DNA of 64,000 nt, taken from the IMG/VR virus record IMGVR_UViG_3300027749_000070, positions 1-64,000 of that record. One strand, written 5' to 3'. The notes beneath the pieces were generated by a model. It had not been told where the DNA came from, made no database searches, and saw only the letters and a list, made by a program, of their open reading frames with translations. The position numbers were made by a program, and so were the translations under genes. The DNA comes from a virus. Numbering within the stretch: position 1 is the first letter of the stretch; each line of letters opens with the position of its first letter. Below are positions 1 to 64,000 of this stretch, piece by piece.

Positions 1-151
1 ATATTTTTTAATTATTTTTTTGTTAGATTAACTAACTAATAAAGTATATATAAAATATTTTATGGCACTATTAGTTATTTTACTAAACTTTTTTTATTTT
101 AAAAATATAAAGCTATTTTTAATATATATATTTATAATAAAATAAATTAAT

Positions 152-616
152 ATGAAATACTTAAAAGAATATGTTGACTGGGAATTACTTCTTGAAGAAG
201 CAAGACCAAAAGATGTTACTAAACAAGGTAAACCAATGACTAAAGGTGAGTGGATTAAAAAAGCCAAGGAAATATGGGGGCCAAATCGCTTTGATTATTC
301 AGAGGTAACAGGCTCAGAAGGCAAAGAACCATTTGATATGATGAAAAAAGTTCGAGTTTTATGTAACGATCATAAGAAAAAACATTTTATGGTATCACCG
401 ATACAACACATTAATAAAAATAGTCCAAAAGCAGGCTGCGAAGAGTGTGATAAAGATGAATTAAAATATGACGCACCAGGTTTTATACCAGGTGCATCAG
501 GCGAAAAAACAAAAGAAGGTGAATCACATTTTAGAAAACAATCAGCACACAGGGGAACTCCAAATAGACCTATGAGAACAAGAGGTGAATATAGCGGAAG
601 AGGTGGTAAAAGATAA
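152..616 (+). CDS. Small zinc-module protein with head-targeting-like leader
   Basis: Function not recognised; 154 residues. It starts MKYLKEYVDWELLLEE, a leader of the type shared by at least nine other genes in this window and possibly a cleavable capsid-targeting peptide (inference). Residues 36-99 resemble the small module (KAKEIWG, FDYSEV, then C71-x2-H74 and C96-x2-C99) common in phage proteins and homing endonucleases, where it probably binds zinc. The tail from residue 125 is rich in Arg and Gly and basic, so nucleic-acid contact is possible. The start is the only ATG that gives the leader. It faces the baseplate genes tail to tail across a bidirectional terminator. Confidence 0.75.
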   Translation: MKYLKEYVDWELLLEEARPKDVTKQGKPMTKGEWIKKAKEIWGPNRFDYSEVTGSEGKEPFDMMKKVRVLCNDHKKKHFMVSPIQHINKNSPKAGCEECDKDELKYDAPGFIPGASGEKTKEGESHFRKQSAHRGTPNRPMRTRGEYSGRGGKR

Positions 617-618
617 AT

Positions 619-649
619 AAAAAAAGCAACCAAATTGGTTGCTTTTTTT
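619..649. terminator. Bidirectional rho-independent terminator
   Basis: GCAACC and GGTTGC pair around an AAATT loop. They are flanked by A7 on the left and T7 on the right, so the hairpin works on both strands. It lies between the convergent genes ending at 616 (+) and 652 (-). Confidence 0.9.
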
Positions 650-651
650 AT

Positions 652-906
652 TTATCTTTTAACTTTATTCATTATATTTGAAAGTCCACTTGTATATTGT
701 CCAGTATTTATATTAGGCATGGTTTGCTTTTGTCCTTCCTCATCTTTCTTTCTAGCTTTTTCTTTCTCGTCTATAATAGAGTTTGCTTGTTTAATATTTT
801 CTTCAAACATCCAAAATGGCCATTCGTCCATAGATACTTCGTTAGTATGAAAATTTTCCTGTAATAATAACTTATTCCTGAATAAATCTTTCAAAGGCAC
901 CATCAT
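652..906 (-). CDS. Small baseplate-hub assembly-like protein
   Basis: A protein of about 84 residues if it starts at the ATG at 906 or 903. The frame stays open to 966, but that would overlap the upstream gene further. It therefore overlaps the 3' end of the gp26-like gene by about 35 nt, as expected for coupled translation. The segment MDEWPFWMFEENI followed by a charged helix (KEKARKKDEEGQ) is typical of the small tail or baseplate assembly proteins encoded beside hub genes in myophages. T4 places gene 51 next to gene 26. Equivalence to gp51 rests on context and general pattern only. Confidence 0.5.
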   Translation of the reverse strand: MMVPLKDLFRNKLLLQENFHTNEVSMDEWPFWMFEENIKQANSIIDEKEKARKKDEEGQKQTMPNINTGQYTSGLSNIMNKVKR

Positions 907-1807
907 CAACGAAAATACCTGACGCTCCGTTGGGAAATACCATTTCTGTGTGGACCTCCTTACCACACACAGTACAAACTTTTCTCAACTTTTCAACACC
1001 AAACTTCATATGAGTTACAGCGGAATTTAAAAATTGAAATGAGTCCACCGATAATGATTGGAATGTTTTTAATTGTTCTTTGATTTCTTTACTATCAATA
1101 TAATTTCTATCACCTAATAAAAATGGCATTATCTTTAAAAAAGATAAATTTGGGTCCTTCTTTTGACTTACTTCTTCTGTAATATACTCAGTAAATGATT
1201 TCTGAAGTCCTATGTTAGGCATAGTTAAATTAAACTCCTGACCATGATAATCAAATGTAAAACATCTATTATATGTATCAAAATATTTCTGCATAGTAGA
1301 ATTTAATTTAAAATAAACAAAATTAGCTGGTTTCAACTCTATTTGTATATCGCTTTTGCATTTACACTCTTTATTAACAGTTAAATACATACCTTGTTGG
1401 AACGTCAAATCTCTTATTAAGAATAACAAGTATATCCTATCTTGTTCTTTAAGATCTAAATAAGATGAAACATCACCATTAGAATATTTAACTCTAACAC
1501 ATGCCATTAACATATCATTCATTTTATCAATGATATCTGGAAAATTATTATCATCAACCATTGAATATGCTTGTATTTCTTTTACTAAAGCTGGTCTAAC
1601 TTGTATAGTAGTACCTGTTGGATAAAACATTCCACAAGGAAATAAACTACAATCAAATGCCTGATATTGCAAATCTGTAGTTCTAGAATTATCCTTTTGT
1701 TGTTTAGGAATTGTAGGTGTTTGGTCGTAAACTTTTTTGTTTTCTAATTTTTCAAGATGTTTTCTTAAATAATCCTCTTCCGAAAGAGCTTTTTGTTCTT
1801 GTTCCAT
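872..1807 (-). CDS. T4 gp26-like baseplate hub assembly protein
   Basis: A 311-residue protein. After a coiled or charged N-terminus comes FPCGMFYPTGTTIQVRPALV, which matches the (F/L)PSxGxxYP...VRP signature of the T4 baseplate protein family containing gp26, which takes part in hub assembly. The middle holds a CKC pair and the C-terminus a CTVCGK motif, so a metal site is possible. It is longer than T4 gp26 (about 208 residues) because of the N-terminal extension and the cysteine-bearing tail. It is the last large gene of a minus-strand structural block. A TATATATAA promoter-like box lies about 24 nt upstream of its start, in the loop of an 18-bp inverted repeat. Confidence 0.65.
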   Translation of the reverse strand: MEQEQKALSEEDYLRKHLEKLENKKVYDQTPTIPKQQKDNSRTTDLQYQAFDCSLFPCGMFYPTGTTIQVRPALVKEIQAYSMVDDNNFPDIIDKMNDMLMACVRVKYSNGDVSSYLDLKEQDRIYLLFLIRDLTFQQGMYLTVNKECKCKSDIQIELKPANFVYFKLNSTMQKYFDTYNRCFTFDYHGQEFNLTMPNIGLQKSFTEYITEEVSQKKDPNLSFLKIMPFLLGDRNYIDSKEIKEQLKTFQSLSVDSFQFLNSAVTHMKFGVEKLRKVCTVCGKEVHTEMVFPNGASGIFVDDGAFERFIQE

Positions 1808-1811
1808 AAAA

Positions 1812-1878
1812 AATGTAGTTATTTTTAATTATATATAAGAGATTGTCTCACTCCTATCATATTAAAAATAACTACATT
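1812..1878. repeat. 18-bp perfect inverted repeat with promoter-like box in loop
   Basis: Arms at 1812-1829 and 1861-1878 are exact reverse complements, separated by 31 nt. On the minus strand the hairpin ends in ACATTTTTT and so looks like a terminator for the fibre gene. The TTATATATAA box for the next gene is in its loop. A combined terminator and promoter is inferred. Confidence 0.7.
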
Positions 1879-1899
1879 AGTTTATTCTTTTAATAAAAA

Positions 1900-4800
1900 T
1901 TAACCCATAATTACTATACCACAACTTGATACATTAGATGATAATGTGATTGTTGCTTGTGTTAAACCACGAGTTGTATATGCGCCTAATATTTCTTCTC
2001 CTGTTGTATAATCAAATAATTGAATTATATAGAAATTAGTATTCAAATTATGTGCTATAACTTGACTTAAATTAGCTGTAAATGATTGTGTTCCAGAATA
2101 CTTATAAGGTTTCCAAGAACCAAATCCATTTACATCAGAGTTTAATATGTAACCAGCTCCTTGTGTAGTGTCTTTTAATTGAAAAGCATTACCTGTTGCT
2201 GATATAATTGATACGCTTCCAGCTATTTGCAATCTAGCTCCATTATTAGATATAGTACCAATTAATATATTGCTAGAAGTTTGATATATTACTGAACTTG
2301 TTAATGATGTTGTTGTATTGTAATATGGAATATATCCTTGTGACGCATTTATATTAGTAGTAAATGACATACTACCACCAGAATATGTTAATCCATATCC
2401 AGCAATATTAGGATTTATAGCTAATCCAGACATACTTACACTTAAACCACTATTCGCTTGTAAATTAACAGAGAAAGTATAACCAGATATAGTCATACCC
2501 AATCCAACTGGCATATACCATGAAGTATTACCATTTGAATCCGAAACTAAATATCTACCGGCAGCTTGTGCTGAATCAACAATTTTTAGATTACCATAGA
2601 AAGATGCACTACCAGAAACTACTAATTTTGAGCCATCACTTGATGCTGTTCCAATAATAGTATTGCCATTTTTGTCTACATTAAATTGAGATACTCCACT
2701 TTTTTGCAAATCTAAAAATAAAGATGCTGTTGCAGAATTAGTATCTGTGATATTCATCTTAATTGCGGTTGGAGTACCACTTGTATTCCAAGTTTGTGTT
2801 ATACTATAAGCAGAAGTTGAAAGAGATCCTAATAATTGTGCAACAGATTGAGTTATTGCACCATTTTTATCAATAGACCATCTAAATATAGATGATCCAC
2901 CATTTGAACCGTCTCTCCACTGTAAACTACCCACTTCATCAAGAACTAGTTGCGCATCATATGGGCTAGCGACGAGATTTGTAATTCCCAATCCCTTAGC
3001 ACCAATTGGTGCTATATTAGTATATCCAATACCCGCTTTAACAACACTATTTATGTAGAAATCTAAATTAGGATTACCACCAGATGCTGCATTTAGTCCT
3101 ATACCATTTGCACCATTAGTTGTGTTGGTAATTATTAAACCATTATTATTTAATGATGAATATCCTGAATTGGCATTAGAATATACTATTGGTACATTTA
3201 ATGTCATTGATGATGTTGCAAATAAAATTATATTATTGCCACCAGCAATAACTTGCATATTACGATTATCAGTTGTGCCTAATGTTGCTGTCGCACCAAA
3301 TGAATTACCACCTTGTGCAAAAAATGAACTACCCAATAAAGTTGAAGATGTCCAAGATGCTATACCATATTGGTCCGAAACTAATAATCTATTTGCAGCC
3401 TGTGTGCCATCAATAATTTTTAATTTACCATAAATAGATACGCTACCAGCTATTTGTAATCTTGACCCATCATTAGATGTTGTCGCAACTAATATATTAC
3501 TAGAAGTTTGATATATTACTGAACTTGTTAAAGATGTTACTGTATTGTAATATGGAATATATCCTTGTGAAGCATTTATATTAGTAGTAAATGACATACT
3601 ACCACCCGAATATGTTAATCCATATCCAGCTATATTTGGATTGACAGCCAACCCAGACATACTTACAGTTAAACCACTATTTGTTTGTAAATTAACAGAA
3701 AAAGTATAGCCAGATATAGTCATACCCAATCCAACTGGCATATACCATGAAGTATTACCATTTGAATCCGAAACTAAATATCTACCGGCAGCTTGTGTTG
3801 AATCAACAATTTTTAGATTACCATAAAAAGATGCACTACCAGAAACTACTAATTTTGAACCAGTTTCGGAAGTTGTTCCCATCAATATGTTACCAGTAGA
3901 AGGAGAATATATCCTTAAATTACCAAAACCATCTGATATAAATAATGTGTTTAAAGAATTATTCAAAGATGCATAAGCACCAGTTGTATCAAATCCACCT
4001 ATTATTACGCTATAACTTCCCAAAAAGTTTACACCAGCAGCATAACCCAAAAGTATATTATTAGAACCAGAAGAATTTACTCCACTATTATAACCAATTA
4101 TTATATTACCAGAACCAGAAGAATTTCCACCACTATTATAACCAATTACTACATTATATCCACCCGCATATCCAGCATAAGTTCCAATATATACACCAGC
4201 ATCACTAACACCAAATGCTGCTCTATATCCAATTGCTACATTATTAGGTGAATTGGAATTACTTAAAACATAATTACCAATTCCAATATTTTGTTTAGCT
4301 CCTGAAATACTATTAGATGCGCTAAATCCAATTGCTATATTATCAGTAGACTGATTGGAAACTAGTGCATTATCACCAATAGCTATATTATAGTTACCTG
4401 GAGTTGCTTGTGATAAAGCTCTATTACCAAATAATATGTTATTACCCAATCCTCTACCTATATTAATACTATTTATTATACCGTCATTAGTAAAACTAAA
4501 TGAACCAGCAACATATAGCTTTGAACCTACATTAGACGATGTTCCTATTAAAACATTATTAGATACTTGATATATAACAGAACTTGTTAATGATGTTGAT
4601 GTGTTAAAATATGGGAAAGAATTAGTAACACCATTAGAAACTAAGCCAGTTGAAGCTAATGAACCATTAGATAGAGTTAAACCAGAACCAATTTGTATTA
4701 TTACTGATGTTCCACTAAAAGTTAAACCACTATTTATACCAAGATTTACAGAGTAAGTATTTCCACTATATGTTAACCCAGAACCAGTATTTATGCCAAA

Positions 4801-5907
4801 ATTACCGGTTACACTCAAAGTACCACCAGAGAAGGATAATCCATAACCAATTGAATTTGGATTAATAGATAATCCATCTGTGCTTAAAGTTAAACCAGAA
4901 TTATTTGCTAATAGAATAGAATAAATAAAATTACTTTGTGTTAATCCAGAGTTATTTGAAATCGCAAGAGATACGGTACCCGTAAACACCGGTGTTTGCC
5001 AAGATGCAACACCATTAGCATCAGATGTTAAATATTTACCATTTCCTTGTGACCCATCTACATATCTAAACGAAGGTTGTGTTCCAAAGACATGAAGCTT
5101 ATGTGTTGGACTTGCTGTTCCAATACCAACTAACCCAAATGGAATAATAACAGAGGAAGTTGCATTGGACGACCCAGTTGCATTAACTCTAACTACATTT
5201 AAAATATTTACAGTATTTCCACTTACGGAACTTTGCGTACCACTTAAATATATAACATTATTGTCGGGGTCAAGAATGCCAAAATTAGGAGCATATATAT
5301 CAAGAAATCTATTAACGCCGCCTCTTGCCGTAATTTCTATGTTAGGAAATGAGTTAGAATTAAGGTATATACTAGACGCATCAATAGCCCCATTTACGAA
5401 TAAAGCAGGAGTATTAAAACTATTAGAAGCGGTAAATAAACTTATAAATGTCCCACCATCATAAATATTAGAATTAGTTATAGAATTAACATCATTAAAC
5501 TTAGGAATATACCCAGCAGTACCATTTATACCCTGACTAGAATATGGAATCCATATAGGAATACCTGAACTATTTACTGATAATATGTAACTTGCCGTTG
5601 CTGGTCCAAGTTGGCTAAAAACAGATGATGTCAAATATCCAACTTTTAACACACCATTAGCGAAAGTTAAACCATAATTATCTATATTAACAGATAAATT
5701 ATAATTATACAAACCAGAAGCAGTACTTGCGGTTAAGCCATTTCCTATATTATAAGATAGCGATTGTATTCTTTCAATACCGTCACTATTCATAGAGTAC
5801 CAATTACCATCTGTTTTAGGGTAAATTATAGAAGTATTACTACTTGGTGTTGCAACAATAGAAACTTGCTGCCATTCTTGTATATTATATATTTTATTAA
5901 CGCTCAT
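1900..5907 (-). CDS. Giant tail fibre with YadA-like repeats
   Basis: A 1335-residue low-complexity fibre rich in Ser, Asn, Gly and Tyr. Repeated SGLTFS, SGYTFSVNL and LVSDSNGNTSW segments suggest beta-structured shaft modules. Residues about 500-635 carry tandem (N)IAIGxxA / NVVIGYNSG units like the head repeats of YadA and other trimeric adhesins. A roughly 140-residue module recurs (DNA repeats at 2210-2637 and 3437-3864). The C-terminus (AHNLNTNFYIIQLFDYTT to GIVIMG) is a compact distal domain, distantly echoed at the end of the next gene upstream. Host binding is inferred from architecture. No chaperone or peptidase tail is visible. The start ATG is 4 nt from the upstream gene's stop. 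Confidence 0.85.
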   Translation of the reverse strand: MSVNKIYNIQEWQQVSIVATPSSNTSIIYPKTDGNWYSMNSDGIERIQSLSYNIGNGLTASTASGLYNYNLSVNIDNYGLTFANGVLKVGYLTSSVFSQLGPATASYILSVNSSGIPIWIPYSSQGINGTAGYIPKFNDVNSITNSNIYDGGTFISLFTASNSFNTPALFVNGAIDASSIYLNSNSFPNIEITARGGVNRFLDIYAPNFGILDPDNNVIYLSGTQSSVSGNTVNILNVVRVNATGSSNATSSVIIPFGLVGIGTASPTHKLHVFGTQPSFRYVDGSQGNGKYLTSDANGVASWQTPVFTGTVSLAISNNSGLTQSNFIYSILLANNSGLTLSTDGLSINPNSIGYGLSFSGGTLSVTGNFGINTGSGLTYSGNTYSVNLGINSGLTFSGTSVIIQIGSGLTLSNGSLASTGLVSNGVTNSFPYFNTSTSLTSSVIYQVSNNVLIGTSSNVGSKLYVAGSFSFTNDGIINSINIGRGLGNNILFGNRALSQATPGNYNIAIGDNALVSNQSTDNIAIGFSASNSISGAKQNIGIGNYVLSNSNSPNNVAIGYRAAFGVSDAGVYIGTYAGYAGGYNVVIGYNSGGNSSGSGNIIIGYNSGVNSSGSNNILLGYAAGVNFLGSYSVIIGGFDTTGAYASLNNSLNTLFISDGFGNLRIYSPSTGNILMGTTSETGSKLVVSGSASFYGNLKIVDSTQAAGRYLVSDSNGNTSWYMPVGLGMTISGYTFSVNLQTNSGLTVSMSGLAVNPNIAGYGLTYSGGSMSFTTNINASQGYIPYYNTVTSLTSSVIYQTSSNILVATTSNDGSRLQIAGSVSIYGKLKIIDGTQAANRLLVSDQYGIASWTSSTLLGSSFFAQGGNSFGATATLGTTDNRNMQVIAGGNNIILFATSSMTLNVPIVYSNANSGYSSLNNNGLIITNTTNGANGIGLNAASGGNPNLDFYINSVVKAGIGYTNIAPIGAKGLGITNLVASPYDAQLVLDEVGSLQWRDGSNGGSSIFRWSIDKNGAITQSVAQLLGSLSTSAYSITQTWNTSGTPTAIKMNITDTNSATASLFLDLQKSGVSQFNVDKNGNTIIGTASSDGSKLVVSGSASFYGNLKIVDSAQAAGRYLVSDSNGNTSWYMPVGLGMTISGYTFSVNLQANSGLSVSMSGLAINPNIAGYGLTYSGGSMSFTTNINASQGYIPYYNTTTSLTSSVIYQTSSNILIGTISNNGARLQIAGSVSIISATGNAFQLKDTTQGAGYILNSDVNGFGSWKPYKYSGTQSFTANLSQVIAHNLNTNFYIIQLFDYTTGEEILGAYTTRGLTQATITLSSNVSSCGIVIMG
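2210..2637. repeat. Fibre-module repeat, copy A
   Basis: This stretch matches 3437-3864 at most positions with an offset of 1227 nt (409 codons, in frame). It encodes the segment from the VVSGSASFYGNLKI region through QTSSNIL and SxxGxxLQIAG. It is an internal duplication within the giant fibre and a likely substrate for recombination that lengthens or shortens the fibre. Confidence 0.8.
3437..3864. repeat. Fibre-module repeat, copy B
   Basis: Second copy of the 428-bp module described at 2210-2637, same orientation. Differences are scattered substitutions, many of them synonymous, so the duplication is not fresh or is kept in check by gene conversion. Confidence 0.8.
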
Positions 5908-5911
5908 TTTA

Positions 5912-6643
5912 TTATCCTATTATATTTATTCTACCATTTGTTATATCACCATCAGTAGTTAGTATAACTGAATTAACATCATTTATTTGAATATTGGCTG
6001 TTATAAAGTTATTACTTACTCTTACTGAGTAAACTATATCTGTTGTGTTTAAACTATGTGTTATAGTCATCGGAATATTAGATGAGCTAGAAAAACTTGC
6101 TGAGTATTTAACATTTGCAGGTGTAGTATTAAAGTTTGGATCTGGTCCAGCTAAATCAGTAATTCTACTAAAATCTGTTAAATAAGTAAGTGTGCCGCTA
6201 CCAGAATAAGTTCCGGAACCAGTGAAAGTCAAGGTACCATTTATTATTATAACTCTACCCGCATTATCTAATGAACCACTTGCACCAATTGTTAATCCAC
6301 CATATACTAAATATTGATAATTAGTTGGTATACTAACTGTACCGTTAGTTATTAAATATTGAGTTCTAGTTACATTACCAGCTGATGGATTTGTTATAAA
6401 ATCTGTCCAATCAGATGATGAACCAACCCAAGGTCCAGGTAGTAGTTTATAATAACTACCATTTACACCAACAACCATACCAGTTCTTCTTCTATCATTT
6501 GGTATAGCGTCACGTTCGGTAGTGGAACTCACATTTCTTAAACCATCAATACCAAATAAAGGGTCAATAACAGGATATGTATCCTGCGTATCTGTTGGAG
6601 CTAGAAATCCCGTAACTGGTATTGATCCTGTATATCCTGCCAT
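5912..6643 (-). CDS. Short tail fibre / fibre adaptor protein
   Basis: A 243-residue structural protein. The N-terminus (MAGYTGSIPVTGFLAPTDTQDTYPVIDP... GLRNVSSTTERDAIPNDRRRTGMVV) is of the kind found at the virion-proximal end of phage fibres and neck or whisker-like proteins. The middle has GxLxF(T/S)GSGTYSGSGTL beta-repeat character. The C-terminal 65 residues (MTITHSLNT... GRINIIG) resemble the distal domain of the giant fibre encoded downstream. An adaptor or side-fibre role is inferred from this and from the neighbours. The spacing to the downstream gene is only 4 nt. Confidence 0.7.
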   Translation of the reverse strand: MAGYTGSIPVTGFLAPTDTQDTYPVIDPLFGIDGLRNVSSTTERDAIPNDRRRTGMVVGVNGSYYKLLPGPWVGSSSDWTDFITNPSAGNVTRTQYLITNGTVSIPTNYQYLVYGGLTIGASGSLDNAGRVIIINGTLTFTGSGTYSGSGTLTYLTDFSRITDLAGPDPNFNTTPANVKYSASFSSSSNIPMTITHSLNTTDIVYSVRVSNNFITANIQINDVNSVILTTDGDITNGRINIIG

Positions 6644-6658
6644 TTTTTATTTTTATTT

Positions 6659-7987
6659 TTATGAAATAATTACATTTGACATTGTTGCCGCCATCATGTA
6701 TTTAGTTCTATATATTTTATAATTTGTTGCAACACTATAAACATTAGAGTAATTAACTAATTTATAATTAAAATTGTTTGCACTAAAAGTATATCCATCT
6801 GTTGTATCAGCCATTACAATAGGCATATTATTCCATGCTATATTACTTATTGTTCCAAAACTATCTGGAACAATAATATATTTATATGTAGAATATGTAC
6901 CACCAGGTAAAATATAAGTTCCATATGGTGTTCCAGTTAAACTTTTTTGAAAAGAATTAAATGAATTAGTCAACCCAGATTGAGTTGATGAACCATAATA
7001 TACAGCATAGTTCCAATTAATACCAAATTGTGAAGTTATTCTTATACCACTTGTAGCTAAAACTGATAAACTATATGTTAAAGTAACCGGTACACTATAC
7101 TGCAAAGTCGGAAATGTATTACTAATAGGACCAGCGTTATTAGTTGGACCGTAAATAGCAGTTCCAGCGGTTCCATATATATAAGCACTATTTGAAGTAA
7201 GACTAGATGTGTTAGAAATAACCCAACTCATAGTATATGTTCCAGAAGGTTGTGCATATCCAACTTCATAAGAAGAAACATTTTGTATAGTAAAAGATGT
7301 TATACTAGGTTGCAAAGAAGGATATAACATCATATCAAATATACTATTAGCTGATACATTAGTAAATGTATCATTAGATTTTAATCCACCAACTGTATTT
7401 TCTGATGAAAATGTATTTGAATAAGGCGTATTTGGTTGGGACTTCAATGTCTGTCCAATATAAACATATACAGAAGCAGTCAAAGGAGCGGTATATGTTG
7501 TAATATCTTGATAAAAAATACCTGAATTATATTGCAAATACCATGTTCTAGCATCGGATGACGGTATAACTCCCACTCCAGGCACACTCACTTGTGGAAA
7601 ATACCCAGAATTATATATATCTGGTATTATATTTCTAACAACAGTTCCCGCTGAAATACTAGCTAAACTACCTTGACCATAAACAAATGCATTACCGGTG
7701 CTCAAATCTGTACCACTTGGTGGCGTACCTGTCCATAATAAAGCAAATGCGTGTCCGTTACTAGCTACAATACTACTCATACTAGCTACAATTTTAACTG
7801 CAATACCACTACTTACAGCGGTACTAGGTGATGGCGGAATCGTATTTAACCATATATTATCAGATGTTACATTAAATGAAGATTGATAACTCTCCGCATA
7901 CCAATCACTAGTAGTAGCACCTAATGCTCTACCAACAAGGTTTTTAAATGCAATATTAGTTAGTGTAAGTGGAGTTAATGACGGCAT
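6659..7987 (-). CDS. Tail fibre / structural protein
   Basis: A 442-residue Ser/Thr/Tyr-rich virion protein with no enzyme motif. Around residues 200-235 it has VGGLKSNDTFTN...SIFDMMLYPSLQPSITSF. The same signature (GG(L/I)..G..F......(I/M)FD..L(Y/H)P...P.I..(F/L)) occurs in the 334-residue protein at 10795-11799. It therefore carries a recurrent phage fibre domain followed by immunoglobulin-like beta strands. The likely role is structural, in a fibre or the baseplate periphery. A TTAATATATA box lies 22 nt upstream of its start. Confidence 0.65.
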   Translation of the reverse strand: MPSLTPLTLTNIAFKNLVGRALGATTSDWYAESYQSSFNVTSDNIWLNTIPPSPSTAVSSGIAVKIVASMSSIVASNGHAFALLWTGTPPSGTDLSTGNAFVYGQGSLASISAGTVVRNIIPDIYNSGYFPQVSVPGVGVIPSSDARTWYLQYNSGIFYQDITTYTAPLTASVYVYIGQTLKSQPNTPYSNTFSSENTVGGLKSNDTFTNVSANSIFDMMLYPSLQPSITSFTIQNVSSYEVGYAQPSGTYTMSWVISNTSSLTSNSAYIYGTAGTAIYGPTNNAGPISNTFPTLQYSVPVTLTYSLSVLATSGIRITSQFGINWNYAVYYGSSTQSGLTNSFNSFQKSLTGTPYGTYILPGGTYSTYKYIIVPDSFGTISNIAWNNMPIVMADTTDGYTFSANNFNYKLVNYSNVYSVATNYKIYRTKYMMAATMSNVIIS

Positions 7988-7990
7988 TAT

Positions 7991-8023
7991 AAAATTAATA
8001 TATTTATGTTATATATTAATTTT
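7991..8023. promoter_or_regulatory. Inverted repeat carrying late-promoter box
   Basis: Thirteen-base arms at 7991-8003 and 8011-8023 are exact inverted repeats around a 7-nt centre. The minus strand contains the decamer TTAATATATA (8010-8019) ending 22 nt before the ATG of the gene at 7987. It overlaps the stop of the upstream gene. Confidence 0.6.
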
Positions 8024-10785
8024 TAATAACCTGTTAAAGTAATACTTGTTATATTTCCAATCCATCCACTAGGCACAGTTATTCTTAGAACTACATAACC
8101 ATTAGCAGTATCAACACCATATCCCTGATAACCAACATTTAGAGTCCATGTTGTATTTGTTATAGTAGTTGTAGGAACAGTCTCGGCACATCCGACACCT
8201 GCAGTCATTGGATTATTAGTTAGAGTAAACGCAGAAGATGTATCTAACCAATCCGATAATGCGGAAGAAACACCCGGAACTTTCATTTCAAGCTTCATCT
8301 TATTTGAAGATGATGTCAACGTTCCAGATGAAGTTACTAACGTTGCAGAACCAACTACTGTTATAGTAAATTTAGTATAAACTGTTGAAGTTCCAAAATA
8401 AAATTTTCTATAATAATATTTAACACCAGTTAATCCAGAATAATTCGTATTTGAAATACCAAAATTTGGATTAGTTGTTGTTGATGTTCCAAATGTACTA
8501 AAATTTAAATTTGCTGGATATCTTAATCCACCATTATAGATTTGTAAATCCGTTGTTGCTTGTATTGAAGCAGTGCTACCATATACATTAGAAACTGATA
8601 TAACCGCACTTACTGTATCATAACTATCATTTTTTAGACGATATATTTCGTCACAGAAATTTTCTATTGTATTACTGGATAATCCACTAACGGTATCTAA
8701 ACAAAGTGTATTTGAAGTAGCTAATGCGCCAGTACCAGTAGTAAATGATTTAACACCACCATTATATGATGGTTTTTTAACGCTACTTATATAGCAACTA
8801 ACTGGATCATTAATTCTTCTAACTCTTGAACTTATATTAAATATAAATGTAGTACTATCACTAATCAAATTAAAATTACTACTATTGCTTGCTAATGTAG
8901 GAAGTGATTTATTTGCATTTAATGTAGGAGCAGGTGCTGCGTTGCTTGATACTGGATTATCACTAATAACTATTGCCGCTGCATCCCCAGAATAAACATT
9001 GCTATATGCATTAGCAACAGTATAATTATATTGAATACTTAAACTTGTATAATACTGAATACCAGATATATATTTTGGGGCACCCGTACTAATGTTATTT
9101 AAAGAACCACCACCAGGAATTGGAGCTTCTGGGTTATCATCAACTATAAATTCTATACCTGCTAATTTAATTATACTAGTTGTAGTATCTTGTATAACTG
9201 TAGCATAATTATACCCTCTTGTTATACCATATTGATTAGCTGTTAAACCAATTGAAGCTGTATAAGAATAAGGACCCAATAATGTTACTGCTGGTATATA
9301 ATATGAACCAGTTCTGCCATAAAATAAATCAAATGACGCACCACTTTGGAATTTAGAAGCGGTTGCGGCTGATAATACAAATCCTGGTAAGGTTAATCCA
9401 GAAGTATTATTAACACTATTTAATGTTGAAGACAAACTAACACTTGATACAGTTAATCCATTTATAATTAAATATAAACTACCAACATTTGCATTAGCAA
9501 ATGAATCAGCAGGATAAGCACCAACTGAACTTGCGGCTATACCATTATTTAATTTACCATAAATAGTTTGATATCTATCATTACTAGTTGTCGCAGCAAA
9601 TATACCAAGTCTATTTCCACTTGGTGTCCAAGTTCCATCAAGTGCTACTGATCCATAAGTTGCACCAGTAGCAGGATTAAAATTATACACATATCCAGGT
9701 AATGGAAAAGATAATTTTGCTGTTTGCCCAGCTGGTAATCCATTTATTATTGATAAATTTGGAGAAGGAGAAGGAACTAATGCAGCTAAAATTTTATTAA
9801 ATCTATCTACAGCTACACCGATTTCAGTTGAAGGAGTAAAGGAAGGGTAGTTATAAACACCACCAGAATAAGTATTACCAACTTCAGGATTACCTATTGA
9901 TGTTACTGCTGCTGAAAATGGTATTTGGAATTGAATACCATCCCATATTAATTGATATTCAATTCCTAATGTTAAATCAGCTGATGCAATATCTTGTAAT
10001 GCACTACCTACAATTTTTTTAATAGAAGCTGTACCAAGATTATTTATATTCATTGTAGCACTTGTTCCAACACTAGCTGTTAAAAACATTGTATAAAATA
10101 CAGATGGTTTATAATAACCAACTAAATTAGCATTAGCAGTATAATTAATACCGTTTGTCGAAGATGCGGTTAGAGAATAAACTTGGTTTACATACTCTTT
10201 TAACCATATACCACCAGAAGCATATATACCAACATATTTAAATATAACACCTTTTTCATCATCGGCACGAACTGTCATACCTTCAAATGGAAATGTAAAA
10301 TTCCAATAATTTACTCTTGAATCATACATTGCAATGTTATCAACATGTCCATTCCAGTTTGTACTTCTAATATCTGTTGATGTGCCACCAATAGCTCCTG
10401 TTATTAAGTATCTATCATCATTATTTAAAATAGAAGGTATTGAACTTGTTCTTGAAATAACAGAATCTTGCCATTCCATTGGTCTAGTTTGTGGAATACC
10501 ACTATACTGAACCCAGTTATTAGGATCGGTTGATGCTGTGCTATTATAAGCATATTGTAATACATATGTATTATTATTAGAAGCAGTTGGGTCATTATAA
10601 ACAGTAGCCAACATACCAAATTCAAATCTAGATGGATAAGCGGTTTGTGCTGACAACATATTATCATATGTTATATAAGAATGATGTCCACCCTTTGCTT
10701 CGCTTGAAAATATTACGGCAATTGGGTCTAACGAATCATTTGGTCTAAGTGGTGATGTTATTAATGTTCCTATATTTTGTGACAT
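8023..10785 (-). CDS. Large tail fibre protein
   Basis: A 920-residue fibre-type protein. Residues about 25-200 include MLATVYNDPTA..., FPFEGMTVRADDEKGVIFKYVG and WLKEY, resembling the tail-fibre segment that precedes variable tips in many phages. The next stretch (ANLVGYYKPSVFYTMFLTASVG...MNINNLGTASIKKIV) resembles the DUF-type module in which alternating NLG...SI strands form a fibre shaft. The C-terminal half is Ser/Thr-rich beta structure without catalytic motifs. Its place in a run of five structural genes supports a role in adsorption. Its stop lies inside the inverted repeat at 7991-8023. Confidence 0.75.
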   Translation of the reverse strand: MSQNIGTLITSPLRPNDSLDPIAVIFSSEAKGGHHSYITYDNMLSAQTAYPSRFEFGMLATVYNDPTASNNNTYVLQYAYNSTASTDPNNWVQYSGIPQTRPMEWQDSVISRTSSIPSILNNDDRYLITGAIGGTSTDIRSTNWNGHVDNIAMYDSRVNYWNFTFPFEGMTVRADDEKGVIFKYVGIYASGGIWLKEYVNQVYSLTASSTNGINYTANANLVGYYKPSVFYTMFLTASVGTSATMNINNLGTASIKKIVGSALQDIASADLTLGIEYQLIWDGIQFQIPFSAAVTSIGNPEVGNTYSGGVYNYPSFTPSTEIGVAVDRFNKILAALVPSPSPNLSIINGLPAGQTAKLSFPLPGYVYNFNPATGATYGSVALDGTWTPSGNRLGIFAATTSNDRYQTIYGKLNNGIAASSVGAYPADSFANANVGSLYLIINGLTVSSVSLSSTLNSVNNTSGLTLPGFVLSAATASKFQSGASFDLFYGRTGSYYIPAVTLLGPYSYTASIGLTANQYGITRGYNYATVIQDTTTSIIKLAGIEFIVDDNPEAPIPGGGSLNNISTGAPKYISGIQYYTSLSIQYNYTVANAYSNVYSGDAAAIVISDNPVSSNAAPAPTLNANKSLPTLASNSSNFNLISDSTTFIFNISSRVRRINDPVSCYISSVKKPSYNGGVKSFTTGTGALATSNTLCLDTVSGLSSNTIENFCDEIYRLKNDSYDTVSAVISVSNVYGSTASIQATTDLQIYNGGLRYPANLNFSTFGTSTTTNPNFGISNTNYSGLTGVKYYYRKFYFGTSTVYTKFTITVVGSATLVTSSGTLTSSSNKMKLEMKVPGVSSALSDWLDTSSAFTLTNNPMTAGVGCAETVPTTTITNTTWTLNVGYQGYGVDTANGYVVLRITVPSGWIGNITSITLTGY

Positions 10786-10794
10786 ATCTTATAT

Positions 10795-11799
10795 TTAATT
10801 TATTTGAAAATAATTTATTGGTGAATTTTGTACCGTATTTGAATACCATAATGAATATGATGCTACTATACCATATTGATTTGAAAAATTAATAGATTTA
10901 TTTGTAAAAGCGGTTGTCAATAGTCCATTTGCTATAAAAACTGGTGAGCCTAAATAAGTTGGCATAGCGAATACTAAATAATTACCAGCACCATTTATAC
11001 CATTTAATGTTTGCACTTTTGTATTAGTTAATATATTTCCAGTATTTGTACCGGTACTATCAACTATACTAACACTTGCACCATTAAAATCAGTAGTTAT
11101 AAATGAATGACTTGAAGGATCAGTAGGATAATTGCCCCAATAAAATCTATCCTGAAATACTACACTAGCTGTTAATGATATTGGATTAACTCCATCATTA
11201 ACAGATAAAATAACTACTTCTGTTGTATTAGAAGCTGATGCAACCGTTATTATACCACTTTGAGTAGCTAATGATTGTATATAACCAATAGCATTTCCAT
11301 TATATCTAAAATAAGCAGATGAACCATTGAAACGTATATTATTAGGAAGTAATATATTTCCTAATAAATTAACGCTTCCTTGTGTTATATTCCATTTTAT
11401 ATAAAATTGATTGTAAGAAGTAGAACCATTTTCTAAGTAAACTATATTAGAATAAGGACCACCACTACCTACTGATAAAGATAAATTATTAATTACTGGC
11501 GCAACATATGGATGTAAAATTGAGTCAAACATTTGTTGAATAGTTAATCCAGCAGAGAAATTTGTCCCAGCAGTTAATCCGCCAATTGCTACGGTGCTTG
11601 CTGTATTGCTAGTATAGATAACACTAGAGGAATTAATAGAAGCGGTAGCACTTGTATCATATAATGTTAATACAGCATTTCTTAGTGTAGAAGCAAGTAT
11701 CGCACCACTGGTGTTATCTTTAAGATCAGCCATCATAGCATCCAAATTTGGATAACTAACTGAATAAGTACCTGAACCCGCTGTGCCGTATATTGACAT
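10795..11799 (-). CDS. Fibre/structural protein sharing FD-LYP domain
   Basis: A 334-residue protein. It starts MSIYGTAGSGTYSVSYPNLDAMMADLKDNTSGAI, then carries AIGGLTAGTNFSAGLTIQQM FD..LHPYVAP..NNLSL, the domain also found in the 442-residue protein at 6659-7987. The rest is beta-rich. This is probably the first gene of the fibre block: an exact TTAATATATA box lies 15 nt upstream, followed by an A-rich leader. The structural role is inferred from domain sharing and position. Confidence 0.65.
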   Translation of the reverse strand: MSIYGTAGSGTYSVSYPNLDAMMADLKDNTSGAILASTLRNAVLTLYDTSATASINSSSVIYTSNTASTVAIGGLTAGTNFSAGLTIQQMFDSILHPYVAPVINNLSLSVGSGGPYSNIVYLENGSTSYNQFYIKWNITQGSVNLLGNILLPNNIRFNGSSAYFRYNGNAIGYIQSLATQSGIITVASASNTTEVVILSVNDGVNPISLTASVVFQDRFYWGNYPTDPSSHSFITTDFNGASVSIVDSTGTNTGNILTNTKVQTLNGINGAGNYLVFAMPTYLGSPVFIANGLLTTAFTNKSINFSNQYGIVASYSLWYSNTVQNSPINYFQIN

Positions 11800-11814
11800 A
11801 AATAGTTTTATTTT

Positions 11815-11824
11815 TATATATTAA
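11815..11824 (-). promoter_or_regulatory. TTAATATATA phage promoter box
   Basis: Exact decamer 15 nt before the ATG at 11799, with an A-rich leader between. Likely the promoter for the fibre block. Confidence 0.6.
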
Positions 11825-11838
11825 AAAAGCATATTCTT

Positions 11839-11865
11839 TTTTGAAAGAAAAATTTCGTATCTTTA
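11839..11865 (+). promoter_or_regulatory. Possible host-type promoter
   Basis: TATCTTTA (11858-11865) matches seven of eight positions of the Bacteroidota -7 element TANNTTTG. TTTTG lies upstream, but the spacer is shorter than the usual 19 nt, so this call is weaker than the sites at 29751, 53596 and 63548. Confidence 0.4.
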
Positions 11866-11880
11866 ACAAAAGATTAACAA

Positions 11881-12129
11881 ATGAAAAAACATACTAAAAT
11901 TATAAATCAATTAGTCAATTCAGCGGTTCAGTACCAAATGGAAACAAACTTTAAAAGAATTAAAGAAGGCAAATATCTAGATATTAACAAAAAACCATAT
12001 GACATAAAGTTAATTGATAATATGATAAACTTTTTTGAAGAAGATGAGGAATACGAAAAATGCGGAATTATACTAGATTTTAGGAATAAAATTTTAGATC
12101 ATGAAAATAATTATTATTCAATAATATAA
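11881..12129 (+). CDS. Small hypothetical protein
   Basis: Not recognised. It has 82 charged residues, is mostly helical by composition and has no membrane segment or metal motif. The first half is basic (MKKHTKIINQ, FKRIKEGKY) and the centre acidic (FFEEDEEYEK). It stands alone, pointing right, between the fibre block and a convergent gene. It is preceded by a partial host-type promoter, so early expression is plausible. The 27-nt repeat found again at 63473 lies 36 nt after its stop. Confidence 0.6.
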   Translation: MKKHTKIINQLVNSAVQYQMETNFKRIKEGKYLDINKKPYDIKLIDNMINFFEEDEEYEKCGIILDFRNKILDHENNYYSII

Positions 12130-12165
12130 CAAATGGATAATCACCCGTGTATATAGTAGTATTAT

Positions 12166-12192
12166 TATATATCATGATGTTGACGATCTTTT
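12166..12192 (+). repeat. 27-nt dispersed repeat, copy 1
   Basis: Identical to 63473-63499. The core is ATCATGATGTTGACGATC, with a TATAT prefix and a TTTT suffix. Upstream similarity extends about ten more bases (AGTAGTATT) with a one-base length change. It lies between the 3' ends of two convergent genes, and no protein is encoded. Confidence 0.9.
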
Positions 12193-12193
12193 T

Positions 12194-12964
12194 TTAATTA
12201 TGTCCGGAAACTATCTCAAATAGATAGTAATCCACTGAATTTAAATTTGTTTTTTTCTGGAACTTAACCTCAATATTTAAATCAACATTACTAGCTATAG
12301 TTTCCACAATATCATCTTCGGTAATCTCTTTATCTAAAAGAGCTTTGACTTTATCATAGTCTAAAACATCTTTCATTTGAAGTTTTTTATCCATACCAAG
12401 TTCAAGATCGGATATATTTTTGAAACTATAAAATTTATTTTTTGTGCTATCTATAAGTTTCTCTAAAATATTAGTTTTAACCTTTTCTATTTCTTCAGTG
12501 GTAAAAACCATTACTTTACGCATAACTCCATCATCATTTACAGAATATAAATGTATATCTTCTTTTATGCATTCAATATAAGATATACTTACTTTATAAA
12601 TATCCGCTAATGCTCTTTCGTGCTTATGTATATCTTCCTCTGTTGTTTGAAAATTAAATATACTCTCATTGACCATATAATTTTCAAATTTCTTTATAGA
12701 ACCATTTTGTATTTTTTTAAATAAACCATCTTTGAAAGCACCATAAATATCGTGTATTATATCTTTTAATACAACTTCAATACCATCTACGTCTTTCAAA
12801 TCATCATCTTCACTAATGAAATTACTAAAATTTTGAGTACCTGGCATCAAATATTTAGCAATTTTATCATGTGATATATTCATATCCGAATACTTTTTTA
12901 ATTTAGTATTAATCATCTTGTAGTAATTGTTTAACTCCTCTGAATTAGATATTGCCTTTTTCAT
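12194..12964 (-). CDS. Hypothetical protein
   Basis: Not recognised. It has 256 residues and is highly charged, Lys/Asp/Glu-rich and largely helical by composition. No signal peptide, membrane span or cysteine motif is visible. The stretch LMPGTQNFSNFISEDDDLKDVDG is the only Gly/Pro-containing region and may link two helical parts. It is divergent from the WYL-like gene at 13010 across a 45-nt spacer holding a short palindrome and a TTAATATATA box. Soluble and cytoplasmic location is inferred. Confidence 0.6.
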   Translation of the reverse strand: MKKAISNSEELNNYYKMINTKLKKYSDMNISHDKIAKYLMPGTQNFSNFISEDDDLKDVDGIEVVLKDIIHDIYGAFKDGLFKKIQNGSIKKFENYMVNESIFNFQTTEEDIHKHERALADIYKVSISYIECIKEDIHLYSVNDDGVMRKVMVFTTEEIEKVKTNILEKLIDSTKNKFYSFKNISDLELGMDKKLQMKDVLDYDKVKALLDKEITEDDIVETIASNVDLNIEVKFQKKTNLNSVDYYLFEIVSGHN

Positions 12965-12965
12965 A

Positions 12966-13005
12966 ATTGTATATATTAAATATATACAATATAAATTAAT
13001 ATATA
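12966..13005. promoter_or_regulatory. Divergent promoter region with palindrome
   Basis: ATTGTATATAT and ATATATACAAT (12966-12976 and 12980-12990) form an 11-3-11 palindrome. TTAATATATA at 12996-13005 ends 4 nt before the ATG at 13010. It probably drives both flanking genes. Confidence 0.6.
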
Positions 13006-13009
13006 CTTA

Positions 13010-13942
13010 ATGATATTAGAAAAACTTTCAAATATACTCCTTCATGATAATACTTTACCAATTGAGTTTATTATACGTCAATACTCATTAAATGAGGATA
13101 AGGAATATATACCTACTGGGAATGCTAGTGTTCCAAGATTTTCACTAGGTGATGTTGAAGGATTTGAAAATGTTCCTATTAACAAACCAATTACACCATC
13201 TGAAGATTTAATAATTAAAGCTATTAAATATGGTATGATTTTTCTAATTACATATAAAGGAGCTAAAGACGAACATACTGTAGGACATGAAAGAGTTATT
13301 TACCCAATGGTATTTGGTCGCTCATCTGTTGGTAAATTATTAATAAGAGGATATCACTTAAAAGGTTGGTCTGTTTCTAACAATCGCAATATCGAAAAAA
13401 TATGGAGATTATTTAGATATGATAGAATTAAGTCTATCATATTTACTGGGTCATTTTATAGACTACCACCTACTGGATACAATATGTATGATAAAGGTAT
13501 GCGTGGTGGTATTATAGCAAGAGCGGATTTTAATGAAATAAGAAGAAATCAAGAAACTTTAACTAAAGCGGAAAAGATTGAAAATAGAAAAAATATTCAA
13601 CTTGAACCAGAAGTTAAAAATCAAAATACTAAAATCAAAGTAATAGATACTAATACTGAATTAGATTTAGATAATCCATATGATAATCAATACATTAAAA
13701 ATGAAGAAAATGCCGCTAATTTAAGAATTACTTTCTTAAAATCTATTTATGGTGAAAAACATATTGCTATACTTGGAACAGAAGGTGAAAAAGATAATCA
13801 AGTCGAAGTGACTCCAAATGTAGGCACATTTAAAGTATTACAAACTATTACAGGTAAAGAATTAAAAGAAGTTGCTGAAAAGCCAGAAATAGTTAAGGGA
13901 AATAAAATATTTAAATTATACACATTTATGAGGAAATTATAA
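13010..13942 (+). CDS. WYL-domain-like protein
   Basis: A 310-residue protein. Residues about 68-150 follow the WYL pattern: LIIKAIKYGMIFLITYKG, ERVIYPMVFG, LLIRGYHLKG, then KIWRLFRYDRIKSI. In bacteria WYL domains sense ligands, often nucleotide-related, and regulate transcription or defence genes. No helix-turn-helix is visible here. The C-terminal half is charged and unrecognised. A regulatory or nucleotide-sensing role is inference. It is transcribed from a TTAATATATA box 4 nt before the ATG. Its 3' end overlaps the convergent glycosyltransferase gene by 17 nt. Confidence 0.55.
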   Translation: MILEKLSNILLHDNTLPIEFIIRQYSLNEDKEYIPTGNASVPRFSLGDVEGFENVPINKPITPSEDLIIKAIKYGMIFLITYKGAKDEHTVGHERVIYPMVFGRSSVGKLLIRGYHLKGWSVSNNRNIEKIWRLFRYDRIKSIIFTGSFYRLPPTGYNMYDKGMRGGIIARADFNEIRRNQETLTKAEKIENRKNIQLEPEVKNQNTKIKVIDTNTELDLDNPYDNQYIKNEENAANLRITFLKSIYGEKHIAILGTEGEKDNQVEVTPNVGTFKVLQTITGKELKEVAEKPEIVKGNKIFKLYTFMRKL

Positions 13943-14879
13943 TATTTATAATCTCATTAGTGGGATCGTCCCATTTATCAAAACTAATTTTATCAGTTTG
14001 TAAAAAATTATCCACATCTTCTAATTTACCAGTAAAAATACCCAAATCTTTTAATGCTTTTGCATTAGATTCTTGCTCATATTGACCTTTAACAGGTATA
14101 ACCATTAATTTTTTTGACATATATAAAGCTTCGGATGAAGTTTGAAATCCAGCATTAGTAATTATGCCATGTGAATTAATAAAACTATTAACAAAACTTC
14201 CTTTATCAATAGGGTAAATTAAACAATTCTTATATCTATACACTGTTTTTATATCCGAATGAAATATGTGAAATATATTATTATATACAGATAATTCATC
14301 TAAAGTATTTAATAAACCATATGAAGGTAAATACACTGTATAATGTCCAGCATCAGTTGGATTTAATTCTAAAATATCATTACTAATTATAGGCTGATAA
14401 ATAAAATCGTCATAAGATTTATAATGCAATCCAAATGGTATATCTACCGGTGCCATCCATTTTAAAATCTTTTCTCCCATCCAATCTTTACCATTTCTTG
14501 GAGTATTTTTGCTAATAAAAGAATACTGATTAGAAATACCATAACATGGTTTGCCATTTATTTTACATGCCCATGCTGTTATAGGTTCAAAATCACTTAT
14601 AACCTTATCATAGTTTAAATCTAATCTAATATTTTTAATAAAATCCATTACATCAAAAGACATAATAGTTTTTAAATAATCAATACCACCAGATGAAGTG
14701 GTGAAAAATGTAAAACCTTTAAATCTCCATTTAACATCAAATGGGAAATCAATAAAAGCATTTTTACCAGATAATAAAATATCTACGGTATGTCCAAGTA
14801 ATCTCAATCTATTGATTATTTTAATAGATCTTGTTAAATGACCGTTCCCTGTACATTGGATTCCATATAATATTTTCAT
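13926..14879 (-). CDS. GT-B glycosyltransferase (MJ1255/VC2487-like)
   Basis: A 317-residue protein starting MKILYGIQCTGNGHLTRSIKI, the Gly-rich N-terminal loop of the MurG-like GT-B glycosyltransferases of the MJ1255/VC2487 group. The sugar-nucleotide region is recognisable in HGIITNAGFQTSSEAL (residues about 234-249), followed by KKLMVIPVKGQYEQESNAKAL. It should transfer a sugar from a nucleotide donor, probably to a host lipid or surface glycan at the cytoplasmic face of the membrane. Its divergent neighbour is an LpxH-like phosphoesterase, and these two families are also paired in bacterial genomes. Surface modification of the infected host is inferred. Confidence 0.8.
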   Translation of the reverse strand: MKILYGIQCTGNGHLTRSIKIINRLRLLGHTVDILLSGKNAFIDFPFDVKWRFKGFTFFTTSSGGIDYLKTIMSFDVMDFIKNIRLDLNYDKVISDFEPITAWACKINGKPCYGISNQYSFISKNTPRNGKDWMGEKILKWMAPVDIPFGLHYKSYDDFIYQPIISNDILELNPTDAGHYTVYLPSYGLLNTLDELSVYNNIFHIFHSDIKTVYRYKNCLIYPIDKGSFVNSFINSHGIITNAGFQTSSEALYMSKKLMVIPVKGQYEQESNAKALKDLGIFTGKLEDVDNFLQTDKISFDKWDDPTNEIINIIISS

Positions 14880-14892
14880 AAAGGGTTGTTTA

Positions 14893-14902
14893 TTAATATA
14901 TA
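14893..14902 (+). promoter_or_regulatory. TTAATATATA phage promoter box (divergent)
   Basis: The decamer ends 21 nt before the ATG at 14924. Because TAATATATATTA is nearly symmetrical, it can also serve the minus-strand gene starting at 14879. Confidence 0.55.
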
Positions 14903-14923
14903 TTACATAAATATACCCCTTTT

Positions 14924-15658
14924 ATGCAAAAAATCAAAACTTTATTTATTTCGGATACACATTTAGGCAATAAGAACTCACAAGCGGACAAACTATTAGA
15001 GGTTTTTAAACAATATGAATTTGAAAATCTTTTTATTATAGGTGATTTCATAGACATGACGGCTATGAAAAGAAAATTCTACTGGAATCAAGAGCACTCT
15101 ACTGTTATTCAAAAAGTACTTAAATTATCTCGTCATAACGTAAATTGTGTTTATTTAATTGGAAATCATGATTTTTTTGTTAGAGATTTAATAAAAGAAC
15201 AAGATATAAATTTAGGTAATATTTTAATTTGTAATGAGTATATTTATACTTCTATTAAAGGAGAAAAAATACTTTTAGTTCATGGTGATTGTTTTGATGG
15301 ATTTGTAGCTACACATAAATTATTGTATGTAATTGGTGATTTTGGTTATGAATTATCTATGAAAATAAATTGGTTATATAATAAGGTAAGAAAATTATTC
15401 AAAATGAATTATTGGAGTTTTTCGGCTTATTTGAAAAAGAAAGTAAAAAATATAATAAAATTTTTAACTGAATATAAAAAAGCGTCTATGCAATTAGTTA
15501 AAGATAAAAATTGCGATTCAATAATGATAGGACATACTCATGCACCAGAAATAATATTAGGTGAATATTATAATACAGGAGATTTTGTAGAATCTTGTTC
15601 TTATATAATTGAAGATTTAGAAGGTAATTTAGAATTGAAATTCATAGATAAACATTAA
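14924..15658 (+). CDS. LpxH-like metallophosphoesterase
   Basis: A 244-residue calcineurin-like phosphoesterase with all metal-binding blocks in order: SDTHLG (residues 10-15), GDFID, GNHDFF, LVHGDCFDG and GHTHAPE. The arrangement and length fit the UDP-2,3-diacylglucosamine diphosphatase family (LpxH/COG2908), which cleaves the pyrophosphate of a lipid A precursor. A basic helical insertion (residues about 150-180) could approach membranes. Encoded head to head with the GT-B glycosyltransferase, it may form a lipid or surface-glycan module acting on the host envelope. Exact substrate is not deducible from sequence. Confidence 0.8.
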   Translation: MQKIKTLFISDTHLGNKNSQADKLLEVFKQYEFENLFIIGDFIDMTAMKRKFYWNQEHSTVIQKVLKLSRHNVNCVYLIGNHDFFVRDLIKEQDINLGNILICNEYIYTSIKGEKILLVHGDCFDGFVATHKLLYVIGDFGYELSMKINWLYNKVRKLFKMNYWSFSAYLKKKVKNIIKFLTEYKKASMQLVKDKNCDSIMIGHTHAPEIILGEYYNTGDFVESCSYIIEDLEGNLELKFIDKH

Positions 15659-15664
15659 TATATA
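15655..15664 (+). promoter_or_regulatory. TTAATATATA phage promoter box
   Basis: Exact decamer overlapping the stop codon of the preceding gene and ending 4 nt before the ATG at 15669. Confidence 0.6.
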
Positions 15665-15668
15665 ACTA

Positions 15669-16070
15669 ATGAAATACTTATTAGATTTTGAGATTTTTGA
15701 AAAGAAAAATTATTTTAAGGGCAGTGAGTTTGCAGATGATGAGGGAAGGTCTTGGAGTGTTGAAAAAGTATACCGTTTTGTTAAAAAACATAAAAAGAAA
15801 TACTATCACCCAAGATACGACTTAGATAATATAAAAGATAATCTAAAATGGTGGCGTAGTATTTATTCAATTAAAAATAAAAAACATAGAAACAGAATGC
15901 TGGATGCAGATACTAAATATCCTATTTTAGTTATAAAAGACGGTGAAGAATTAAATGTATGTGACGGTCTAAATCGTTTATATAAAGCAATTAAAATTGA
16001 AAAAAGAAAAACTTTACCAGTTTATTTATTTAATAAAGAGGATATTATGCATCTTAAAAACAAAGATTAA
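15669..16070 (+). CDS. ParB/sulfiredoxin-like fold protein with head-targeting-like leader
   Basis: A 133-residue protein. The leader MKYLLDFEIFEK contains IFE and matches the shared capsid-targeting-like pattern. Residues about 85-125 (YPILVIKDGEELNVCDGLNRLYKAI...TLPVYLFNKED) resemble the ParB/Srx core, where (D/E)GxxR follows a strand pair. In this family the residues bind nucleotide or phosphate. The middle is very basic and Trp/Tyr-rich (KKHKKKYYHPRYD, NLKWWRSI), suggesting DNA contact. A head-packaged DNA-associated protein is inferred, not shown. Confidence 0.55.
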   Translation: MKYLLDFEIFEKKNYFKGSEFADDEGRSWSVEKVYRFVKKHKKKYYHPRYDLDNIKDNLKWWRSIYSIKNKKHRNRMLDADTKYPILVIKDGEELNVCDGLNRLYKAIKIEKRKTLPVYLFNKEDIMHLKNKD

Positions 16071-16095
16071 TTTAAATATATAAAAATAAAAAATT

Positions 16096-16611
16096 ATGTC
16101 ATTTAGTTTATACGATAAAGAAGAATTAGAAGCAATTGCCAAAAAAGAAGAATCCAATAATAGAATGGAAGAATTCTTTAATAGTAAAAGAGAAATATGG
16201 AATAAAGAAATCGAACCATTAAATGAAATATCAAGATTAAGATATAACCAAGAAAATGCTTCTCAAATAGTTGAGCTACAAGCTTCCGCTTTGGCATTTA
16301 GACAAAGAATTAATGAAGAAGTATCTTTTTATCTACAGAAGCTTTCCAAAGAAAAAATTAAATTAAAAAGAGCCGTTCAAGAAAAAATGGTTTGGTATGC
16401 TGCTGGTAAATCACCACTTAATTTAAATGGCAAATTAAGTAATTCTCAAATGACGAGCATAATTGATGCTCATACATCGGAAACAGAAAGAGGTGTTGAG
16501 TTAATTGAAATACATATTGATTTTTTAAGAACATCGGCTAAAAATCTTGCCGATATAGGTTATCAAGTAAAAAACACAATTGAGCTTTATAATCTATTGT
16601 CTAAAAATTAA
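16096..16611 (+). CDS. Probable UvsY-like recombination mediator
   Basis: A 171-residue, largely helical protein without cysteine or membrane segments. The order of features (long amphipathic helices with RLRYNQENASQIVELQAS, a YY-like/AAGKSP turn, then IIDAHTSETERGVELIEIHIDFLRTSAKNLADIGYQVK) resembles T4 UvsY. That protein loads UvsX recombinase onto gp32-covered DNA. Its position immediately before the sliding clamp, in a replication/recombination block, supports this. Sequence identity is weak, so a profile comparison would decide. It is preceded by AAATATATAAAAATAAAAAATT, written here as an AAATATATA box plus A-rich leader. Confidence 0.45.
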   Translation: MSFSLYDKEELEAIAKKEESNNRMEEFFNSKREIWNKEIEPLNEISRLRYNQENASQIVELQASALAFRQRINEEVSFYLQKLSKEKIKLKRAVQEKMVWYAAGKSPLNLNGKLSNSQMTSIIDAHTSETERGVELIEIHIDFLRTSAKNLADIGYQVKNTIELYNLLSKN

Positions 16612-16644
16612 TAAAACAATTTTCTACTTATAAGTATAAAGTTT

Positions 16645-17433
16645 ATGAGTAAAAAATTATCTATCAACTTAAATAAGCGTTTCTTTCCAGATTTTATCGC
16701 TAAAATACAAGACTTATCCAGTATCAATGACGTTGTAAAACTGAAAATAGAAACTGATAAAGTTTTAATGTATGCCATGAAGGCAAATGATAATGCTGTT
16801 TTAGCATTAAAGAGTTATATACTTCCTACTACAAATTATTTCGATAATTTTAACCAAGAAGATATGTTTGATTTCATTATTGTTAATGCACCAAAGTTTA
16901 TCAAGTCATTAAAATTTTTTGACATTGATACACAAATTAAAATGGATGTAATTTATAAACCACACCATGAAAATGAAGGTGTAATGCAGATACGTTCAGC
17001 ACAATTTACTAATGGTAAATTAAAAATATCTACAATTGGTGGTGAAGATGATAAAATTAGAGATTTGAACGCTGAACTTCTTGAAACTAGAACTGATATA
17101 GAAAATGCTAGTTTTGATTTTCAAATTACTAAACATGATTTTAACGATGTTAAAAAATTATGTGCTATTGATTCGGAAGAAAAAATCTTATCTATTGATA
17201 TAGAAGAAGGAAAAATTGTAGCAAGCGAAATATCTAAATGGGAACTTCAACTAGGAGAAATTGATTCTTCATTTAACCAAAAAATTATTTTCAATAAAAA
17301 GTATTTATCAAATATAAATGGCGACATGGATATGATTAACTTTTATATGTTTGATACATTTATCTTAGTAAAGGATAATATATCTTCACTGATGCTTTCG
17401 TTTGAACAAACTTTTGATGAAGATGATGAATAA
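16645..17433 (+). CDS. 45: T4 gp45-like DNA sliding clamp
   Basis: A 262-residue protein with the two-domain layout of phage sliding clamps: repeated beta strands, acidic surface, and a C-terminus ending in a hydrophobic-acidic tail (LMLSFEQTFDEDDE). NLNKRFFPDFIAKIQDLSSINDVVKLKI near the start and FDFIIVNAPKFIKSLKFF are typical of gp45 homologues. It encircles DNA and tethers the polymerase, and in T4 it also activates late transcription. This second role is interesting here because a phage-specific promoter motif is widespread. Its last codons overlap the next gene. Length is slightly above T4 gp45 (228 residues). Confidence 0.75.
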   Translation: MSKKLSINLNKRFFPDFIAKIQDLSSINDVVKLKIETDKVLMYAMKANDNAVLALKSYILPTTNYFDNFNQEDMFDFIIVNAPKFIKSLKFFDIDTQIKMDVIYKPHHENEGVMQIRSAQFTNGKLKISTIGGEDDKIRDLNAELLETRTDIENASFDFQITKHDFNDVKKLCAIDSEEKILSIDIEEGKIVASEISKWELQLGEIDSSFNQKIIFNKKYLSNINGDMDMINFYMFDTFILVKDNISSLMLSFEQTFDEDDE

Positions 17434-17713
17434 GAACATTGATACCGAAGAAGAGTTGATGAAAATTTTGGTAGAAGAATTATCAAAAGAAGTTGATAAA
17501 CAGGTCATTAATGATGTAATGGCTTCTATGAAAATTATTGATGAATTTAATTTAAAACTTAAAGAAATTAAAGCTTTTAATAGAGAAATACAAATTGATA
17601 ATATATTATACGGTACTAATAATGCACTTCTAGAAATAGAAAAGACAGAAGAATATAATAAATTATCAGATGAACTTAAACAAGAATATATTAAAAATGG
17701 TAGATTATTATGA
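17417..17713 (+). CDS. Small paralogous protein 1 (NRExQID motif)
   Basis: Not recognised. About 98 residues from the ATG at 17417 (ATGs at 17423 and 17426 are also in frame; the TTG further upstream is unlikely). It overlaps the clamp gene's end, implying coupled translation. The C-terminal half holds KAFNREIQIDNIL...IEKTEEYNKL, a motif repeated in the next two genes. Highly charged and helical. Location after the clamp gene may point to a replication-associated role, which is inference. Confidence 0.6.
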   Translation: MKMMNKNIDTEEELMKILVEELSKEVDKQVINDVMASMKIIDEFNLKLKEIKAFNREIQIDNILYGTNNALLEIEKTEEYNKLSDELKQEYIKNGRLL

Positions 17714-18021
17714 CACAAAGCTTAATAGGACATAAAAGTCCAGATATTCAAACAGGTATTGTATTTGCGCCATATATTCATATGGAATCAACCGCAATAA
17801 TAGAATCATCCTTGCTTAAAAAAGCTGAAATAAAGGTTAAAGCAATTAACCGTGAAAGACAAATAGACTCGATTTTAGAAGATAAAGATTTTATACCAAT
17901 GGATATAAAAGAAACTGCCGAATATAAAGAGTTTGAAAATACATATATGAAACCTTTAACAGGTATAAAAAGTAGATATGCAATAGCATCAATTGGAAAT
18001 GAGTATAAAAAAACAAACTAA
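17710..18021 (+). CDS. Small paralogous protein 2 (NRExQID motif)
   Basis: Not recognised; 103 residues. The start codon overlaps the stop of the previous gene (ATGA). Residues about 50-78 (KAINRERQIDSILEDKD...IKETAEYKEF) match the same segment in the neighbours at 17417 and 17999. The N-terminal halves of the three proteins differ. This suggests a shared C-terminal interaction module after variable heads. Confidence 0.65.
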   Translation: MTQSLIGHKSPDIQTGIVFAPYIHMESTAIIESSLLKKAEIKVKAINRERQIDSILEDKDFIPMDIKETAEYKEFENTYMKPLTGIKSRYAIASIGNEYKKTN

Positions 18022-18475
18022 AGAAGAACTAATAGATAAATGGGAACCAGTTTTAGATAAAATGGGATTATCTGGTGATAAAAAAGATTGGATGGCTCAA
18101 TATGCAGAGGCGCAATCAACAGCAGACGCTAATAATAGCAGCTCGTTATGGAACCAACAAATTGCACAATTAGGTGGAACCGCAAGTGATCCTTTTTCAG
18201 CAGCAATTTTTCCAGTAGTTAGAAGAGTTGCAGCAACAACCATATCAAATGGTGATGTTGAACTTTTGAAAAAGGCTGAAAATATGGTGATAGCTGTCAA
18301 TCGTGAAAAACAAATTGATTCTATATTAGAAGATAAAGATCCTACACTTATATCAATAGAAGATACCGAAGAATATAAAGAATATCTAAATAGCGGTTTA
18401 GTTTCAGTCAAACCTATGTCTGCTCCATCTGGATTGTTATATTTTCTGGACTATAAATATGATGATAAAAAATAA
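17999..18475 (+). CDS. Small paralogous protein 3 (NRExQID motif)
   Basis: Not recognised; 158 residues from the ATG at 17999, overlapping the previous gene by 23 nt. The N-terminus is helical and charged (KEELIDKWEPVLDKMGL). The middle, GGTASDPFSAAIFPVVRRVAATTISNGD, is Gly/Ala-rich. Residues about 100-130 (IAVNREKQIDSILEDKD...IEDTEEYKEYL) are the strongest copy of the motif shared by this trio. A related REERINQILED tail ends the protein at 24385-24879. Confidence 0.65.
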   Translation: MSIKKQTKEELIDKWEPVLDKMGLSGDKKDWMAQYAEAQSTADANNSSSLWNQQIAQLGGTASDPFSAAIFPVVRRVAATTISNGDVELLKKAENMVIAVNREKQIDSILEDKDPTLISIEDTEEYKEYLNSGLVSVKPMSAPSGLLYFLDYKYDDKK

Positions 18476-18572
18476 TAATAAAAAATGATAATAACTACTA
18501 CATATATAATAACATCGTTTGGAACAATGATTAATGGAACACAAATTATAATTAGTGATTTTACAATTAATT

Positions 18573-19081
18573 TTAGATAACTTTTTTAAATACTAACTTA
18601 CAAGTTAGTTGATGAGACAGAGCCCTAATGAATTCATTAGAGGCTTTTGTTTTATGTATAACTGGAGCTTTTTTAATTATATTATAATCTTGCGTTTCAG
18701 TCACATAAATTAAACCAGCATAAGAAGGCACTTCATCTATACTAATAAGATTTTCAGGAACTACAAAGTAAAAATAATTTGGAACTAAATAAAAAGTTTT
18801 TTTTTAGTTTCTTTAATAAATTTACCTTCTGTTATTAAGTTATGTTTTGGTTTTTTAAAATCAGCCTTAAAATCACTTCTACTTATTTTAACCTCATATT
18901 CATATATGAAATCCGATTTACTTATAGATATAACATCGCATTCTTGTAATCCATATATAGAAGCGTGTGTTGATATAGGAGAGTGTCCTTTTTGATATAA
19001 ATTCATTACTAAACCAGCTTCTATATCTTTGGAAGCTGAATTGGATCTTTTAATTTTATTGATTGAGGATTTTCTTGACAT
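18573..19081 (-). pseudogene. PD-(D/E)XK / MmcB-like nuclease gene, frameshifted at A9
   Basis: The first frame (18785-19081) encodes 98 residues with ISKSDFIYEYEVKISRSDFKADFKKPKH, a PD-(D/E)XK-type core (E-x-K) resembling MmcB-like phage proteins, then stops just after a run of nine A. In the -1 frame the protein continues at once with FYLVPNYFYFVVPENLI, IDEVPSYAGLIYV and IIKKAPVIHK, the expected remainder of this family, to a stop at 18573. The join lies at 18796-18804. Either the gene is broken, there is a homopolymer sequencing error, or slippage on A9 restores the frame. Probable DNA repair or nuclease function. Confidence 0.65.
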
Positions 19082-19109
19082 TAGTATTTTAGATTTTTAT
19101 ATATAATAT

Positions 19110-19580
19110 ATGAATTATATATCAAACTTTAATGGTTATATTAAAGAACATAAATACTCTCATTTAAAAAAAGAGTCTCCATTACTTATGGGTAAAATAG
19201 AATCTAATGATACACTTCCAATAAAAGGCTCTTGTGTTATAATTTTAAGTAGTCCTTATCCTGATAAATTAAAAAGAGTTTTTATGGGAATAATTGATAA
19301 AGTTGTGGATGAAAGAAAGGTAATTTTTATATCACAATACTTTATTGTTAAAGAATATATAAATGGTAAAATATGGTATGAAAAAGTTAATTTAGATATA
19401 AAAAAATATCTAAATATGTATTCCAATTCATTGGTATTAAAACAAAATAAAACTCCTTTATGGGAAGAATCATCACAATTAAATAAAGAACAATTTTTTA
19501 ATCAATACCAAAATAAGTTAAAAGAACTACTATATAGAGACGATATATACATATTTAAATCAAATAGTCTACCAAAATAA
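19110..19580 (+). CDS. Hypothetical protein with leader-like N-terminus
   Basis: Not recognised; 156 residues. MNYISNFNGYIKEHK resembles the capsid-targeting-like leaders in spacing and has IKE. The rest is a small basic beta-rich domain (GSCVIILSSPYPDKLKRVFMGIIDKVVDERKVIFISQYFIVKEY), possibly an SH3-like barrel. A TTTATATATA box ends 4 nt before the ATG. It diverges from the frameshifted nuclease gene. Confidence 0.6.
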   Translation: MNYISNFNGYIKEHKYSHLKKESPLLMGKIESNDTLPIKGSCVIILSSPYPDKLKRVFMGIIDKVVDERKVIFISQYFIVKEYINGKIWYEKVNLDIKKYLNMYSNSLVLKQNKTPLWEESSQLNKEQFFNQYQNKLKELLYRDDIYIFKSNSLPK

Positions 19581-19587
19581 ACAATTA

Positions 19588-20685
19588 TTATTTTAATATA
19601 AAATGTTCTTCAATTAATGAGTTTTTGGAAGAATTTATACTACGCTTTGTTATGCACAAATTAGAAATATCAGCAATTTCTTCAGCAGGTATATTATTGG
19701 AAAAGCCATAAAAAGTAGATATTTTATGATCTATTGTTGGATATAACTTACTTGTAGAAGTGTTAGACAAATAACCTTTTATGAACTCATTATCATAGTA
19801 GTCATATCCTTCCCATTTTTCATATAATTCTTTTTTAAATTTATTTGTAAAATTTCTTACTTTCTTTTTGTAAATTTCCCAATCAGTCAATAGCTCATCT
19901 TTAATTACAAATCCATTTATCTTTTTAGTTTCCAAAATCTTATAATATATTTCTTTTACTTGTGAAACATTTTCAACACCATATTTTTCTATACAAGTAT
20001 TTTTAATTTTTTCACGAATTTTTAATATATTATTTTTGTAATTATTTTTATGCTCTTCTGTTTTAAAAATCCAGTCAACTCCATATTTTTCTATGAATGT
20101 GTTCCTAATTTTGCTAACAATTACATCTTTATTTTCGCTAATTCCTTTTTTAAATTTGTCAGTTTTTGAATAAGAATCAACACCATATATCTCAATTAGT
20201 GTTTTTTTAGATTTTTCTTTAAATTCATTAGAAGACATCCATTTCTTATTTTGTTCTTTTGATTCTTGCGTCTTAAACCAAGAATCAACTCCATATTTCT
20301 CTAACATTGTTTTCTTTCCTTTTTTTGAGCCCTTTTTAATGCCTTTCCATTTTAAAGATTCAGTTTCTTTAAACTCGTTTGTTTGTGAGTATGATTTAAC
20401 TCCATATTTTTCTATACATGTTTTTTCACGCTCTATATTTTTACATTTAAAGCAAGAATAATATCCTTTATTATTTCTTTCAGTGTTAACATGGTATTTA
20501 TTTATTGACATTTCTGTTTCAGAAGAGCATATTTCGCATATTGCTGTAATTCTGTTATTTGAACCTTTTGGTATATTTAATGGATTTACAGATATTTCTT
20601 TTTCTTTTATCAGATAACCCAATTTTTCATAATATGATTTATTTCTTTGATTTATTTTAACATTAATTTCCTTTTCTTTTATCAT
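19588..20685 (-). CDS. HNH homing endonuclease with KYG repeats
   Basis: A 365-residue free-standing endonuclease. The N-terminus has CEICSSE...SCFKCK, a likely zinc ribbon. Residues about 95-235 hold repeated (I/L)EKYGV(D/E/K)(S/N)xx(K/Q)TxxFK units of about 25-45 residues, presumably DNA-reading modules. The C-terminus (PTIDHKISTFYGFSN... IADISNLCITKRSINSSKNSL) is an HNH nuclease. It lies 90 nt upstream of, and opposite to, the broken polymerase gene, the position expected for an endonuclease that split that gene. The same N-terminal scheme with a different nuclease domain is seen at 34386. Confidence 0.8.
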   Translation of the reverse strand: MIKEKEINVKINQRNKSYYEKLGYLIKEKEISVNPLNIPKGSNNRITAICEICSSETEMSINKYHVNTERNNKGYYSCFKCKNIEREKTCIEKYGVKSYSQTNEFKETESLKWKGIKKGSKKGKKTMLEKYGVDSWFKTQESKEQNKKWMSSNEFKEKSKKTLIEIYGVDSYSKTDKFKKGISENKDVIVSKIRNTFIEKYGVDWIFKTEEHKNNYKNNILKIREKIKNTCIEKYGVENVSQVKEIYYKILETKKINGFVIKDELLTDWEIYKKKVRNFTNKFKKELYEKWEGYDYYDNEFIKGYLSNTSTSKLYPTIDHKISTFYGFSNNIPAEEIADISNLCITKRSINSSKNSLIEEHFILK

Positions 20686-20733
20686 ATACCTTATATGATA
20701 AAAATAACTATAAGTTCTGTTTAGAACTAATTT

Positions 20734-20753
20734 GAAAAAGTTAAAACTTTTTC
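20734..20753. repeat. Perfect 9-2-9 palindrome upstream of polymerase fragment
   Basis: GAAAAAGTT-AA-AACTTTTTC, preceded at 20713-20728 by a smaller hairpin (AGTTCT/AGAACT). It lies between the endonuclease start and the polymerase fragment. Its role is unknown. Confidence 0.6.
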
Positions 20754-20775
20754 ACTTAATTTTCATATAAAACTT

Positions 20776-21517
20776 ATGAATAAAAATGAAAAACTCGAAA
20801 AATTAGAGTTATTAAAAAACAAAGCGAGCGAGCTGAAAAAGGACGTGGATTATTATAATGCACTCCAGCTCGCTCTTTTTTAGCCCCCACCCACTTGTGG
20901 TTGGGGGCATAGGACTAAAATTAGTATTAAACGGCAGCTATGGCGCATTTGCAGCAGCATATTTTGTATTGTTCAATAACCACGTTGCTTCCAGTATTAC
21001 TGCACAAGGTAGAGATTTAACTAAAACAATGAATCGTGTTAATGAAGATTATTGGTATAATCAATGGCATTTAGATACATTATTACATAATGACGTTTGT
21101 ATAAGAAATGTTAAACAAATTATAGAAACTAATCATGTTAGCATCTATGCGGATACTGATAGCTGTTTCTCGGAAACACTTGTGAACACAAACAATGGAG
21201 AAAAAACAATTGAAAATTGGTATAATGAAAACATCAAAAATGGATCAGCAGGTGAAACAATTAAAGGTCACGAATCGGTTTTAACAAATGATAAAATATT
21301 AAATTGGTCTGAAAGTAATAAAATTTATTATACTCCGGTTAAAAGAATTATTAGACATAAAGTATCTAAGCCGAAATGGAAATTGAAAACTAAATCTGGC
21401 AAAGAAATTATAGTTACTAACGACCATTCTATGATAGTGTTTAGAGACGGTATTAAATTGGAAATTAAACCATCAGAAATATTAAAAACTGATAAAATTT
21501 TGGTAATTAAAAATTAA
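20776..21517 (+). CDS. 43: DNA polymerase B, central fragment, with internal gap and N-intein
   Basis: Read in two frames. From ATG 20776, 34 codons encode the helix before motif B, ending NALQLAL, then TTT-TAG. From 20918 another frame continues KLVLNGSYGAFA (motif B, Kx3NxxYG) to YADTD, the catalytic motif C. The two fit seamlessly if 40 nt (20878-20917) are skipped. A +1 slip on U6 would instead insert 13 residues. The frame-two ORF also has an ATG at 20858, which would give a useless short start. After YADTD a 118-residue intein N-half starts SCFSETLV and contains the TxxH block (VTNDHS), then stops. The exonuclease domain and motif A are absent from the window. Confidence 0.8.
20826..20875. 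repeat. GC-rich 10-bp inverted repeat in polymerase fragment
   Basis: GAGCGAGCTG (20826-20835) pairs with CAGCTCGCTC (20866-20875) across 30 nt and is followed by six T. It could act as a terminator or as an RNA structure just before the frame break. Codons here (GCG AGC GAG CTG, AAG GAC GTG) are unusually GC-rich for this genome. Confidence 0.65.
20878..20917 (+). other. Candidate translational bypass element
   Basis: A 40-nt gap in the polymerase frame: TTT, stop TAG, then the hairpin GCCCCCACCCAC-TT-GTGGTTGGGGGC (20883-20908, one mismatch), then ATAGGACTA. The possible take-off codon is CTT (Leu, 20875) and the landing codon CTA (Leu, 20915), with AGGA just before landing. T4 gene 60 has the same order: stop codon, hairpin, Shine-Dalgarno-like landing aid. 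Confidence 0.5.
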
Positions 21518-21523
21518 TATATA
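21514..21523 (+). promoter_or_regulatory. TTAATATATA phage promoter box
   Basis: Exact decamer overlapping the stop of the N-intein half and ending 22 nt before the ATG at 21546. It could give the endonuclease and the polymerase C-fragment their own transcript. Confidence 0.55.
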
Positions 21524-21545
21524 CAGATAAATATATCAGCATAGA

Positions 21546-22655
21546 ATGGAACTAAATAAAAAATTTATAGAATGGTTTAATAAAAATAAAAACGCAGAAG
21601 AATATAATAAAATATTCAATTTGTATTTTAATAATCTATCCAAATGTAGAATTTGTAATAATCCAATATATTATTATGATTCTACATTTAGAATAGATAA
21701 ATCAGGAATTTTGCAATTACATAAAAAATCATGTTTAACATCTAAAAATGTAAATAAAGAATATACATTATCCATATGTGAAGAATGTTTGATTAAAAAA
21801 TATCCAGAATATAATAACAAAAATAAGCCAAAGGTTTTTAATCAAATGAATTATTTAACTGAATATGCTTTTAATATACCAAATGACATTTCTTTAATTT
21901 GGATGAAAGAAAAATATGCTATTACAGAAGAAAATCTAACAAAAAAACATGGCAAAAAAATTGGCAAAGAAAAATGGATAAATTATTGTAATAAACAATC
22001 CAAAACTAATACATTTGAATATAAGAAAGAAAAATATGGTTGGGATAAAGAAAAATTTGACGACTATAACCGTTCAAGATCGGTAACATTAGAAAATTTG
22101 ATAAAAAGGAATGGTACTGAAGAAGGTTTAAATATTTGGAAAAATTATTGTGATAGGCAAAAATATACGACAAGTCTAAACTATTTTATAGAAAAAAATG
22201 GATTGGAAAAAGGCACTGAAATATATGAAAATTTTTGTAAAAAAAGATTATTTGGAGCAGGATATTCAGAGGTATCTAAAAAATTATTTGATGAACTGAA
22301 AAAACGTTTTGTTAATAATAATTATACAGTATATTACGCTGAAAATGAGTGGTATTTTTGTGAAAAAGATAAAGGATATTATTTATTGGATTTCTTTATT
22401 AAAGAATTGAATATTGGAATAGAATTTAACGGAGATATATGGCACGCAAATCCACTTAAATACAAGCCACATGATAAGCCTATTTTATTTCAAAAAGATA
22501 TTACTGCCGAATTTATTTGGCAAAAAGATAAAATAAAAAATGATTTTCTGAAAACAAAATTAGATAAATTACTAATAATTTGGGAATCAGATTTTTACAA
22601 AGACGGAATTGATAGAACAATAGATAAAATATTAAAAGAAATAAATGATAAATAA
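21546..22655 (+). CDS. Homing endonuclease (Vsr-like/EDxHD) inside split intein
   Basis: A 369-residue endonuclease encoded between the two intein halves. The N-terminus has CRICNN...CEECL, a probable zinc site. Residues about 120-240 hold repeated helical units (KKHGKKIGKEKWINYC, KRNGTEEGLNIWKNYC, EKNGLEKGTEIYENFC). The C-terminal 130 residues form a Vsr-like nuclease with LDFFIKELNIGIEFNGDIWHANP and LLIIWESDFY, matching the EDxHD family known from fractured genes with split inteins. It presumably cuts intein-free polymerase alleles. Its end overlaps the next gene by 11 nt. Confidence 0.8.
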   Translation: MELNKKFIEWFNKNKNAEEYNKIFNLYFNNLSKCRICNNPIYYYDSTFRIDKSGILQLHKKSCLTSKNVNKEYTLSICEECLIKKYPEYNNKNKPKVFNQMNYLTEYAFNIPNDISLIWMKEKYAITEENLTKKHGKKIGKEKWINYCNKQSKTNTFEYKKEKYGWDKEKFDDYNRSRSVTLENLIKRNGTEEGLNIWKNYCDRQKYTTSLNYFIEKNGLEKGTEIYENFCKKRLFGAGYSEVSKKLFDELKKRFVNNNYTVYYAENEWYFCEKDKGYYLLDFFIKELNIGIEFNGDIWHANPLKYKPHDKPILFQKDITAEFIWQKDKIKNDFLKTKLDKLLIIWESDFYKDGIDRTIDKILKEINDK

Positions 22656-23988
22656 AGTAGAACATGAAAAAATAGAATATTTTTTTGATGAAATAGAATC
22701 GTGTGAAGTGATTGGTAATTTTGAAGACGAATATGTTTATGATGTTGAGGTGGATGATGAAACACATACATTTATTGGAAATGATATATTAGTACATAAT
22801 TCGCTTTTTGTATCATTTAAACCAGCTATGGATCATTGTGATTGGAGAAATTTATTTTTTGATAATTTAGATAAACTAACAAAAAAGTTTTTCATAATAA
22901 CAGGTAATTCACAAGTTAATACAGACAATCCTAATTATCATGGCTCTTGGAGTTTTGATCCAAATGATGACCCTGAAACAATTGGTCATATTAAAGACAT
23001 AATCGAAACTGATTGCGATTATATAATTGTTGATGGTTTTTGGATTAAAAATCGTGATTTCGAAAAATTCATATCCGAAAATAATTATCAATCAAAACTT
23101 AAATGGAATTGGTCAAATGAACTTGACTTCATACAAGGTTTAGATTATTACCGATATGCTGGTTATTTCAAGAAATGTCTTGAAGAATATGCAGATAGCT
23201 ATGGTGTGACTAATAAGGAAGATTTTGAATTAGAAAGAATTAGTGAATCAGTTATTTATTTAGCTAAGAAAAAGTATATTCAACACATCGTACATGAAGA
23301 TGGTATTGATTATGATAGATTAACTTATTTATATCCAAAAGGAGTTGAACTTGTTAGATCTTCTACGCCATTATTTGCGAGAGATAAAATTGTGGATATT
23401 ATTAAATACTTATTTACTAATCCAGATACATTTACTATTAGAGAATTACTTAAATTGGTTAAGAACCTTAGAAAAGAATTTGACTTATGTGTCCCAGATA
23501 AGATAGATGATATCTGTATGCAATCGTCATGTTCAAACTATGAGGAAAAAGTTCTTAATGATAAAGAAAAATTAGAGTTTATTAATGGTGCACACTTTGC
23601 GGTTAAAGCATCAGCTTATTATAACCACTTATTACACAAGCATAAAGATATACAAGCTAAATATGACTTCATCAAATCAGGAACTAAAATTAAGTATTAC
23701 TATTGTAAAGACACTACTATTGGTAAAGTATTTGCTTATATGCGTGGTTCTTATCCAATTGAAATAGCACCCGAAATAGATCTAAATGAACAATTTGCAA
23801 AATGTATCTTATCACCGATTAACTCGATTATTGAGCCATTGGGTCTTCCAGAAATTACAAAAAGACTTTCGGTCGTGTTAGATATATTTGGTGGATCTTT
23901 ACAAAAGAAGAAAAAAGAAGAACAAGAAGAGGATGATTATAGTGATGAAGAATACAACAATAGAAAATGGGATAATTGGGATTATTAA
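22645..23988 (+). CDS. 43: DNA polymerase B C-terminal fragment with C-intein
   Basis: 447 residues. Residues 1-52 are the intein C-half: VYDVEVDDETHTFIGNDILVHN is split here as VYDVEVDDETHTF (block F) and ILVHN (block G). The C-extein begins SLFVSF, so trans-splicing to the fragment ending YADTD would restore YADTDSLFVSF, the exact family B motif C. What follows is the palm, thumb and C-terminal region of a T4-like polymerase, including IYLAKKKYIQHI, corresponding to the KKRY region. The tail is acidic (EEQEEDDYSDEE) and may replace the clamp-binding end. Together with the other fragments it should form the replicative polymerase. Confidence 0.85.
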   Translation: MINKVEHEKIEYFFDEIESCEVIGNFEDEYVYDVEVDDETHTFIGNDILVHNSLFVSFKPAMDHCDWRNLFFDNLDKLTKKFFIITGNSQVNTDNPNYHGSWSFDPNDDPETIGHIKDIIETDCDYIIVDGFWIKNRDFEKFISENNYQSKLKWNWSNELDFIQGLDYYRYAGYFKKCLEEYADSYGVTNKEDFELERISESVIYLAKKKYIQHIVHEDGIDYDRLTYLYPKGVELVRSSTPLFARDKIVDIIKYLFTNPDTFTIRELLKLVKNLRKEFDLCVPDKIDDICMQSSCSNYEEKVLNDKEKLEFINGAHFAVKASAYYNHLLHKHKDIQAKYDFIKSGTKIKYYYCKDTTIGKVFAYMRGSYPIEIAPEIDLNEQFAKCILSPINSIIEPLGLPEITKRLSVVLDIFGGSLQKKKKEEQEEDDYSDEEYNNRKWDNWDY

Positions 23989-23999
23989 AAATAAATAAA

Positions 24000-24395
24000 A
24001 TGAATATGAAAATAATTAATAAAATTAAATCTTTATTTAAGAAAGAAAACTCCGAATTAAATGTTTCGGCACCTGTGTATGTAATACCAGAACCAATCGG
24101 TGAAATACACTATTTTGATTTCAAATATGAAGAACCAACAATGGAAACTAAAATTATGGCACAAAAAATAGGTTTAGATTTAGTAAACGTAAAACGTGAT
24201 CCAAATATGGTTATTACATCAGGATATATGGATTTTAAAGAAAATGTAGAATTAAGTCCAGAAGAGATCTTATTTCAAATGAAAAAGGTAAAAAGAGCTT
24301 CAGAAAAAGTTTTGGAAAAAATGACTGAAACTGAGGCTAAACATCATAAAAGTTTAGAGTATTTTAAACATAAAGCAGAGCAACATGATAAGTAA
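24000..24395 (+). CDS. Hypothetical protein
   Basis: Not recognised. 131 residues from the ATG at 24000; an upstream start at 23976 would overlap the polymerase gene. The N-terminus is strongly basic (KIINKIKSLFKKE), the centre acidic and Pro-rich (VIPEPIGEIHYFDFKYEEP) and the end a charged helix with many Lys, Glu and His. It overlaps the following gene by 11 nt and probably shares its transcript with the polymerase fragment. Confidence 0.55.
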   Translation: MNMKIINKIKSLFKKENSELNVSAPVYVIPEPIGEIHYFDFKYEEPTMETKIMAQKIGLDLVNVKRDPNMVITSGYMDFKENVELSPEEILFQMKKVKRASEKVLEKMTETEAKHHKSLEYFKHKAEQHDK

Positions 24396-24879
24396 AAATA
24401 TAGCTTATTACATAGACGCATATAAAGGTATTTTTACATTTGCAACAACTGCAATTGGTGAGAAGTATTATACTTATCTAATAGATGAAGTAGTTAAAAA
24501 TTTAACTTGTAAAAGTGTTAAATTAGATTTTGATTCAGATAATGATGACGCAGCTAATTATAAAGATACTTTATTAATCTTAGATTTAACTACAGCAAAA
24601 CCTGATAAATTTTATGTAGATCGCATCGCTAGAATTTGTGATGAAAATAATAATGTTCTTCTTATAAAGAAACTTACTTATAAAGGAATAAGTAGTTTAG
24701 GAACAGATACTGTAATAACACCAAGTTTTCTTTTGTATTCAGCAACAGTTGCTTTTACGATTGATGATAATAGTGTAATAAAAGTAATTAAAAATAGGTA
24801 TGACTCGATTGATATAATCAATCATAATATAATAGCTTATATGAGGGAAGAAAGAATAAACCAGATACTTGAAGATTAG
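24385..24879 (+). CDS. Hypothetical protein ending in REERINQILED motif
   Basis: Not recognised; 164 residues. A mixed alpha/beta domain is suggested by alternating segments: TLLILDLTTAKPDKFYVDRIARICDENNNVLLIKKL. The C-terminal IIAYMREERINQILED resembles the VNREKQIDSILED module of the three proteins at 17417-18475, which makes it a possible fourth member. Translationally coupled to the previous gene. It ends inside a terminator hairpin. Confidence 0.6.
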   Translation: MISKNIAYYIDAYKGIFTFATTAIGEKYYTYLIDEVVKNLTCKSVKLDFDSDNDDAANYKDTLLILDLTTAKPDKFYVDRIARICDENNNVLLIKKLTYKGISSLGTDTVITPSFLLYSATVAFTIDDNSVIKVIKNRYDSIDIINHNIIAYMREERINQILED

Positions 24880-24900
24880 TATCTGGCTTATTTTTATTTT
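24861..24900 (+). terminator. Terminator after polymerase-region operon
   Basis: CCAGATACT and AGTATCTGG form a 9-bp stem with an 8-nt loop (24861-24886) that includes the stop codon. It is followed by CTTATTTTTATTTTT. Confidence 0.8.
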
Positions 24901-26147
24901 TCAATCCATCTAACTGGAACTCTTTTCTTATCATCAAAATCTATTCTTGTGATTTCTGCTTCATTATAAAGTGTCTCAGATATACCTAATCTAGGTATAA
25001 AAACTTTATCACCACTCATCAATTTTATTGTTGTTGGTTTACCAGCTTTTGGACCTCTAAGTAACATTACACTTATTTCTCTAAATACTTGATTTTTTAT
25101 TTTTGGCGGGAAAACACTTATTATTTCAACTGGTGTATATCCAGCATAAGCACCTTCTTTTAAAGGCACTAAATCTGAATTTTGATTGCCTTTAACAGGT
25201 AAATAATAAAATTTCTTTAATTTTGCTTCTGTTGGTGCTAAATTAAAAAATTTACCACTAGAAGCTCTTTTAGATTCATAATCAGAACCAACTGATTTTC
25301 TTGTTAACTCGCTAGTTATATTCTTTTTACCAATTGTTCTTAATACAAAATTAATTGGATCTTCTTTACCATTTTGTTTATAAATTATAAAGAAATTCTT
25401 TTCACCAGTTTCTCTTATTATTGCATGTTGAGTATCATATACTAACGGACTTATTGGCCTTGGTTCTTTTCTTAAAGGTAATCCTTCTGCTTTTTTTTGC
25501 TCACATTCCATTAACCAACGATTATATACAGAAGAATTTAATTGTGCCAAAGAAGCTCTTTTAATTTCTGCATCAGATACGTCATCAGGTAATATAACAA
25601 TAGTTTTAGCTGACATTACTAATTCTTTTTCCTTTTTAGTTGTCATTTCTTCGCTATCTTTAACATCAACATATTTTGAATCTAGCATAGTTCCTATCCA
25701 AAATGAATCACCAATTTTATTTAAAGAAGGGTATTCAAATACCGGTGCATAAAGTTTACCATTAAATTCCATCGCTAATTTTGCTAAATAAATAGTTGCA
25801 AATGCCTTATTACCTGGGAAATTATAATCTTCTATCCAAGATAGATTGCCAATTTCTCCTAATGCAGCTGTAATTACTTTTTTCATTAAATCATAATCAG
25901 CATTATATTCTACCGTAAATCTTTTAATCGGAATTTCCCTTACTTCCATACCAGAGTTAGTCCTAGCCGGATTACCATGTTCATCCACTGGTTTCATAGC
26001 AATAAGTCTCCATCCACTTTTATTACCAGATTCATACTCCATGAATCTGGATATTGGTGAGTTGCTTGTTCCGCTAAATGGAGTTGCTATATTATTATTG
26101 AAACTTAAAGACCTAAATAATTCATTAATACTTTTTAAATATTTCAT
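24894..26147 (-). CDS. Hypothetical head-targeted-like protein
   Basis: Not recognised. 417 residues from the ATG at 26147, chosen because it gives the MKYLKSINELF leader and follows a TTAATATATA box by 5 nt. The in-frame codons up to 26177 are promoter sequence. The protein is Lys-rich with scattered beta character and no catalytic motif that I can assign. Its start is mirrored by that of the divergent gene at 26179 through a 30-bp perfect inverted repeat. Confidence 0.65.
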   Translation of the reverse strand: MKYLKSINELFRSLSFNNNIATPFSGTSNSPISRFMEYESGNKSGWRLIAMKPVDEHGNPARTNSGMEVREIPIKRFTVEYNADYDLMKKVITAALGEIGNLSWIEDYNFPGNKAFATIYLAKLAMEFNGKLYAPVFEYPSLNKIGDSFWIGTMLDSKYVDVKDSEEMTTKKEKELVMSAKTIVILPDDVSDAEIKRASLAQLNSSVYNRWLMECEQKKAEGLPLRKEPRPISPLVYDTQHAIIRETGEKNFFIIYKQNGKEDPINFVLRTIGKKNITSELTRKSVGSDYESKRASSGKFFNLAPTEAKLKKFYYLPVKGNQNSDLVPLKEGAYAGYTPVEIISVFPPKIKNQVFREISVMLLRGPKAGKPTTIKLMSGDKVFIPRLGISETLYNEAEITRIDFDDKKRVPVRWIEK

Positions 26148-26194
26148 ATTGTTATATATTAATATAATATATAACAATATGAAATATTTAAAAA
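26132..26194. repeat. 30-3-30 perfect palindrome over two divergent gene starts
   Basis: Arms 26132-26161 and 26165-26194 are exact inverted repeats around ATA. Each arm holds, in order, an AATATATAAC promoter box, CAAT, ATG and the codons for KYLK. Both flanking genes therefore begin with the same promoter and leader. Confidence 0.95.
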
Positions 26195-26538
26195 TATTTG
26201 AAGACTATCATAAAGATTTAGTGTCATTATATACAATAATGACACACGAAGATATTTCCGAGCCTATACCACAAGAAGTAGAAGATGATGAAGATGAGGA
26301 TGCAATTGATGATTATCTATACACGCATCGCAAAAAGGTTAGATATATATTATATGCTAAAGAAGAATTAGATCAGCATACATTGGCTTATGAAATTTTT
26401 AGAAATGCAAAATATGTTAATGTTATTAACATGAAGCCCGCTGGGAAAGGATTTGTATATGAAATTCAAGTCACAAATCAATCGAGAGAAGACCAAGAAA
26501 TGGAAGACAGAGGTGAAAATGATTATGATGATTATTAA
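26179..26538 (+). CDS. Hypothetical protein with head-targeting-like leader
   Basis: Not recognised. 119 residues from the ATG at 26179, which lies 5 nt after an ATAATATATA box. Longer starts would read through the promoter. MKYLKIFED fits the leader pattern (IFE). The rest is very acidic (PQEVEDDEDEDAIDDYL, EDQEMEDRGENDYDD) around a small alpha/beta segment (VRYILYAKEELDQHTLAYEIFRNAKYVNVINMKPAGKGFVYEIQV). That segment could be a small ferredoxin-like fold. Confidence 0.65.
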   Translation: MKYLKIFEDYHKDLVSLYTIMTHEDISEPIPQEVEDDEDEDAIDDYLYTHRKKVRYILYAKEELDQHTLAYEIFRNAKYVNVINMKPAGKGFVYEIQVTNQSREDQEMEDRGENDYDDY

Positions 26539-27239
26539 TCTTTTAAATTAATTTGCGGAACATAAATAATTCCATTTTTTACTTCTAAATGTTTATTAGA
26601 AAATAATAAGCATTTTCCCTCATTTACAAAAATATAATAATGTATATTTTCATATTTTTTAATTTTACCACTACTTATAACCTCATAAATATCATTTTTT
26701 CTTATAAAATATTTTAAAGGCTTAACTTGAACATACCAATCTTTTTGGTTGATAGTTATGATTATATCAATACCTTCAATTACATCTTCTTTAGAATAAG
26801 CTGGAGTTTGCCGTAATTCAAAATCTATATTTTTTGATTTCAAGTAAGATTCGATATGAGAAAGTGCTTTTATTTCGTTTTTAATGCCCTTTGTCTCGCT
26901 TCTTTTTAAGACTTGAAGTATATCATCGAAATAGATTCCCCCTTGCTTAAATAAGTCTATTTTGTTGTTTTTGACAAATTCAATTAATTCATCAAATGAT
27001 TTTATATTATAATTAATTATAAATGATTTAATCAAAGTTATATTACCAATTGCTTTGTTTATAATAGACACATAACTTCCTTCGTTATCAAATTCTTGAG
27101 CTAAAACATAATAAAATCCATCAATAAAAACCCTATCGGGGTATAATTCCGATAGGGTTTCACTGATTAAACGTTTATATTGATTATGTTTCTCGTATGT
27201 TACACCCCAATTATCAATTGTAAATGAGTATTTATCCAT
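26535..27239 (-). CDS. PD-(D/E)XK endonuclease-like protein
   Basis: A 234-residue protein. Residues about 115-180 show the restriction-endonuclease-like pattern: IKNEIKALSHIESYL, then VIEGIDIIITINQKDWYVQVKPLKYF, with Asp in GID and the Q-x-K variant of (D/E)-x-K. The N-terminal 110 residues are helical and unrecognised. It may cut or process DNA, with host or phage target unknown. It is the last gene of a host-promoter operon. Its ATG overlaps the stop of the 43-residue gene. A 12-bp perfect inverted repeat lies within codons about 27-37. Confidence 0.6.
   Translation of the reverse strand: MDKYSFTIDNWGVTYEKHNQYKRLISETLSELYPDRVFIDGFYYVLAQEFDNEGSYVSIINKAIGNITLIKSFIINYNIKSFDELIEFVKNNKIDLFKQGGIYFDDILQVLKRSETKGIKNEIKALSHIESYLKSKNIDFELRQTPAYSKEDVIEGIDIIITINQKDWYVQVKPLKYFIRKNDIYEVISSGKIKKYENIHYYIFVNEGKCLLFSNKHLEVKNGIIYVPQINLKD
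27128..27160. repeat. 12-bp perfect inverted repeat inside CDS
   Basis: AAACCCTATCGG and CCGATAGGGTTT are separated by 9 nt. The stem is strong for this AT-rich genome and sits near the start of the PD-(D/E)XK gene. Confidence 0.75.
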
Positions 27240-27370
27240 TAATTAATTTTTCTTTTAGTTTGTCCATATATGTATATGAATGGTTTAGAATTACTAATAA
27301 TAAATTGAATTCTTGTTCTTTTATCTAACCTTTTTATTCCTCGAAAAATTCTCAATCTCTTTTTAGACAT
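27239..27370 (-). CDS. Small basic protein coupled to LysRS
   Basis: A 43-residue protein, [18 protein letters not shown] followed by a short beta-like end ([19 protein letters not shown]). The ATG overlaps the stop of the lysyl-tRNA synthetase gene by 8 nt, and its own TAA overlaps the next ATG (TAATG). The fit on both sides argues for a real gene. Very basic, so RNA or DNA binding is plausible. Resemblance to a ribosomal-protein-like or peptide modulator is not demonstrable. Confidence 0.6.
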
Positions 27371-28931
27371 TCTTAGGACGCATTTGAGGAAATAATAAAA
27401 CATCTTGTATAGACGCTTGTCCTGTCATCAACATAGCCAATCTATCTATACCTATGCCTATACCAGCAGTTGGTGGCATACCATATTCTAATGCTTGTAT
27501 ATAATCATTATCAATATACATAGCTTCGTCATCACCTCTATCCATTAGTTCCATCTGTTCTTCAAAACGGTGTCTTTGATCAATAGGATCATTTAACTCA
27601 CTATATGCATTAGCTATTTCTTTACCATTGACTATTAACTCAAATCTTTCAACTAAACCTTCTTTTGAACGATGTTTTTTAGTTAAAGGACTCATTTCAA
27701 TAGGATAATCTATGATAAATGTTGGTTGTATATAATGGTGTTCGCAGCAATTACCAAATATAGTGTCAATTAACTTACCTTTACCATCAGTTTGACTGAC
27801 TTTTATATTTAATTGACTACAAGTATCAAGTAATTGACGTTGTTGCATATTAGAAATATCTATACCAGTATGTTCTTTAATAGAATCATAGATACTAATT
27901 CTTTTATATGGACCCTTAAAATCTATTACATTATTACCTACCGTAAAACTATAAGAAGGATAAGAGCAATCTTCACAATTTACTTGATATGCTATATATT
28001 CTAACATTTTCTCAGTAGTATTCATCATCCACTCATAATCTTTATATGCAGCATAATATTCCATAACCGTGAACTCTGGGTTATGTGTTCTATCCATGCC
28101 TTCATTTCTAAAATTACGACTAAATTCATAAACAGAATCAAACCCACCTACAATCAATCTCTTTAAATATAGTTCATTTGCAATACGTAAATATAAAGGT
28201 ATATCTAATGCATTATGATGCGTCTTAAATGGGCGAGCGGCAGCTCCACCTGGTATACTTTGTAATACCGGTGTATCAACTTCTAATGCACCTAAACTAT
28301 TTAGGTGGGTCCGCATAGCGTTTTTTAATATGGTTATTTTTCTAAAAGTAGTTTTCACTTCTGGATTAATAATCAAATCAACATAACGATGCCTATATCT
28401 AAATTCAGGATCATTTACTTTATCAAATTCTTGTCCATCTTTCTCCTTTGTAATAGGAAGCGGATGTAAACTCTTCGATAATAATGTAAATTCTGTGACA
28501 TGAATAGTTGTTTCGCCGGTTTTTGTAGTAAAGACATAACCTTTTACGCCGATAAAATCTCCTATATCAAGTAGTTTTTTCCATACGGTATTATAAAGAG
28601 TTTTATCTTCATTAGGACAAATATCATCTCTTTTTATGTATAATTGTATTTTACTAGTTCCATCCTGGATATAAGCAAAATTAGCTTTACCCATATCTTG
28701 TATAGACATAAGCCTACCCGCAATAGAAACTTTATCGAACTCCATATAAATATCAAGTTCATCGCTATCAGCTAAAATCAATCTTTGGTTATCATAAGTT
28801 TCCTTTACATACATAGCATGTATGTAGTTTATATTATGTGTAGTTTCGTAAGTAGCTGCTGGATAGGGATTTATACCTAACGCTATAAGCTGTTCTAATT
28901 TTTGCCTTCTTATTATTTCTTGTTCTGTCAT
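27363..28931 (-). CDS. lysS: Lysyl-tRNA synthetase, class II
   Basis: A complete 522-residue synthetase that charges tRNA-Lys. The N-terminal OB-fold anticodon domain includes [24 protein letters not shown]. The class II catalytic motifs follow: motif 1 near [24 protein letters not shown], motif 2 [20 protein letters not shown], motif 3 [12 protein letters not shown]. The Lys-specific [13 protein letters not shown] is intact, so activity is expected. It closely follows bacterial LysRS in layout and lacks the longer C-terminal tail seen in some Bacteroidota enzymes. It is in a minus-strand operon with a host-type promoter. It may keep translation going during infection or replace a host enzyme that is inhibited. 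Confidence 0.95.
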
Positions 28932-28941
28932 TTTCTTTTAT

Positions 28942-29223
28942 TTAAAAATCATAATCAACATCTTCCTCATCATATTCTTCCTCACCATAATCGTCATAAT
29001 CCATATCTTCATCATCATCGTCATCATATTCTTCATCTTCAACTACTTCCTCTGCGGTTTCATGTAAGATTAGATGATCGACTTCTAAATCTAGATTAGA
29101 TAATTTTGCTTCATCATTTAATTTAGTTAAATATTCGGAAGCACCAAGAATACCTATTCTTCTTAGTTTATAATTTTCAATAATTTCGGCTAATTTTATA
29201 TAAAAATCTATATGGTCTAACAT
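28942..29223 (-). CDS. Small protein with acidic Asp/Glu/Tyr tail
   Basis: Not recognised; 93 residues. The N-terminal 60 residues are helical (LAEIIENYKLRRIGILGASEYLTKLNDEAKL). The last 32 are almost only Asp, Glu and Tyr. Such tails can mimic nucleic acid or bind basic proteins, but nothing specific is shown. It overlaps the upstream gene by 7 nt within the LysRS operon. Confidence 0.6.
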   Translation of the reverse strand: MLDHIDFYIKLAEIIENYKLRRIGILGASEYLTKLNDEAKLSNLDLEVDHLILHETAEEVVEDEEYDDDDDEDMDYDDYGEEEYDEEDVDYDF

Positions 29224-29483
29224 CTAAATAAAACTTGTTTTGGTTCTTCAAACGAAACAAATCCAGATGGAAAACCAGATGGAATTTTTGTTTCTAATTC
29301 TTGTATTTTTTCTTTGATATGTTCAATTGGAACTGTAGTTGGTTCTTCTGCTACATGTTCGAATAGGCTATTCAAAGTTTCTTTAATAATTATTACTTGC
29401 TTTTCAGTCGGCATACCATCACATGCATCAAGAAATCCTTTCAGCCAAATAGCATATCTTTGTGTTTTTGTCATATTTAACAT
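29217..29483 (-). CDS. Small phage protein with W(L)GFL repeat domain (paralogue 1)
   Basis: 88 residues. IWLKGFLDACDGMPTEKQVIIIKETLNSLF matches the N-terminal half of the next upstream gene (YWLQGFFELSE...LTEKQTQIIKNHLKLVF). This short helical domain is frequent in phage genomes, and its function is not known to me. The tail is Pro/Gly-rich. The second Met (MTKTQRY) is also a possible start. Overlaps both neighbours by a few nucleotides. Confidence 0.65.
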   Translation of the reverse strand: MLNMTKTQRYAIWLKGFLDACDGMPTEKQVIIIKETLNSLFEHVAEEPTTVPIEHIKEKIQELETKIPSGFPSGFVSFEEPKQVLFRC

Positions 29484-29716
29484 TTTACTTTTGGATTATT
29501 TCCATTTTTTGGAGGTCGTGGATTTACTCTACCATCATGTATATCTTGCATAGTATTTAAAACTTCTACATCTTCGGAATAAGAAGGATCTATTTCATAC
29601 ATAAATACCAGTTTAAGATGGTTCTTAATAATTTGTGTCTGCTTTTCAGTTAAAGTATTTGTCTCCGATAATTCGAAGAAACCCTGCAGCCAATAAATAA
29701 ACGATTTGCTTTCCAT
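29477..29716 (-). CDS. Small phage protein with W(L)GFF domain (paralogue 2)
   Basis: 79 residues, first gene of the operon running from 29716 down to 26535. FIYWLQGFFELSETNTLTEKQTQIIKNHLKLVF is the shared domain, and the two genes look like a tandem duplication with diverged C-termini. A perfect host-type promoter lies 35 nt upstream. Confidence 0.65.
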   Translation of the reverse strand: MESKSFIYWLQGFFELSETNTLTEKQTQIIKNHLKLVFMYEIDPSYSEDVEVLNTMQDIHDGRVNPRPPKNGNNPKVKC

Positions 29717-29750
29717 TTTTATTTTTATTTTTTGTTAAAAATTATTTTTA

Positions 29751-29781
29751 CAAATATACAAAAAAATTTTAAAAAAACAAA
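29751..29781 (-). promoter_or_regulatory. Bacteroidota-type promoter for the LysRS operon
   Basis: On the minus strand TTTG (29778-29781) is followed after exactly 19 nt by TATATTTG (29751-29758). This is the phylum consensus TTTG-N19-TANNTTTG. The first gene starts at 29716. Confidence 0.8.
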
Positions 29782-29825
29782 CTTTTTAGATAAAAAACTT
29801 TAAATGATTTTTGACTAATAGTTAA

Positions 29826-30992
29826 ATGGATACAGCATATATCAAAACTTTAGCTCAAACAATTTTAAGCAAAGCTTTTACCGACCCAAATAGAAGAAAT
29901 ATAGTCACCTATGATAATAGAATTAATTTCTGTTGTCCAGTATGCGGTGACTCAGCTAGGTCAGCTGCTAAAAAAAGAGGTAATATATTTTTTGATAAAC
30001 TATTTTTCAAATGCTTCAACTGCGGTCATCAATCCTCACTAAATAAGTTATGCAAACATTTTGAAATACAAATAGATCCTACTAAAAGATTAGAAATGAT
30101 CGAGTATCTGAGCACCATAGTTTCTAACTCTGATTATAAAACAGATATGTCAGATGTTAATTTTGATGAATTACTTAATCTATCCGATTTAACAAGGATA
30201 TTTAGTAGTGGCGAAACTATTTTAACTGACTTTAAACCAATTACTAAAAATAGTTTAGTATATAATTATCTTACAGAGCGAGGTATAACCGAAACTATGC
30301 ATCAAAATATTTATGAAGCTAAACATTGGTTAAATGAGGAAAGATATGAACCAGTTATGGTTCTACTAAATAGACATGGTGATAAAGTGTTGGGTATTCA
30401 AACAAGAAACTTAAAATCTGGAAAATATAGAAGTTTTAAGATTTATAATTTTGAAACTCTTTATAAATGGGTTCACAATATTTCTAATGACGAAATCGAT
30501 GATGTAGATTTAAACCAATTATTAATTTATAATAAATTAAGCTATTTCTTTAATATACTAAATATAGATTTTGATTCTACGATTAGTATATTTGAAGGAT
30601 ATTTAGATTCCTTATTTTATCCAAATTCTGTTGGTGTTGTTGGTGTTAATACTAATATGAGTATATTAGAATCAAACAATCTAGATATACAATATTTCTA
30701 CGATAATGATGAAGCTGGATTTCTAAAATCAGAGCAAAAAATTAAAGCTGGATATAAAATATTCTTATGGAAAAAATTATTTGAAGATATTGTTGAAAAG
30801 AAAAATTCTTCAGATCCTTATTCTTTAATGCATAGAATATCACAGGTTAAAGATTTAAATAAATTAGCACAATTAGTTCCAAATCCTTATAAAAAATTAG
30901 ATTTAGATAAATATTTTAGTAAAGATATTTATGATTTAAAATGGATTCCCAAAAAAATAAAACAACCATATAAAAAGTTCACTAAGAATTAA
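29826..30992 (+). CDS. 61: DnaG/gp61-like DNA primase
   Basis: A 388-residue primase that makes RNA primers for lagging-strand synthesis. The N-terminal zinc ribbon is CPVC (C37, C40) and CFNC (C63, C66). A TOPRIM domain follows with SIFEGYLDSLF, the conserved EGxxD, then YFYDNDEAGFLKSEQKI (DxDxAG), the metal-binding acidic residues. Its length is similar to T4 gp61. It is transcribed apart from the clamp and polymerase. No gp41-like helicase gene is visible in this window. Confidence 0.85.
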   Translation: MDTAYIKTLAQTILSKAFTDPNRRNIVTYDNRINFCCPVCGDSARSAAKKRGNIFFDKLFFKCFNCGHQSSLNKLCKHFEIQIDPTKRLEMIEYLSTIVSNSDYKTDMSDVNFDELLNLSDLTRIFSSGETILTDFKPITKNSLVYNYLTERGITETMHQNIYEAKHWLNEERYEPVMVLLNRHGDKVLGIQTRNLKSGKYRSFKIYNFETLYKWVHNISNDEIDDVDLNQLLIYNKLSYFFNILNIDFDSTISIFEGYLDSLFYPNSVGVVGVNTNMSILESNNLDIQYFYDNDEAGFLKSEQKIKAGYKIFLWKKLFEDIVEKKNSSDPYSLMHRISQVKDLNKLAQLVPNPYKKLDLDKYFSKDIYDLKWIPKKIKQPYKKFTKN

Positions 30993-30998
30993 TATATA
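30989..30998 (+). promoter_or_regulatory. TTAATATATA phage promoter box
   Basis: Exact decamer overlapping the primase stop codon, ending 4 nt before the ATG at 31003. Confidence 0.6.
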
Positions 30999-31002
30999 GT
31001 TA

Positions 31003-31551
31003 ATGAAGTTTTTAAAAAAATATAAATCAATTGGTAAATTAAATGAAGATTCATCAAATGAGGAAACCATTTATTATCAAGGTAGCATAGAAGGAATTAT
31101 ACAAAAAGCAAAAGGTGATGAAAACATCACAAATGCGATGAAAAAACTATCTGAATTATGTAATGGCTTATCGCTTGGTGATAGTATTGGATTTCATGTT
31201 GAAATAATAGATAATTATACTACAATAAGAGGACATATTGGTGATAATGATGACAATTCATATTCATTTGGGTTTAAATGTATAAATGGTAATTGCGAAT
31301 TAGACTATTTCACAAGCTCTGATAATTGGTGGAAATATTTATCAGGGTTTGTAATGTGGTCTTCATTACAAACTTGGAATCAAGAAGAACAAGAAATGGT
31401 TAGAAGTATTTACAAAGATGCTAGATCCAAAAAATCTTATACAAGAGAAATGGCTCTTATAAAAAGAGAAATACCTTTTTTATGGAATTTATTGAAAAAA
31501 GTGGAAAATCCAGAAAAATTAGAAGCTGCTGCTGATATAGGTGAAGATTAA
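31003..31551 (+). CDS. Hypothetical protein with head-targeting-like leader
   Basis: Not recognised; 182 residues. MKFLKKYKSIGKLNED fits the shared leader pattern with LNE. The body contains an alpha/beta segment with NGLSLGDSIGFHVEIIDNYTTIRGHIG and SYSFGFKCINGNCELDYF, followed by Trp-rich helices (SDNWWKYLSGFVMWSSLQTWNQEEQEMV). No catalytic motif is assigned. The promoter box 4 nt before the ATG implies a leaderless mRNA if the box is the -10 element. Confidence 0.65.
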   Translation: MKFLKKYKSIGKLNEDSSNEETIYYQGSIEGIIQKAKGDENITNAMKKLSELCNGLSLGDSIGFHVEIIDNYTTIRGHIGDNDDNSYSFGFKCINGNCELDYFTSSDNWWKYLSGFVMWSSLQTWNQEEQEMVRSIYKDARSKKSYTREMALIKREIPFLWNLLKKVENPEKLEAAADIGED

Positions 31552-31552
31552 T

Positions 31553-32041
31553 TTATATAAAGGTATATTTACTTTTTTTATATTTTAAATTTTTCATTTT
31601 CAAAAATCTTTTAAATGGCATTGTTCCTCTTTCTGAGTTGCAAGGTTGACAGCATACCATTAAATTAACCTTGCAGTTATTACCACCAGAAGCTATTGGT
31701 ATTATATGATCTGTTGTTGCATTTTCTTCGGTTAATTTAGTTTCACAATAAATACATTTAGCATTTCTATTAGCCGCTACAAATTCTTTAGCAAATCCAA
31801 TAGTTCTGCGTTTAACGTTTTTTCCGTTCCATTTAAGTCCAATTACAATAAAGTTTCTATGATTCTTAAACTTTTTTCTAGCAATTTCGCAACGAACATA
31901 ATTCTTATTAAAGTGAACTAATAATTGAATTATATATCTCCATTTTTTATAGAATACAAAGTCTACCTTTAAAAAGTGTTCTGTTTTTGCTCTATAAATT
32001 CTTTTTAACCTGTTAAGATCTTCTAATATCTTTTTAAACAT
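31553..32041 (-). CDS. HNH endonuclease
   Basis: A 162-residue HNH nuclease. Residues about 90-150 are canonical: CIYCETKL, TTDHIIPIASGGNN, NLMVCCQPCNSERG, that is, CxxC, the DH pair, Asn and a second CxxC. The N-terminal 85 residues are basic (RAKTEHFLKVDFVFYKKWRY) and probably bind DNA. It is most likely a small homing endonuclease inserted between primase-side genes. It ends 2 nt from the convergent gene at 31551. Confidence 0.85.
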   Translation of the reverse strand: MFKKILEDLNRLKRIYRAKTEHFLKVDFVFYKKWRYIIQLLVHFNKNYVRCEIARKKFKNHRNFIVIGLKWNGKNVKRRTIGFAKEFVAANRNAKCIYCETKLTEENATTDHIIPIASGGNNCKVNLMVCCQPCNSERGTMPFKRFLKMKNLKYKKSKYTFI

Positions 32042-32121
32042 TTAAATATAAAAATAACCTTTAATTTCAAAAGTATTATTTTTTATTATAATATATATTA
32101 CATAAAAAAATATAGTTTATC

Positions 32122-32418
32122 ATGAAAAAATTTTTTATGGATTTATTAAGTGCCAATAGCCCACTAAGCTCAAAAAGATTTGCTGGTTTAATCACTTTAT
32201 TCTCTTGTATTATTTTAGCATTTTTTGGTGCTGCTGAAAATAAATGGGTCACACCTGAATTTATGTATAATGGTTTATTACTTGTTGTAGCTGGTTTATT
32301 TGGCTTCAATATGGCTGAAAGTATCTTTAAAAAATCTGATTCTAAAGTTGCCGATGCAGCAAAAGATATTCCAAAAGAAGAGCAACTAGAAAAAGAAGCA
32401 GATGATAAAGTTGAATAA
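32122..32418 (+). CDS. Holin-like small membrane protein
   Basis: 98 residues with two hydrophobic segments (about residues 21-39, FAGLITLFSCIILAFFGAA, and 50-66, GLLLVVAGLFGFNMAE) and a charged C-terminal tail. This is the layout of class II holins and of a common small phage membrane protein. A role in lysis timing is inferred from topology only, since no endolysin gene lies beside it. The gene has its own AATATATATT-type upstream region and ends in a strong terminator. Confidence 0.55.
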   Translation: MKKFFMDLLSANSPLSSKRFAGLITLFSCIILAFFGAAENKWVTPEFMYNGLLLVVAGLFGFNMAESIFKKSDSKVADAAKDIPKEEQLEKEADDKVE

Positions 32419-32447
32419 AAAAAACCACTCAAATTGAGTGGGTTTTT
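32417..32447. terminator. Bidirectional terminator overlapping nitrilase stop
   Basis: CCACTC and GAGTGG around AAATT, flanked by A8 and T5. The last codons and stop of the minus-strand nitrilase gene lie inside the hairpin. Confidence 0.85.
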
Positions 32448-33211
32448 AATTCAAATAAATCTCTATCTTTTAAAAATGGTAATTCATTTCTTACCTGTTG
32501 TAGCCATTGTGCATCTAACTCAAAATCTTTTATCTCCGATTTATCAGACATACAAGATACATTACCAAGTGGGTCTATTACCTGACTATTACCTGAATAA
32601 ATATGTCCATTGCCATCTATTCCAGCTCTATTTACACCAATTACATAGCATTGATTTTCAATTGCTCTGGCTTGTAAAAGAGTATTCCAAGCCAAACTTC
32701 TTTTAGCCGGCCAACTAGCTACATATACAATTACATCATAATCATCTTGATTACGAGCAAATACAGGAAATCTTAAATCAAAACAAATTTGCAAAAGTAT
32801 TCTCCAGCCATTTATATTTACTATTTTCCTTTCTGTTCCTTGTGTATAAAACTTATCTTCACCAGCATAAGTAAATAAATGTTTTTTATCATAATACTCA
32901 ATAGATTGGTCTTTAACACATAATAATCTATTAAATGGCTTTATTTCACCTTTATCATAAATTATGATACTACCCATTATGTAGGCATTCTTTTCAATAG
33001 ACATTATTTGCATCCATTCGGTAGTATAACCATCTTTTGGTTCGGCTAAACTGGTTTCCATAGTAAACCCAGTAGTAAACATTTCCGGCAAAATAATAAC
33101 ATCCGTATTGGATGTTATATTATTTATAGTTTCCTCATATTTAAGAAGATTACTTATTTTATTTTCCCAGATTATATCAGGCTGGATTATCGTTATTTTT
33201 AGATTTTGCAT
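32429..33211 (-). CDS. Nitrilase-family amidase (YafV/omega-amidase-like)
   Basis: A 260-residue carbon-nitrogen hydrolase. The Glu-Lys-Cys triad is present: LPEMFTTGF (E43), YDKKHLF (K109) and LQICFDLRFP (C143). The surrounding sequence (NRLLCV, GWRILLQ, ARAIENQCYVIGVNRAG, YSGNSQVIDPLG) follows the YafV/omega-amidase group that removes ammonia from alpha-ketoglutaramate-type amides. Full length, so probably active. A metabolic gene of likely bacterial (Bacteroidota) origin. Its benefit to the phage is not evident. It overlaps the HAD gene upstream by 35 nt. Confidence 0.85.
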   Translation of the reverse strand: MQNLKITIIQPDIIWENKISNLLKYEETINNITSNTDVIILPEMFTTGFTMETSLAEPKDGYTTEWMQIMSIEKNAYIMGSIIIYDKGEIKPFNRLLCVKDQSIEYYDKKHLFTYAGEDKFYTQGTERKIVNINGWRILLQICFDLRFPVFARNQDDYDVIVYVASWPAKRSLAWNTLLQARAIENQCYVIGVNRAGIDGNGHIYSGNSQVIDPLGNVSCMSDKSEIKDFELDAQWLQQVRNELPFLKDRDLFELKTHSI

Positions 33212-34280
33212 CCTTTTTTAATTTTTTAGTAAACTTCTTTTTTACAGGTTTTGTTAATAGATTAGCTACTTTTACTTTTTGTAAAGCAGTATAATTTGGT
33301 TGGCTAAAATCGTTAGTAGAAAATTGTAGTGTATTTGCCATACTATTTGGTCCCATAAATTTTAATATAGAACTATCTTTATTAGAAATAGATGGACCCA
33401 TATCAATGGCTTCTGCTATGTTAATTTCTGTTTTTATATTACCTTTATTAGAAGTATCATAAACATTAAATTTCATCTTATCATATATAGCGGATTTAAA
33501 TTCAAAGAATTTTTTAACATGCTCTACATTTTTCTTATCATCATCAGAAAATCCAATTGAAACTTTTGCGTTTATTTTAGAACCATATTCATTACATATT
33601 TCTATAAATTTCCCAAGTACCATTTTTTTAGCCTCTTCAATTCTTATTGAACCACTAATTTTAAAATCTTTTTTGAAAGATTCTGATAAAGGAACACCAA
33701 CACCATAATATTTACAACATTCTAAATATGTTTTAATTAAATCATTTTCAGTAAATTTACAATTATATTTTCTAGTATAAGATCTTTTTTCAAAAACTTT
33801 TGCAAATTTCAAACAATTTTCATACATTAAATCCTGTTGCTCAACAGTCAAACAATTATCTATAACATATTTTGCACCTTCTTTTATGGTATTATACTCA
33901 TGCCCCCTTGCAGTAATAATTGCAAATAAAGCACCTTCTGTTAGACACTTTATAAATTTATTCCAAGAAGGACCAAATGCCCCTTCTTCAATTGCTAATC
34001 TAACATCATTGACAAATGATTTATTACCACGTGGACCAAAATCTCTAAATTCTTCATAAGCCTTAGCTGCGTCATTGTCACGAATTCTATAATTAGAATC
34101 ATCTCTTATTAAAGCAAATTCGGATGGTGATATAGAGACTTGTTCCCAAGTACCATTAACTAATTTATCCATATAAATTATGGTTGGCATGTGTAGAATA
34201 TTGTCATCCCAGTCAAAACCATAGTAAAAAAGTCTATTTACCTTATTATTTTCCATAAATGAATTATAATTATTCAGCAT
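33177..34280 (-). CDS. HAD-superfamily phosphatase-like protein
   Basis: A 367-residue protein. FDWDDNILHMPT (D23, D25) is HAD motif I, FAIITARGHEY is motif II and GFSDDDKKNVEHV is the acidic motif IV. A large insertion between motifs I and II acts as cap. The C-terminal 90 residues are a basic, disordered-looking tail (KPVKKKFTKKLKKDAKSK). The start MLNNYNSFMEN is a weaker version of the shared leader. It probably dephosphorylates a small phosphorylated substrate. Packaging in the head is possible but uncertain. An ATAATATATA box ends 4 nt before the ATG. Confidence 0.7.
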   Translation of the reverse strand: MLNNYNSFMENNKVNRLFYYGFDWDDNILHMPTIIYMDKLVNGTWEQVSISPSEFALIRDDSNYRIRDNDAAKAYEEFRDFGPRGNKSFVNDVRLAIEEGAFGPSWNKFIKCLTEGALFAIITARGHEYNTIKEGAKYVIDNCLTVEQQDLMYENCLKFAKVFEKRSYTRKYNCKFTENDLIKTYLECCKYYGVGVPLSESFKKDFKISGSIRIEEAKKMVLGKFIEICNEYGSKINAKVSIGFSDDDKKNVEHVKKFFEFKSAIYDKMKFNVYDTSNKGNIKTEINIAEAIDMGPSISNKDSSILKFMGPNSMANTLQFSTNDFSQPNYTALQKVKVANLLTKPVKKKFTKKLKKDAKSKNNDNPA

Positions 34281-34385
34281 ATATTATATATTATATCACA
34301 AAATTACAAAAAAATCTTTTAATTATCAAATATTATGCGATATTTCTTTTTAGATAGGGACATATCAATTATTTATATATAATTT

Positions 34386-35264
34386 ATGATAATAAGTAAA
34401 AAAGTATTGGTAAAAATATCTTCTAGTAATTTTAAATGGTATAAAAATAAAGGATATGAAGTTTGCAATGGTAAAATTATAGAAATTGATATAGAAGATA
34501 TTACAAAATCATCTAGTGTTATATTGGATGTGAAATGTGATGAATGTGGAAATATAAATACTTTAATGCACAATAGATACATTAATAATATAATGAAAAA
34601 TGAAAAATATTTTTGCAAAAATTGTGGCACTAAAAATGCAAGCAAAACTAATATTATAAAATACGGTTCAAAATCACCACTTACAAATATAAAAATTATT
34701 AAAAAAACAAAAGAAACTATGCTCAATAAATTTGGCGTAGATAATATTTCCAAAGCTGATTATATCAAAAAGGAAAGATCTGAATTAATGAAAATTAATT
34801 CAGATGATTATAATAAAATTATACATAGTAAATATGGTTCAAATGTATCTAAATTAGACTGGATTAAAGAAAAGAAAAAAGAAACTTGTTTAAAAAATTG
34901 GGGTGTAGAGAATCCATCTCAAAACCCTTTTCTTTTTGAAAAGGCACAAAAAGCTGGTAAAAAAATTAAATTACATGAAATCGGCTTATATTATCGTGGA
35001 ACTTATGAAAAACATTTTTTGGATTATTGCCAATTAAATAATATAATAGTTGAAAAAGGTCCGTCAATAAGTTTTATATTCAATGGTAAGAAAAAATATT
35101 ATCATTCTGATTTTTATATAAAGGATAGAAATATAATAATAGAGGTTAAATCCTCATATTATTATGAAAAATATAAAGACTTAAATATAGAAAAAGAAAA
35201 AGCAGCCATTAATAATGGATATAATTTCTTGTTTCTAATTGATAAAAATTATAAACAAATTTAA
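34386..35264 (+). CDS. Homing endonuclease, KYG repeats plus PD-(D/E)XK domain
   Basis: A 292-residue free-standing endonuclease. The N-terminal zinc ribbon (CDECGN, CKNCGT) is followed by three or four KYG/KFGV/KYGSN/NWGVEN repeats at residues 90-190. The C-terminal nuclease (YYRGTYEKHFLDYC, KKYYHSDFYI, IIIEVKSSYYY) has the D...E-x-K core of PD-(D/E)XK/Vsr-type enzymes. The same N-terminal parts are joined to an HNH domain in the gene at 19588-20685, showing domain exchange. A TTTATATATA box ends 4 nt before the ATG. Confidence 0.75.
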   Translation: MIISKKVLVKISSSNFKWYKNKGYEVCNGKIIEIDIEDITKSSSVILDVKCDECGNINTLMHNRYINNIMKNEKYFCKNCGTKNASKTNIIKYGSKSPLTNIKIIKKTKETMLNKFGVDNISKADYIKKERSELMKINSDDYNKIIHSKYGSNVSKLDWIKEKKKETCLKNWGVENPSQNPFLFEKAQKAGKKIKLHEIGLYYRGTYEKHFLDYCQLNNIIVEKGPSISFIFNGKKKYYHSDFYIKDRNIIIEVKSSYYYEKYKDLNIEKEKAAINNGYNFLFLIDKNYKQI

Positions 35265-35605
35265 ATTGTGGTAAATATAATCTCAAATTTAAATCCTTTA
35301 TTTTCTAATGATTTAATATAAAAATTAATATATTGTGGATCACCCTCCATTTTTAAAATATAATAGCTATCAGGAGAAGATATAGTTATTGGCATTTTAC
35401 TATTTTTAGAACCAATTTTATATACATTATATTTTTCATCATCAAAATCCTTCTTTATAAAGGAAACGGCTCTATTATAAAGTTCATTAGTATCAAATTC
35501 TAATTCCGCAATAGAATTAGGTAACCCAATTCTATCTTTTGAGTCATCAATTATATTTCCATCAAAATCTACATTAAATGCTTCAAATAATTTTAAATAT
35601 TTCAT
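35261..35605 (-). CDS. Hypothetical protein with head-targeting-like leader
   Basis: Not recognised. 114 residues from the ATG at 35605, which gives MKYLKLFEAFN (LFE). The in-frame extension to 35653 runs through the upstream terminator and is rejected as start. The remainder looks like a small alpha/beta domain (NELYNRAVSFIKKDFDDEKYNVYKIGSKN...YYILKMEGDPQYINFYIKSLENKGFKFEI). Its stop overlaps the convergent endonuclease gene by 4 nt. Confidence 0.6.
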   Translation of the reverse strand: MKYLKLFEAFNVDFDGNIIDDSKDRIGLPNSIAELEFDTNELYNRAVSFIKKDFDDEKYNVYKIGSKNSKMPITISSPDSYYILKMEGDPQYINFYIKSLENKGFKFEIIFTTI

Positions 35606-35628
35606 TTTGTTAATTTTTTCAAAAGCAA

Positions 35629-35668
35629 AATCCCGGAAGCTTGACTGAATCAATTACATCCGGGACTT
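35629..35668 (-). terminator. Terminator after acidic protein gene
   Basis: TCCCGGA (35631-35637) and TCCGGGA (35659-35665) pair across 21 nt. On the minus strand this is followed by TTTTGCTTTTG. Confidence 0.65.
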
Positions 35669-35681
35669 TAAATTTTTAAAA

Positions 35682-35999
35682 TTATTTCTTTTTTCTTAAA
35701 AAAGATGCAAAAGATTCTAATTTTGCTTCACCAATTGGCGCTTGTGCTTGTGCTTGTGCTGGAGCTCCGAAATCTTCTTCTTCTTCTTCTTCTCCACCTT
35801 CGATATCCATATCTTCTTCACCTTCTTCTGGTAATTCTTCCATACCTTCCTCGTTTCCCATGTCTTCGTGGTCTTCACCACCTTCTAGTTCAAATTCTTC
35901 AACTACTTCATCATCTTGCATAGCGGAAACCTTGATTGTATTTTCTTCAGTTTCTTCTATTGTGATCATATAGCCATGTACTTCAAATGTTAATTTCAT
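35682..35999 (-). CDS. Acidic small protein, possible head-core/scaffold protein
   Basis: 105 residues. A short beta domain (MKLTFEVHGYMITIEETEENTIKVSAM) leads into a very acidic stretch of about 45 residues, then Ala-Gln repeats (APAQAQAQAP) and a basic tail KLESFASFLRKKK. The composition recalls small acidic head-core proteins of T4-like phages (gp67 type), but there is no convincing homology. An exact TTAATATATA box 16 nt upstream indicates phage-promoter expression. Confidence 0.5.
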   Translation of the reverse strand: MKLTFEVHGYMITIEETEENTIKVSAMQDDEVVEEFELEGGEDHEDMGNEEGMEELPEEGEEDMDIEGGEEEEEEDFGAPAQAQAQAPIGEAKLESFASFLRKKK

Positions 36000-36015
36000 A
36001 TTACTATTTTTCTTT

Positions 36016-36025
36016 TATATATTAA
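36016..36025 (-). promoter_or_regulatory. TTAATATATA phage promoter box
   Basis: Exact decamer 16 nt before the ATG at 35999, followed by an A-rich leader. Confidence 0.6.
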
Positions 36026-36075
36026 AATTATATATTGCTTTTTAAATCTTTTAATAAATCTATCATATAATTACT

Positions 36076-36735
36076 ATGAAAAAATTAGCATCGGATTACC
36101 GAAATTATCTCAATTCTAGAATACCCGAAAGTATTGTTAAGAAAACAATTCAAAATAATTCTAACTTTATCATTGATAATGAAAAAGGATTTATGTTGGA
36201 TATTTATACAAAACTATTAAATGATAGAATCGTGTTCCTTAATGACGAAATTGATACATATACCTCTGAATTAGTTAAAAGTCAATTACTTTACTTAGAA
36301 CAATTAGACAATAAAAAAGATATTAAAATGTATATTAATTCACCAGGTGGCTCAGTATATGACGGCTTAGGTATACTAGATACAATGGACTATATTAGAC
36401 CAGATATTATTACCATAAATACTGGCTTAGCAGCTTCAATGGCAGCTGTTATACTTTGTTATGGTACAGAAGGCAAAAGAAAATCATTAAAGCGTTCTAG
36501 AACAATGATACATCAACCAATTGGTTATACTGGTTATGCACAAGCTTCGGATATAGAAATTGATGCAAAAGAAATTAATTCTCTTAAAAAAGAATTATAT
36601 GAAATTATATCAGAAAGAACTGGACAGCAGTATGATAAAGTAGAAAGAGATTCTGATAGAGATTATTGGATGACATCCACTGAGGCAAAAAAATATGGTA
36701 TAATTGACGAAGTGATAAAAACAAGAAAAAAGTAA
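36076..36735 (+). CDS. clpP: ClpP-type serine protease
   Basis: A 219-residue protein with full ClpP sequence features: INSPGGSVYDGLGILDTM, GLAASMAAVIL (nucleophile S121), MIHQPIG (H146), SDIEIDAKEI, ERTGQQYDKVERDSDRD (D192) and TEAKKYGIIDEV. The catalytic triad is intact. The N-terminal 45 residues differ from host ClpP and may replace the axial loops or act as a propeptide. It could modify host proteolysis or serve as the phage's maturation protease. No ClpX/ClpA partner is encoded here, so a host ATPase would be needed for the first role. Confidence 0.9.
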   Translation: MKKLASDYRNYLNSRIPESIVKKTIQNNSNFIIDNEKGFMLDIYTKLLNDRIVFLNDEIDTYTSELVKSQLLYLEQLDNKKDIKMYINSPGGSVYDGLGILDTMDYIRPDIITINTGLAASMAAVILCYGTEGKRKSLKRSRTMIHQPIGYTGYAQASDIEIDAKEINSLKKELYEIISERTGQQYDKVERDSDRDYWMTSTEAKKYGIIDEVIKTRKK

Positions 36736-36757
36736 TATATAACAAAATAAAAAAATT

Positions 36758-37582
36758 ATGAAAGAAACTAAAAAGAAATATTTAAACTCTGAGTTTTTAA
36801 GCACTGCTGTTTGTTATTGTATACCTGAAACAAAAGCTACTATTAATTATTTAGAGCAAATTGAAACTGGAGAAAATGATGGTTATAAAGAATTTTCAAT
36901 TCAAGTTAAACAAACAGATATTTATTGTGAAAAAATAACTGTACCAAAAACAATAAATAATATCCTTATTAATACTTTAATTAAAAAGTTATATAATAAA
37001 TATATGGATTTAGCGAGTAATAATGATAAAAGTATAAAGTCAAAGCTACCAAATCATAAAAATAATTTTCTAACTAATTGGATTAAAAAAGATTATAACT
37101 TCTTAATTGAAGATAATGATGAGGATTCAAGAAGATTAATTACTAGAATAATACATACTAGCAATAATATGGCGGTTAATAGTAGAATTGGTCCTTCTAA
37201 TTTTATTGTAATTAGTCCAAAATTAATACCTATTTTACAAAATTCAACTAGTTTTATTTATTCATTTAATAATATTAAAGAATATGAAAGTATAACAACA
37301 ATTGGAAACTTAATGGATTTATGTGTGTTTGTAAATTACGATTCTTGTTCCGATGAAATCTTAATAGGACGACATTCAAGTCAAAATAATTTTGGTGGGG
37401 TTGCTCTATTAGAAAATTCTATTAATATAGAAGATAAATTTATTACTTGGATTGGAGCTATTGATTTTATGTCACCTACATCAAAGTATATGTTTGACAC
37501 TATCAAAGTTAAAATTGTAGAAGAATTACCATGGTATAAACAATTTGTTTATAAAATTCTTAAAAAGAGAAAGTTAATTTAA
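36758..37582 (+). CDS. Hypothetical protein
   Basis: Not recognised; 274 residues. The N-terminus is basic, followed by TAVCYCIPETKATINYLEQIETGENDGYKEFSIQV. Later segments (NNMAVNSRIGPSNFIVISPKLIPILQ and IKEYESITTIGNLMDLCVFVNYDSCSDEILIGRH...NNFGGVALLENS) have the alternation of an alpha/beta fold resembling capsid- or vertex-associated proteins. That likeness is only a general impression. A GTAATATATA box precedes the gene. Confidence 0.5.
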   Translation: MKETKKKYLNSEFLSTAVCYCIPETKATINYLEQIETGENDGYKEFSIQVKQTDIYCEKITVPKTINNILINTLIKKLYNKYMDLASNNDKSIKSKLPNHKNNFLTNWIKKDYNFLIEDNDEDSRRLITRIIHTSNNMAVNSRIGPSNFIVISPKLIPILQNSTSFIYSFNNIKEYESITTIGNLMDLCVFVNYDSCSDEILIGRHSSQNNFGGVALLENSINIEDKFITWIGAIDFMSPTSKYMFDTIKVKIVEELPWYKQFVYKILKKRKLI

Positions 37583-37598
37583 TTACACTTACTATTAC

Positions 37599-37660
37599 TA
37601 AATTCCATAACTATTATATAAACCATTAAAGTTTTTTTAATATAATAGTTATGGAATTTA
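37599..37660. repeat. 21-bp perfect inverted repeat containing the uvsW start codon
   Basis: Arms 37599-37619 and 37640-37660 are exact inverted repeats with a 20-nt loop. The right arm holds the TATAAT-like box, the ATG at 37651 and the next two codons, so the start codon can be sequestered in a hairpin if the arms are transcribed. Confidence 0.9.
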
Positions 37661-39225
37661 CATATGATCCAAAAACAGAGAAATTAATAGTAGCACAAGC
37701 AACAAGAACCGAATATCATCAATTAGATATTTGGCTTACAAGAAATCCCAAGGGATATCGTTTCACACCTGCATTTAAAGCGGGGTATTGGGATGGTAAA
37801 GATTCAGTTTTTAATGGCGGTAAAATAAATCAAGGGCTATGGAAAGAATGTCTTAAAGCATGTCAAATAATAAATGCAAAATTCACTATTACAAATAAGG
37901 AAGAATTTCCAATTAATAGAAATGTAACATTTGAAAAAGTACAAGAATTTTGTAAAGATTTTTTTAAAAACCATAAAGTTAAAAAAGACGGCGAATGGAT
38001 CCCATTTATGCCTTATGATCACCAAATAGAAACCGCATTTAAAATATTAAAGAACCGCTATTGTTTAGCAGAAGTTGCTACGTCAGGTGGTAAATCTTTA
38101 ATTATTAGTATTGTATATTTTTATACTTTAACACATCTTAATCCGGATGCTAAAATGCTTTTAATAGTTCCGTCAATATCATTAGTTACGCAGTTCTTTG
38201 ATGATATTATAGATTACAATATTGGTCAAAATAAAGATTTAGATGGAGGTAATCCTAATAAATTAACCTTAAATATCGAAGAAATTATGTCTGATAGACC
38301 TAGGAAGCATTCTAATGCCGAAAATCCAAATATTTGTATAGGAACTTATCAATCTTTAATTAATTATCCTAATGATTTTTTCGAACAATTTCATACTGTA
38401 GCATGTGATGAAGCACATACCTGTAAAGCAAAATCGTTAAAAACTATTCTAAATAAAACATTTGGACACGCCTATAATAGATATGGCGTATCAGGTACAT
38501 TTCCAACAGAAGAAACTATGGAAATATTAACCATACAATCTGTTCTTGGTCCAATTATATCTAATGTAGAAGCAAAAACATTAATTGAAAAAGGTATAAT
38601 TACACAAATGGATATTAAAGTGCTTATGTTAAATCATAATGATAAAGAATTTAATGATAAAGTTGCCTATATTAAAAGAGCGGGTGGTGGTAAAGAAGCT
38701 TATCTAATTGAGAAAGAATATATTCATCAATCTGATAAAAGATTAGAGTTTATGAAAAAAATAGTTGAAAAATGTAATAATAATACATTAATCTTATTTC
38801 ATACAATAGAATATGGACAAAGAATATTAGAAAAAATGTCATCTGAAATAAAAGATAAAGAATTTTATTATATTGATGGTGAAGTTAATGGCAAAAAACG
38901 TGAGGAAATAAAGAAAAATATGGAATTAAATGATGGTAAAGTAAAGATACTCGTTGCTTCTTTTGGGACTTTAAGTACAGGCGTTAGCATTAAAAATCTA
39001 CACAATATTATATTTGCAGATTCTTTCAAATCTGAACAAATGATTATACAAAGTGTGGGTCGAGCATTGAGATTATTTGATGGAAAAAAAACAGCAAATA
39101 TTTTTGATTTAGTTGATATTTTTGAAAAAGATCCTAATAATATTTTTTACAAGCAATTCTTAGAACGTGAATCCTTCTATGTTAAGAGATCTTATCCTTA
39201 TAAAATACTTAAAATAAACTTATAA
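37651..39225 (+). CDS. uvsW: UvsW-like SF2 helicase
   Basis: A 524-residue superfamily 2 helicase. Residues 1-110 form the small N-terminal domain typical of UvsW (NPKGYRFTPAFKAGYWDGK). ATSGGKS (residues 143-149) is Walker A, DEAH (253-256) is motif II, SGTF is motif III and QSVGRALR is motif VI. In T4, UvsW remodels forks and D-loops, unwinds R-loops and switches replication from origin-dependent to recombination-dependent. Length is close to T4 UvsW (503). A homing endonuclease gene follows directly. Confidence 0.9.
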   Translation: MEFTYDPKTEKLIVAQATRTEYHQLDIWLTRNPKGYRFTPAFKAGYWDGKDSVFNGGKINQGLWKECLKACQIINAKFTITNKEEFPINRNVTFEKVQEFCKDFFKNHKVKKDGEWIPFMPYDHQIETAFKILKNRYCLAEVATSGGKSLIISIVYFYTLTHLNPDAKMLLIVPSISLVTQFFDDIIDYNIGQNKDLDGGNPNKLTLNIEEIMSDRPRKHSNAENPNICIGTYQSLINYPNDFFEQFHTVACDEAHTCKAKSLKTILNKTFGHAYNRYGVSGTFPTEETMEILTIQSVLGPIISNVEAKTLIEKGIITQMDIKVLMLNHNDKEFNDKVAYIKRAGGGKEAYLIEKEYIHQSDKRLEFMKKIVEKCNNNTLILFHTIEYGQRILEKMSSEIKDKEFYYIDGEVNGKKREEIKKNMELNDGKVKILVASFGTLSTGVSIKNLHNIIFADSFKSEQMIIQSVGRALRLFDGKKTANIFDLVDIFEKDPNNIFYKQFLERESFYVKRSYPYKILKINL

Positions 39226-39265
39226 GTGTTCCAAACAAAGCAAGTAGTTTTCGAATATATAATAT

Positions 39266-40915
39266 ATGTTAAAAGATAAATTATTAGTAAATGGAAAATT
39301 TGATAGTAGGACAAAAGAAGAATATATTAAAAAACATTATCCTTTATATTATCAAGAGATATTAGACTTTGTTATATTATATAAATTTGAAAATTTTGAA
39401 TGGAAAAGAAAATTATATCATTATATGTATGATATTAAAAATATACCTATATGTGTATGTGGTAATGAAATAAATTTTAGAGGTAGAATAGAAAAAATCT
39501 ATAACGATTTTTGTTCAACAAAATGTTCAGCTATAAATGTTTCAGTTAAAAGAATGGAAACATTAGAGAAAAATAACATGGAAAAATATGGTGTTAAAAA
39601 TGTTTTTCAATTAGACTCAGTTAAACAAAAAAGCAAAAATACTTGTTTAGAAAAATATGGTTTCGATAATCAAAACAAATCAGTTATAATAAAGAATAAA
39701 ATAAAGGAAACTAATTTAAAAAAATACGGAAGTGAATATTATATGGGTAGTTTGGATTTTATGGAAAAATCTAAAACAACATGCTTAGAAAAATATGGCA
39801 GTACTCATCCTATGAAAAATTTAGATATCAAAGAAAAGTTAAAAAATGTATTTATAAAAAAATATGGCACTAATACTATTTCAGAAAATGATAAATTTAG
39901 AAAAGATAATTTTTGTATAGCAAAAAATATAAATTATATTAAATATATTGGAAATCGTATTTCTCTATTTAAATGTGATTTAGGAAAAAACCACGAGTTT
40001 GAAATATCTAAAAATATTTATATAACTAGAACAAAAGCCAATAATCCTTTATGCACTATTTGTTATCCTATATCAGAAAATAATTCAATAAAAGAATTAG
40101 AACTATTAAGATTTATTCAAGAAAATTATAAAGGTGAAATTTTACCTGGGTGGAGAGGTCAACTAGAAATAGATATTTATTTACCCGAATTAAATATAGG
40201 ATTCGAATTTAATGGACTTTACTGGCATTCAGAAGAATATAAAAAAAATAATTACCACTTAGATAAAACATTATTTTTTAAAGATAAAGGCATAAAGATT
40301 ATACACATATGGGAGGATGATTGGGATAACAAGAAAGATATAATAAAAAGCCAAATTATAAATTATTTAGGATTAACAGAAACGAAAATATTCGCTAGAA
40401 AATGTCAAATTAGAGAAATTATAGATTCGTCTAATTTTTTAGATACTAATCATATTCAAGGAAATGCTAAATCTGTTATTAAATTAGGGTTATTTTATAA
40501 TAATGAGTTAGTTTCTGTTATGTCATTTGATAATTTTGAAGGTAGAAAGAAGATGGAACAAAGTGGATGGAATTTAAGCAGATTTTGTAATAAAATAAAT
40601 TATAATGTTATTGGTGGTGCAAGTAAATTATTAAATTATTTTATTAAAACTTATACCCCATCGAGAATAATTAGTTATGCTGATCGTAGTTGGTCTGAAG
40701 GGAATTTGTACTACCAATTAGGATTTAAATTGGTAAACGAAAGTAAACCAGATTATAAATATATCGTTAATAACGTTAGAGAAAATAAAACAAAATATAA
40801 AAAATCTAAATTAATTAAAAACGGATTTATAGGCACAGAAAAAGAAATAACAGAAAATCTTGGTTATAAGAGAATATACGATTGTGGTAAAATTAAATTT
40901 GAATATATCTTATAA
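39266..40915 (+). CDS. Large homing endonuclease with KYG repeats and Vsr-like domain
   Basis: A 549-residue free-standing endonuclease. Two zinc-type pairs (CVCGN, CSTKC) are followed by five EKYG-type repeats (residues about 110-215). A Vsr-like/EDxHD nuclease follows: LEIDIYLPELNIGFEFNGLYWHSE, and IIHIWEDDWDNKKDIIKSQI. The C-terminal 180 residues (RKCQIREI, HIQGNAKSVIKLGLFYNNELV, YADRSWSEGNLYYQLGF) are a domain often fused to such phage endonucleases. The central nuclease is related to the one inside the polymerase split intein. It sits just downstream of uvsW, a plausible homing target. Confidence 0.8.
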   Translation: MLKDKLLVNGKFDSRTKEEYIKKHYPLYYQEILDFVILYKFENFEWKRKLYHYMYDIKNIPICVCGNEINFRGRIEKIYNDFCSTKCSAINVSVKRMETLEKNNMEKYGVKNVFQLDSVKQKSKNTCLEKYGFDNQNKSVIIKNKIKETNLKKYGSEYYMGSLDFMEKSKTTCLEKYGSTHPMKNLDIKEKLKNVFIKKYGTNTISENDKFRKDNFCIAKNINYIKYIGNRISLFKCDLGKNHEFEISKNIYITRTKANNPLCTICYPISENNSIKELELLRFIQENYKGEILPGWRGQLEIDIYLPELNIGFEFNGLYWHSEEYKKNNYHLDKTLFFKDKGIKIIHIWEDDWDNKKDIIKSQIINYLGLTETKIFARKCQIREIIDSSNFLDTNHIQGNAKSVIKLGLFYNNELVSVMSFDNFEGRKKMEQSGWNLSRFCNKINYNVIGGASKLLNYFIKTYTPSRIISYADRSWSEGNLYYQLGFKLVNESKPDYKYIVNNVRENKTKYKKSKLIKNGFIGTEKEITENLGYKRIYDCGKIKFEYIL

Positions 40916-40938
40916 ATTATTGAAAATAAATTTATAAA

Positions 40939-40965
40939 AAAAGACGGTGTTTAACACCGTCTTTT
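40939..40965. terminator. Bidirectional terminator
   Basis: AAAAGACGGTGTT and AACACCGTCTTTT around TA, between the convergent genes ending at 40915 (+) and 40996 (-). Confidence 0.9.
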
Positions 40966-40995
40966 ATTATAAATAAAACAAATAGTCAATTATAT

Positions 40996-42387
40996 CTAAG
41001 CTCTATCTTTAAGTGACTGTAAATCATCTAATCTTTTTTGATTATCTTCTATTTGTTTTTGCAAATCTTTTATCTTAGCGTTTTCTGTTGATAACTCATT
41101 TGTATAAGCGGTTTCTGCTTCAGCGTCTGTCTTTGTTGTATCCACCATATAATTTGTTTTAAATTCTATTTTACCAGCTGGTGTATTTAAGCTATTATAT
41201 TTTGTATTTAGTTCATTAAGTTGCACAGTTTGTTTTTTCATTTCTACCACTATATTACTTGTACCATTAATTGAACTAGCAAATGCACCTGTTGCTTGCT
41301 CTGGATCTCCATTAGCGTTATTTTCTGTATTATTAGTTGTTGTTGCTACTGAACTTATATTAGCTAACTGATCTGTAAAAAGTTTTACAGATTCACCTAA
41401 TACGACTTTTAATCCTATTAAAATAGCACCAGCTGGTCCAAGTGCAACTAAATCTAAAGCTAATACTGCGGCATCTAAAGCTACAATACATTCAGCCATT
41501 ACATTTAAAAACTGTAAAAGTGGATTGATAAGATATTTATACAATGCAATTAAAACTTCATCAGGTAATACAAAATGTATTTTTGGAATTGGCGGAACAC
41601 TTACTTTAACTGGAACTTTTATTGGTGGTGCGCCATTAATAGCAGGCGTTTTTACTTTTGGTGCGGTAACTTCCGCGATCGCACTACCAACAAGTCCAGT
41701 AGTAATCTCATTTAGAGATGTTAAAACATGAACTGCAGCCAAGGAATCTTTTAATATTGTATTTAATAGATGTGAGGTATTATGCAATGTTAATGCTATA
41801 TGTGCGGCACTAAAAGGATTAGCAACAAATAAAGGTGCTGGCGGAATTGCAATTTGTGGAGTGACAACAGCGGTCATACCATTTATAGCTTGTGTAACTG
41901 CTTTTGGGACTTTATCAATCATTTGTTTTACACCACTTTCTATTTGTCTTATTTCTCGTCTTATTTCTTTTTTTAAATCATTTATAGTATCTTTAATCAT
42001 TTGCCTTATATCCATAGGCTCATAATCACCACCATAATATACCATATCTTCTGTCTCGGTTAAATATGCGGTATATCCAGGATTAGGTTGCTTAACGTAT
42101 TCACCGTCAGTAAAAATATAGATATTATCAGCCTCTAAATCTTGTCCCCATAACATTAAATTTAATTCCCTATCAGTTAATTGTGGATTGGTGTTATATG
42201 ATAATATTTTTTTAGCAACTTGCCTATGCGATAGCATATTTAGATCCATAAACTTTAATAAACCAACAACTTCACCATCAAACATATTGACTATTTTATC
42301 AAGAGCCATAGTTTTTAAAATAGCATCTGTATTCTTATCTGCTAAATCAGTTTGTTTTTTAAGTTCTTTTTTAGATTTTTCTGACAT
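40996..42387 (-). CDS. Baseplate/tail-associated structural protein
   Basis: Not recognised by family; 463 residues. The N-terminus is helical, the centre Ala/Pro/Val-rich (AIPPAPLFVANPFSAAHIALTL, PIKVPVKVSVPPIPKIHF) with hydrophobic stretches near residues 300-340. The C-terminus is a coiled coil (ENAKIKDLQKQIEDNQKRLDDL). The hydrophobic middle and coil could suit a membrane-interacting hub or spike-associated protein, as this is the last gene of the baseplate block. An AAATATATA-type box precedes it. Confidence 0.55.
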   Translation of the reverse strand: MSEKSKKELKKQTDLADKNTDAILKTMALDKIVNMFDGEVVGLLKFMDLNMLSHRQVAKKILSYNTNPQLTDRELNLMLWGQDLEADNIYIFTDGEYVKQPNPGYTAYLTETEDMVYYGGDYEPMDIRQMIKDTINDLKKEIRREIRQIESGVKQMIDKVPKAVTQAINGMTAVVTPQIAIPPAPLFVANPFSAAHIALTLHNTSHLLNTILKDSLAAVHVLTSLNEITTGLVGSAIAEVTAPKVKTPAINGAPPIKVPVKVSVPPIPKIHFVLPDEVLIALYKYLINPLLQFLNVMAECIVALDAAVLALDLVALGPAGAILIGLKVVLGESVKLFTDQLANISSVATTTNNTENNANGDPEQATGAFASSINGTSNIVVEMKKQTVQLNELNTKYNSLNTPAGKIEFKTNYMVDTTKTDAEAETAYTNELSTENAKIKDLQKQIEDNQKRLDDLQSLKDRA

Positions 42388-42413
42388 AATTTAATTAAGT
42401 TTGATTATATATT

Positions 42414-43901
42414 TTAAACATATGTACCTCCTGAACTCTTGATATTATTAATATCTGCTTGTGTGAAATCTCCTTGATATGCTTTGGATATTGGATTTTC
42501 AGTTAAAGGATTTTTCGTTTTGTATTCAGGATGATATTCCCAATGCCACCATTCATCTGTTCCAGAATTATCTCTTAATTTAGCTGGATTAACCCATCCA
42601 TATCTCCAACCATTATTTAAAAACCAAATATAATTTGGATGTTTATAACCAGAAGGTCTTTTATTATTATCTTTAAACATAATAGTTCTTACACCCCAAT
42701 ACATATCGACAGCAATTCCCCATCCATGATTAGATTTACCAGGAGTTGCAGCTCTACCAGCACCGTATTTAGAATACAATGCTTGTTGCCTCACATAACT
42801 TCTATAACCGTCAGTAAATACAATTTTTTGTTTACCAGTAAATGTGGCGGCATTAAAAGCTGCTAACATCAAATCTAATGCATCAGAAGCCTCTGATAAT
42901 AAATACGAAGAATCACCATCTAAATTTTTAGATAGATTACGATTTAGTTTCATTTTAGTAATAGGTATTTGACCATTACTAAAACCATTTACGCCGGATA
43001 TAGTCTGCGGTGAACCAGTTTGCTGCTCAGTAGCAGCCTCACTTGTTATAGTGTTAGCAAAATTATCATTAGGTACAGAATTACCTTTAGTAACTGGTCT
43101 ACCAGTTTCAGGTCTAACCGTTGGTGTATAAGGAGGATTAGAAATAGATGTTAAATCATTTGAAACTGTTGTTGATTTCCAATTATCACCTTGTTGATTA
43201 ATATATTCTCTAGATTGTTCCAAAACTTCATCATTATTAACTAACCAAACATTATTTGATAAAAACTTTGGTGTTCTAGAAGATTTATACTCAACCAATA
43301 TATCTATCAAGGCAGGTGTGCAACTAACAGGTGAACTACCTGATACAAGTGCAGTATTTGATTTTAAACAATCAATTAGCTTGTCTAACCATTCCATATA
43401 TGCTGTTCCAAGAATTGCTGCTTGTGCCGCATCTGGTGAGCCTATATTTACTTTTGAATCATTATCTCTTGCATTAAGATTTATATTACCATTTGAATCT
43501 AAGTTAATGTTTGAATACTCATGATCTATTTTTAAACCTTCGCTAGTAGTTCTATAAACCTGTGTTGATTGATCAAAATGAATAGCTTTAAAACTCGCAT
43601 AATCATCATCTGATAATGAATTTAATTTGGTTTCTAAATTTATATTATAATGTTCGGCGTAAATAAATTCAGGTTTATAAATAGTGCCACTATTAAATAT
43701 AACACCAACTACTTTACCAACTTCGGGAGCATTAAAAGTATTTCCATTAACATCTTTATAAGGCATAGCCCATGGTATATCAGCGGTAGGTATGTTATCA
43801 AAAATAGTTTGAACTCTAACTTTAACTCTACCTAAATGTTTTGGGTCTTTATTATCCTCAACAACACCAACATATAAATCATTACCTATTCTTGTTATCA
43901 T
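42414..43901 (-). CDS. 5: gp5-like baseplate spike protein with M15 peptidase
   Basis: A 495-residue protein. Residues 1-90 form a gp5-type OB fold (YVGVVEDNKDPKHLGRVKVRVQTIF, VGKVVGVIF). A linker and spike-like region (INLDSNGNINLNARDND) follow. The C-terminal 170 residues are a VanY/M15 D-Ala-D-Ala carboxypeptidase-like domain: FTDGYRSYVRQQALYSKYG, KSNHGWGIAVDM (His and Asp ligands) and WWHWEYHP (His ligand). In T4 gp5 the enzyme is a lysozyme; here a zinc peptidase takes its place. It probably helps the tail tip cross host peptidoglycan. Confidence 0.8.
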   Translation of the reverse strand: MITRIGNDLYVGVVEDNKDPKHLGRVKVRVQTIFDNIPTADIPWAMPYKDVNGNTFNAPEVGKVVGVIFNSGTIYKPEFIYAEHYNINLETKLNSLSDDDYASFKAIHFDQSTQVYRTTSEGLKIDHEYSNINLDSNGNINLNARDNDSKVNIGSPDAAQAAILGTAYMEWLDKLIDCLKSNTALVSGSSPVSCTPALIDILVEYKSSRTPKFLSNNVWLVNNDEVLEQSREYINQQGDNWKSTTVSNDLTSISNPPYTPTVRPETGRPVTKGNSVPNDNFANTITSEAATEQQTGSPQTISGVNGFSNGQIPITKMKLNRNLSKNLDGDSSYLLSEASDALDLMLAAFNAATFTGKQKIVFTDGYRSYVRQQALYSKYGAGRAATPGKSNHGWGIAVDMYWGVRTIMFKDNNKRPSGYKHPNYIWFLNNGWRYGWVNPAKLRDNSGTDEWWHWEYHPEYKTKNPLTENPISKAYQGDFTQADINNIKSSGGTYV

Positions 43902-43904
43902 CTA

Positions 43905-45821
43905 TTATCTTATTAAGTGATTTTTTATCCAATCAGCTAAATCATATTGCCAGCCGTCTGCCCCAAATTCTTCATTATAAGAACCAAGAACTCTAGTAGT
44001 TGGTGTTACGAAATTATTCAATGAACTTTCAGCTTCATTTGTTGTCCAATCTTTCAAATCATATTCCCAACCATCTGGTCCAAAAGTTTCATTATAATGT
44101 CCAAGAATTTTAGTAGTTGGCGTTATTTGTTTTATTCTGTTAGTAGGTAAGTTAGCATATATCCAACCATCAGTAGCAAATTTACCACTATAGTTTCCAA
44201 AAGTGGTAGTACTGAGTGCTACTTCAAATGGTTGATGATTAAGTAAATAAGCAGAGGTGCTATATTGGAAACCATCACTTACACTACCATTTCTATCAGT
44301 TAAAGAAGCAAAATTATAATTACCTTCAATTTTAGTAGTTATATTACTACCAGCATTACCCAAAGCTGCACTTAAAGTATTATTAAAACTATTTAAAGTC
44401 TTATTCAAATAATAAGCAGCTTTGTTATAAGTATAACCGTCATCTGTAAATCCAGATAATATACTACCAAGTAATATACCACCTAAATTAGAAAGAGACA
44501 TACCATATTGAGCTGATAGATTATCAAGAGTTTTTTTAAGTAATTTATCTCTTAAATTGACTTTTATACCTGAATTTGAACCATAATGGATAGATTGAAG
44601 TGGATTTAAGTCATATGTAGCTACATTAGCAGTAATTGTAGAACCAATAGTCGCATTTTGTGTCTCAGCGGAATCTACATAGGTTAAGTCATATACTCTT
44701 GTAGAATTGCTTGTTAAATTAAAAGATCCATTATTTAAAAATGCGCTATCTTTAATTTGTGAAACAATTGCATTATTAAAATCATAAGTTTTTAGCCACT
44801 CAAATTTTAAAGTAGAAAATTTAAAATTTATCTTCAAGTCAAATCCAGCTGATATATCCAATGCTGACATATCAATAGCATCATCATGTGATAATTTTTC
44901 AAAGAAAAATTGGCACTCATATACTTTATAAACATATCTAGATATTAAATCTGCATATTCAATAATATTTCCATTATCATTGTAAAGTCTGGTATATTTT
45001 CTTGCTTCGGTAACAACTATATCCATATCAAACCTTAATAGATTATCAGGAAACATTTTTTTACCATTAATTCTTGACCAAGTCAATATTCTATAAATAG
45101 AAGCTAAATAACCCATATTTATATTAACATCTTCATTTAATGTTAATGTTAAATAATCATTGCCATAATCAACAAATTGTTTTGGTTTATCCGAATTAAT
45201 AGTTTCAGATAAAGAATCTAAACCACTAATTTTTTTCAAATAATATGTCCTAGCTAAACGTTGATTATTATAACCAAGTGAACCAGGTGAGTCTACTTTA
45301 AAAAATTTAAATAATTGTTCTTTAAATTGTTTAACTAAATCCATTCTAGAGCCTAATTCAACATAACTTTTTCCAAACATATCAATAAACTCTTCTATAC
45401 CACCATTAAATAAAGGCGATGTTGCGTAATTTATTATAATATCATATCCAAAACTAACAGGATCCTCATTATCACTAGGTGTGTTTTGAAAGTTAGATAG
45501 TGATCTATAAGGATATGATGCATTGCTATCCTCTAAAAAGTGTCTAAATAACCATTCGTTTAAATTATCACGATTTAAATAATCATTATGAATATCTTTT
45601 AAAATAGACTTTATACCGCTACCAGTGCCATCACTAGTTAACTTACCAATTAATTCACTAACACTTACATCAAGTGGTTGAAGCATTAATCCAGTGTATT
45701 GTGTTCCACCTAAATTGAGTTCACTATCAAATTGATTTGTAAAATAATTTTTATTACTGACACCAAATGCAGCATCGATAGTACTAGTTAGAGAATTAGA
45801 TAATGTATTTAGTAAGCTCAT
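43905..45821 (-). CDS. Baseplate/tail-tube junction-like protein
   Basis: A 638-residue virion protein. The middle (LLRFDMDIVVTEARKYTR, YVYKVYECQFFFEKLSHDDAIDMSALDISAGFDLKINFKF split across residues 270-335) resembles the tail-tube fold shared by gp19, gp48 and gp54. The N-terminal part carries a long helical region. The C-terminus has four degenerate repeats of (Y/F)(N/S)..F..DGW.YDL. It probably lies where the baseplate meets the tail tube. An exact TTAATATATA box ends 4 nt before its ATG. Confidence 0.6.
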   Translation of the reverse strand: MSLLNTLSNSLTSTIDAAFGVSNKNYFTNQFDSELNLGGTQYTGLMLQPLDVSVSELIGKLTSDGTGSGIKSILKDIHNDYLNRDNLNEWLFRHFLEDSNASYPYRSLSNFQNTPSDNEDPVSFGYDIIINYATSPLFNGGIEEFIDMFGKSYVELGSRMDLVKQFKEQLFKFFKVDSPGSLGYNNQRLARTYYLKKISGLDSLSETINSDKPKQFVDYGNDYLTLTLNEDVNINMGYLASIYRILTWSRINGKKMFPDNLLRFDMDIVVTEARKYTRLYNDNGNIIEYADLISRYVYKVYECQFFFEKLSHDDAIDMSALDISAGFDLKINFKFSTLKFEWLKTYDFNNAIVSQIKDSAFLNNGSFNLTSNSTRVYDLTYVDSAETQNATIGSTITANVATYDLNPLQSIHYGSNSGIKVNLRDKLLKKTLDNLSAQYGMSLSNLGGILLGSILSGFTDDGYTYNKAAYYLNKTLNSFNNTLSAALGNAGSNITTKIEGNYNFASLTDRNGSVSDGFQYSTSAYLLNHQPFEVALSTTTFGNYSGKFATDGWIYANLPTNRIKQITPTTKILGHYNETFGPDGWEYDLKDWTTNEAESSLNNFVTPTTRVLGSYNEEFGADGWQYDLADWIKNHLIR

Positions 45822-45825
45822 AAAT

Positions 45826-45835
45826 TATATATTAA
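45826..45835 (-). promoter_or_regulatory. TTAATATATA phage promoter box
   Basis: Exact decamer 4 nt before the ATG at 45821. Confidence 0.6.
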
Positions 45836-45847
45836 ACAATTGGTTGT

Positions 45848-47971
45848 TTAAATGAAATATTTTCTCATCTCATTCCAATTATTGATTTTATCTTTATAAC
45901 CATTATATCCATTTATTGCTAAACAAATAGGTGTAAAGTTACTCAGATTATTATTATTTATAGTTTTAGAAAAATTATCGTCTAATTTATAACCATAACC
46001 AAGTTCGGCAGCACTCGAATCTTTATTAGGTACAGTATAGAGTCCATAAGTAGTAGATTGATTAATATCCATTTTGTCCGCGTAATCATTTAAATTACCC
46101 CAAGTGGAAAGTTTTAAATAATAAATTAAACTAACCTCTATACAATTATTTAACTGCTCCACCGTATCACTACCTAAAATATGCGTTTTATTGTCCGCAG
46201 CCACTAAATTTGGATTATTAACAAAATCTTTATTCATCAATTGTCCGGCAGTTGTATATTTATTTTTTCCTAAAATTTTAATTAAGCCTCTACCAATATA
46301 TTTTGGCCCATCTCCATCTACATTTCCTAAATCTGCTCTATTATTATATTGTATACCAGAAGTTATCTCTTCGACTTCTTGTAAAAAGTTAGATTCTATA
46401 TTTACTTGTGATAAAAAAGTAACAATACGAACTGGAGTATCCATTTGATACCTCTTTAATAAAGCAACCATAGATTCATACATCAATTCAATAACTTTTG
46501 GATTAATTTTTCCATTATAAATTAATCTCCATATTTGTTTACTTAAAATAAAATTATCAGGTGGAGCAGTAGCAACACTTGTAACACTTGAAGTACCAGG
46601 AATTGGTGGATTACTACGCTCTACTAACATAACTTGATCTGTGTTAGTAACAGTGTTTGGTAAATCTGGATGATTTATTGGTGGTTCATTTTCCAATTCA
46701 TCTGGTGATAATTCCAATTCTCTTTTAATTAGTTTAATTTTTTGAACATATCTACGTTCAGAGTATTCAAAAGATATATCAACAATTAACCAATCACCAG
46801 TTAACCGATTATTAATTAAATCAGATGATGGAGTTGAAGTTTGATTTGATACAAATACTTTTATTTTTTGATATCTATAAACAGCATAATTTGGATTTCG
46901 CATAGTGATTTCCAATACTATTTTTTGCATATCAAAAAGGTTTTTATCATTTTGAATCGTAGCAAAGTTATAATTATTATGGCAATTATCCGAATCAAAT
47001 TTACCTAAATAATAATAATTAGTATTTAAATCATAGAATCCATCATCTTGTGGTTGTGATTTTAAAATTATTTTATCTTGATTTTTATCTGTTATAGAAT
47101 GCACATCAAAAACTAAAAAATCTTTTTTTAGTTCATCATAGTATTTTACCGTATTTTTATATCCAGATTGCAATGATATATTAGTTGAATTATTTATTAT
47201 TTTATAAGCTTGGAAATAATTATTATTATCAAACATAGAATAATCATTTGTTAATAACAAACTTTGTACACTTTCCGTACTTATTGTTTTCATTGCTTCA
47301 CCTAATGATTTATCAGTAACTCCCAATTGATCATCAATATTTCTATCTAATTCTTTTGCAATATCCACATAGTTAAGATTATAATAATAATCTATAAAAT
47401 ATGTTAAAAACGATGAATCTGATTTATAAGCTGCCTCAACTATCTCGTCAATAAAATCATAAACATAATTACCACAATTTATCCAAGTCATTGCATCATC
47501 GGTATTATCAATATTAGTATTAAATCCAAGACCACATTCTTTACATATTTTCTGTAACGCTTCATAAGAAGTCATATTAGAATAAGAGCTATACTGACTT
47601 ACAAGTAATGGACTAACATCTAAAACACCACTTATATTATATACACCACCATCTACCGAAAAATTAATTATTTTAAATTGTATTAAAATTTCTTTTAGTT
47701 GATCTGATTTTGGATTAATAAATACTTTAATTTTAGAATCATCTAAAGGCATGCCTTTATCTTTCATCAAATTTAAAGTATCATAGAAAGATATACTCAA
47801 ATACGGCATACCGCCCTTATAATATAACCTAAAAGTACTAATATTTTGAACATCTATTTGATAAGAACCATAATAAATAAAGGGTATATTACCTAAATTG
47901 CTAGCCACTTCCTGTTTATAAGGCGTAGGGTCAGTATTTAAAATAGGAGTTGAATTTTGATTTGGATCCAT
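45848..47971 (-). CDS. gp27-like baseplate hub fused to GH19 hydrolase
   Basis: A 707-residue protein. Residues 1-440 look like a hub protein: IDVQNISTFRLYYKGGMPYLSISFYD, later YRYQKIKVFV and GDWLIVDISFEYSERRYVQKIKLIKREL. The C-terminal 210 residues resemble GH19 chitinase/lysozyme domains: IVTFLSQVNIESNFLQ (catalytic Glu region), YNNRADLGN, YIGRGLIKILGKNKY and LAINGYNG. It should form the trimeric hub above the spike and cut glycan strands during entry. Neither T4 gp27 nor this family normally carries an enzyme, so the fusion is unusual. Confidence 0.75.
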   Translation of the reverse strand: MDPNQNSTPILNTDPTPYKQEVASNLGNIPFIYYGSYQIDVQNISTFRLYYKGGMPYLSISFYDTLNLMKDKGMPLDDSKIKVFINPKSDQLKEILIQFKIINFSVDGGVYNISGVLDVSPLLVSQYSSYSNMTSYEALQKICKECGLGFNTNIDNTDDAMTWINCGNYVYDFIDEIVEAAYKSDSSFLTYFIDYYYNLNYVDIAKELDRNIDDQLGVTDKSLGEAMKTISTESVQSLLLTNDYSMFDNNNYFQAYKIINNSTNISLQSGYKNTVKYYDELKKDFLVFDVHSITDKNQDKIILKSQPQDDGFYDLNTNYYYLGKFDSDNCHNNYNFATIQNDKNLFDMQKIVLEITMRNPNYAVYRYQKIKVFVSNQTSTPSSDLINNRLTGDWLIVDISFEYSERRYVQKIKLIKRELELSPDELENEPPINHPDLPNTVTNTDQVMLVERSNPPIPGTSSVTSVATAPPDNFILSKQIWRLIYNGKINPKVIELMYESMVALLKRYQMDTPVRIVTFLSQVNIESNFLQEVEEITSGIQYNNRADLGNVDGDGPKYIGRGLIKILGKNKYTTAGQLMNKDFVNNPNLVAADNKTHILGSDTVEQLNNCIEVSLIYYLKLSTWGNLNDYADKMDINQSTTYGLYTVPNKDSSAAELGYGYKLDDNFSKTINNNNLSNFTPICLAINGYNGYKDKINNWNEMRKYFI

Positions 47972-48012
47972 ATAAAATATATTTTATTATATATAAATTG
48001 TATACCTTTTTA

Positions 48013-49227
48013 TCAAGACATATCAAAAGATATTGGACTTGGTTTTATTGTAGGTCCAAAAATATTAGTCATTGAAGACACTTGACCTGTAGTTGCTATT
48101 TGGGTAGTTGGGTCTTGCCCAGTTCTCTCTAATCTACTTGTTTCTTGTGTTGGTATAGTAGTAGTTGCCACAAGTGGTGTCATTGGTGTTGAGTTAGGAC
48201 CATAACCATTTATTAAATTAAGTTGTACTATAACACGTTCATAAAAAAGTTTCGCATAAGCACCTTTACTACCAGAACCAGATACTTTACCACCCATATT
48301 TAATATACGACTTTGCAAAGCAGAAGGTGATGAAGAAGCATTTATTTCATTATAATTACCACTATTTTTGTTATGAGTATATACAGCATAGTTAGCCACT
48401 GTATAATTTGTTCTCAAAAACAAAGTGTCCCATTGAGCATTTGTTGACATGGTTAAAATTTTATCCTCATTATTACCATATGCTTTCCATTGTTTTTGAA
48501 TTTCTAAAATAGAATTATCATTACCTGTATAACTTAAAATAAATTTAATTAAACCTTTATAATTTGGTCTACTTGTAGTTTGTATCAATCCTCTACCTCT
48601 AAATTTAAAGAAGTCTGCTTCAATTAAAAATCCATTTGATTTGCCATTAGAAGAAGTTTCATCTTCTAAATTTAGTCCAGAAAATCCTAATGGGAAAGTA
48701 TTTGTTTGCCAACTTGTATTAGTAGTATTTTTTAAAATATTTGCCAATCCTTTAGTGCCATGTGCTACAATATAATCACTATCATGAAAACACTTATACG
48801 CAGAATAATTACCAGAAAGTGTATTATATGATCTTTTAGAACCACTATTTGTTCCATATTCATAAACAATGCCTGGACTAACTTTATTACTTGAGCTATT
48901 TATAGTCTCAGAGACAGGCTTAAAAGAACCACCAGTTTCATTTGTCATTATTGAATTCATGCAAATAAATTCAACTAAATTAATAGAATTTCTACCAAAA
49001 ATTAAAGGCAAATTTGACCAAATAATTTCCCAAGTTGTCTTATTAATAGAGTAATCTTTAGATTTACCATTTTCATTTTTTTGCCAAGGTGAGGTTTTTG
49101 ATATATTACTATTAAACCACTCAGCAAATCCAGCAAATCCAAATTTACGAAAAAAATTATCTATATCTACATTTGAAGTAAATGTCTGTGAATTAAAATT
49201 ACCATATTGTGAATTATCTTGACTCAT
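48013..49227 (-). CDS. GH19-like tail hydrolase
   Basis: A 404-residue protein. IWSNLPLIFGRNSINLVEFICMNS, NETGGSFKPVSE and FFKFRGRGLIQTTSRPNYKGLI follow the chitinase-type lysozyme pattern (Glu before a Gly-rich region, then GRGxIQxT). The C-terminal 60 residues are Thr/Pro-rich. It is encoded beside the hub-GH19 fusion and has no signal peptide, so it is more likely a virion-associated lysin than a secreted endolysin. Endolysin use at the end of infection remains possible. Confidence 0.65.
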   Translation of the reverse strand: MSQDNSQYGNFNSQTFTSNVDIDNFFRKFGFAGFAEWFNSNISKTSPWQKNENGKSKDYSINKTTWEIIWSNLPLIFGRNSINLVEFICMNSIMTNETGGSFKPVSETINSSSNKVSPGIVYEYGTNSGSKRSYNTLSGNYSAYKCFHDSDYIVAHGTKGLANILKNTTNTSWQTNTFPLGFSGLNLEDETSSNGKSNGFLIEADFFKFRGRGLIQTTSRPNYKGLIKFILSYTGNDNSILEIQKQWKAYGNNEDKILTMSTNAQWDTLFLRTNYTVANYAVYTHNKNSGNYNEINASSSPSALQSRILNMGGKVSGSGSKGAYAKLFYERVIVQLNLINGYGPNSTPMTPLVATTTIPTQETSRLERTGQDPTTQIATTGQVSSMTNIFGPTIKPSPISFDMS

Positions 49228-49291
49228 TTATTATTTCATTCATTTTTTCTAATATATCTTCATTATATTTTATAATATAAAGTGGTAAAAT

Positions 49292-49759
49292 TTATGTGTT
49301 TCCTCCTAAAACTATTTTATTACCTACTATTTTAACGGCATTTTTTGGTGTTTGTAAGAATGTTGGTGGTAAAGCTAAATTATTACCAACATAATCATTT
49401 CTATTTGGATCTTGTTGTGAAATTTTATTTGCATTAAGATAAGTATTTCTAACTGCTTTTGCGGTAGTTTCGTCTAAATGGAAATAACTTATTTGTTCTT
49501 GACTTACATATAGTATGATGTCATTTTCCATTATATTTAATGGATTATCAATATCATTTAGGTCTAATAAAAAATCACAATAATCAATAGTGCCATAAAT
49601 ATCATTACAAATAGAATCAATTCTCATTTGATGATATCCATTAACAGTATATTGGTACATTGTAAATCCACTATAATATTTATATGTAGCATCAAAGAAA
49701 TTATATAAATTGCTTTGTGCTATATCTTTTTTTAAATTGCTAATATCATATAACTCCAT
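49292..49759 (-). CDS. 53: gp53-like baseplate wedge protein
   Basis: A 155-residue protein. YHQMRIDSICNDIYGTIDYCDFLLDLNDIDNPLNIMENDIILYVS follows, over residues about 42-86, the gp53 pattern (RxDxI, YG, W/D-LLxLN-I-DP, then I/LYVP). In T4 gp53 completes each baseplate wedge and binds the hub. Length is slightly below T4 gp53 (196). A TTAATATATA box lies 7 nt upstream. Gene order beside gp27/gp5-like genes agrees. Confidence 0.7.
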   Translation of the reverse strand: MELYDISNLKKDIAQSNLYNFFDATYKYYSGFTMYQYTVNGYHQMRIDSICNDIYGTIDYCDFLLDLNDIDNPLNIMENDIILYVSQEQISYFHLDETTAKAVRNTYLNANKISQQDPNRNDYVGNNLALPPTFLQTPKNAVKIVGNKIVLGGNT

Positions 49760-49766
49760 AATAATT

Positions 49767-49776
49767 TATATATTAA
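49767..49776 (-). promoter_or_regulatory. TTAATATATA phage promoter box
   Basis: Exact decamer 7 nt before the ATG at 49759. Confidence 0.6.
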
Positions 49777-49781
49777 TTATA

Positions 49782-50174
49782 CTAGTAGTCTCTTATAATT
49801 TGACTGTGGCTAAATTTAGATAAATTACCTAAAACATCGTCTAGTAATTCTTGATCTTTTCTAAATTCGTTATAGAAAACAAGTACATTAAATTCATTTT
49901 CTTCTCCAAGAATTTTTTTAATATTTAATAATTTATCAATTGAAAATTCCGAATCAAAATCAGGAATATAATAAATATCTTTTTTCTTTTCCATAGCTTG
50001 TTGAATCTTTTGAAAAATTAAAATCTTTAAATAAGTTCTCTCCTTATCTAATTCAATTTCCTCTTCTTCTTGGATTTTTTTTAAGTCAATGATATATTTA
50101 TTTTTGATATGATTAACCTTTATCATTTTATCAAGTTTTTTCCTTGATTTTACATATACACAGAAAAATTTCAT
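49782..50174 (-). CDS. Hypothetical protein in baseplate cluster
   Basis: Not recognised; 130 residues. The N-terminus is basic (KSRKKLDKMIKVNHIKNKY), the middle acidic/helical (IQEEEEIELDKERTYL), and the C-terminal half looks like a small alpha/beta fold (DIYYIPDFDSEFSIDKLLNIKKIL, FNVLVFYNEFRKDQELLDDVL). It may be a kinase-like or P-loop-derived fold without a visible Walker motif. A CTAATATATA box is located about 20 nt upstream, divergent from the gene at 50261. Confidence 0.5.
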   Translation of the reverse strand: MKFFCVYVKSRKKLDKMIKVNHIKNKYIIDLKKIQEEEEIELDKERTYLKILIFQKIQQAMEKKKDIYYIPDFDSEFSIDKLLNIKKILGEENEFNVLVFYNEFRKDQELLDDVLGNLSKFSHSQIIRDY

Positions 50175-50234
50175 TAAGTTTAATTTTTCAGTATATATTA
50201 GATGGTATTTCCTCTCCTACAAACCATATATTTA

Positions 50235-50244
50235 TTAATATATA
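50235..50244 (+). promoter_or_regulatory. TTAATATATA phage promoter box
   Basis: Exact decamer 16 nt before the ATG at 50261, followed by an A-rich leader. Confidence 0.6.
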
Positions 50245-50260
50245 AAGAAAAAGTTTATCA

Positions 50261-51922
50261 ATGGCTTCTAATCTCGGACTATTACAAACACAATCTCCAT
50301 TAAATTTTACATCAAATACTAATGATACTGATACAAAAACTGTTGGTGGATATGGTGTCATAGACACTAATACAAATAATCTAAAATCTTTATTCGGAAA
50401 ACATAGTTTTACACCATTTCCTGGTTCACCAAATGAAAGTGGCTATCCAGACAATAATAAATATAATAATAGAAATACAGATGAAAATAATGATACATCA
50501 ACAAGTTCTATTATCAACTTTACTAAACAAAAGGGTAATTCTGCTTTAGCACTGGATTATGCACATTTTGCTTATTTAAAAAATCTTGGAGTATATCCAA
50601 ACAATAGACTAATTATAGCTAGACGTTTTGCTAGTCCTGTTGGTAATGACTTGATCGCCATGGGAGCCAACGGAAGAGATTCTAATAATCCACTATCAAC
50701 ATTAATATCTTGGATGCCAGAAGGTGAAGATTTATTAGATATAAATTTTGGAGAAGTGTGGGATAGTGCACAAAGTTCTTTTAGCACACTTTTAAATAGT
50801 ATAGGTAAAGATATGACTCTAAGTAGCGACAATGCAAGCGGTATGTCAAATCTAGGTGGAGCAGCGGGTTCAGCTATGAATGCTGTACCTTTACCAGGTT
50901 TAACCGAAGCGATTCAAAGAAAGATGATAGTAAAATTAGGATTAGCTAAAGATGATAAAAGTGCAATTTTACCAGTAGGTGATCCAAATTTAATAAAGCA
51001 AGCAAAACAAAGACATATTGTAGGTAAAGATGAAGCTGGTAGTGGTCTAAAATGTGACTTTAAAATTAAAATGTCTGTTGAGTATGAACAAAAATATATA
51101 GATGGTATAGATCCAACTTTAGTTTATATGGATATAATAGCTAATGCTCTGAGCTTTGGAACATCTAATGCTAGATTTTTATTCAATTCTAATTTTGCTA
51201 CAAAAACAAGTAGTTTAATAAAAGATTTAATTAGTGGAGATCTAAGTGCTGTTGGTAGAGTATTAACAATTGTAGTTAAACAATTTGCTGAAGTTGTTAT
51301 AGGTTATGCGAAACAATTAAAAGATGCATTAAAAGGATTTGTAAACAAAGCTACCAAAGTAGCCACTGCAGCCACTGAAGCAGAAAAAACTGCCGCTGAT
51401 GATAGTTTAAAAAAAGCAGCACAAAAAGCAATCGACACGGCATTCAAATTCAGTGTTGGTGCTGTTATAGGTAAATATAAAGTAGCATTATTAGGTGTTG
51501 TCAACGCATTAACTGGTTCTCCTTCTGGATATTGGCACGTGACAATAGGTAATCCAAAAAGACCAGTTTTTAGCTCAGGTGATATGATAGTTGAAGATGT
51601 GCAATTAAAACTTGGACCAATATTATCTTGGAATGATTTACCATCTAGTATAAAAATAGACTTTACACTCTCAAATGCAAGAGCATTAGGTGCAGATGAA
51701 ATATATGCTAGATTCAATAGTAGCATGGCAAGAAATTATACAAGAGATCCAGATGTTAATCAAGCGAATGACGCCACATTAGGTATAACAAGTGATGAAG
51801 TTGAAAAAAAACCTGTTGAAAAAACACCTAATGGTCCCGCTCCATTAGCTCCTGCCCAAACAAATGCATTTCCAAATAGACCAGGTTATCCAGGATACAA
51901 CCCAAATTTACCCAATAGTTAA
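50261..51922 (+). CDS. 48: gp48-like tail tube cap / baseplate protein
   Basis: A 553-residue structural protein. The C-terminal part (SGYWHVTIGNPKRPVFSSGDM, VQLKLGPILSWNDLPSSIKIDFTL, ARALGADEIYARFNSSM, near residues 420-495) matches the gp48 pattern of T4-like phages, the protein that caps the baseplate and starts tail-tube polymerisation. The N-terminal 130 residues are Asn/Thr-rich and the middle has an Ala/Lys helical insert. A Pro-rich tail ends the protein. Alone on the plus strand in a minus-strand cluster. Confidence 0.75.
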   Translation: MASNLGLLQTQSPLNFTSNTNDTDTKTVGGYGVIDTNTNNLKSLFGKHSFTPFPGSPNESGYPDNNKYNNRNTDENNDTSTSSIINFTKQKGNSALALDYAHFAYLKNLGVYPNNRLIIARRFASPVGNDLIAMGANGRDSNNPLSTLISWMPEGEDLLDINFGEVWDSAQSSFSTLLNSIGKDMTLSSDNASGMSNLGGAAGSAMNAVPLPGLTEAIQRKMIVKLGLAKDDKSAILPVGDPNLIKQAKQRHIVGKDEAGSGLKCDFKIKMSVEYEQKYIDGIDPTLVYMDIIANALSFGTSNARFLFNSNFATKTSSLIKDLISGDLSAVGRVLTIVVKQFAEVVIGYAKQLKDALKGFVNKATKVATAATEAEKTAADDSLKKAAQKAIDTAFKFSVGAVIGKYKVALLGVVNALTGSPSGYWHVTIGNPKRPVFSSGDMIVEDVQLKLGPILSWNDLPSSIKIDFTLSNARALGADEIYARFNSSMARNYTRDPDVNQANDATLGITSDEVEKKPVEKTPNGPAPLAPAQTNAFPNRPGYPGYNPNLPNS

Positions 51923-53575
51923 AGAGTTGCTACCATAAAGTTTTATATCTTCTGTCTCAATTATTTTTTCACCATCTAATTTAGACTTTAGTATATTTAT
52001 ATATTCAGATGCAAAGAATACCATTAAGTCTTCTGCTGTATTAATATACTTGTATGATAATGAACCATCTTCTTTATAATAAGGTATTGTTGTATTACCA
52101 TAATACTTATTAATAGCATCTCTTCTTTCGTCTAAGAAGTTTAAACCTTGTATATTTGTAATACTAGGATGTCCACCTGACATTATTTCAAGTATATTTA
52201 AACCAGGTATTTTAAAATTAGCAATTTCTTGCTTTTCATCAAATGTCCAGTTACTCCATAACTTATCCATTGTATTTTTAAGGAATTGAACATCTGAATT
52301 TTGCATATCTGTTACATCTAATTTAGCAACAGTTTTCAAATCTCCTGATTTACGATTTGGTTGATACCATATTTCTTCACCGTAGAACGTAACTAAATCA
52401 TTCCATTTAAAACCGATTGGGCTAAAATTAGCATACTTCTGCTTTAATTTATATGATTCAGCTTCTGCAATTTTCTTAATTGCGGTTATAGGTATTCTAA
52501 AATTAGATAAAGCTTCTTTATGTTTTGAAAACAATTCTTTAGTTAAAGAACCTAAATGTATATTTTCTATTTTTTCATTTTTAAATGGATTACCCGATAT
52601 CTGTATCAAACCCATTTTATAAATAGTACAAACCCAATTAGATTTTGGGAAGTTTCTAAATACTACATATCTATCATATGAACCTGTTTTAAACGTTTCG
52701 CCAATGTCAAATTGTTTGATGATTTTATATTTATCATCATATTCTAATTCTTTATTCTTAACAATGTCTTTACCTACTTTAACAAACTCTTTTCTAGATA
52801 AAACATAATTATGTAAATTCTCATTTATCTCTGTTTGAGTTGGTAATTTCACCGGATTATGATATGACTTTAAATCCATATTCCACTCATAAGAGATAGC
52901 GTTATTAATATAATGCATCAAATTAATATAAAGAGAATATAAACTTGGTTTGGAATCGGTTACTAAACACTCTAATAAGTTTCTATTATGATGATGTGTT
53001 TTACCGTCTAAACTATCTACCTTAATTCTTTTATTCTTTAAAGCTAATAACAATCTATTAACTACTAATCCTAGAAAGAACCTATTAGTTTCTGGCTCAG
53101 CATTTTTATTTAAATTAAAAATAGCTTTTTGTATTTGTTCAGGAGTAATACTATATTTAGCATAATCAGCGGAGTCAACCGTTTTAATTAATTCAATATC
53201 TAAATCTGTAAATACATCAGTAGAATTAATTTCTCCTGAAATGGTTTCAACATTTGAACGAGATTTCTTAAAATTAGTTGACATATTAGAATTAGCACCT
53301 GCCTGCTTATCATGGTGGTCTGTTGCTATAATAAACATGTCTTTCACATGTGCAAAATCAACAATAACAGGCAATCTACCTTCTTTTGTATTCTTAACGT
53401 TAAATTCTAATGAACCATATTGTATAATATGTGATTCAACTACTTTAATACCATGTGATTCTAAGTAGTTTTTCATGGCTAAATGCGAGCATACACCATC
53501 TAAATCTTGATGGAAATATATTTCAGCTTCTTTGTATTTATTAGCAATTTGCTTAATGTTTCTTATTCCTGACAT
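51908..53575 (-). CDS. DHH-family phosphoesterase
   Basis: A 555-residue protein with the DHH catalytic blocks: FHQDLDG (D24, D26), VIVDFAH (D73), ATDHHDK (D86, H87, H88) and KTVDSADYAKY. The family includes RecJ and NrnA, manganese-dependent nucleases that act on single-stranded DNA or short nucleotides. The large C-terminal region (350 residues) has no match that I can name and lacks the usual DHHA1 GGG motif, apart from MSGGHPSITNIQG. It probably has a role in nucleotide recycling or recombination. It is led by a perfect host-type promoter, suggesting early expression. Confidence 0.75.
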   Translation of the reverse strand: MSGIRNIKQIANKYKEAEIYFHQDLDGVCSHLAMKNYLESHGIKVVESHIIQYGSLEFNVKNTKEGRLPVIVDFAHVKDMFIIATDHHDKQAGANSNMSTNFKKSRSNVETISGEINSTDVFTDLDIELIKTVDSADYAKYSITPEQIQKAIFNLNKNAEPETNRFFLGLVVNRLLLALKNKRIKVDSLDGKTHHHNRNLLECLVTDSKPSLYSLYINLMHYINNAISYEWNMDLKSYHNPVKLPTQTEINENLHNYVLSRKEFVKVGKDIVKNKELEYDDKYKIIKQFDIGETFKTGSYDRYVVFRNFPKSNWVCTIYKMGLIQISGNPFKNEKIENIHLGSLTKELFSKHKEALSNFRIPITAIKKIAEAESYKLKQKYANFSPIGFKWNDLVTFYGEEIWYQPNRKSGDLKTVAKLDVTDMQNSDVQFLKNTMDKLWSNWTFDEKQEIANFKIPGLNILEIMSGGHPSITNIQGLNFLDERRDAINKYYGNTTIPYYKEDGSLSYKYINTAEDLMVFFASEYINILKSKLDGEKIIETEDIKLYGSNSLTIG

Positions 53576-53595
53576 TAATTTTTCGTTTGTTTCAA

Positions 53596-53626
53596 CAAAG
53601 ATACTTATATTTATTGAATTTACAAA
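53596..53626 (-). promoter_or_regulatory. Bacteroidota-type promoter for DHH gene
   Basis: Minus strand TTTG (53623-53626), 19 nt, TATCTTTG (53596-53603). The gene starts at 53575. Confidence 0.85.
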
Positions 53627-53632
53627 ATATTT

Positions 53633-53932
53633 TTAATTTTTGTCTTTAATTTTGTCTAAAATAATTTTACGATAATTAGTTGAGCTTCTCATCCCAACCC
53701 ATTTACCCAGTACCGCACCTAAAATATAAACTACACCAACGAGCCAATTACCACCTAGTAGCATAGATAGAGAGTAATATGTAGAAGCTAATACTATTAA
53801 ATTCATTAAAATAGTATTTAACATTAGCTTTAATACTTTATTCTCATAAGTTAATCTAATTTCTTGAATCCTTAAAAGATTATAAAGAAATTGCAAAAAG
53901 AAAACGATAATATATTTATAAATAAGTTCCAT
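53633..53932 (-). CDS. Small membrane protein
   Basis: 99 residues with three hydrophobic segments: near residues 4-20 (IYKYIIVFFLQFLYNLL), 37-58 (LNTILMNLIVLASTYYSLSML) and 62-78 (NWLVGVVYILGAVLGKWVG). A basic C-terminal tail follows. No signal cleavage site is clear. It could be a holin, a spanin-like or a superinfection-exclusion protein, and nothing in the sequence decides. The ATG overlaps the upstream gene's stop by 1 nt. Confidence 0.55.
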   Translation of the reverse strand: MELIYKYIIVFFLQFLYNLLRIQEIRLTYENKVLKLMLNTILMNLIVLASTYYSLSMLLGGNWLVGVVYILGAVLGKWVGMRSSTNYRKIILDKIKDKN

Positions 53933-54720
53933 TACATTCTTGGGAGTGGGTAATATATTTTAAGAATATCTTTCAATTCATCTCTATTACTTGAATTAGC
54001 ATATACATTATACAAATTAACTTTATTAGTAAATGATTTAACAACTCTTTTCATCCTTTCAGGATCAATTTTCATAAATAACTTCGGCACATATGAATAA
54101 CCAAGAGCCGATCTCAATTCTTGATTCGTCATGTCATCAAATACTTTCTTACCTATAAGTTTAACCATTTCAACTGGATTTTGTGAATATTGTATTAATC
54201 CTTTTTTTTCACTATCAGTAATAATATTTAAAAACTCAGTTCCTTTTTGACCTAAAAGAGTTATTACTTCTTGTGGATTTCTACTTCTTCCTAATACTGA
54301 TTCTATAATTTGCCTATTAGCAATTTTAATAAACTTTGGATTTTGAAAAAACATTTTAATTATTGTATCAGTATATTCATCATCACGATCTATTATATGA
54401 CTCATCCCATAACTTAAACCACCACCATACTGTGATTTCCAATCAAATATACCAGCAGCACCCGCACTCTCATCATCGTATATTTCTACAAAATATACCT
54501 TATCAATTAATTTATTTACATACCATATTTGATTAGTATGTGAAAGTTCTTTAAAACTATCTATATCAAGATTCAAATTAGAATCGTCAGCTTGAAGATA
54601 TCTTAATTTGTCCTCTTCAGATAACTGATTATAATCTCGGTCTAAAATAGGATCATAATCTAATTCATGTGCTTCTTGAGCGTCTTCAAATATATCCTTA
54701 TATCTTTTTAAATGTTTCAT
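53932..54720 (-). CDS. Hypothetical protein with head-targeting-like leader
   Basis: Not recognised; 262 residues. MKHLKRYKDIFEDAQE fits the shared leader (IFE). Residues about 145-240 have repeated units of the form NPxEMVxLxGxKxFxxMTxxEL and NPQEVITLLGQKGTEFLNIIT, suggesting a helical-repeat body. VYFVEIYDDESAGAAGIFDWKSQYGGGLSYG resembles a small alpha/beta module. It overlaps the next upstream gene by 4 nt, a run of three leader-bearing genes. Confidence 0.6.
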   Translation of the reverse strand: MKHLKRYKDIFEDAQEAHELDYDPILDRDYNQLSEEDKLRYLQADDSNLNLDIDSFKELSHTNQIWYVNKLIDKVYFVEIYDDESAGAAGIFDWKSQYGGGLSYGMSHIIDRDDEYTDTIIKMFFQNPKFIKIANRQIIESVLGRSRNPQEVITLLGQKGTEFLNIITDSEKKGLIQYSQNPVEMVKLIGKKVFDDMTNQELRSALGYSYVPKLFMKIDPERMKRVVKSFTNKVNLYNVYANSSNRDELKDILKIYYPLPRM

Positions 54721-55232
54721 ATAATGTTAAATCCAGGGTTTAAATACCAATCACTAGCAAACTTAATCATTTCTGGTGTGGTTAAATCTATTTTATTCAC
54801 CAATGTAACATCATTTTGATTAAATACATAAAGAGAATAAATACTTGGTCTTTCTCTTAATTTCAAAGCTTTAAATCCTAATGCTATAAATAAATCTTCA
54901 ATATCTTCATATTCAGGACAATCCATATTACCAAGTGATGACCAATCTAATTCATCCTCGGAGTTTCTAATAACACTTTCAAAAGATTCTTTAGTTAAAT
55001 TATTTCTTAATAAATTTCTGTGAGCAGGATTTGATATGGTAAAAATTTCGGTTTCTGGGAAATTTAAAGTAAATGCCCATAATTCTTTATGATCCGAAAA
55101 TGATATACCAAATCCCATATTATCTGTTAAATAGATATAATTACCACTATAAGGACGTCTTTCCGAGTCTCTACCATGATAATAAATCTTTTTATTACTT
55201 TCAAATAATCTATAAGGGGTTAAATGCTTCAT
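54717..55232 (-). CDS. ADP-ribosyltransferase-like protein with head-targeting-like leader
   Basis: 171 residues. MKHLTPYRLFES (LFE) fits the shared leader. Then KKIYYHGRDSERRPYSGNYIYLTDNMGFGISFS resembles the start of ART-fold toxins (YHG(T/S), then (I/Y)(Y/F)LTD...A). Later, DELDWSSL and LKLRERPSIYSLYVFNQNDV match the strand order expected in that fold. In T4, the Alt ADP-ribosyltransferase is packaged in the head and injected. A similar role is possible. The catalytic Glu is not certain, and the similarity is weak. Confidence 0.45.
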   Translation of the reverse strand: MKHLTPYRLFESNKKIYYHGRDSERRPYSGNYIYLTDNMGFGISFSDHKELWAFTLNFPETEIFTISNPAHRNLLRNNLTKESFESVIRNSEDELDWSSLGNMDCPEYEDIEDLFIALGFKALKLRERPSIYSLYVFNQNDVTLVNKIDLTTPEMIKFASDWYLNPGFNII

Positions 55233-55233
55233 A

Positions 55234-55719
55234 TTAAAAATCTTCGTCTAATGTTAAATTGGTTTGTGGTTTATCTAAATTTTCAAATAAATCTTTTGAT
55301 TCTTTTAAAAATCTTTCTAAACCAAAATGTTTTGTTCTTAATCTTAATAATTCATCATATGTCATCCAACGAGCTTCATCATTTTCCCAATTTAAAATTG
55401 GTCTAAACTCATCATTAACTATTCCTATAAAATTATGATACTCAAAACTTCTTTCTCTAAATATAAATCCTTTAATTAAATTAACTTCTCCATTATATCC
55501 AGTTTCTTCTTCAAATTCTCTTTTAGCAGCTATTTCAATAGATTCATCAACACCTTCGTCGATATCTAACTTACCACCAAACCCACCCCACGTTAAACCT
55601 TCCATAACATACTTTGATCTTAGACCTATAAGAAATCTTTTTGATGTTTCACAAAAAGGAACTATACCAGCTCCAATTGTTCCCCAGCGTATATTTTCAA
55701 ATGTTAATAGATATTTCAT
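55234..55719 (-). CDS. Nudix hydrolase with head-targeting-like leader
   Basis: 161 residues. MKYLLTFENIRW precedes a Nudix domain. GGKLDIDEGVDESIEIAA then REFEEETGY (residues 67-75) is the catalytic helix with the Glu metal ligands; the loop before it is four residues longer than the Gx5Ex7REUXEE consensus. Nudix enzymes hydrolyse nucleoside diphosphates linked to another group (NADH, Ap4A, mutagenic NTPs or RNA caps). The substrate here is not evident. It sits between an ART-like and an amidoligase-like gene, a run of NAD/nucleotide-type functions. Confidence 0.75.
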   Translation of the reverse strand: MKYLLTFENIRWGTIGAGIVPFCETSKRFLIGLRSKYVMEGLTWGGFGGKLDIDEGVDESIEIAAKREFEEETGYNGEVNLIKGFIFRERSFEYHNFIGIVNDEFRPILNWENDEARWMTYDELLRLRTKHFGLERFLKESKDLFENLDKPQTNLTLDEDF

Positions 55720-57077
55720 TATTTAAATCCTTTTTTATCTGATTTTTTATCATCTTCACCAAATTTAGTATCAAAGAAATTATCACCATCAGTCACTATT
55801 TTAGTAGTAGAACTTATATTAGCAAATTGACCCAATTTACCACTTCTAAATACACCACCTTGCATATTACCATTAAAATATCCATTCATAAAGAAAGAAT
55901 CTTTTACTTCGGAATTATCTACAACAGAGTTTAATATCTTTGAATTAATTATATCACCACCATTTACTTGACATTTTATTAATTGAGAATCATTTACTTT
56001 ACTATTAACTATTCTACAATTATCAAATATACCTTCTACTACACAATTTATAAAGTCAAAGTTATTAACATTCATTACACCTTTAACATTAGCATCAACT
56101 ACTTCTATTCTTTGCTCACCAGTTAACCAGTTTAATATACAATCTTTTAAACTATCAATACTTTCAATTAAAGTATATAACTTACTATACACTCTATTAT
56201 AGTAAGCATTAACAACGTTATAATCGGAAACTTGATCAACTTGTAATGTTATACTTGGGAAAGCTATAAGGAAATTATCATAATTTGAAAATGATTTGAA
56301 ATTAGAAATGTTCTTATCTAAATGCTTCTCCAATTCTTTTACCTCTGTTGGTGAAAATCCCTTATTAATAGAATCACTTACATTTAAAATAAATTTATCT
56401 AAGAAGTAAATTAAATCACCTATATTCTTTTCATAATCTTTACCACCAATATATCTAAATTCTAATCTTTGTTCACCTAACTCTTTATTCATATGCAAAA
56501 GATTTATACCATAATACTTATCCTCTGGAACTCTTATATTATTTTTCACAACATCAATTGGAATATTATTAAAATCATATTCTTTAAATGGTATAATTCT
56601 TTTTATAGATTTAGCATAAACGTTATTTTTTCTCGTTGGAAATGAACGATATATTTCGTCCTCATCTGTATTTAAAATCATTTTCAATACATTTAAATCT
56701 TTTAAATTTTTATCAACAAATGATATATTAAAGTGTATAGACGCTTTTTCATTAGTATAACCATAATCTTGAATGAATTTTAAGATTTTAACTAGATAAA
56801 ATTTAGCTTCAAAATAAGGAAGAGGACCAGTAATAACTTCGACCATGTTTGAACCACCAGATAAATCGGGTGTTAATAAAAATTTGGTTGCGTCTGGTTT
56901 CATATTTGGATGATAGTGTCTAAATCCATATATTTGAACTGGGCTCAGAATCTTATTCAATAATTCTAAGGTTTTATAAAAAGATAGTTCTTTTATATAA
57001 AACTCAAATTCAAACCCGATTACAGCTTGTTTTAATATGTCCGAATTATTAATAAATTCCTCTGTATATTTACGCAT
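55719..57077 (-). CDS. Amidoligase-like protein with beta-helix (pentapeptide-like) C-terminus
   Basis: 452 residues. IGFEFEFYI (E23, E25) and ASIHFNISF (residues about 112-120) resemble the metal-binding strands of COOH-NH2 ligases (glutamine-synthetase-like amidoligases). EFRYIGGKDYEK lies at the position expected of a later strand. From residue about 335 the chain changes to repeated NxxFxNC/xVxxSxxxxCxVxxxxIxxSxILxS units, a pentapeptide-like beta-helix. Such ligases attach amino groups to carboxylates of peptides or metabolites. The fusion is unusual. An exact TTAATATATA box ends 4 nt before its ATG. Confidence 0.45.
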   Translation of the reverse strand: MRKYTEEFINNSDILKQAVIGFEFEFYIKELSFYKTLELLNKILSPVQIYGFRHYHPNMKPDATKFLLTPDLSGGSNMVEVITGPLPYFEAKFYLVKILKFIQDYGYTNEKASIHFNISFVDKNLKDLNVLKMILNTDEDEIYRSFPTRKNNVYAKSIKRIIPFKEYDFNNIPIDVVKNNIRVPEDKYYGINLLHMNKELGEQRLEFRYIGGKDYEKNIGDLIYFLDKFILNVSDSINKGFSPTEVKELEKHLDKNISNFKSFSNYDNFLIAFPSITLQVDQVSDYNVVNAYYNRVYSKLYTLIESIDSLKDCILNWLTGEQRIEVVDANVKGVMNVNNFDFINCVVEGIFDNCRIVNSKVNDSQLIKCQVNGGDIINSKILNSVVDNSEVKDSFFMNGYFNGNMQGGVFRSGKLGQFANISSTTKIVTDGDNFFDTKFGEDDKKSDKKGFK

Positions 57078-57081
57078 TTAT

Positions 57082-57091
57082 TATATATTAA
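57082..57091 (-). promoter_or_regulatory. TTAATATATA phage promoter box
   Basis: Exact decamer 4 nt before the ATG at 57077. Confidence 0.6.
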
Positions 57092-57131
57092 TTATTACTA
57101 TTTCAAAATTTTAACTTTTTTTTAACAAAAT

Positions 57132-57162
57132 TTTTATTTTTAGTTTTTTATTGTTATCTTTG
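57132..57162 (+). promoter_or_regulatory. Bacteroidota-type promoter for the right-hand operon
   Basis: TATCTTTG (57155-57162) fits TANNTTTG exactly. TTTT lies 19 nt upstream in place of TTTG. The ATG follows at 57174, 12 nt after the element. Confidence 0.75.
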
Positions 57163-57173
57163 ATACAAGAACA

Positions 57174-58298
57174 ATGAAAAATATGACAAAAATATTAAAA
57201 GTTAATAATAATACATTCGAGCAAGGAGACGAAGTAACACTTATCATGGATAGTTATAGCCCAACTATATTACATGGTAATTTACATATTAGCGATAATG
57301 GCTATTATGTATGTCACAATAACGAAGACTATGATTACGATAATTCACCAGAAAAATATGGCAATAAATACGCTTACTATATTTATTATAGCGATGACGA
57401 AAGCTTACTCTACCACAAAATAGATATAGAATTACTATACACCGACGTTGATAGAGCCTTCAAAAAAGGTGTTAGAACTTTTTTACAATCACAATTACCC
57501 TACATATTTCCACTTTTTAATATAAAATTAGGTGTTATCGACAACTATGCTACTATAAAAGAGTCAGAAAAACAAGGATTCGTAGATTTAAGCTCTGGTA
57601 AACCAAGAAATAAAAAACTATCTACTAAATTAGGTAGACTAACTGGTAAATTAGCGGTTGCATTTGGTGATAAAGTTAAAGAAAATCAAAAAAATAGTGA
57701 ATTTAAACTAAAAGATGAAATTATAGAAAAAATCCACAATCAATGGATGTCATCACACGAATCAGTATTGAAGTATGAATTCCTAGGTGGTGAAGATATA
57801 TTAATTGGATATACTAAATCCAATTATGTAAATACTAAAGATAATAGAAAAAGTGTCTTACACAACTCTTGCATGGGTGATAAACAAGATTTACTTAAAA
57901 TATATACGCAAAATCCGGATAAAATATCTTTAATGGTATTTTATAATGAAGAAAAGAAAATAAATGGACGCTGTTTGATTTGGAAAGCAGATGATGGCAA
58001 TACCTATTTTGATAGAATATATTATATAAATGATTGGTTTGAATATTCAATGGAGAAAACTTGTGTTAATCTAGGATTCATTAAAATAAATGCTTCTAGA
58101 GTAGAGGCAAAGGTTAGTCTTCAAAATATAGATTTTAGAAATTATCCTTATTTAGATACATTCCATTTTATTTCTTTTAAAAAGAAAGCATTATATCATA
58201 ATCCACTTAATACATGGAAACTCAAATATGAACTAAGGACTACAACAGGACAGATATTTGAGAAAACAATAGATATACCCGAAATAGAATTAGAATAA
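57174..58298 (+). CDS. Hypothetical protein, first gene of right-hand operon
   Basis: Not recognised by function; 374 residues. The N-terminus (FEQGDEVTLIMDSYSPTILHGNLHIS) looks like an SH3-like barrel. Residues about 215-310 hold VLHNSCMGDKQDLLKIYTQNPDKISLMVFYNEEKKINGRCLIWK split into SCM, GRCLIWK and FDRIYYI landmarks. These recur in proteins of other large phages next to kinase-like and vWA genes. A signalling or regulatory role is inferred from that association. It has a host-type promoter and the next ATG overlaps its stop (TAATG). Confidence 0.55.
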   Translation: MKNMTKILKVNNNTFEQGDEVTLIMDSYSPTILHGNLHISDNGYYVCHNNEDYDYDNSPEKYGNKYAYYIYYSDDESLLYHKIDIELLYTDVDRAFKKGVRTFLQSQLPYIFPLFNIKLGVIDNYATIKESEKQGFVDLSSGKPRNKKLSTKLGRLTGKLAVAFGDKVKENQKNSEFKLKDEIIEKIHNQWMSSHESVLKYEFLGGEDILIGYTKSNYVNTKDNRKSVLHNSCMGDKQDLLKIYTQNPDKISLMVFYNEEKKINGRCLIWKADDGNTYFDRIYYINDWFEYSMEKTCVNLGFIKINASRVEAKVSLQNIDFRNYPYLDTFHFISFKKKALYHNPLNTWKLKYELRTTTGQIFEKTIDIPEIELE

Positions 58299-58516
58299 TG
58301 AATTATAGGAATGCTTATATTAAATATGTAGAATCAGTTATAAATCCAGGAAGTTTTAATTCAATTGAAGATTATAGATTTTATTGTAATATAAAATCCA
58401 TAATAGAATTCGACTTCTTGGATATTGAATTATCAAAAGAAATATGTGAGAAAAGATGGGTAGATTTTTTCAAAAATCAAAAATTATTAGTATCTTGCAC
58501 TCAAAATAGAAATTAA
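58298..58516 (+). CDS. Small hypothetical protein
   Basis: Not recognised; 72 residues, helical. MNYRNAYIKYVESVINPGSFNSIEDYRFYCNIKSII suggests a compact fold with aromatic residues. Start and stop both overlap the neighbours by one base (TAATG), so it is translated as part of a coupled series. Confidence 0.55.
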   Translation: MNYRNAYIKYVESVINPGSFNSIEDYRFYCNIKSIIEFDFLDIELSKEICEKRWVDFFKNQKLLVSCTQNRN

Positions 58517-58713
58517 TGAAAAAATACGCAATTACTACGCAATCCGAAAGCGGTGACGACTATATTTACTTTGTAATAACAGACAAAAAAATGGATGCCA
58601 ATTTAGCAAATACATTTCTTAAAGCACATGCTTACGACAAAGATGAAGATATGGTTTATGAAGCAGTAGTCACAATAAAAGAAATATGTGATGATAATTT
58701 CATAGAAATTTAA
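58516..58713 (+). CDS. Small hypothetical protein
   Basis: Not recognised; 65 residues, acidic. Two beta-like strands (AITTQSESGDDYIYFVITDKK and YEAVVTIKEICDDNFIEI) flank a helix. Coupled to the previous gene by a TAATG overlap. Confidence 0.55.
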   Translation: MKKYAITTQSESGDDYIYFVITDKKMDANLANTFLKAHAYDKDEDMVYEAVVTIKEICDDNFIEI

Positions 58714-58722
58714 AAATAAAAT

Positions 58723-59628
58723 ATGACAACAGTTGAACTTGGTGCTAAAGACACCATTGAGAAAATAAAGAACGGTAAATCTTATATAGAAACCTTCAAC
58801 GATTTAAACAATTGGTTAGCCGAATATAAAAAAATGGCTAAACTTATACACCCAGATATTTGTAATTTATCCGGTGCCAAAGAAGCTTTATCCAAACTTA
58901 ATTCATATAAAGACGAATTAGAAAAAGGTAAAACACACAAAGACGATGCCGGTATGGTTAATTATAAAATTAATCAAGTTAATATAACTGGTAATAAATT
59001 AGTTTTAGAAAACTCTTTAAAACATTATAATAAATTAATGTCTCTTAAAGATAAAATGGACTTAGACTTCCAACGTTATATACCAGAAAGCGCAAAACTA
59101 CAAATATCTGATGCAGATACTAATCTTAATCTACATATGAAATTAAGAGCTTTACCACTATCAGCATTAGATGTTTTACCACAAGGACATGTTAATTGGA
59201 TTCTTTCTAGAATGCTCGAATTTATCGCTTACATAAATAAAAAAGGATATGTTCATGCAGGCATTAACCCAGATTCAGTTTATGTTGAACCAGTTAATCA
59301 TGGTATAAATGTAATGTCTTTTTATCATATGACAGAACTAAATAAGAAACTATCAACTGCTTCTGGTAAATGGCTTTATATGTATCCAGATCATGTTAAA
59401 ATAGATAAACTTGCTAAAGCTGATATTGATATAGAATTGTGTAAAAGAACAGCAATATACCTATTAGGTGATAAATCAGGTATTGGAAATATATTAAGAA
59501 AAACACACTCTATACCATTTTTAGATTTTTGTCAAAAAAGACATACTGACCCAGTAGAAGCTTTCTTTGAATATAGAGAACTGTTAAGCAAAAACTTTGA
59601 AAAGAAATTTATACCACTAATAATATAA
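58723..59628 (+). CDS. J-domain / pseudokinase fusion
   Basis: 301 residues. Residues about 25-65 fit a J domain: EYKKMAKLIHPDICNLSGAKEALSKLNSY, written with HPD at 43-45 and the KLN after helix III. J domains recruit Hsp70/DnaK. Residues about 140-250 resemble a protein kinase C-lobe (VNWILSRMLEFIAYINKKGYVHAG), but HAGINPDSV (178-186) replaces HRDLKPxN, and no DFG or Lys/Glu pair of the N-lobe is seen, so catalysis is unlikely. It may bring the host chaperone to a phage target. It sits beside a vWA protein, like kinase-vWA systems in bacteria. Confidence 0.6.
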   Translation: MTTVELGAKDTIEKIKNGKSYIETFNDLNNWLAEYKKMAKLIHPDICNLSGAKEALSKLNSYKDELEKGKTHKDDAGMVNYKINQVNITGNKLVLENSLKHYNKLMSLKDKMDLDFQRYIPESAKLQISDADTNLNLHMKLRALPLSALDVLPQGHVNWILSRMLEFIAYINKKGYVHAGINPDSVYVEPVNHGINVMSFYHMTELNKKLSTASGKWLYMYPDHVKIDKLAKADIDIELCKRTAIYLLGDKSGIGNILRKTHSIPFLDFCQKRHTDPVEAFFEYRELLSKNFEKKFIPLII

Positions 59629-59630
59629 TT

Positions 59631-60107
59631 ATGACAGACAAAAATTTATCTTTCGCAGATTTATGGGATGCCGCTGATGAGTATATCCCTGATGTAGAAA
59701 AAACAAAAGAAGAAATTATAGAAGATTACCTTAAAGTAGGTAAAAGAAATCAATGGATATATCTTACTACCGAAGATGTTAAAAATGCTAAATCATTTGA
59801 TAATAAATTGTATTCTGAATACTATGAATATGATTGTGAAGAATTTATCGAAGATAAATTGGAAGATACACCAATAGGTGATAAAATCATATTCAAAAAT
59901 GAATATATGAATTTCAATAATGTTGTTGTGCATGAATATGCACAAGATGATGAAATCTATCTTTTAGTAGATGGCGAAGATAAGTTTATATTTCATGGAT
60001 ATGATACAAGGGTTATTAACCATTATGAAAATTTAATTATCTTCGGCGGTAAAGAAGAAGTTATTATCTATGATATAGATAAAAAACTACTAAAAAGATT
60101 AGACTAA
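59631..60107 (+). CDS. Hypothetical protein in J-domain/vWA cluster
   Basis: Not recognised; 158 residues, acidic. The N-terminus is helical (FADLWDAADEYIPDVEKTKEE). The C-terminal half alternates strands (KIIFKNEYMNFNNVVVHEY, EIYLLVDGEDKFIFHGY, LIIFGGKEEVIIYDIDKK) and may be a beta-propeller-like or SH3-like fragment. 2 nt after the pseudokinase gene and coupled by TAATG to the next, so probably made in fixed ratio with them. Confidence 0.55.
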   Translation: MTDKNLSFADLWDAADEYIPDVEKTKEEIIEDYLKVGKRNQWIYLTTEDVKNAKSFDNKLYSEYYEYDCEEFIEDKLEDTPIGDKIIFKNEYMNFNNVVVHEYAQDDEIYLLVDGEDKFIFHGYDTRVINHYENLIIFGGKEEVIIYDIDKKLLKRLD

Positions 60108-60373
60108 TGGTTATAAGTAAATTAAAAAAGCCTGATTTTTTACTAGACGAAAAACAAATAGAACAATATTTTTGTTGTTGTGTCCCAGGTAGAAGAGGTG
60201 AAGAACATTTAGACTTCTGCACTACACATGAAGAAAATAATGTAATAGATGGATATGCTTGGAATCTTTATTTAATTGATATAGATTATGAAGAGTATAA
60301 AAGAAGCTCAAATACCGAAAAATTAAGAAAAGAGTTAAAAACTCAAATAATAGAATTACTAAAAACTAAATAA
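60107..60373 (+). CDS. Small Cys-rich protein in J-domain/vWA cluster
   Basis: Not recognised; 88 residues. QIEQYFCCCVPGRRGEEHLDFCTTH (residues about 18-42) contains four Cys and two His that could form one zinc site. The C-terminal half is a charged helix. Coupled to the gene before it; 5 nt before the vWA gene. Confidence 0.55.
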   Translation: MVISKLKKPDFLLDEKQIEQYFCCCVPGRRGEEHLDFCTTHEENNVIDGYAWNLYLIDIDYEEYKRSSNTEKLRKELKTQIIELLKTK

Positions 60374-60378
60374 AAATT

Positions 60379-61317
60379 ATGGGAAGTTCATCCTACAGCC
60401 ACGATGCTTATTCGTATTTTTCTAGCACAGCTAGAACAAAGTCAGTTGACGATGTGTTTACACAAAATAAAACCAGAACAATCGCCACAACAATGGATCC
60501 AAAAGGCATCACGTTTCGTGAAGCAAGAGATTCAGCCACACACCCAGAATCATTAGCAATTATGATTTGGTTAGATGTAACAGGTTCAATGGGCAAAATA
60601 CCTGAAATAATCGTGAAAGAAAAATTAGATAAAATTATGTCTACCTTAATCAATCACGGTGTTAATGACGCTGCTGTATTCTTTGGTGCAATTGGTGATC
60701 ACAACACAGGTCTACGTTCCGACAAATACCCACTACAAGTTGGACAATTTGAAAGCGGAACAGATGAATTAGTTACTTGTCTTTCTTCAGTTTATATCGA
60801 AGGCGGTGGTGGCGGAAATAGCTGTGAGTCTTATTGCCTTGGGCACTATTTTGCCGGTAAACATACTTCTATCGACTGCTATGAAAAAAGAGGTAAAAAA
60901 GGTTTCTTATTCACCATTGGTGATGAAATGAATCATAAAGTATTTACAGCGGAAGAACAAATTAGAATATTTGGCTATGAAGCTGGACAAACTATGACTG
61001 ATAAAGAAATGCTTGCTATGGCTCAACGTATGTATAATGTATTCCATATACATTGTAATGAAACCTCTTATAAAGATAGTCCAGAAGTTTTAAACTATTG
61101 GAAAGATTTATTGGGGGAAAGATTAATCATAATGGATGACTATAATACCGTTGCCGAAATAATTGCATCTACAATTGCAGTTATGAATGGAGTAAGTATT
61201 GATACAGTAACATCTTCTTTTGATTCCTCAGTTGCTAGTTCTGTTAGAACAGCGTTGGCAAAAGTTGATATGAGTGTAACAACTTATTCATCTGAAACAG
61301 GTGTTGTAGCACTTTAA
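60379..61317 (+). CDS. von Willebrand factor A (vWA) domain protein
   Basis: 312 residues. MIWLDVTGSMGKIPEIIVKEKLDKIMSTL begins the vWA fold: the MIDAS residues are D66, T68 and S70 in DVTGS. VNDAAVFFGAIGDHNTGLRSDKYPLQVGQF and EGGGGGNSCESYCLGHYFAG follow as the later loops, then KGFLFTIGDE (metal-facing Asp). A metal-dependent protein-binding platform is expected. Bacterial vWA proteins of the TerY type work with kinases and phosphatases in stress and defence systems; here the partner could be the J-domain/pseudokinase two genes upstream. Confidence 0.75.
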   Translation: MGSSSYSHDAYSYFSSTARTKSVDDVFTQNKTRTIATTMDPKGITFREARDSATHPESLAIMIWLDVTGSMGKIPEIIVKEKLDKIMSTLINHGVNDAAVFFGAIGDHNTGLRSDKYPLQVGQFESGTDELVTCLSSVYIEGGGGGNSCESYCLGHYFAGKHTSIDCYEKRGKKGFLFTIGDEMNHKVFTAEEQIRIFGYEAGQTMTDKEMLAMAQRMYNVFHIHCNETSYKDSPEVLNYWKDLLGERLIIMDDYNTVAEIIASTIAVMNGVSIDTVTSSFDSSVASSVRTALAKVDMSVTTYSSETGVVAL

Positions 61318-61362
61318 AAAACAAATCTATTAATACTATAACAGGTATTAGTGGAACTAATT

Positions 61363-61545
61363 ATGGGAAGTATATTAACAGCGATATATGATGATTACGA
61401 TGATTATAAAGCATTCTGTGAGTGCATAGGTGAGGAAATTATGCCTATTTATCATATTAAATCATTTTATGAACATAGAGAAGAATTACTTAAATTAAAA
61501 GGATTTAAGACAATAGAAGATTATTTTCTAAATAAAAATCAATAA
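61363..61545 (+). CDS. Small hypothetical protein
   Basis: Not recognised. 60 residues from the ATG at 61363; an in-frame GTG at 61351 is less likely. ILTAIYDDYDDYKAFCECIGEEIMPIYHIKSFYEHREEL is acidic and aromatic. It precedes the HAD gene by 2 nt. Confidence 0.5.
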   Translation: MGSILTAIYDDYDDYKAFCECIGEEIMPIYHIKSFYEHREELLKLKGFKTIEDYFLNKNQ

Positions 61546-61547
61546 AA

Positions 61548-62195
61548 ATGGCAAAGAAAAAAGATATATTAAATATAGCAGTGGATTTTGATGGAACGTG
61601 TGTGTCACATGAATATCCAAAAGTAGGCAAAGATATTGGCGCAGTTCCAGTATTAAAAGAACTTGTAAACTTAGGACACAAACTAATTCTTTTTACCATG
61701 AGAGATGGACAAGAATTGCGGGATGCTGTTGAATGGTTTAAACAAAATGATATTAAACTCTATGGGGTTCAATACAATCCTACACAACAACATTGGACTA
61801 AATCTAATAAATGTTATGCCAATCTTTATATAGACGATGCAGCACTTGGTTGCCCATTAATCTATGAAGATGGTGTAGAAAGACCTTATGTTGATTGGAA
61901 AATAGTTAGAGAAATGGTGATTGAAGGCAAAATAGGAAAAACCTTGGAAGATTTACAAATTGAAAACTTCGATAAACATGATTGGAATAGTTTACATGAT
62001 GTTATATTTGATATAACTGATAAAGAATTATCACAGGAACAATTAGAAAAAGCATTTAGATTATTACCCGAAAATATCAAAGAAGATGCTTACCACTGGG
62101 GCTTAAGTGATACACCAGTTAGAGATAACATACATGAGCATTATCAAGAAATAGCTAAAAGTATAGATAACTTTAATAAATTATTAGATAAATAA
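61548..62195 (+). CDS. HAD-like hydrolase
   Basis: 215 residues. VDFDGTC (D13, D15) is motif I, LILFTMRDG is motif II, and YIDDAALG is the acidic motif IV. Residues 1-140 form the compact HAD domain found in many Bacteroidota proteins; the C-terminal 75 residues are an added helical domain (LSQEQLEKAFRLLPENIKEDAYHWG). It probably removes phosphate from a small molecule such as a nucleotide or sugar. Encoded just before purA in the same series. Confidence 0.75.
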   Translation: MAKKKDILNIAVDFDGTCVSHEYPKVGKDIGAVPVLKELVNLGHKLILFTMRDGQELRDAVEWFKQNDIKLYGVQYNPTQQHWTKSNKCYANLYIDDAALGCPLIYEDGVERPYVDWKIVREMVIEGKIGKTLEDLQIENFDKHDWNSLHDVIFDITDKELSQEQLEKAFRLLPENIKEDAYHWGLSDTPVRDNIHEHYQEIAKSIDNFNKLLDK

Positions 62196-62216
62196 AACAT
62201 TAATATCAAAAGAAAT

Positions 62217-63467
62217 ATGAAATATTCAATCGTACTAGGCACTCAATTTGGAGATGAAGGTAAAGGATCATTTACTAACTACCTTTGTTCTAAATCGGAA
62301 ACCCCATTAGTTATACGCTTCAATGGTGGTCATCAAGCCGGACACACTGTTTTACATAATGGTAATAGACATACATTTTCTTCATTCGGCTCAGGTACAT
62401 TACAGAATGTTCCTACATACTGGTCAAGATTTTGCACTATATATCCAACAGCAGTATTTAATGAATATAACAAATTAAAAGAAATAGGTATAACACCTAA
62501 TATTTACTTTGACCCATTATGTCCTATAACTACTCCATATGATGTATTGGCAAATATAGTAGCGGACAGAAAGAATAATCATGGCACAGTTGGTGTTGGT
62601 TTCGGAGCTACTTTAAAGCGTCAAGAAGCATATTTTAAGCTTTATTACCAAGATTTATTCAATAAAACCGTATTAAAAGCTAAGATGTCTAACATAAAGC
62701 AGTATTATGGTGAAATACATAGAGATTATATCTATGATATAGAAGATAAATTAGAAGCATGGTATAATTCAATTGACTTCTTAATAAAAGAAGAAATATT
62801 CTCAAAATCAAAAATGGGGTTTCAAAAACTTAATGTTGACGGAACACACGATCATTTAATTTTTGAAGGAGCACAAGGTATTCTACTTGATCAAGATTTT
62901 GGTTTCTTTCCAAATGTCACTCGTTCTAATACTACTTCTAAAAATGTATTTACTTTATTATCGGAATTAGAAATAAGTGAAAATATTTCGGAGTGGTTGC
63001 ATCAAAAAAATGCAAGTATATATTACATAACCAGACCATATCAAACTAGACATGGTATGGGATTTATGTCGAATAGAGAATTATTAGAAGATAGAAAATT
63101 AATTATTCCTGATTTAATTAATACCGAAAATGAGATTAACATAGATGGTGGTGAACAAGGCATATTTCGTAAATCTATACTAGATTTAGATTTAATACAA
63201 TATGCGATAGAATCAGATAATAATTTCTCAAAAGATTATAAAAAAACTATTGTAATTAGTTGTTTAGATCAAATAAAAAATCCAGACGAAATAAAATATA
63301 CAATAAATAGCGAATTAAATACTTCAAATTTATCAACCTTGAAAGATAAAATAACAAAATTAACTGGTATTAATACATTTATAGATGGAGTATCTGAAGG
63401 AAACTTTAAAGAGTATTGGAAAGCAAAAATGAGATTTATACCTAATAATATGTATAGTAATAAGTAG
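62217..63467 (+). CDS. purA: Adenylosuccinate synthetase
   Basis: 416 residues. Ligates IMP and aspartate using GTP, the first step from IMP to AMP. VLGTQFGDEGKGSFTNYL keeps the catalytic D13 and the P-loop; GGHQAGHT has Gln where E. coli PurA has Asn38; FEGAQGILLDQDFGFFPNVT and SNTTSK are typical. The IMP loop (GTVGVGFGATL) and the C-terminal RHGMGFMSNRELL are diverged from cellular enzymes. The retained Asp argues against the PurZ type used for diaminopurine DNA. It probably supplies adenine nucleotides for an AT-rich genome. Last large gene before a terminator. Confidence 0.9.
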   Translation: MKYSIVLGTQFGDEGKGSFTNYLCSKSETPLVIRFNGGHQAGHTVLHNGNRHTFSSFGSGTLQNVPTYWSRFCTIYPTAVFNEYNKLKEIGITPNIYFDPLCPITTPYDVLANIVADRKNNHGTVGVGFGATLKRQEAYFKLYYQDLFNKTVLKAKMSNIKQYYGEIHRDYIYDIEDKLEAWYNSIDFLIKEEIFSKSKMGFQKLNVDGTHDHLIFEGAQGILLDQDFGFFPNVTRSNTTSKNVFTLLSELEISENISEWLHQKNASIYYITRPYQTRHGMGFMSNRELLEDRKLIIPDLINTENEINIDGGEQGIFRKSILDLDLIQYAIESDNNFSKDYKKTIVISCLDQIKNPDEIKYTINSELNTSNLSTLKDKITKLTGINTFIDGVSEGNFKEYWKAKMRFIPNNMYSNK

Positions 63468-63472
63468 TATTA

Positions 63473-63499
63473 TATATATCATGATGTTGACGATCTTTT
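63473..63499 (+). repeat. 27-nt dispersed repeat, copy 2
   Basis: Identical to 12166-12192, same orientation, 5 nt after the purA stop and before the terminator. Confidence 0.9.
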
Positions 63500-63514
63500 G
63501 CTAAACCCTTTATT

Positions 63515-63567
63515 AATGACATTACAAAATAAAATCTTTGAAATTATTTTGTAATGTCATTTTTTAT
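63515..63567 (+). terminator. Terminator after purA, overlapping a promoter
   Basis: 18-base arms 63515-63532 and 63544-63561 are exact inverted repeats with an 11-nt loop, followed by further T residues. The right arm includes the TTTG element of the next promoter. Confidence 0.75.
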
Positions 63568-63578
63568 TTGTATATTTG
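63548..63578 (+). promoter_or_regulatory. Bacteroidota-type promoter
   Basis: TTTG (63548-63551), 19 nt, TATATTTG (63571-63578). It fits the consensus exactly. The next ATG is at 63600. Confidence 0.85.
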
Positions 63579-63599
63579 TATAGAGTAAAAAAAAAATTT

Positions 63600-63782
63600 A
63601 TGAGTAGAATTAAGGAATTATACAAAATAATAGAAGAAGCAAAGAAGGAAATTGAAGAGATTCGCACTAATTGCCAGCATATTAAGACATTCAAAGGTGA
63701 TTATATGTGGGCACCAGGTCATATAAACACAGGTTATATTTGTGAAGATTGCGGTAAATACTTAGGTAAAGATGAAAATTAA
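63600..63782 (+). CDS. Small zinc-ribbon-like protein
   Basis: 60 residues from the ATG at 63600; the TTG at 63576 lies in the promoter -7 element and cannot be the start. A coiled N-terminus (KELYKIIEEAKKEIEEI) leads to CQHIKTF...GYICEDCGKYLG, a C-x-H ... C-x2-C set likely to bind one zinc ion. This is a common small phage protein of unknown role. Confidence 0.65.
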   Translation: MSRIKELYKIIEEAKKEIEEIRTNCQHIKTFKGDYMWAPGHINTGYICEDCGKYLGKDEN

Positions 63783-64000
63783 ACATAAAATACCTATGAA
63801 GTTTCAAGACGGTGATGGTGGGCGTAAAATGAAAGCAGAGTTTATTGGAAAAACTTGCATTGATCTTGTATTAGAAGGATATAGAACTGGCACAAGCCGT
63901 GATATGTCCAAAGCTTGGAATAAGTATGATATTAAAGTAGGTGATATAGTTATGTTTTATTCAGGAAATAAAAAAGCTTATGTGGAAATTACAAAAGCTC
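63772..64000 (+). CDS. ASCH/PUA-like protein, truncated by window end
   Basis: Partial; 76 codons from the ATG at 63772, which overlaps the previous gene by 11 nt. FIGKTCIDLVLEGYRTGTSR followed by IKVGDIVMFYSGNKKAYVEITKA fits the ASCH pattern, in which a conserved (R/K)TxT(S/R) and a VGD(I/V) strand form an RNA- or nucleotide-binding barrel. The remaining C-terminus lies beyond the window. Confidence 0.6.
   Translation, partial: MKIKHKIPMKFQDGDGGRKMKAEFIGKTCIDLVLEGYRTGTSRDMSKAWNKYDIKVGDIVMFYSGNKKAYVEITKA

Follow-up and report, generated by a model that had tools for sequence, protein, structure and literature searches.

A hairpin-containing insert in a phage DNA polymerase gene belongs to a family of putative translational bypass elements linked to a homing endonuclease

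We asked how a phage could make its DNA polymerase when the sole PolB palm gene on its contig is broken by a 40-nt insert that contains a stop codon and a hairpin. The locus lies in viral DNA from IMG/VR record IMGVR_UViG_3300027749_000070 (positions 1 to 64,000, one strand), and this whole 64,000-nt stretch is referred to here as the window. The broken gene, 43B, encodes a fragment of a family-B DNA polymerase (PolB). It begins with ATG at 20776 and reads MNKNEKLEKLELLKNKASELKKDVDYYNALQLALF* in frame 1, ending ...NALQLALF before the UAG stop at 20881-20883, and KLVLNGSYGAF follows from 20918 in a different frame. With CTT at 20875-20877 as the last codon used, the gap from 20878 to 20917 measures exactly 40 nt, the last three being CTA. 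A PDB search returned only a weak archaeal PolB match, which aligns KLVLNGSYG with the PolB K...NATYG motif. The features of the locus are as follows.

20776-20877 (+): first coding part of 43B, MNKNEKLEKLELLKNKASELKKDVDYYNALQLAL, whose last codon is the take-off codon CTT (20875-20877); assigned by homology to uninterrupted relatives
20826-20875 (+): 5' stem-loop within the coding sequence, z -6.85 against synonymous recodings (0/300), with covariation; the arm GAGCGAGCTG (20826-20835) pairs with CAGCTCGCTC (20866-20875), and the 3' arm ends on base 1 of the take-off codon
20878-20917 (+): 40-nt non-coding gap, consisting of TTT TAG, hairpin, spacer and landing codon
20881-20883 (+): UAG stop, one codon past the take-off codon
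20883-20908 (+): GC-rich hairpin GCCCCCACCCACTTGTGGTTGGGGGC, first pair 5 nt past the take-off codon
20915-20917 (+): landing codon CTA, which like the take-off codon CTT encodes Leu
20918-21163 (+): resumed polymerase palm, from motif B (KLVLNGSYGAF) to motif C (YADTDS)
21164-21517 (+): N-terminal half of a split intein (PF14890), interrupting motif C (DTDS/CFSETL...)
21546-22655 (+): endonuclease-like ORF between the intein halves; no Pfam match, phrog_22677 of unknown function
22645-23988 (+): C-terminal half of the intein and C-terminal part of the polymerase
19588-20685 (-): homing endonuclease gene of DUF7487/HNH-like type, immediately upstream of 43B and divergent from it; the insert's proposed mobile partner

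Elsewhere in the window, three adjacent ORFs at 17402-18475 share the motif NREKQIDSILEDKD...EYKE and resemble a small tandem paralogous family.

The hairpin at 20883-20908 exceeds every other 26-mer of the window in GC content (1 of 63,974; the window is 28% GC). A first-pass annotation, made from the letters alone, had recognised its composition and given it a 12-bp stem; the stem has 10 bp with one mismatch. Relative to shuffled sequence, the hairpin by itself folded with a z of -2.3 and the stretch 20820-20920 with a z of -5.75, the difference being due to a second strong stem formed by the upstream coding sequence (20826-20875). The AGGA that had been noted before the landing codon is indeed present in the window, but it is peculiar to it, is not conserved among relatives and so is no shared feature. 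A Lys-rich helix ahead of the take-off codon, considered as a possible nascent-peptide signal, is identical in intact relatives.

A palm-sequence search identified 56 viral loci, and an alignment-based search enlarged the set to 80. Inserts were located by frameshift-aware alignment against uninterrupted relatives. This gave 32 distinct inserts in 42 contigs (the window counted), 36-48 nt long and placed at six codon positions within ~10 codons around motif B; about 20 close relatives, the comparison that the first-pass annotation had called for, were uninterrupted and ungapped at the site (...NALQLALKLVLNGSYGAF...). A further search, with the neighbouring endonuclease as query, added two inserts, L122 and L110, of which one occupies a new position and the other sits at a contig edge. 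Several family contigs are near-copies of one another. The interruption of the window's polymerase frame was thereby confirmed: because independent assemblies carry inserts of this kind at the corresponding site, and intact relatives carry none, the insert reflects neither chance nor sequencing error. The insertion sites, with take-off and landing codons, are given below (slash, insertion point).

LQLAL/K: 15 inserts, CTT or CTG to CTA, type I (the window's type)
LQLA/L: 5 inserts, GCT to GCT or GCA, type I
KLV/L: 2 inserts, GTT to GTT or GTA, type I
NG/S: 1 insert, GGT to GGT, type II
NGS/Y: 1 insert, TCT to TCA, type II
NGSY/G: 8 inserts, TAT or TAC to a non-cognate codon, type II

No insert was present in motif B of phage PTm1 or in the huge-phage records, all of which are uninterrupted. 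A search for the same element in other genes found the pattern CCCCY...RGGGG once per contig in nearly all contigs, the extra matches being one ordinary terminator and two chance matches in coding sequence. In the otherwise near-identical elements L041 and L051, the G run of the hairpin 3' arm differs in length by one G (41 and 42 nt), which changes the gap phase; this could be a sequencing error or natural length tolerance.

Is the interrupted gene still a functional one? When the insert was removed, the joined proteins aligned without gaps, with a median dN/dS of 0.12 among carriers; the joined polymerase gene is under purifying selection. Over the 60 codons past the site, L004 (without insert) and L019 (with insert) differ by 6 nt and by no amino acid. 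Each of 18 insert-bearing contigs contained one motif-B piece and none an intact second copy, with the caveat that contigs may be incomplete, and neither PolA nor PolIII alpha was detected in 10 contigs of up to 508 kb. Neither another palm copy nor a different family of replicative polymerase came to light in contigs of up to 465 kb. Taken together, the gap-free joined protein, the low dN/dS, the near-identity of L004 and L019 and the single copy make a dead gene or an assembly error unlikely.

The elements share a common anatomy, which was established by computation. The first G-C pair lies 5-7 nt from the take-off codon in 31/31 measured elements (6 nt in 24), at every insertion site, and the resumed codon follows the last G-C pair by 8-11 nt in 28/31. 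The stop is in most elements the next codon but one after the take-off codon, one codon beyond the A site. In four elements (L010, L018, L047 and L110) it follows the take-off codon immediately, with spacing as in the others, and this fixes the take-off codon unambiguously. The hairpin sequences themselves are highly variable, with many compensatory pairs. An intrinsic terminator (5' stem plus T-run) was considered as an identity for these structures and rejected, since the GCT-AGA/GGA/CGA elements have no T-run.

Landing and take-off codons are synonymous in 24/32 elements (all 22 of type I, L010 and L122), often with a different wobble base. In the 8 NGSY/G elements a cognate landing codon is absent, and most of them also lack the 5' stem-loop. 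After the Tyr take-off codon of these elements (L019, L020, L043, L050, L052, L069, L073 and L075), the landing codon is AGC, AAC, GAC, TAA or CAA, with a middle A in 7/8 and a Tyr codon in 0/8, perhaps reflecting two-of-three pairing.

In type I, the coding sequence before the take-off codon is recoded into a strong stem-loop, the 3' arm of which ends at or next to base 1 of that codon. Compared with synonymous recodings of the same peptide, this stem-loop had z values of -4.7 to -8.4 in 21/21 elements tested and was unmatched in 300 recodings each, whereas 20 intact relatives had a mean z of about -0.8 (range +1.7 to -3.4). Among type-II elements an excess was seen in L075 only (z -3.8; L122 was outside the tested set). 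Covariation across 14 elements included three pairs changed on both sides, and pairing was 86% as against 31-42% when the arms were slid.

We then weighed other ways in which the polymerase frame might be restored. A +1 ribosomal frameshift, or slippage on the U6 run, before UAG would keep 13 gap-encoded residues and yield the peptide DVDYYNALQLALFSPHPLVVGGIGLK. The resume frame of the window is open through the gap, reading FSPHPLVVGGIGL, and the U6 run abuts the stop, so that the slip named as an alternative in the first-pass annotation remains formally possible for the window alone. It does not hold for the family: the resume frame is closed in 21/30 gaps, often by TGA immediately before the landing codon, and gap lengths are spread over the three phases as 9/14/9, for which one direction of shift is insufficient. 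A single frameshift therefore cannot serve the family. Moreover, the U run is missing from the GCT-AGA/GGA/CGA and GTT-TGA elements, and the ~20 intact relatives are all ungapped here, and we rate a frameshift as highly improbable. Stop-codon readthrough, with an in-frame insert of 12-16 residues, could apply only to gaps that are multiples of three (9/32, 6 of these among the 10 type-II gaps) and not to the 40 nt of the window. Type-II gaps of this kind usually contain one stop, but L073, L051 and L057 contain two in-frame stops, and the L069 element recurs at 40-41 nt in its close relatives L019 and L043. Readthrough is the reading to which we give the least credence of all; for six of the ten type-II gaps it is left open.

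Removal of the insert from the RNA, by an unknown tiny intron or a processing event, has in its favour that exact excision would restore the frame at any length, the hairpin ends would draw the junctions close and equal take-off and landing codons would leave the junction ambiguous. Nevertheless, an Rfam search of the window gave zero intron or ribozyme matches, and we know of no self-splicing intron anywhere near as short as 36-48 nt. The junction codons agree in meaning but often not at the wobble base; such synonymous codons fit re-pairing of a peptidyl-tRNA, and RNA removal needs no such match. In addition, the fixed spacing counts from the codon, and the recoded stem-loop ends at the take-off codon. 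On balance, RNA removal is improbable. Group I and group II introns were considered as specific candidates and rejected, as no conserved intron RNA structure was found by Rfam in the window and the gap is only 40 nt. Alternatively, translation could terminate at the stop and restart past the hairpin, making the polymerase one more split piece, with DVDYYNALQLALF alone as the expected peptide. The polymerase is already in pieces (43A, 43B and the intein halves), and split polymerases can function (PMC2988022). Start codons, however, are not conserved among the first 12 resumed codons (ATG in 1/30, GTG in 1/30, TTG in 9/30), the cut would fall within the motif-B helix, and the synonymous landing codons would be left unexplained. 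Restart thus has very little to recommend it, less even than a frameshift.

The best explanation is programmed translational bypass of the 40 nt, from CTT to CTA, by an element that spread with an endonuclease-linked mobile cassette. We assign this a probability of roughly 85% on sequence evidence, in the absence of any experiment. The same jump had been proposed at first pass, and it is now supported by codon synonymy (22/22 type-I elements), spacing, gap phases, resume-frame stops and purifying selection. Bypass calls for two ORFs of one protein around a non-coding gap, and this criterion is met by the ungapped homologs and the dN/dS of about 0.12. In the proposed mechanism, a ribosome would translate 43B up to the Leu codon CTT and be stalled by the GC hairpin at or near the A site or entry, as inferred by analogy with T4 gene 60. 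Peptidyl-tRNA(Leu) would then release CTT and the ribosome slide across the gap, with the 5' stem-loop, as it refolds to the rear, probably providing the forward drive. Re-pairing of the peptidyl-tRNA with CTA would allow decoding to restart at AAA, and the predicted product is an uninterrupted ...NALQLAL-KLVLNGSYG... polymerase with the junction peptide DVDYYNALQLALK. The jump, its efficiency and the role of the stem-loop as its motor are all inferred, there being no RNA, ribosome-profiling or peptide data. A single mechanism may not cover all elements, given the NGSY/G group without a cognate landing codon and mostly without a 5' stem-loop. A broader idea, possible but to our minds somewhat doubtful, is that several motif-B codons host portable hairpin inserts, that skipping of a hairpin 6 nt past the P-site codon depends on little more than geometry, that type II, without cognate landing codon or 5' stem-loop, uses a mechanism unknown from T4 gene 60, and that the inserts are immunity tags moving with dedicated endonuclease lineages.

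The protein encoded directly upstream of 43B contains DUF7487, has a C-terminal HNH-like pattern (TIDHKIS...NLCITKRxINSxK) and has PHROG matches to homing endonucleases. In the compared set, such an endonuclease lay directly upstream of 16/29 inserts and 0/20 intact loci (Fisher p 2.5e-5, uncorrected for kinship), and L110 and L122, found endonuclease-first, raise the insert loci with an endonuclease to 18. No endonuclease was detected at 13/29 compared inserts, the more distant intact loci L081 and L082 have a related but separate endonuclease upstream, and on phylogenetically independent pairs, which are too few, the link fell short of significance. The inserts are scattered in their distribution, and on the polymerase tree the insert state requires at least five changes on supported branches. 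The expectation that the endonuclease is inherited with the adjacent insert was met: endonuclease clade mostly tracks insert type, not polymerase kinship (exceptions, L024 and L043). For example, the polymerase of L010 groups with those of the window and L011 (type I), and its endonuclease with those of L019, L050 and L122 (type II). Near-identical phages differ mainly in the module, with neither insert nor endonuclease in L004, the insert only in L020 and both in L019. In L027 and L052, which are ~95% identical, the stretch from endonuclease to insert is replaced, and homology returns exactly at the insert end. We infer that insert and adjacent DUF7487 endonuclease form a mobile cassette, as proposed for T4 mobA and gene 60. 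It is likewise inferred that the endonuclease cuts the empty site; its target, within conserved motif-B sequence, is probably disrupted by the insert, which would protect the carrier. No insert was detectable where DUF7487 endonucleases lie beside other genes (topoisomerase-like and others). DUF7487, a Pfam family of unknown function (19588-20685 and L114-L152), appears to be the repeat or zinc-ribbon portion of an extensive family of phage homing endonucleases whose C-terminus is HNH-like; other members adjoin topoisomerase-like genes in L125, L141 and L146.

The first-pass annotation had held the endonuclease responsible for splitting the gene nearby, a claim that was not borne out. Some 40-170 kb separate 43A, which encodes the polymerase N-terminus, from 43B in insert-bearing L019, L047 and L050 and in intact L023 and L044; whether or not the insert is present, these phages encode a replicative polymerase in pieces that are far apart in the genome. 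Intact relatives without the endonuclease are also split, with 43A >100 kb off, and the DUF7487 endonuclease does not account for the split; a role as the insert's partner in a mobile cassette suits it better.

To our knowledge, T4 gene 60 has for decades been the single well-studied case of bypass in bacteria or phages, and essential and incidental features could therefore be separated by mutation only. The >30 natural variants at six positions of one gene, together with the uninterrupted alleles that nearly identical phages carry, make the rules of bypass (hairpin spacing, 5' stem-loop and codon matching) directly testable. If, as is probable, ribosomes do jump these inserts, gene 60 would become one case beside a natural family of >30, and this suggests that the pairing of bypass with a homing endonuclease has arisen more than once. 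The carriers are large aquatic phages, and the inserts interrupt the best-conserved region of the one DNA polymerase gene detected in them, a gene that ordinary gene finders would truncate in many large phages. The Tenacibaculum phage relatives suggest a Bacteroidota host, which is untested; a host search found no bacterial genome contigs with a window-type polymerase.

The arrangement of the locus has known counterparts. Tenacibaculum phage PTm1 (AP019524) has a split polymerase, a DUF7487 ORF, an intein-N palm piece, a VSR endonuclease and a C-terminal piece in the same order, and the window ORF at 21546-22655 sits where PTm1 has the VSR endonuclease; unlike the window, PTm1 has no motif-B insert. 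The layout of intein N-terminal half plus endonuclease (21164-21517, 21546-22655 and 22645-22800 in the window) also occurs in L018, L022 and L053. Aeromonas phages 25 and 44RR likewise have gp43 split into 43A and 43B, with a homing endonuclease in phage 25, but no bypass element is described there (PMC2988022), and here the polymerase parts can lie tens of kilobases from each other. We found no published bypass in a phage DNA polymerase in the open-access literature (a non-exhaustive search, with subscription papers and preprints outside its scope). The mitochondrial byps of Magnusiomyces capitatus are also numerous short inserts skipped in translation, some with imperfectly matched take-off and landing codons (PMC5009743). 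In contrast to byps, the polymerase inserts are found in one gene only, one per genome, and concern phage and bacterial ribosomes, and they have strict hairpin spacing and a 5' stem-loop and are linked to a homing endonuclease.

The closest parallel is T4 gene 60, in which a 50-nt programmed bypass occurs together with mobA (PMC5009743, PMC11194080, PMC2988022), between GGA take-off and landing codons, with a hairpin that occupies the A site and a 5' stem-loop that refolds in the wake of the ribosome (PMC11194080, PMC5009743). Both systems have a short non-coding gap with a stop and a hairpin, synonymous take-off and landing codons, a 5' coding stem-loop before take-off and a homing endonuclease at the locus, against which the insert is proposed to protect (PMC5009743, PMC11194080, PMC2988022). 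The likeness drawn at first pass is therefore sound for stop, hairpin and endonuclease, gains the 5' stem-loop that had been missed, and loses the SD-like landing aid, which is not conserved. Unlike gene 60, the polymerase elements lie in a different gene, with unrelated sequence, a length of 36-48 nt and no sign of homology. Their hairpin starts 5-7 nt past the take-off codon, whereas that of gene 60 contains it, and their stop is usually one codon further on. They also occupy six insertion sites, include a second type that lacks a cognate landing codon and are accompanied by an endonuclease of another family.
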